Source: a virus. Taken from it: a stretch of 20,176 nucleotides of DNA. Positions 1 to 20,176 of this stretch are shown here, piece after piece (position 1 is the stretch's first letter; each line of letters opens with the position of its first letter). The notes beneath the pieces were generated by a model. It did not search any database. It saw only the letters and a program-made list of their open reading frames with translations, and had not been told where the DNA came from. The translations under genes were made by a program, and so were the position numbers. The stretch covers positions 1-20,176 of the IMG/VR virus record IMGVR_UViG_3300025132_000410, one strand, 5' to 3'.

Positions 1-1
1 A

Positions 2-394
2 ATTGCATACGCAAGAAGACATAGAAAACTACATAGATTACAAGAAGAGTTTGAAATGTTAGATAAAAAAGATCTTAGATCTAGAACAGTTAAGCGTCAA
101 TATGGTATGCACATGACAGAAGCAAGAAAAAGACAGGGGGAAATATATATAAGAGATTGGTTAAATACTGTTAGATCTACAGATGAAAATGAGAACAAAT
201 TATTAAACATGCATAAAATTTATGATCTTGGATTACTGCAAGAACTAATTAAATTTAATCATGATGGTAACTTTGACCGTGTAATGGCATTAATGGTTGG
301 TATGTATCATACTAGAGAGCTATATAATGCTGAGGTTAAAGAGGTATTAGAGGACGGTGCGGCAGATTCCTGGTTTGAAAAAAATTATTACTAA
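2..394 (+). CDS. terL: Large terminase subunit, C-terminal part (partial at window start)
   Basis: The reading frame is open from the first bases of the window (Ile-Ala-Tyr-Ala-Arg-Arg...), so the gene begins upstream and the internal ATG at 56 is probably not its start. The visible 130 residues look like the end of a phage large terminase, the ATP-driven motor and nuclease that packages DNA through the portal. The key stretch is 'LLQELIKFNHDGNFDRVMAL' near 230-295. It matches the late nuclease motif in which an Asp following 'N-F' (GAC at 275-277) is the usual third metal-binding acid of the RNase H-like nuclease. The portal gene follows directly, which is the usual order. The ATPase domain and the first two acidic residues lie outside the window and cannot be checked. 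Identity is inferred from this motif and the position before the portal. Confidence 0.8.
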   Translation: MAYARRHRKLHRLQEEFEMLDKKDLRSRTVKRQYGMHMTEARKRQGEIYIRDWLNTVRSTDENENKLLNMHKIYDLGLLQELIKFNHDGNFDRVMALMVGMYHTRELYNAEVKEVLEDGAADSWFEKNYY

Positions 395-395
395 G

Positions 396-415
396 TGTTA
401 TAATATAATATAACA
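396..415 (+). terminator. Hairpin just after the terminase stop (weak)
   Basis: Perfect 7-bp inverted repeat TGTTATA / TATAACA with a 6-base loop, starting two bases after the TAA stop. It is purely A/T-rich apart from one G-C pair and is not followed by a clean T run, so terminator function is doubtful. The same 11 bases TAAGTGTTATA (stop codon included) recur at the next long gap, at 6433-6443. Confidence 0.25.
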
Positions 416-456
416 AATAAAATTTGAAAATAAGTTTTAATTTATAAAATTAATAT

Positions 457-464
457 TATTTTTG
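457..464 (+). promoter_or_regulatory. Possible Bacteroidota-type -7 box (TATTTTTG) before the portal gene
   Basis: TATTTTTG fits the Bacteroidota -7 consensus TAnnTTTG and lies 26 bases before the portal ATG, in a 96-base gap. The upstream TTG element expected about 19-21 bases away is missing; the nearest TTG, at 424-426, is about 30 bases away. The match is therefore only partial and the surrounding DNA is very AT-rich. Confidence 0.25.
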
Positions 465-490
465 TATATAATAGGTTAATAGAATAGTGT

Positions 491-2869
491 ATGTATTTAG
501 GTTCAAATAAAATCCCACAACAAAAATTACCTCTTAGTAAAAAGACTAAGAAATGGAGAGAAGAATGCGTGGAAGCATATATAGATCTTTCCACAGCTGG
601 TTACAGTGAAAGACGTGACTGGCTAAAAACTTTATATGATTATTATAACGGTGTAATCGACGAAGCAGATTATAGATACGTACTCAAGCCTTACGGTAAA
701 ACAAGGCAAAATTTCCCCTCTAAGATGCGTAACTATCCTATCATTAAACCTATTATAGATCTGTTACTCGGGGAGAAGTCTAAAAGACCTCTAAATTACA
801 CCGTTACCGTACAAAATTCTGATGCAATTACTATTAAAGAGCAGGCAAAATCAGAATTATTAATGAAAAACTTTCAACAACAGTTTATGAACCAGGCAAA
901 TGAAAGGGGAGCTAAAACAGGAGTTCCTACCCAGCCGGTTCAGCCGCCTGCCCACATAGCACAAATGTTTGATAATAACTATGTGGATAATAGGGCTATA
1001 AAAGGTCAACAAGCTATGAATTTTATAGAACAGCATCAAGAAATATATGATAAGCTACAAAAGGCTTGGTTTCATTTTTTAGTTGCTGGGGAAGTATATA
1101 CTTGGAGAGGAGTTCGTAGCTCAGAACCTTTTTATGAAATATTAAATCCTTTAGATATTGATTATGATAAAGATCCAGATGTAGAATTTGTAGAAGATGG
1201 GGACTGGGCTTTAATTAGAAAATATGTTCATGCATCTACAATTATAGATCATTATAGAGATTATTTATCTGATGAAAATATATTAAGGTTAGAAGAACCT
1301 GAACATGCTAGTATGGATTCATATCTAACTATGGCTAATAGGGCTGACGATAGAGAATTGTATAGAGAAAGATTAATTGAAGTAGTTAGTGTGTATTGGA
1401 AAAGTAGAAAAAGAATAGGATTTTTAAATTACATAGATCCAGAAACAGGAAGTTGGGAACAGCAAAGAGTAGATGAAAAATTTAGAATGCCTGCAGAAAT
1501 GAAACAGACAGGAGCTAAGGTAGAATGGGAATGGATTAATGAAGTATGGGAAGGTACAAGAATAGATGGGAATTTGTATATTAAAATGGAACCTTGTACA
1601 AATCAAAGGACTTCTATGGATAACCCATCTAAATGTAAGCTCCCAATTAATGGAAGAAAATATTCAGACTTAAATTCTAAAAATATCTCTTTAGTATCTC
1701 TTGGGATACCTTATCAATTAAATTATAATATTTATAAATATAGATTAGAATTGGCAATAGCTAAGAGTAAAGATATTATTGCTCAATTTGATATTAATAT
1801 GATCCCTAAAAAATGGGACATGGATAAATTTATGTATTATGTAGAAGGTACAGGTATTGCATGGGTAGATTACAATAAAGAAGGGATTCAATTATCTCCA
1901 CAACATCAGGGTGTATTAGACTTATCTATTAAAACAATTGAACAATATATAGTTCTTTTAAATTCTATAATGGAGGAGTGGGAAAAAATATCTGGTGTAA
2001 ATAGACAAAGACAGGGAATGGTTGGATCTTATGAAGGTAAAGCAACATCTCAACAGGCTATTGTACAATCATCTCATATTACAGAAGATTTATTTAGAAA
2101 ATTCTCTAGATTAGAACAAAGAGATCTTCAAGCATTATTAGACTATTCTAAAGAAGCTTGGTTAACAGGTAAGAAAGGAATGTATGTAATGTCGGATGGA
2201 ACTAAAGAATTATTTGATCTTAACAGTCTTCAACATATGGAATCAGAATATGGAATATTCTTATCAGATTCTGGACAAGATCAAGATAAATTAGATATAT
2301 TAAAGCAACTTGCTCAATCTATGGTTCAAAATGGAGTACCTGCTTCTACTATTGCTGAAATGGTTGATGCAGATAACTTTAGTCAAATTAAAGAAAAGAT
2401 TAAAGGTGCTGAAAAAATGCAACAACAATTAGCACAAGCTCAACAAAAAGCAGAATCTCAACAACAAGAGGCTCAAAGACAACTTGAACGAGAGAGAATA
2501 GAAAATGAAAACATGAATCAAGAAAAAGATAGAGAGACTAAAATACGTGTTGCAATGATACAGGCTGAAGCTAAGATGATGGATAATGCATATGATTCAG
2601 AAAAATCTGTAAGAGATGCCGGTATTAAACAAAGGCAAAACGAATTAAAGACAGAAGATATAGTAGAAAAAGCTAGATCTAATAGAGCAAAAGAAAATTT
2701 AATAAGAGAAGATCAAAGGTTAAAAGAAGATAAAGAAGGTTCTGATAAAAGAGAAAGATCGGCAGATAGACGACAGGCTAAAGAAGACAAAGAAAAAGAT
2801 ATAGAAATTAAAAAAGAAGATCAAAATATAAAAAGAAAGGCAGCTGCAAACAAACCTAAATCTGAATAA
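491..2869 (+). CDS. Portal protein
   Basis: A 792-residue protein read as the portal, the dodecameric ring at one capsid vertex through which DNA is packaged and ejected. Residues 81-100 read 'NYPIIKPIIDLLLGEKSKRP', a wording I associate with crAss-like phage portals ('...LLGE..KRP'). Residues about 190-245 ('...AWFHFLVAGEVYTWRG', then 'YEILNPLDIDYDKDPD' and 'VEDGDWALIRKY') are typical of the portal wing and stem region. From about residue 638 the chain is highly charged and Gln/Lys/Glu-rich ('QQLAQAQQKAESQQQ' onward), predicted as a long helix or coiled coil, which makes it longer than many portals. It follows the terminase gene and its TAA overlaps the next ATG by one base (TAATG), which suggests translational coupling. 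A TATTTTTG box upstream may drive it. The family assignment is from memory; position and motifs make portal very likely. Confidence 0.88.
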   Translation: MYLGSNKIPQQKLPLSKKTKKWREECVEAYIDLSTAGYSERRDWLKTLYDYYNGVIDEADYRYVLKPYGKTRQNFPSKMRNYPIIKPIIDLLLGEKSKRPLNYTVTVQNSDAITIKEQAKSELLMKNFQQQFMNQANERGAKTGVPTQPVQPPAHIAQMFDNNYVDNRAIKGQQAMNFIEQHQEIYDKLQKAWFHFLVAGEVYTWRGVRSSEPFYEILNPLDIDYDKDPDVEFVEDGDWALIRKYVHASTIIDHYRDYLSDENILRLEEPEHASMDSYLTMANRADDRELYRERLIEVVSVYWKSRKRIGFLNYIDPETGSWEQQRVDEKFRMPAEMKQTGAKVEWEWINEVWEGTRIDGNLYIKMEPCTNQRTSMDNPSKCKLPINGRKYSDLNSKNISLVSLGIPYQLNYNIYKYRLELAIAKSKDIIAQFDINMIPKKWDMDKFMYYVEGTGIAWVDYNKEGIQLSPQHQGVLDLSIKTIEQYIVLLNSIMEEWEKISGVNRQRQGMVGSYEGKATSQQAIVQSSHITEDLFRKFSRLEQRDLQALLDYSKEAWLTGKKGMYVMSDGTKELFDLNSLQHMESEYGIFLSDSGQDQDKLDILKQLAQSMVQNGVPASTIAEMVDADNFSQIKEKIKGAEKMQQQLAQAQQKAESQQQEAQRQLERERIENENMNQEKDRETKIRVAMIQAEAKMMDNAYDSEKSVRDAGIKQRQNELKTEDIVEKARSNRAKENLIREDQRLKEDKEGSDKRERSADRRQAKEDKEKDIEIKKEDQNIKRKAAANKPKSE

Positions 2870-5800
2870 TGTTAACAAACGAACAGAAATTAGATATAAT
2901 GAAACAAGCCTTTGAAGAAGGCTATGATGGTTTTATGAGCGATCTTTGGGCTCAGGCTGATCCTCAAGAAGCACAGAATATGCAAACAGATTCTTCTTAT
3001 CCCCCTCTATCTAACACAAGCCCAACTATATCAAACATAAAAAGCGAGTCTAGTCCTGCACCAATATCTAATATATCTGCAGAAGAAATTCCTAATTCTC
3101 AAAGTTTAGTACAAAGTTATGAGTCTGAAAATTTAGGTGAAATGCCTATGGGAGCAAATGTCCCAATGCAATTAGATGAGCCAAATAGTTATAAAAAAGG
3201 TGGGTATAAAGTAAGTAATTTAATTGGTTTTAAACCAGATCTTACAGATATAAGTCCTAGAAATTATTTGAAGAATTATAAAAGATATGAAAGTGGGGGA
3301 GTACAAAATTTTATATCTGTAGATGATTATAAATTAGAAGGTAGAGGGGCTGGAATGATAGATGACAAGACTGATCATCTTAAAAAAGTAAAACTAGCAT
3401 CTTTACAAGAAAAACAAAGAACTTATGATCCTTTAGGATTTTCAGAATATTATTATACATCTCCTAAACATAGAGAGCGATTAGAGAAAAGAGGTTATTC
3501 AAATGAAGAAATATTACAAAGATCTGAGTTTTTAGGTGGATATGGACTGTTGAGTAAGGGCCCAAAAATAGTAGATAGAACTGGTACTTCAGGAAGTAGA
3601 GCTTATCCAACAAAAAATAAAATTGTAATGGATTATGAGAAGGATAAAAGTAGGTCTCCAAACGTTACATACAATGAAATATTAGCCCATGAACTTGGCC
3701 ATTTATCTACAGGATATACACCTTTAAAGAAAAAGGATATTAAAGAAATTGTAGACAGAAGCCAAGTACCTATTAAAGACGAACAAAATGATTATTTTGC
3801 ATCAGAAATAAAATCTGATTTGGATTCAATTAGGTTTATGCTATTTAATGCAGGGGTTTATGATGCGGGTACAGAAGATTTTGATTGGTATGATCTTAAC
3901 CAAGCTAAAGAAAAGTTACAAGATTCTCCTACATTTAAAAGGGTAATAGACACTTTTAAAGATAGTGATTTCTTGTGGTTAATGAATAACATAGCTATGG
4001 AAGAGTTAGAAATTCAAGATGGATTAGCTTTGAAAATGCCAACGACAAGATCTAAATTTGGGGGTAAGAGAAAAAAATATTTTGAAGGAGGAACATTAAC
4101 GGAAACAGATGCACCCGTAGAACAAATGTCTGATGACCAATTAAAAGCAATAATAATTGGTGAAGATTTTGGCGACAGTTTTTCTGTAGAGGGACAAAAT
4201 GCGCAAAGGCAACTTGACGCAAGATATGGAGAGGGCAATTGGCAAATTGTAGATGCCGCTCAATTTAATAAAAATCAAACACTTCATCCACAGGGTACAT
4301 ATTCTGGTTATGTAGGTCCAGACGCAGATAGATACGAAGAAGCAGGGGGATGGAATTATAGCGCACATCCAGGTTATGGACCAACTAATCAACCTGGACT
4401 AGATTTTTTTAGTGGTTTAGAAGGTGTTTGGCCTGAAAATATGGGACCTAATACAGATATTATACTTTGGGGCCATACTTGGGGACCAGGTACAGGAGCT
4501 AGTAATGAAGCTGCTTTTATGGGACATCCTTATATTGAAACAAAAGAAGGTGTAGATCCCTCAATAATGAATCCAGATAGTTGGGCTGAATTTATGGGAA
4601 GTCAATTAGAAGAAGATTGGGAAGGATGTATGTATTTTGGAACTTGTGGGGGAGGGGCAATAGGAAAAGGATCAGGTGTTCCTGTTGAGGGTTCTGAATT
4701 TGAAGATGATATTAGTCTTACTGGATTAACATCTCCTCTGCAGGACTTTACTACTCAGTTATCTGAATTGCGACCAGGAGATCTTTATGGTTCAAGTTAT
4801 TATGCACCAACAGAAACATGGTATGGGACTAAACTTAGTAATTATTACCCATTTAAAACATTTGGATTTGACCCAAATACAAGAGCTGATGATGATGCTT
4901 TTGCGGGTACTCTATTTGATCCTTTGGAAAAAACAATGTCTTCAACAACTAGTAACGCATTTGAAGTAGGAAGCCCATTTCAAAGAATTACATTACAAGA
5001 ACCTGGATTTGGTTATGATGGTTCAGAAGTTTCTCCTTTAGATATTCAATATTCTCAACTAGGTAGCAAAGAAGTTGGTTATGATTATCCTTACGGAGAA
5101 GGTTTTCACTATTATGATGAGGATATTGTAGAAGATCCAGAATCCGCATATAGATTTCATCATTTCCAACCATATCGTTTTCAAGATGACTACGACGAAG
5201 ATTCATATAACTATGATGACTACAGAACTGGCGGATTAAGAAAAAAATATTTTCATGGAGGATTTCATATGGGACCAATTATAGGACCAAATCTTGCAAA
5301 ACCCATAGTTAATACATTAAGTAATATTTTTTTTCCAGGCGCAGATAAATTTCATAATTGGACAAAAGAAAAAGGACTTACAACCCCAACTACAAGAGGG
5401 GGAGCTTTTAGACCAGGTGTTTTGGGAAACTATGAATCTCATCCGCTGAGACAACAAATAAATTTACAATCTTATCCTGTAGATGGTAGTGAATCAGAAA
5501 TAGATCAGTGGTATGATACTGCAGGTCATGAGTGGTTTCATCATCTTCAAGCACAAAAGGGAAGATTAGCACAAAAAGAAATAAGACAAAATCCAGTAGC
5601 TTTAAAAGGTAAAGATATTGTAGGGCCAATTAATAAAGAGACTCACAAATTACATTTTGGTGCAAGAGGTACTGATTTTGATCATGAAGTGGAAGAAATA
5701 GAAAACGATCTTATGGAAGCACTTAGTATTCCTGAAGCTTCACTTCTTAGTGAAGATCAACGGATTAAATTATTAAATACAAAAACTCCACAGTCTATGC

Positions 5801-6435
5801 GAAGATTGGTAGGATTGACTAGTTATCCTTCAAGATCAGGAAGTACGAGTAATATATATAATGAAGCTAATCAGAGATTATATGAACATTCTCATACAAC
5901 AGAAGGAGAAGCAAGAGATAGAGAAGAGGATATAGGTGGAAATTTAGCTTTTAGAAGTTATTTTGATAAATATCATAAACCAAATGTTATAGAAGATTTT
6001 GAAAATCAAGCTCCACTATCAGCAGCAAATGCTTATGTAGGAAATATTAGTGATACAGATAGAATAAGAAATGAAGTATGGGGACAATTTGTTAAACCGG
6101 GAAATTTATATAATCCTAATATATCTAGAAAGTATTATAATGATGGTGGGAATTTAGACTATTACCCACAATCAAAAAATCCTAATTATGCATTTAGATC
6201 ACTTTATGATGAGGGAAGTCATTATGGAAGACATGAGGGAAAGAAGGATAAAAAAAATCTAAATTATGTTCCCCAAATAAAAAATCCTAAATGGCAAGCT
6301 AAAATAAATGAAGAATATTTGCAAAGAAAAAGAAACTTAGACTATTATCCACAATCACAAATTAAACCATCGCAATATACTATAGAGTTAAATAGTTTAA
6401 GACGTGGCGGATTAAGAAGAAAAAGAATAAAATAA
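2869..6435 (+). CDS. Large multidomain protein with two zinc-peptidase-like (HExxH) domains and a possible caspase-like domain
   Basis: A 1188-residue protein whose ATG overlaps the portal stop. The N-terminal ~100 residues are a helix followed by a Ser/Pro/Asn-rich linker. Domain 1 has HELGH at 274-278, with E313 in 'SEIKSDL' as a possible third zinc ligand. The middle region (about 415-650) has 'TDIILWGHTWGPG' (H536) and 'CMYFGTCGGG' (C593), 57 residues apart, resembling the His/Cys dyad of caspase-like (clan CD) peptidases. Domain 3 has HEWFHH at 887-892 and 'EEIENDL' with E943. The domains are separated by [KR][KR]YxxGG-type motifs (138-144, 398-408, 788-798, 1087-1094), and the C-terminus ends GGLRRKRIK. 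No signal peptide or membrane segment is evident. It sits between portal and scaffold, where many phages encode the prohead protease, so head maturation is one reading. A virion-carried, ejected enzyme is another. Peptidase activity is inferred from short motifs only; I do not recognise the full protein. Confidence 0.6.
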   Translation: MLTNEQKLDIMKQAFEEGYDGFMSDLWAQADPQEAQNMQTDSSYPPLSNTSPTISNIKSESSPAPISNISAEEIPNSQSLVQSYESENLGEMPMGANVPMQLDEPNSYKKGGYKVSNLIGFKPDLTDISPRNYLKNYKRYESGGVQNFISVDDYKLEGRGAGMIDDKTDHLKKVKLASLQEKQRTYDPLGFSEYYYTSPKHRERLEKRGYSNEEILQRSEFLGGYGLLSKGPKIVDRTGTSGSRAYPTKNKIVMDYEKDKSRSPNVTYNEILAHELGHLSTGYTPLKKKDIKEIVDRSQVPIKDEQNDYFASEIKSDLDSIRFMLFNAGVYDAGTEDFDWYDLNQAKEKLQDSPTFKRVIDTFKDSDFLWLMNNIAMEELEIQDGLALKMPTTRSKFGGKRKKYFEGGTLTETDAPVEQMSDDQLKAIIIGEDFGDSFSVEGQNAQRQLDARYGEGNWQIVDAAQFNKNQTLHPQGTYSGYVGPDADRYEEAGGWNYSAHPGYGPTNQPGLDFFSGLEGVWPENMGPNTDIILWGHTWGPGTGASNEAAFMGHPYIETKEGVDPSIMNPDSWAEFMGSQLEEDWEGCMYFGTCGGGAIGKGSGVPVEGSEFEDDISLTGLTSPLQDFTTQLSELRPGDLYGSSYYAPTETWYGTKLSNYYPFKTFGFDPNTRADDDAFAGTLFDPLEKTMSSTTSNAFEVGSPFQRITLQEPGFGYDGSEVSPLDIQYSQLGSKEVGYDYPYGEGFHYYDEDIVEDPESAYRFHHFQPYRFQDDYDEDSYNYDDYRTGGLRKKYFHGGFHMGPIIGPNLAKPIVNTLSNIFFPGADKFHNWTKEKGLTTPTTRGGAFRPGVLGNYESHPLRQQINLQSYPVDGSESEIDQWYDTAGHEWFHHLQAQKGRLAQKEIRQNPVALKGKDIVGPINKETHKLHFGARGTDFDHEVEEIENDLMEALSIPEASLLSEDQRIKLLNTKTPQSMRRLVGLTSYPSRSGSTSNIYNEANQRLYEHSHTTEGEARDREEDIGGNLAFRSYFDKYHKPNVIEDFENQAPLSAANAYVGNISDTDRIRNEVWGQFVKPGNLYNPNISRKYYNDGGNLDYYPQSKNPNYAFRSLYDEGSHYGRHEGKKDKKNLNYVPQIKNPKWQAKINEEYLQRKRNLDYYPQSQIKPSQYTIELNSLRRGGLRRKRIK
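6151..6366 (+). repeat. Three imperfect 'NLDYYPQSKNP' repeats in the C-terminus of the multidomain protein
   Basis: Copies start at residues 1095 (NLDYYPQSKNP), 1130 (NLNYVPQIKNP) and 1156 (NLDYYPQSQIKP), corresponding to DNA at about 6151-6183, 6256-6288 and 6334-6366. The first and third are also close at DNA level (aatttagactattacccaca versus aacttagactattatccaca), suggesting recent duplication. They lie between the last KYxxGG motif and the basic tail. Function is unknown; a short binding motif is possible. Confidence 0.7.
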
Positions 6436-6444
6436 GTGTTATAT

Positions 6445-6474
6445 ATTAAAGTGACACTCTAAATTAACTTTAAT
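6445..6474 (+). terminator. 8-bp hairpin after the multidomain gene (weak terminator or RNA structure)
   Basis: Perfect inverted repeat ATTAAAGT (6445-6452) / ACTTTAAT (6467-6474) with a 14-base loop. It is AT-rich and followed by 'gctaaaaaac' rather than a T run. A second pairing, AGTGT (6435-6439) with ACACT (6454-6458), encloses the left arm, so the two could be alternatives. It sits in the 78-base gap before the scaffold gene. Confidence 0.3.
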
Positions 6475-6484
6475 GCTAAAAAAC

Positions 6485-6506
6485 TAATTAATATTAATTA
6501 AATTTG
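6485..6506 (+). promoter_or_regulatory. 16-bp palindrome joined to a TAnnTTTG box upstream of scaffold and capsid genes
   Basis: TAATTAATATTAATTA (6485-6500) is a perfect 16-bp palindrome. It overlaps by two bases a TAAATTTG sequence (6499-6506) that fits the Bacteroidota -7 consensus TAnnTTTG. The ATG of the scaffold candidate is at 6514, so a transcript starting at the usual distance would have a leader of only a few bases. No TTG is present at the usual -33 spacing. This could be a head-gene promoter with an operator, but the composition is almost all A/T and chance is a real alternative. Confidence 0.3.
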
Positions 6507-6513
6507 TAAACCA

Positions 6514-7665
6514 ATGGACAATAACAAAAAAATCAATGTCGAAGACATATCTTTTGATGATATGCTAGACGGGGGAATAGAAGATGTTGTAGATGCAACA
6601 GAAGCGCCCCAAGTAGAAAAACTAAGTGAATCTAATGTTGAAGAAGTTAAAACACAAGCTGAAGAGGATTCTTTGGATGATGATGTTAAAGCTAAACAAC
6701 AGGAAGACGCGAAACAAGAACAGGTACTTGCGGAAACAGAAATACCGCAACCAGAACAGAAAACAACTTCTGAAGAAACTCCTGAAGTTAAAAATGAAGG
6801 GGAGGATAAAGAAGTGGATGACTCAGTAATTGGTCAAGTATTATCTTCTTTAGGATATGAAACTGACAATAAGTATGAGGATACTCCAGAGGGATTAACT
6901 AAAATGGCGCAAGATGTTGGATCTCAATTAGCTGAAGAGCAGTTAGATACCTTGCTTCAAAAATTCCCACTTGTAGCAGATCACTTACAGTATGTGATAA
7001 GTGGTGGGAACAGTCAAGATTTTATGGCTGTTAATGATCCTAGATCAGATTTTTCTAGAATGAGAATTCAAGAAAAAGATTTAGCCGGTCAAAAATATGT
7101 TCTTTCTGAATATTTTAAATCAAAAGGACATGATAATAAGTTTATTAATGAACTTATGGATGATTACCAGGAATCTGGTAAACTTTTTGCTAAAGCTCAA
7201 AATGCTCAAAAGTCTTTAGCCACTGCACAACAACAGTATAAAAAGCAAATGTTGGCACAGCAACAACAAGCGCAACAACAACAAATGCAAGAGCAAAATA
7301 AATTTTGGAATGGTGTTTATAACACTATAGATAAATCCAAAGAATTTCAGGGAATACAAATCGCTGAAAGAGAGAAAGGGAAATTTTTTGATTACCTTTC
7401 AAAACCTGTAACCAAGGAAGGTTACACACAAAGAGACATGGACTATTCAAAAGCGAATATGGATGTTAAACTTGCAATGGACTATTTAATGTATAAGGGT
7501 TTTAACCTGGATAAATTGATTGACAGAAAAGCTAGAACTAAGAGTACACAATCTCTTAAGGATAGAATTAAAGGACATCAAGAAACTGTTAAAAGTGCAA
7601 GAAAAGCAAGTAAAACTTCAAATAAAGCGGTTGATATAGAAGATTTAGATTTAAGTCTCTTTTAA
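6514..7665 (+). CDS. Probable capsid scaffolding protein
   Basis: A 383-residue protein immediately upstream of the major capsid gene, the usual place for an internal scaffold that shapes the procapsid and then leaves. Its make-up fits: residues about 1-110 are disordered and very acidic (many Glu/Asp with Gln and Pro). The middle is helical. About 235-262 is extremely Gln-rich ('QQQYKKQMLAQQQQAQQQQM'), probably coiled coil. The C-terminal ~60 residues are basic ('DRIKGHQETVKSARKASK') before a short acidic-hydrophobic end 'VDIEDLDLSLF'. Basic C-terminal segments in known scaffolds contact the capsid protein. There is no catalytic motif. The ATG at 6514 follows a possible promoter and there is no Shine-Dalgarno site. 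The call rests on position and composition, since scaffolds share little sequence. Confidence 0.65.
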   Translation: MDNNKKINVEDISFDDMLDGGIEDVVDATEAPQVEKLSESNVEEVKTQAEEDSLDDDVKAKQQEDAKQEQVLAETEIPQPEQKTTSEETPEVKNEGEDKEVDDSVIGQVLSSLGYETDNKYEDTPEGLTKMAQDVGSQLAEEQLDTLLQKFPLVADHLQYVISGGNSQDFMAVNDPRSDFSRMRIQEKDLAGQKYVLSEYFKSKGHDNKFINELMDDYQESGKLFAKAQNAQKSLATAQQQYKKQMLAQQQQAQQQQMQEQNKFWNGVYNTIDKSKEFQGIQIAEREKGKFFDYLSKPVTKEGYTQRDMDYSKANMDVKLAMDYLMYKGFNLDKLIDRKARTKSTQSLKDRIKGHQETVKSARKASKTSNKAVDIEDLDLSLF

Positions 7666-7695
7666 CCTAGTTTAACTTTTAAAATTTAGAAAATT

Positions 7696-9162
7696 ATGGC
7701 AATGTCACAAACAGGTAAGAACATTAGCGTTGTAAAGACGTTTTATAATGATTCTCAAATGACAGACATGAATAGTCTGGCAAATGCGTTGATGTCAAAG
7801 CCTACTGAATTATCTCCAATTATCACACATTTGGCTGGTAGAGACGATAAACGATTCCCATTATCATTTTTGACAGAAGGGGTTGGTAACGTTAAGTCAA
7901 TGGATAGGTTGGAGTATGAATATCGTGTTAGAACTCATACGAGAAAAACACGACCAGTAGCTGCGACAAAATCAACTACGTCAAATGTAGGTTTAGGAGG
8001 TAGTACTTTTGAACTTATATTTCCTGACAAATGGTTCGTTTTCCCATATGTAATTGTAAACTCAGCGGGTGAGCAAGCACGTATAATGAAAGAACCAGAA
8101 CCAGTAGCAGGGGCAAATCAATGGAAGTATACACTTCAATTAGTTAACCCTTCTACATCAGCAGTATTATCTACAGGTTACACTGTAGGAGACTTATGGG
8201 CGCAATTATATGCTCCTGTAGGAGTTGACTTCTCAAGAGGTAATGCTTCTAACTGGGAAACTCCAGGTTTAGTACGAAACAAAATTGGTACAGTAAGAAA
8301 ATCTTATCACATGTCTGGTCACGCACGAGACTATGTTGTTGAGTTTGGATTACCTACTAAAGGAGGTAAAACAACTAAACTTTGGATGGATTATGAAGAA
8401 TATCAACACATGCTTAACTTTAAAGAAGAGTGTGAGATGTTCTATTGGTATGGTCAAAAAACATACGGAAATGATGGTACTACCATGATGAAAGATGAAA
8501 ATGGCCAACCAGTTATCGTTGGACCAGGATTACTAGAACAAATTGTTAATAAAGATTCTTATTCTACTATGACAGAGACTAAGATCAAAAATGTTATTGG
8601 CGATTTATTCTATGGTATGACTGATTCTCAACAAAAACAAGTTACGCTTTATACGGGTACTGGTGGTATGCGTGAATTTGATGAAGCCTTAAAAGGGCAC
8701 TTCCAATCTACTTCTACAGGAGGTGGTAACTGGAAAGTGGGCGGTGAAAACCGATTCATCACAGGTTCAGGTAGATCACTTGGTATGACAGGGTACTTTA
8801 CTTCTTATGAGCACATTGATGGACACACAGTAAATGTAGTTAAACTACCTTTATTTGATCATGGTCCTGTTGCTCAAGCTAGAGCTAAACACCCTACTAC
8901 TGGATTCTCACTAGAATCATACAGAATGGTATTTGTTGATCAATCAAATTATGATGGTCAAGCAAACCTTCAAATGCTTTCTAAAAAAGGAAGAGAAATG
9001 ATGAGATGGTGTGTTGCAGGTAGTGTAGTACCTAGAGGATTTGATTCTTCAAGTTCAAGAGCTTCTGATGTTGACGGCGCGTCTGTCCACATGTTAAAGA
9101 CAGCTGGTATTGTACTTAAAAGATTCGATACTTCTTTAGATATTACGTGTACAGCGTCATAA
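7696..9162 (+). CDS. Major capsid protein
   Basis: A 488-residue protein, the expected size for capsid proteins of crAss-like phages, lying just after the scaffold candidate and 30 bases from it. It should form the HK97-fold shell. The N-terminus 'MAMSQTGKNISVVKTFYNDS' and the segment with 'SPIITHLAGRDDKRFPLSFL' read like a helical N-arm followed by the core. The remainder is rich in Gly and aromatics, with no repeats or membrane segments. Arginine codon use is unusual for this window: 8 of 22 Arg codons are CGA or CGT, whereas the 1297-aa adhesin gene uses AGA or AGG for all 20. This suggests selection on a very highly expressed gene or a different history. A run of possible hairpins follows the stop. 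The identification rests on order, length and remembered resemblance; there is no short diagnostic motif. Confidence 0.82.
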   Translation: MAMSQTGKNISVVKTFYNDSQMTDMNSLANALMSKPTELSPIITHLAGRDDKRFPLSFLTEGVGNVKSMDRLEYEYRVRTHTRKTRPVAATKSTTSNVGLGGSTFELIFPDKWFVFPYVIVNSAGEQARIMKEPEPVAGANQWKYTLQLVNPSTSAVLSTGYTVGDLWAQLYAPVGVDFSRGNASNWETPGLVRNKIGTVRKSYHMSGHARDYVVEFGLPTKGGKTTKLWMDYEEYQHMLNFKEECEMFYWYGQKTYGNDGTTMMKDENGQPVIVGPGLLEQIVNKDSYSTMTETKIKNVIGDLFYGMTDSQQKQVTLYTGTGGMREFDEALKGHFQSTSTGGGNWKVGGENRFITGSGRSLGMTGYFTSYEHIDGHTVNVVKLPLFDHGPVAQARAKHPTTGFSLESYRMVFVDQSNYDGQANLQMLSKKGREMMRWCVAGSVVPRGFDSSSSRASDVDGASVHMLKTAGIVLKRFDTSLDITCTAS

Positions 9163-9165
9163 TAT

Positions 9166-9185
9166 AGCATAAGGATACTTATGTT
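9166..9185 (+). other. Hairpin A after the capsid gene
   Basis: AGCATAAG - GATA - CTTATGTT: eight pairs (one G-T wobble) around a 4-base loop, beginning three bases after the capsid stop. There is no U tract after it, so it is more likely an mRNA 3'-end or stability structure than a classic intrinsic terminator. Confidence 0.5.
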
Positions 9186-9187
9186 AT

Positions 9188-9205
9188 TTCACGTTGCATC
9201 GTGAG
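9188..9205 (+). other. Hairpin B after the capsid gene
   Basis: TTCACG - TTGCAT - CGTGAG: five Watson-Crick pairs plus an outer T-G wobble around a 6-base loop, two bases downstream of hairpin A. It is short, and supported mainly by its place in a series of hairpins. Confidence 0.4.
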
Positions 9206-9233
9206 TCTATATAAATTGGTTTTTAGTTAGGTT

Positions 9234-9251
9234 GTGGGGGTAATTCCCCAC
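9234..9251 (+). other. GC-rich hairpin C after the capsid gene
   Basis: GTGGGG - GTAATT - CCCCAC: six perfect pairs, five of them G-C, around a 6-base loop, in an otherwise AT-rich gap. It is followed by 'cttccgctaaaacc', not a T run, so it resembles a structural or processing element more than an intrinsic terminator. Partial termination cannot be excluded. Confidence 0.55.
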
Positions 9252-9269
9252 TTCCGCTAAAACCTTTAG

Positions 9270-9296
9270 ATAGGAGAGTTATTCTTTCCACCCTAT
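9270..9296 (+). other. Weak hairpin D in the same gap
   Basis: ATAGG (9270-9274) pairs with CCTAT (9292-9296) across a 17-base loop. Five pairs with a long loop is weak evidence alone. It is listed because it completes a four-hairpin series between the capsid gene and the next ATG at 9328. Confidence 0.2.
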
Positions 9297-9327
9297 TAAT
9301 TATTAACTATTAAAAAGAACTGAAATT

Positions 9328-10140
9328 ATGGCAAGTAAAAAAGTCTATTTAAGGAGAAAAGGTATTGATAACTTTCTTCCTGAAGAAGTCCGAGCTGAAG
9401 CGGTTATGAAACTCAGCAGTGTTTTTGTAAACAGACAACCTTTAAAAGGATTTGATTATGAAGACGAAAAAAAATATCTAAAAGGAATATTAGATGTTGA
9501 TCCAGCTAATCATGATTGGCCTAAATATGCAAAATTATTTTGGGCGGAATTAACAGTACCAGTTGGATTTGAAGGTGTTGAATTTGAAATTGGAAAAGAT
9601 GATAAAGGAAACCCTTTGCAAATTATGGATTGGATAAAATATAATTTTGCAATAAGGCATCCTCACACAGCTTTAACAAAAGAAGAAATGGATTCAGATT
9701 ATAGAAAACGTTTTTATATTCAAGATCCTTCAAAAGATGATATTAAAAGAAATCTTAAAATTCAATCTAAAAAAGATGCAGATAAAGAATTTATTAAGAT
9801 TTCTTCTGATAAAAAGAAAATGTGTTGGGTACTTAGAATTTTATCTGATCTTAATCCAGATATTTTAAGTAGAGAGCAGTTAGAAAACTCTTTGTATGAT
9901 ATAAAAGAAAAAGATCATAAAAGATTTTTAAAAGTTGCAACAGATAAACATCTTGAAATGAAAGCAGAAGTTGAGGAATTAGTTTCCGCTGGAGTTTTAA
10001 GAAAAATTGGAAATCAAGTTATCTTTATTGATGAAGTATTAGGTGATACAGTGGATGACACAATAATTCATTTAAAAAATAAAAAGAATTCTGGTAAATT
10101 GACAATATTAAGAGCAAAACTTAAAGAGTTAACAGTTTAA
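9328..10140 (+). CDS. Unassigned protein downstream of the capsid gene (likely virion or assembly protein)
   Basis: A 270-residue soluble, charged and mostly helical protein (many Lys, Asp, Glu) with no signal peptide or membrane segment. I cannot assign a family. Visible segments include 'EEVRAEAVMKLSSVFVNRQP' at the N-terminus, a central 'DWIKYNFAIRHPHTA', and a C-terminal part (about 205-270) with 'EELVSAGVLRKIGNQVIFID' that could be a small winged-helix-like fold. It is followed without a gap by the adaptor-like gene (TAA 10138-10140, ATG 10141), so the two are almost certainly cotranslated. A conserved gene after the capsid gene is usual in crAss-like phages, and a role in the head or at the head-tail junction is a reasonable guess. 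The ATG follows 'gaactgaaatt', with no Shine-Dalgarno site. Confidence 0.6.
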   Translation: MASKKVYLRRKGIDNFLPEEVRAEAVMKLSSVFVNRQPLKGFDYEDEKKYLKGILDVDPANHDWPKYAKLFWAELTVPVGFEGVEFEIGKDDKGNPLQIMDWIKYNFAIRHPHTALTKEEMDSDYRKRFYIQDPSKDDIKRNLKIQSKKDADKEFIKISSDKKKMCWVLRILSDLNPDILSREQLENSLYDIKEKDHKRFLKVATDKHLEMKAEVEELVSAGVLRKIGNQVIFIDEVLGDTVDDTIIHLKNKKNSGKLTILRAKLKELTV

Positions 10141-11373
10141 ATGACAATACAAGAAATGCATGATTCAGTAATGCAGGGCGTTGACAAGATTAACGCCCAA
10201 GTTGCTGACACCTTATTATCAAATGAAATAGATAGAGAACTTAATAAAGCTATCCAAAGATTTGTTAATACAAGATTTCAACAGAATAATAGATATGGAC
10301 AGGGGTTTGAGGAATCTCAAAAAAGAAGAGATGATTTAAGAAGTTTGGTTACAGAAACTGTATATAATACAGATTTTAAAGAAGAGGTTAGAGGATCTAC
10401 TCATCCAAATGGTGCTTTATATGCAGATAGCTTTTCTTTGCCAAATGATTATATGTATATGATTCATTCTATGGCAGGTATACAAAGAATGAATGATTGT
10501 TCAAAAATACCTTATATATTAGAAGATCAAGATTCAATTTATTATTTTGTTATTCCTGTTTCAGACTTTTTAGCTAACGGTGGTACAAATTGGATTGATT
10601 CATTGTGGATAGTTCCGGGAAACCAATTTGAATTGAATTGGGGAAATGAAGGCTTTGGTATGACTAATATATGGACAAACGAAGATTATCAGGGGGTGTC
10701 TTATAATAATAATGAGCAAGAAATTATTGATTCTGTCTTAGATACAGGATTCGGGATGGGACCTGGTTCAGTAACTTTTTATGAAAACTTTATTGGCCCT
10801 ACACCTGGATTTGGAATAATAACTAGTATTAACAACCTTGTGTTTCCAGGATCTATAGTAATTGCTTTTACAAATACACTACTTGCAAATTCATTAGGAG
10901 TAGAAAATGTTAATGCAGACCCTTCTTTAGGAGATGTTCCTACTTTAGTTGGAAGATACAACAATGAAAATGTTGTAAGTACTCCAATTCAGTACCAACA
11001 AGATTTGGGACTAAAAAGAATCCCAAGTACTAAAGACTTTATAAGAGAGTCTTATGCATGCAGAATGGTTCAACATGATGATGTTTTTACAATGTCTAGT
11101 GATCCATTCAATAAAACAAAATACAGTAGTCCTCTTACTGTAATGAGAGGAAATATAATAGATATATATTCAGATGATGAATATATAACAGAGAAGTTAA
11201 GATTAACTTACTTAAGAAAACCTGCTACGGTTTCACAATATTTAAATGCTGGGTGTGATCTTCCAGAACACACTCATCAAGAGATTGTAACATTGGCAGT
11301 GTCTAGTATCTTGGAGGCTATTTCCGATCCGAGGTATCAAACTCATCAAATGGAGATGGGAAATATGGAATAA
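10141..11373 (+). CDS. Head-tail adaptor (ring/connector) protein of the crAss-like type
   Basis: A 410-residue protein that starts on the base after the previous stop. The N-terminal ~70 residues ('MTIQEMHDSVMQGVDKINAQ', then 'NEIDRELNKAIQRFV' and 'GFEESQKRRDDLRSLV') and the C-terminal ~60 ('RLTYLRKPATVSQYL', 'DLPEHTHQEIVTLAVSSILE') are patterns I associate with a protein widespread in phages of Bacteroidota. There it sits below the portal as an adaptor or ring protein. Between them, about residues 140-285, is a Gly/Asn/Phe-rich region ('GFGMGPGSVTFYENFIGP') that looks like an inserted beta domain. Its place between the capsid and tail-region genes fits a neck role. No catalytic motif is seen. 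The exact ring position cannot be decided from sequence. Confidence 0.65.
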   Translation: MTIQEMHDSVMQGVDKINAQVADTLLSNEIDRELNKAIQRFVNTRFQQNNRYGQGFEESQKRRDDLRSLVTETVYNTDFKEEVRGSTHPNGALYADSFSLPNDYMYMIHSMAGIQRMNDCSKIPYILEDQDSIYYFVIPVSDFLANGGTNWIDSLWIVPGNQFELNWGNEGFGMTNIWTNEDYQGVSYNNNEQEIIDSVLDTGFGMGPGSVTFYENFIGPTPGFGIITSINNLVFPGSIVIAFTNTLLANSLGVENVNADPSLGDVPTLVGRYNNENVVSTPIQYQQDLGLKRIPSTKDFIRESYACRMVQHDDVFTMSSDPFNKTKYSSPLTVMRGNIIDIYSDDEYITEKLRLTYLRKPATVSQYLNAGCDLPEHTHQEIVTLAVSSILEAISDPRYQTHQMEMGNME

Positions 11374-11382
11374 TGTAAAATA

Positions 11383-11398
11383 AATATTAATTTTAAAA
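11383..11398 (+). promoter_or_regulatory. A/T leader element AATATTAATTTTAAAA, copy 1
   Basis: The sequence before the ATG at 11408 is nearly the same as that at 12411-12427 (AATATTAATTTTTAAAA, one extra T), before the ATG at 12438. The core AATATTAATT also occurs inside the palindrome before the scaffold gene. A shared leader or weak promoter is possible; low complexity makes it uncertain. Confidence 0.3.
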
Positions 11399-11407
11399 TA
11401 ATTTAAA

Positions 11408-12412
11408 ATGAGACAATTATTAATTGGCGATGGTACTACAAGTGCTATTGCAAACGGTGTTGAAGCCGCTGGTGCCATTGGAATTGAGAAATTAAGTGAA
11501 ACAGGACCTACAAATTTAGTTCCTGGAGATACTATATCGGATACTACACAAATTAGATTTGTACAAGGTACTGCTGATATGGACATCTACACTCCATGGA
11601 TCACCGGAAAACAAATTCTTAGTTATGATGGAAAATCTTATACAGCTCAAGCTGCACAGGTTTCTACATTAACATGGTCAGCAGATGCTACTAATACTTC
11701 TGATATTGATGTAACAGTAAAAATCGTTGAAAGAAATACAATTGGAAATTCTGCAGAAATTAAATCTTATACAGTTACTACTAATACTACTGGTAGCAAT
11801 ATTATTGCTACACAAGCTTTAATTGGAGATAATTTCACAGAACTATTTTATAATGGTTATGATTTGGCTGGTAGTGCTTCTTTAAGTGCAACTAGTTCAG
11901 AGCAACTTCCTGATTGTGTAAAAACAGTTACTTGGAATGGATCTACTGTTATTACTTTAACAGGATGGGAAGCAGGTGAAACACACAGAAAAGGACATAT
12001 TGTGGAATATCCAACAGCTTTTGATGTTTTTGTAGAACATGGTACTGCTGCCGCTGATGGTGGTACAGTAGCTGCAGCTACAGGAACAAGCCCTACTCCA
12101 GGATCTGGAGATGGAGCATTCATTAGAAATTTTGAAGAAAGTTTACAAGGTAGTGGAGCTGGATACTATAATAGAATTCATCTTCCTAAAGCTCCTAATA
12201 GTGGATCTTTATATGGAGTTCTTGCTAGTAATTATGATACTTACTCTATAGTATGTACTAAAGATGGTAGCACATCCCCACAGATAAAAGGTGTAGATAA
12301 CTTAATTGAAATCTATATCGCAATGCCTGCTGGTGATGCAGATGGACTAATCTTTGAGGGTAAACTTAATCCGTGGATGAACTCTGCAGGATTTGGTTCG
12401 GTTAACTTATAA
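11408..12412 (+). CDS. Predicted virion structural protein, beta-rich (function unassigned)
   Basis: A 334-residue protein rich in Thr, Ser, Gly and Ala and poor in Lys and Arg, typical of an exposed phage structural protein. It opens 'MRQLLIGDGTTSAIANGVEA' and continues with predicted beta-strand/turn segments. There is an Ala/Gly/Pro-rich hinge at about 210-236 ('TVAAATGTSPTPGSGDGAF'). The C-terminal portion is more conserved-looking: 'YDTYSIVCTKDGSTSPQIKG', then 'NLIEIYIAMP'. There is no signal peptide or enzyme motif. It lies between the adaptor and another beta-rich protein, so a capsid decoration protein, tail tube or neck protein are all possible; I cannot choose. The start is preceded by an A-rich leader (aataatttaaa-ATG) and no Shine-Dalgarno sequence. 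Confidence 0.6.
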   Translation: MRQLLIGDGTTSAIANGVEAAGAIGIEKLSETGPTNLVPGDTISDTTQIRFVQGTADMDIYTPWITGKQILSYDGKSYTAQAAQVSTLTWSADATNTSDIDVTVKIVERNTIGNSAEIKSYTVTTNTTGSNIIATQALIGDNFTELFYNGYDLAGSASLSATSSEQLPDCVKTVTWNGSTVITLTGWEAGETHRKGHIVEYPTAFDVFVEHGTAAADGGTVAAATGTSPTPGSGDGAFIRNFEESLQGSGAGYYNRIHLPKAPNSGSLYGVLASNYDTYSIVCTKDGSTSPQIKGVDNLIEIYIAMPAGDADGLIFEGKLNPWMNSAGFGSVNL

Positions 12413-12427
12413 TATTAATTTTTAAAA
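12411..12427 (+). promoter_or_regulatory. A/T leader element AATATTAATTTTTAAAA, copy 2
   Basis: Second copy of the leader described at 11383-11398, beginning within the previous stop codon and ending ten bases before the ATG at 12438. It differs from copy 1 by one inserted T. Confidence 0.3.
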
Positions 12428-12437
12428 ATAAAATAAA

Positions 12438-12977
12438 ATGGCAAGAAATAATCATATGAACAATAAATTTCTAGCAGTTGCAGAATTTGATGTTACAAAG
12501 ATGACTTTGCAATCAGACGACAGTACTGCAGGGTGGGATGGATCCGTTTTACCAGTAGGTAGTTATAGTGCTACTAATGGTAAATGTGTTATACCAGACG
12601 GAGCTTTAATGACTAAAGCATATTATGTAGTGCATACAACATTCTCGGATGATGATGCAACAGAAAATGCAGAAATAGAATTAGGATACACTGGTACTAC
12701 AGATGCATTTGTATTAGAATTTGATATTCAAACTTCTGATGCAGACACAGGTATCGATATTTGGGATGCAGGTGCTCATGGTACAAAAGTTGGATTTCCA
12801 GCTTTAGGTGCTGACGGTGCTCACGATACTAATGCTGAAGTAGCTGCATTATATGCAGCAACTTGGATAAAACTTACGGCTGACAAAGAATTATTAATGA
12901 CAGTAACTGATGACCAATTAGATGCTGGATTTATGACTCTTTACGTTGAATACGTACTTACTGGAGATTTATCATAA
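12438..12977 (+). CDS. Small predicted virion protein, jelly-roll-like (decoration or fibre candidate)
   Basis: A 179-residue acidic protein with many Asp, Thr and Ala. The segment at about 54-75, 'IPDGALMTKAYYVVHTTFSD', then 'NAEIELGYTGTTDAFV' and a final 'LMTVTDDQLDAGFMTLYVEY', form the alternating strand pattern that I associate with small virion proteins of many marine phages, of decoration or fibre type. That link is from memory. No catalytic residues, membrane segments or signal peptide are seen. It probably shares transcription with the gene before it (25-base gap), and a strong hairpin after it may end or reduce that transcript. Being small and just before a terminator suits a protein needed in high copy number, but that is inference. 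Confidence 0.55.
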   Translation: MARNNHMNNKFLAVAEFDVTKMTLQSDDSTAGWDGSVLPVGSYSATNGKCVIPDGALMTKAYYVVHTTFSDDDATENAEIELGYTGTTDAFVLEFDIQTSDADTGIDIWDAGAHGTKVGFPALGADGAHDTNAEVAALYAATWIKLTADKELLMTVTDDQLDAGFMTLYVEYVLTGDLS

Positions 12978-12993
12978 TTCATTTAATAACAAT

Positions 12994-13039
12994 ATAGATT
13001 AAGGGGATCTACGGGTCCCCTATATCTATTTAATCTTTT
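12994..13039 (+). terminator. Strong hairpin with C(UACG)G tetraloop and T-rich tail
   Basis: GGGGATC (13003-13009) pairs with GGTCCCC (13014-13020; one T-G wobble) around the loop TACG, giving the very stable C(UACG)G tetraloop in RNA. One A-T pair extends the stem, then after a 2x2 internal loop an outer stem ATAGAT (12994-12999) / ATCTAT (13024-13029) forms. A T-rich stretch 'ttaatctttta' follows. This is the best intrinsic-terminator candidate in the window. It ends about five bases before the next ATG at 13045. Confidence 0.75.
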
Positions 13040-13044
13040 AATTT

Positions 13045-13611
13045 ATGGCAAGTGTAAACTTATCACTAACTTCAGATTGTAGATTATTAACTTATAAAAT
13101 TACTGCACCAATACCAACAGTAGAAGGGGCTGAGTCTCAGGAAGAATTAGAAAATACTGAAAATGTAGTTGCAATTGAAATTTACAATAATGGAGTTTTA
13201 GTCTCTAATACAGATACAGCAATACTTAATTATGCTAATGGAGATGCATTTACTAATACAACAACTATATCTGTTCCTGATGTTATAGGAACAGATCCTG
13301 GTATAATTACAGTTTTAATACAAGATGCTGAAGGAGGCGCTACAAGTGCAGCTATTTTAAGTTCTTGTGAACTAGATTGTTGTTTAGCACAAAAAGTTTT
13401 AGATCTAACAAAATGCACAGATTGTGATTCAAAGTGTAGTGATCAATTAGTTATAAGTCAAAAGATATTTTTATATATGGAATCTATAAGAACTCTTTTA
13501 GGACAATTAGGAAATGATGTAACAATTAATCAAGGAATCATATCTCAAGCACTGGATACATATAATGCCGCAAAAGCATTATGCTCTGGTAGCTGTGGAT
13601 GCAACTGTTAG
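13045..13611 (+). CDS. Cysteine-rich 188-aa protein, probable tail or fibre-associated
   Basis: A 188-residue protein with 11 cysteines: C12, then C108/C112/C113 ('CELDCC'), C124/C127/C131 ('CTDCDSKC') and a C-terminal cluster 180/184/186/188 ('CSGSCGCNC'). The N-terminal ~100 residues look like a small beta domain (Ig-like, 'VAIEIYNNGVLVSN'), followed by helices ('KIFLYMESIRTLLGQLG'). The spacing of the Cys groups suggests either metal binding or disulfides formed outside the cell. I do not recognise a named family. It ends in TAG, the only non-TAA stop among the complete gene ends here. Only two bases separate it from the 1297-aa adhesin gene, itself Cys-rich, so the two probably work together. 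The strong hairpin upstream suggests a new transcript or reduced read-through. No promoter is recognised. Confidence 0.55.
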   Translation: MASVNLSLTSDCRLLTYKITAPIPTVEGAESQEELENTENVVAIEIYNNGVLVSNTDTAILNYANGDAFTNTTTISVPDVIGTDPGIITVLIQDAEGGATSAAILSSCELDCCLAQKVLDLTKCTDCDSKCSDQLVISQKIFLYMESIRTLLGQLGNDVTINQGIISQALDTYNAAKALCSGSCGCNC

Positions 13612-13613
13612 AA

Positions 13614-16600
13614 ATGGCTAAAACAAAAAATCTATCAACAAGTAAATCTAAATTAGATCCTAGGTGGGATAAATATTCTAGTGCAGCTACTATAGCTACA
13701 TCAGGAGTATTTTCATCTAATATGCCTAAATTAGCACAAGGAGTAGTTTACCTTCAAAATAATAATAGGTTAATTGTAGATATTAGATATAAACATGATA
13801 AAGAGTATGATAGAATTGTTAATGTTATTGATAAATCAAAATCTAAAAAATTAACTATAGAATTTGGTAATGAGGGTAATATTACGTTAACGTATAAAAA
13901 TTGGAATAAAAAACTTTCTTCTACCAAAGAATTAGTTTTAATATTTGCATCAGGTTATAGAAAAACTATAACTTTAAAAATACCTGGTACAAATTCTAAA
14001 TTACAAAATTCTGTAGAGAGTGTAACTTCTATATTAACATCTTCTCCATATGAAAATATGTTATCTGTAGATGTTCAAGATGTTTTAAATAGCAGTAATC
14101 AATTATTAGTTGGAGTGTATCCAAAAGCAGATCCTTATAATGTGTTTAATTATAAAGGAGTGTTTGCTTATAATCTTCCATTTGCTTATTATATAAATTC
14201 AGATTCTCTTAATGAAGTATTTGTTAAAAATGGAATAACTTCTTCAAATAAAAATGTAGACAAAGGAATGTCTTCAAGAGGTGTAGGACATCTACACCCC
14301 GCACCAAAAGCTCAAGAGATACACTTTTTAAATGTGTCTTCATCTGGACAAGATATAATAAAAAATAATTTAGAATTAAATTCTGTAGCAAATTCTAACT
14401 CTTTTACGTACGGATTTGTGTATGGTGAAAATTTATATGATATTCCAGATGATGCTCCAGATTTCTATGTATGTATGGACGAAGGAGATTCTTCATATTA
14501 TAGAACAACTAATCAAGATTGTGATGGTAATACGATATCAGAAAAATATTTAATTGGTACTAGTCCTGCTAGATTTTTAGACGGACAATGTTGCACACTT
14601 AATTGTGATGGGTTTTCTATTAAATTAATAAATACTACTTTAGCTAATGCAGATTGGGGAGCAAGCGAGGGAAAAATAAAAGCTATAGTTACAGGAGGTC
14701 AAGGAGATTGGACATATAAAGTTGAAAATAATACAACTGGAGTATCTACAACAGTTGCTACAGCAGAATCAGAATATGAATTTACAGGATTAGCTTTTGC
14801 AACTTCTAATGATAGTCCATACAAAGTAACAGTAACAGATTCTAATACCTGTAGTACAATAGCTTATATACATTTAAGTAAAAGTGTTAATGTAAACGAT
14901 GGGTTATTACAAGGATGTACAGATTCTGGTGGTTTAAATTACGATTCAACTGCAGATGTAAACACAGGATGTTTATTTTGCTTAGCTGAAGGCCCTAGAG
15001 GAGAAAGTTATAAAAATTTAAGTTTTGGAATGAGTGCTGCTACAAGTAAAGCGTTAGGAGCAGAACTTATTGTAAATGAAAGTAGTAAAGTTACACATGC
15101 AACTGCAAGTGGAAATAGCGATGGAAAAATAAGTTTTAAAGGATCTATATTTCCTGCTGCATTACCTGAAATTGATAAAGATTCAGACGAAGCTTTTAGA
15201 TTTAAATTATATTCTTTAGGATCAGGAGAAAATGCAAATAATAAAACTAAAGCGGAAATATTAGCTTTAAGTGCAACAACAACAGTAGCTAGTGTTCCAG
15301 ATTTAGAGCATGAGTTTAGTAGTTTAGCTCCAGGATGGTATGCCATAAGTATAGAAGTTTTAAATCTTGGTACTTTAACAGAATGTGTAAGTGTTTATAG
15401 ATTTGAGGTTAAGTATGGAGGATGTATGGACAAGTTAGCTGACAATTATGATAAAGATGCTACTTATGATAATGGAGGTTGTACTTATGTCTGTAACGAA
15501 GAAGTAGTAGGAATTATTACTGAAAGTCTTGAAAATAAGTGTTTAAAAACTGTTAGAGTAAATAGAAAAAAGAAGCACGAAAATATAACTTGGAAAATAG
15601 GAACAGAAACAAAATCTGGACCAGGTCCTCATTTAGCAAAACCAGGAGATTATGTACATGTATATATAGAGAATACAAAAACAAAATGTTCTAATACAGG
15701 AGAAGCTTTTATAAAAGAAGAAGATTGTACTCAATCAATGATTAAAAAAGCATACTCTAATAGCATATTAAATTCTGGAGGATGTACAGATAATACAGCT
15801 TTTAATTATAATTGTGATGCTATTTTTGATGACGGGACATGTATACCTGTTGTACAAGGATGTATGGATATGGAATCTCCAAGTTATAGTCCAACTGCAA
15901 ATGTAGATGATGGATCATGTATAGAATATTTAGAAGGATGTCTTAATCCTCAAGCTTTAAATTACAATCCATTAGTTACTTTACATACTGAAGTATTATG
16001 TATGTATAGTGGAGTAAAATTACTAAATGTTATATCAGCTTTACCATGCCCATCAAGCCCTGGTACTTCTATTCCTATTTATGATGTAAACGCTAATTTG
16101 ACGACTGTTGTTTTTAATATGGTATCAAGTACTTCAGTAGGAACAGGATCTACTCTTAAAGCATATAAACTTCCACATAATACTATTTTAGAACAAGGAT
16201 TTTCTATTGATACATTAACATTTCCTTTAGAGGATAGTGGAATGGAACCTGATGCAACATGGAAGTTCACAGGACTTGATTCTCCTTTTTATTCTTCTCC
16301 TTTTGCTGGTATAGGTCCAGATTTTCTTCTTTGGGGAGGCGCACCAAATTACGAGCCTTATTTATTAGATACGGGCGGTGATGGTTTAGCTACAATTCAG
16401 CTTGATGGCACATATACTGCAAATAGTGGTTCTTTAGGATATGGAGCTTATATATTTGAATTAAAAGTAATAACAAATGGAAAAGTTTTTTACTCTAGAA
16501 TATGGAGGCAATTGCCAAGTAATTGTCCAGCTATTCAAAGCGGGCAAGATTTAGACCCTGCTTCTAATTATGATGGGGGTGGGTCTAAACAAAAGGGATG

Positions 16601-17507
16601 TACAGATCCTAATGCAGATAATTATTTAGGTGTAAATAGTTTTACTCCTGATTTTTTACCTTTATTAGATTATCCATCACTTAATATTAATTATAATCCA
16701 CAAGGATTAGAGACTTTTAATACAGGAAATCCTGAAGGGGCGGGTGCACAATTATGTAAATATAAATTAAATAAAATTTGTTTACCTCCAAGAATAGATT
16801 CTCAAATTGCATACTTAGAAAAATGTATAATGAATGGATCTGTAAATTGGTACAATAAAAATATAACAGGAGGAAAGGATTCTTGTGATGAATTAGCTTT
16901 ATGGACAATGATATTTATAAAATATCTTGTATCTAGAAAAGGTTTAGATTGTATATTTAATTGTGCAGATTCTGGAACTCCAAATTATGAGCCTCAAACA
17001 TGTGAAGAAAAATGGGTAGAAGGAGGAAGTAAAATGTGGAGACCTACTACTGATACATATATGTTAGGTGATACTTTTACCCCATTAAGTATAATTAAAT
17101 ATGATACGGTATTCCCTTGGATGGGAGATGAAATTCCAGGAGGATCTACGATATGGACTCTATTTAGTGACTGTTTTCAAAACTGTGGTAATCCTTATGG
17201 TAACGGATCTGAAAACTTTAGACTATGTAAAGATGATAAAGTTTTTAGTGATAAGACAAATTATTTAGATGCATTTTTTAAATTTGCAACTAACTACTGT
17301 AGGTCATGTCAACCTTGTTCTTTTTTACCAGGAAATGAACCAACTGTTTTATACAATACTGATTCATTTACATATAGCACTGAAACAGATGGCACATTAA
17401 CAATTGGAGGAATAAATTTAGAAATGGATGGGGAAGAAATAGAAGGAGAAGAAGGCGGTGGTGATACGCCTCCACCACCACCACCACCAACACCTCCAGT
17501 GAAATAA
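13614..17507 (+). CDS. Large adhesin-like virion protein with host-type Cys repeats and SprB-like modules
   Basis: A 1297-residue protein counted from the ATG at 13614, two bases after the previous stop. An in-frame ATG at 13599 would overlap that gene and is less likely. The N-terminal ~330 residues are an unassigned domain. Residues about 331-430 ('GKIKAIVTGGQGDWTYKVEN' then 'YKVTVTDSNTCST') resemble a SprB-type repeat of Bacteroidota surface adhesins, and about 460-602 may be a second. 'GCxDxxAxNY...GxC' repeats begin at 434, 603, 723, 749 and 775, with a degenerate one at 995. A Cys-rich helical region and cluster ('YCRSCQPCSF') follow, then an acidic-Gly hinge ending in seven prolines. 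No signal peptide or autotransporter part is present. With a tail fibre downstream, a receptor-binding or tail-decoration role is likely. All 20 Arg codons are AGA or AGG. Domain names are by eye. Confidence 0.65.
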   Translation: MAKTKNLSTSKSKLDPRWDKYSSAATIATSGVFSSNMPKLAQGVVYLQNNNRLIVDIRYKHDKEYDRIVNVIDKSKSKKLTIEFGNEGNITLTYKNWNKKLSSTKELVLIFASGYRKTITLKIPGTNSKLQNSVESVTSILTSSPYENMLSVDVQDVLNSSNQLLVGVYPKADPYNVFNYKGVFAYNLPFAYYINSDSLNEVFVKNGITSSNKNVDKGMSSRGVGHLHPAPKAQEIHFLNVSSSGQDIIKNNLELNSVANSNSFTYGFVYGENLYDIPDDAPDFYVCMDEGDSSYYRTTNQDCDGNTISEKYLIGTSPARFLDGQCCTLNCDGFSIKLINTTLANADWGASEGKIKAIVTGGQGDWTYKVENNTTGVSTTVATAESEYEFTGLAFATSNDSPYKVTVTDSNTCSTIAYIHLSKSVNVNDGLLQGCTDSGGLNYDSTADVNTGCLFCLAEGPRGESYKNLSFGMSAATSKALGAELIVNESSKVTHATASGNSDGKISFKGSIFPAALPEIDKDSDEAFRFKLYSLGSGENANNKTKAEILALSATTTVASVPDLEHEFSSLAPGWYAISIEVLNLGTLTECVSVYRFEVKYGGCMDKLADNYDKDATYDNGGCTYVCNEEVVGIITESLENKCLKTVRVNRKKKHENITWKIGTETKSGPGPHLAKPGDYVHVYIENTKTKCSNTGEAFIKEEDCTQSMIKKAYSNSILNSGGCTDNTAFNYNCDAIFDDGTCIPVVQGCMDMESPSYSPTANVDDGSCIEYLEGCLNPQALNYNPLVTLHTEVLCMYSGVKLLNVISALPCPSSPGTSIPIYDVNANLTTVVFNMVSSTSVGTGSTLKAYKLPHNTILEQGFSIDTLTFPLEDSGMEPDATWKFTGLDSPFYSSPFAGIGPDFLLWGGAPNYEPYLLDTGGDGLATIQLDGTYTANSGSLGYGAYIFELKVITNGKVFYSRIWRQLPSNCPAIQSGQDLDPASNYDGGGSKQKGCTDPNADNYLGVNSFTPDFLPLLDYPSLNINYNPQGLETFNTGNPEGAGAQLCKYKLNKICLPPRIDSQIAYLEKCIMNGSVNWYNKNITGGKDSCDELALWTMIFIKYLVSRKGLDCIFNCADSGTPNYEPQTCEEKWVEGGSKMWRPTTDTYMLGDTFTPLSIIKYDTVFPWMGDEIPGGSTIWTLFSDCFQNCGNPYGNGSENFRLCKDDKVFSDKTNYLDAFFKFATNYCRSCQPCSFLPGNEPTVLYNTDSFTYSTETDGTLTIGGINLEMDGEEIEGEEGGGDTPPPPPPPTPPVK
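14913..15488 (+). repeat. Dispersed GCxD-type Cys repeats 1 and 2 in the adhesin
   Basis: Copy 1 (14913-14981; residues 434-456, 'GCTDSGGLNYDSTADVNTGC') and copy 2 (15420-15488; residues 603-625, 'GCMDKLADNYDKDATYDNGG' then C) flank the second SprB-like module. The pattern is Gly-Cys-x-Asp, Asn-Tyr, then Gly-x-Cys or Gly-Cys about 19-20 residues after the first Cys, as in Cys repeats of flavobacterial surface proteins. Confidence 0.75.
15780..16007 (+). repeat. Three tandem 26-residue GCxD-type Cys repeats in the adhesin
   Basis: Copies start at residues 723 ('GCTDNTAFNYNCDAIFDDGT' then C), 749 ('GCMDMESPSYSPTANVDDGS' then C) and 775 ('GCLNPQALNYNP' ... C796), exactly 26 residues (78 bases) apart. 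The first two keep Asp-Asp-Gly before the second Cys; the third has lost it. A degenerate sixth unit starts at 16596 ('GCTDPNADNY') without a normal second half. The regular spacing points to tandem duplication. Confidence 0.85.
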
Positions 17508-17508
17508 A

Positions 17509-17919
17509 ATGTTACTATATACAAATAGTAAATTAGAGGTACGCAAATCTACTATACATGGGTATGGAGTTTTTGCAAAAGAAGACATAAAAAAAGGAGA
17601 ACTATTAGAAGAATGTCATTATATACAATTTAAAGATAAAAATGGTATTGATGATAATTTTTTAGAATATGCATTTTCTTGGCCTAAACGTGATAGACAC
17701 GATTTGAAAGGAAAATATAAATATGCAACTATACCGCTTGGATATGCTTGTATTTATAACAGTTCATTAAGTAGTAATGATAATAATGCAGACTGGGAGA
17801 CTGATATTAAAAATAATTTGTTTATATTTACAGCGGTAAAAGATATTCCTGCAAATACAGAGATATTAACATATTATGGAAATGCATATTGGAGCAAAAG
17901 AAATAATAATATAAAATAA
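17509..17919 (+). CDS. SET-domain protein (putative protein lysine methyltransferase)
   Basis: A 136-residue protein that is essentially one SET domain, the fold that moves methyl groups from S-adenosylmethionine to protein lysines. Residues 16-23 'IHGYGVFA' and 'DIKKGELLEE' form the N-terminal SET signature. N84 in 'CIYNSS' sits where the family has Asn-His-Ser, so the His is replaced by Ser. Then come 'NNADW' and 'TAVKDIPANTEILTYYGNAY', with Y122/Y123 supplying the usual catalytic Tyr. Pre-SET and post-SET zinc clusters are absent. One base separates it from the adhesin stop and seven from the fibre start, so it belongs to the tail-fibre operon. Its substrate could be a virion protein or a host protein; neither can be read from sequence. 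The fold call is firm, the activity less so because of the His-to-Ser change. Confidence 0.85.
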   Translation: MLLYTNSKLEVRKSTIHGYGVFAKEDIKKGELLEECHYIQFKDKNGIDDNFLEYAFSWPKRDRHDLKGKYKYATIPLGYACIYNSSLSSNDNNADWETDIKNNLFIFTAVKDIPANTEILTYYGNAYWSKRNNNIK

Positions 17920-17926
17920 AAATAAA

Positions 17927-19519
17927 ATGGCAGAAATAACTTCATTAACTTCGGTTTTGAAATCAAATATAGGTCTAACTGACTATTTTGTAGTAGCAAA
18001 TTCTAGCACAAAGAAAGCCAGAAAATTAGCAGTGCAATCGTTATTTCCTACCTTAGTAACAAAGGGAACAGGAGGAGAGTCATTGTGGTCTACGTTAACA
18101 AATCAAAATCAAATTAATTTAAAAGGAATAAAGTCTGGAGATACAGACTTATTAACTGTAGTAACCACAGATGATAATATAGTACTAACAGTTTTAGAAG
18201 CTGGTATAGATTTAAGTTTATGTAATAATACTACCTCTGGATTTTTAAGTAGTGTAGATTTATCTACAGCTACTAGTACTTTATCAGCAAGTAACGGTGG
18301 GACAGGATTAACTTCAGTTGTTAAAGGTTCTGTATTATACGCAAATGATGCAAATTCTATATCTACAACAACTTTAGCGTCAAATGGTCAAATACTTATA
18401 GGTAATGGCACAACAGGATACCCACAAGCAGGAACTATAGAAAGTTCAGATTCTTCTATAACAATAACAAATTCTGCTGGAGGAATAGATTTAAAAACAG
18501 CATCTACTAGTTCATTATCTAGTACATTAGATTGCTCAACATATAATATAAATCTAAATGATAGTTCAGGAGATAGCTTTTTAAGTGGTGATGGAACAGC
18601 AGAAGGTGTGCATGTAGATGCTAGTGGATATGTATTTGTTGGGGATAATACTCCAACAGTTCCTAGTTTGGATTCAGCATTAACAATTGGAGGAAATGCG
18701 GGTACAGCTATTTCAATAGGAAATACAAATAATTATAAAGCACAAAAAATAAAATTTACAAATGCTGCAGCAACTAATGCAGGATTAGCAGGAACAGTAG
18801 AAGGAGCGGACGGGTCTGGAACGAACCAAGCTGGTGGAGATCTTACAATAGAGCCAGGGGCTAGTACAGGAAATGCTACGGGTGGAGCATTAAACATAAG
18901 AGGTGGGGATAAAGGAGATGTTAGTGGAACAGGTGGTTCTATTAATATTCAAACATTTGCTGCTGTTGATACTGCAAGAACAGCTGCAACTTTTGCGGCT
19001 GCTGGTACATCTACATTTAACTATAGTATGACATTGGGAAGTAGTGCAGATCTAATTATGGGTTCTGGAGCTATTAAGCCGGGATCAGGAGGTATGTATA
19101 GACCTACTCCTGTTGTATTAGCTGACGATAGTGTTACATTAACCTCTGCAACCAATGGTGGTAGAACTAATGTGATACCAGATGTAACTAGTAATAGAAC
19201 TTATACTCTTACTGACGCTGCGGCAGGGGGAGAATATTACCACTTTATATATGGTGGAGCAGCAGCTGATGCACAAAATGTAATAATAAAAACGCATACT
19301 ACAGCTGATAGTGTATATTTTAAAGGAGCAGTTACTCATCTAGACCAATCAGCTGACGAAAATTGTGAGGCAGCATTTTCAGATGGTAACTCAAATGATA
19401 TACTAACAATCACTACTCCTAGAGTAATAGATTTACACTTTTTAGCTTTGGATGCAAATGTTTGGTATGTATGGGGACATGTATGTTCTGCTACAGCACC
19501 AGCATTTAGTGACTCATAA
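17927..19519 (+). CDS. Tail fibre or receptor-binding protein
   Basis: A 530-residue protein with very high Ser, Thr, Gly, Asn and Ala and few charged residues, typical of a beta-structured trimeric phage fibre. The N-terminal ~50 residues ('LKSNIGLTDYFVVANSSTKK') are probably the virion-attachment part. At about 121-168 is the fibre signature 'LSASNGGTGLTSVVKGSVLY' followed by 'SNGQILIGNGTTGYPQAG'. Gly-rich strand repeats continue through about 375 ('GGDLTIEPGASTGNATGG'). From about 385 on ('MYRPTPVVLADDSVTLTSAT' to the end) it looks like a compact C-terminal domain, likely the tip. It follows the SET gene after seven bases, within an A-rich leader. The fibre class is recognised from repeats; the receptor is unknown. 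A tailspike enzyme is less likely, as no catalytic motif stands out. Confidence 0.75.
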   Translation: MAEITSLTSVLKSNIGLTDYFVVANSSTKKARKLAVQSLFPTLVTKGTGGESLWSTLTNQNQINLKGIKSGDTDLLTVVTTDDNIVLTVLEAGIDLSLCNNTTSGFLSSVDLSTATSTLSASNGGTGLTSVVKGSVLYANDANSISTTTLASNGQILIGNGTTGYPQAGTIESSDSSITITNSAGGIDLKTASTSSLSSTLDCSTYNINLNDSSGDSFLSGDGTAEGVHVDASGYVFVGDNTPTVPSLDSALTIGGNAGTAISIGNTNNYKAQKIKFTNAAATNAGLAGTVEGADGSGTNQAGGDLTIEPGASTGNATGGALNIRGGDKGDVSGTGGSINIQTFAAVDTARTAATFAAAGTSTFNYSMTLGSSADLIMGSGAIKPGSGGMYRPTPVVLADDSVTLTSATNGGRTNVIPDVTSNRTYTLTDAAAGGEYYHFIYGGAAADAQNVIIKTHTTADSVYFKGAVTHLDQSADENCEAAFSDGNSNDILTITTPRVIDLHFLALDANVWYVWGHVCSATAPAFSDS

Positions 19520-19522
19520 AAG

Positions 19523-19547
19523 TAATTATTAACTAAACTAAACTAAA
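19523..19547 (+). promoter_or_regulatory. Intergenic 13-mer TAATTATTAACTA (also at 9297-9309) with three CTAAA units
   Basis: TAATTATTAACTA at 19523-19535 is identical to 9297-9309. Each copy ends 19-24 bases before a start codon (9328, 19559). Here it runs into three tandem CTAAA units (19533-19547). A shared regulatory site is possible, but the sequence is low-complexity A/T. Confidence 0.25.
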
Positions 19548-19558
19548 TTTATATAAAA

Positions 19559-19969
19559 ATGGCAACAATAAAACTAGATACAACGTGTGGAGAATTAGTA
19601 GATTTAATGAATGGACATTTTAACGTACAAGATGTACCAGGTAAAGAATTTGCTTTAATAATCTCTAGAAATATGAATAAACTTCAAGAAGTTTTATCTC
19701 ATATTGAACAAGAAGGAAGGCCTTCAGAAGAATTTGTGAAATTTGCACAAGATATGCAAAGATTACAACAGGCAAATAATAAGGAAGCATTAGAAAAAAT
19801 GGAGAAAGATAATTCAGATCTTATAGCGGCAAGAAAGCTTCAAATGGAAAAGGTACAAAATATGCTAAAAAAAGATGCAAAAGCAGAATTAGAGGCAATA
19901 CCAAAAGACCTTCTTCCTTCTGATACTACAGCAAAACAAATTAATAATTTAGAAAAAATAATAATATAA
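19559..19969 (+). CDS. Small helical/coiled-coil protein of unknown function
   Basis: A 136-residue protein that is almost entirely alpha-helical. A short N-terminal part ('MATIKLDTTCGELVDLMNGH') is followed by heptad-like helices from about residue 35 to 110 ('NMNKLQEVLSHIEQEG', 'NKEALEKMEKDNSDLI', 'KLQMEKVQNMLKKDAKAELE') and a short tail. No catalytic motif, membrane segment or signal peptide is seen. It lies between the fibre gene and another probable structural gene, one base from the latter, so it is likely a late protein: an assembly chaperone or small virion component are both possible. I do not recognise the family with confidence. The start follows 'atttatataaaa', an A-rich leader without Shine-Dalgarno. 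Confidence 0.55.
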   Translation: MATIKLDTTCGELVDLMNGHFNVQDVPGKEFALIISRNMNKLQEVLSHIEQEGRPSEEFVKFAQDMQRLQQANNKEALEKMEKDNSDLIAARKLQMEKVQNMLKKDAKAELEAIPKDLLPSDTTAKQINNLEKIII

Positions 19970-19970
19970 T

Positions 19971-20176
19971 ATGGCAAATAGAACAGAAGCAGATCGATAT
20001 CTTGCTAATTTAGGTGAGATACGTGCTAATTCAGACGCATCTTTAAATCCAGTAGTTACTCATATAAATGATGTTGTAAGACATACAGGTCCTTTTTATG
20101 CAATAACAGCATTAGAAGGAGATACTTCAATTGATGTTAGTGAATGTACTACGGGTATAAAGGAAAGTGATGGTAG
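19971..20176 (+). CDS. Start of a probable virion protein (truncated by window end)
   Basis: The ATG at 19971 is one base after the preceding TAA, and the frame stays open for 68 codons to the window edge. The visible protein begins 'MANRTEADRYLANLGEIRAN' and includes 'GPFYAITALEGDTSID' and 'SECTTGIKESDG'. The segment 'FYAI.AL.G...ID......GI' is a pattern I associate with small structural proteins of tailed phages, often near fibres or neck, but that is a weak recollection. Tight coupling with the coiled-coil gene supports cotranslation. The rest of the gene is outside the window, so length and function cannot be judged. Confidence 0.6.
   Translation, partial: MANRTEADRYLANLGEIRANSDASLNPVVTHINDVVRHTGPFYAITALEGDTSIDVSECTTGIKESDG

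Follow-up and report, generated by a model that had tools for sequence, protein, structure and literature searches.

Crassviruses are abundant both in the gut and in the sea. MuF-fused effectors, whose genes lie beside the portal gene, include enzyme fusions for which delivery along with the DNA has been proposed. Polyvalent proteins are multi-domain proteins of phages and plasmids that are thought to be delivered at invasion, the commonest of their domains being a zincin, according to Iyer et al. (2017, PMC5512222). Within the crassviruses, the cargo proteins C1 and C2 (crAss001 gp45 and gp46) are proposed virion cargo, and a portion of the crAss001 cargo protein 1 sits within the capsid at the portal wing (PMC10172136).

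In gut crassviruses a zincin is already annotated in the slot between the portal and capsid genes (cr109_1 gp91, 'putative zincin superfamily protease'), with cr10_1 gp64 and cr53_1 gp90 annotated as 'peptidase' and 'protease', respectively; the crassvirus literature searched makes no mention of a protease in this slot. Here we describe the corresponding ORF in a window of 20,176 nucleotides, the whole stretch of DNA analyzed. A reading of this DNA from its letters and ORFs (hereafter the sequence-only reading) had regarded a three-peptidase protein in this position as an arrangement not previously described. Given the gut crassvirus annotations, this does not hold for a zincin-type protease as such; the novelty lies in how large and modular the marine version is, in its tags, in a possible cysteine peptidase and in the connection of the zincin with cargo.

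Results

Genomic context

By gene content the window is a fragment of a crAss-like phage, the source being a marine phage related to crAssphage of the gut. The genes run in the order TerL end, portal, the slot ORF, a scaffold-like gene, the crassvirus major capsid protein (MCP; PF23898, E 1.1e-80) and then a PF25710 ring protein, so that the ORF has the portal (phrog_6547) on one side and the scaffold-like gene (6514-7665) on the other, as the sequence-only reading had it (Table 1). Its ATG overlaps the stop codon of the portal gene (TAATG), and its product has no match in NCBIfam or PADLOC.

Table 1. Features of the slot ORF and its flanking genes (nucleotide positions in the window)
Feature	Residues	Position	Strand	Basis or remark
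Portal gene		491..2869	+	phrog_6547, E 1.5e-124
Slot ORF	1188 aa	2869-6435	+	between portal and scaffold-like gene
N-terminal anchor	1-112	2869..3204	+	helix, then conserved LVQSY...MPMG...YKKGG end
GG tag YKKGGYK	108-114	3190..3210	+	
Domain A, gluzincin	239-379	3583..4005	+	conservation, model
HELGH	274-278	3688..3702	+	presumed zinc-binding/catalytic motif
E313		3805..3807	+	invariant, presumed third zinc ligand
Double GG tag RSKFGGKRKKYFEGG	394-408	4048..4092	+	A/B module joint
Domain B, possible clan CD (caspase-like) cysteine peptidase	409-689	4093..4935	+	
H536		4474..4476	+	end of predicted beta strand
C593		4645..4647	+	end of another predicted beta strand
Double GG tag RTGGLRKKYFHGG	786-798	5224..5262	+	B/C module joint
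Domain C, possible second zincin	799-1086	5263..6126	+	elsewhere only L001
HEWFH	887-891	5527..5541	+	
E943 in EEIENDL		5695..5697	+	candidate third ligand
GG tag RKYYNDGG	1087-1094	6127..6150	+	
C-terminal tag RRGGLRRKRIK	1178-1188	6400..6432	+	
Scaffold-like gene		6514..7665	+	downstream bound of slot

Organization of the slot protein

Among 80 loci fetched by their capsid protein, the content of the portal-scaffold slot ranges from nothing but a gap of 89 nt (L069, L071 and L084), via 154 (L008, anchor only), 249 (L007), 386 (L014), 1014 (L010) and 1226 residues (L001), to 1,462 residues in two genes (L035); the MCPs of relatives spanning this range from 0 to 1,462 residues are 79-91% identical. 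Most slot proteins have in common an N-terminal stretch, with the first GG tag at its end. The anchor of several relatives includes a stretch resembling DUF192 (PF02643; E values from 2e-4 to 7e-7, the match passing the curated cut-off in L113 only), of which the window anchor retains just the end.

The tag consensus centers on Y-K-K-G-G-Y-K, and at positions after the GG, which were unconditioned by the search, Y/F (+2), R (+3) and K (+5) are over-represented by a factor of about 3-6. Slot proteins contain 70 tags of the form [KR][KR]x0-4GG as against 13 expected from shuffles, and hardly any such tags occur in the portal, scaffold or ring proteins. Homology blocks end at most 5 residues from a tag in 38% of cases, compared with 6% for random positions (counts that are not independent); this clustering of block ends indicates that modules are exchanged at the tags. 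Thus, at the level of sequence, the comparison establishes that the slot protein starts with a semi-conserved anchor, after which come exchangeable modules with YKKGGYK-like tags at their joints. Modules are replaced, gained or lost from one relative to another, e.g. a pesticin-like lysozyme in L015 (E 1e-11), and the slot protein therefore looks like replaceable enzyme cargo of the virion, not a part required for its assembly.

Confirmed and possible peptidase domains

The motifs on which the sequence-only reading was built, i.e. HELGH, SEIKSDL (with E313), GHTWGPG (H536), FGTCGGG (C593), HEWFH and EEIENDL (E943), are all present at the residues that it assigned to them. HExxH occurs in 12 of 37 distinct slot proteins and in none of 328 portal, scaffold, MCP, ring and neighboring proteins. 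Two such motifs in a protein of this composition are unusual: shuffles of the slot protein have at least two in 0.1% of cases and at least one in 4%. The proposal of three peptidases within one polypeptide is borne out by fold for domain A, is likely for domain B and is possible for domain C.

The domain A family comprises about 50 distinct domains, on contigs found by profile, in which the HExxH residues are conserved in 48/48 (H), 47/48 (E) and 48/48 (H) cases and the distal Glu, E313 in the window, in 49/49. The AlphaFold2 model, built with 23 alignment rows, has a pLDDT of about 80-96 over most of its length, and has a three-stranded sheet of short strands with the HExxH and Glu on later helices, the former on helix 64-79 and E313 on helix 100-123, the next helix but one. 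Fold prediction and search, as proposed in the sequence-only reading, returned, for this part, nothing but zincins, at modest Z values, in the list of VIA-align matches (a fold missing from which is not thereby excluded): the anthrax lethal factor protease domain (Z 6.0, 130 aligned, rmsd 5.7), PepO (Z 5.1, 140 aligned, rmsd 4.8), IrrE (Z 4.9, 85 aligned, rmsd 3.5), ArdC (Z 4.7, 109 aligned, rmsd 4.7) and ECE-1 (Z 4.6). A Foldseek search of the model against the PDB gave no match at E 1e-3 or better, and a PDB sequence search with domains A, B and C gave no meaningful match; two scans of the species-genome collection with short patterns, which reach close relatives only, found no relatives of domain A. 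The zincin fold matches and the invariant ligands, taken together, make a gluzincin the safe reading of domain A, as had been proposed for HELGH and E313. Domain A thus has a confirmed peptidase fold and is, on conservation and model, an apparently intact gluzincin, for which zinc binding and proteolytic activity are predicted.

For domain B, homolog searches gave only L001 and L013, beside L010, and the resulting alignment of four sequences (the window included), with identities down to 26%, has 31 invariant columns, among them GH (H536) and GxC (C593). Domain B follows domain A at all four loci. It has no Pfam match. The model has a beta-alpha-beta layout at a pLDDT of about 50-68, with H536 and C593 predicted at two strand ends (pLDDT about 50-62), and VIA-align matched it to caspase-3 (Z 4.6, 129 aligned, rmsd 4.4), caspase-6 (Z 4.4, 148 aligned, rmsd 4.6), PorU (Z 4.0) and GPI transamidase (Z 3.8), all of which belong to clan CD; for this low-confidence model, flavodoxin-like folds (Z 4.9) tie with the caspases. 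Of the caspase-type dyad proposed from sequence, both residues are conserved and have predicted positions at strand ends, with a caspase fold as a candidate, and a clan CD cysteine peptidase is a plausible assignment for domain B.

The only homolog of domain C that searches found, in L001, is 87% identical, so conservation is uninformative. Modeled alone from 2 sequences, the domain has a pLDDT of 31, and profile-profile comparison shows no relation to domain A (probability 0.1%). The best alignment of domain C to the domain A profile lines up HEWFH and E943, with a score equaled by 16 of 599 shuffles that keep HEWFH; E1012 and E1014 in TTEGEARD are equal candidates with E943 for the third ligand. 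Domain C is possibly a second zincin.

Homologs noted in virions and in a cargo-1 fusion

The cultured crassvirus Cellulophaga phage phi14:2 encodes two domain A-family zincins in g070 (66 and 62 bits), as do phi4:1 in gp041 and phi17:2 in the counterpart gp042. In their records, phi14:2 g070 and phi4:1 gp041 are both annotated with 'experimental MS/MS proteomics analysis', and among viral proteins the same two give the model its best fold matches. These proteins are of the same zincin family as domain A, but they have two zincins in tandem, lack a B or C domain, and are encoded elsewhere in the genome than the slot; phi14:2 has no slot gene, and encodes its zincin protein close to the genes for cargo and RNA polymerase. 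The phi17:2 and phi14:2 proteins are 50% identical over 488 residues, as expected for a host-directed module moving between unrelated phages, phi14:2 being a crassvirus and phi17:2 a Lightbulbvirus with Cellulophaga baltica as their common host.

L112 encodes a fusion of a domain A-family zincin with the crassvirus cargo-1 domain (PF25725), and in several contigs the fusion partner is Phage_lysozyme2. In most profile-found contigs the zincin gene lies in a structural block, with neighbors that are either the portal or homologs of gp043, a giant virion protein of phi17:2, or of proteins from the cargo region of phi14:2. The homologs with the MS note, the cargo-1 fusion and the structural-block location together argue that the window protein is, by analogy, probably virion cargo, and they favor the virion-packaged effector that was one of two roles suggested in the sequence-only reading.

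With amber codons read as Q, the domain A profile also matches cr10_1 gp64 (34 bits), cr53_1 gp89 (35 bits) and cr109_1 gp90 (29 bits). It does not match the annotated cr53_1 gp90 and cr109_1 gp91 themselves, which adjoin the matching gp89 and gp90, respectively. The gut crassvirus slot genes occupy the same genome slot as the window ORF, but encode one short zincin each, with a shorter N terminus and no B or C domain.

Discussion

In the account that we prefer, with moderate confidence, the slot ORF represents in this phage a hypervariable, exchangeable, virion-carried 'polyvalent' payload that crAss-like phages encode directly after the portal. The protein would be made together with the portal, packed as cargo in the capsid and ejected either before the DNA or together with it, its presumed delivery into the host allowing the peptidase module(s) to cleave, at an early stage of infection, proteins of the host or other phage proteins that are ejected, as polyvalent proteins may do.

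The position beside the portal is shared with MuF-fused effectors, from which the window protein differs in that Pfam and PHROG give no MuF domain. Like the crassvirus C1 and C2 proteins it would be virion cargo; a C1 domain (PF25725), to which a zincin is fused in L112, is absent from it. The polyvalent proteins (Iyer et al. 2017, PMC5512222) likewise have several modules per phage protein and are encoded among virion genes, their zincins, at times more than one per protein, as may be the case in the slot protein, having the same three-stranded core with HExxH and Glu on later helices. By contrast, no named polyvalent domain other than the zincin was recognized in the window protein, and the anchor and GG tags are absent from the consulted passages on polyvalent proteins. 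The possible clan CD peptidase is a further difference, the word caspase being absent from the paper. One enzyme is shown in the window protein; the proteins of relatives add pesticin or lysozyme modules.

The sequence-only reading had offered a head-maturation enzyme as its other suggestion, and the location of the ORF between portal and scaffold, its tight coupling to the portal, and the zincins of gut crassviruses in the same slot would fit a prohead protease that cuts scaffold or capsid protein during assembly. Yet relatives with MCPs 79-89% identical have no slot gene or a 154-residue anchor, among 12 related contigs of large size (54-88 kb, which may be incomplete) 8 show no such zincin anywhere, and no known prohead protease family is matched. 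The empty slots together with the absence of a zincin match from those contigs make a role in capsid maturation very unlikely. As a candidate the prohead protease was rejected on the slots that are empty (L069, L071, L084) or hold the anchor alone (L008), i.e. it is not retained with the capsid genes. It is distinctly unlikely, too, that the modules serve entry through the envelope, opening the cell wall or acting in the periplasm during ejection, not in the cytoplasm; the Phage_lysozyme2 fusions and the pesticin-like module of the L015 slot point that way, but the window protein has no recognized lysozyme domain.

Two further accounts concern the tags. If the slot protein were a self-processing polyprotein, its peptidases would cut at the GG tags and so free the modules before packaging or after entry. 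The tags do delimit modules, and polyvalent zincins have been proposed to process their own polypeptide (PMC5512222); slot proteins in which no peptidase is recognizable carry tags as well, however, and the tags may be mere linkers or recombination joints. Self-processing seems rather unlikely. The peptidases would, on that account, serve processing instead of attacking the host. Rather unlikely as well is a dedicated crassvirus cassette behind the portal, in which an anchor directing the protein to the capsid is combined with plug-in enzyme modules, separated by YKKGGYK tags at which the built-in peptidases, the zincin and a viral caspase-like enzyme, would cut; if this is correct, one virion would deliver a set of separate effectors.

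Under the preferred reading of an exchangeable, virion-carried payload, the main interest lies in the modular slot, more than in the presence of three peptidases. Such a slot explains the recurrence of zincin genes at this position in crassviruses, and a fast-changing, tag-delimited module slot by the portal offers an easy starting point in the search for enzymes that are delivered.

Zincin homologues and neighboring genes

The Cellulophaga phage proteins phi17:2 gp042 and phi14:2 g070, each with two zincin-family domains, are 50% identical across 488 aa despite the assignment of their phages to different groups (phi17:2 is a Lightbulbvirus, phi14:2 a crassvirus); Cellulophaga baltica is the host of both. 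In locus L104, a solo zincin of 254 aa, of the same family as gluzincin domain A of the window's slot protein, lies in the TerL–portal interval, not downstream of the portal.

The portal–scaffold slot has varied contents in relatives. The slot of L035 holds two ORFs, the first with a PEVEISALS...HTHYGPNSSE region in two similar copies and the second with a zincin, without the semi-conserved N-terminal anchor. In the L015 slot protein, a match to PF16754 (E 1e-11) marks a pesticin-like lysozyme, and a kinase-like region has weak matches to PF03109 and PF07714. The slot and scaffold genes of cr53_1 (L126) and cr109_1 (L144) have in-frame amber codons, consistent with a reading of TAG as Q in both.

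Coordinates of features in the window and other loci
Feature	Locus	Position
phi17:2 gp042/phi14:2 g070 pair	L003 and L129	10426-12645 and 10360-12141
Solo zincin	L104	5668-6432
Slot	L035	4369-8759
Slot protein	L015	5966-8695
Repeat protein	window	13599-17507
SET-domain protein	window	17509-17919

In the window, a protein of 1302 aa, in which GC-D--A-NY---A--DDGSC-like repeats recur, gave no match in the PHROG comparison and is perhaps a fibre or surface protein. With its match to PF00856 (E 2.2e-10), the SET-domain protein has the fold of protein-lysine methyltransferases, an unusual one for a phage.
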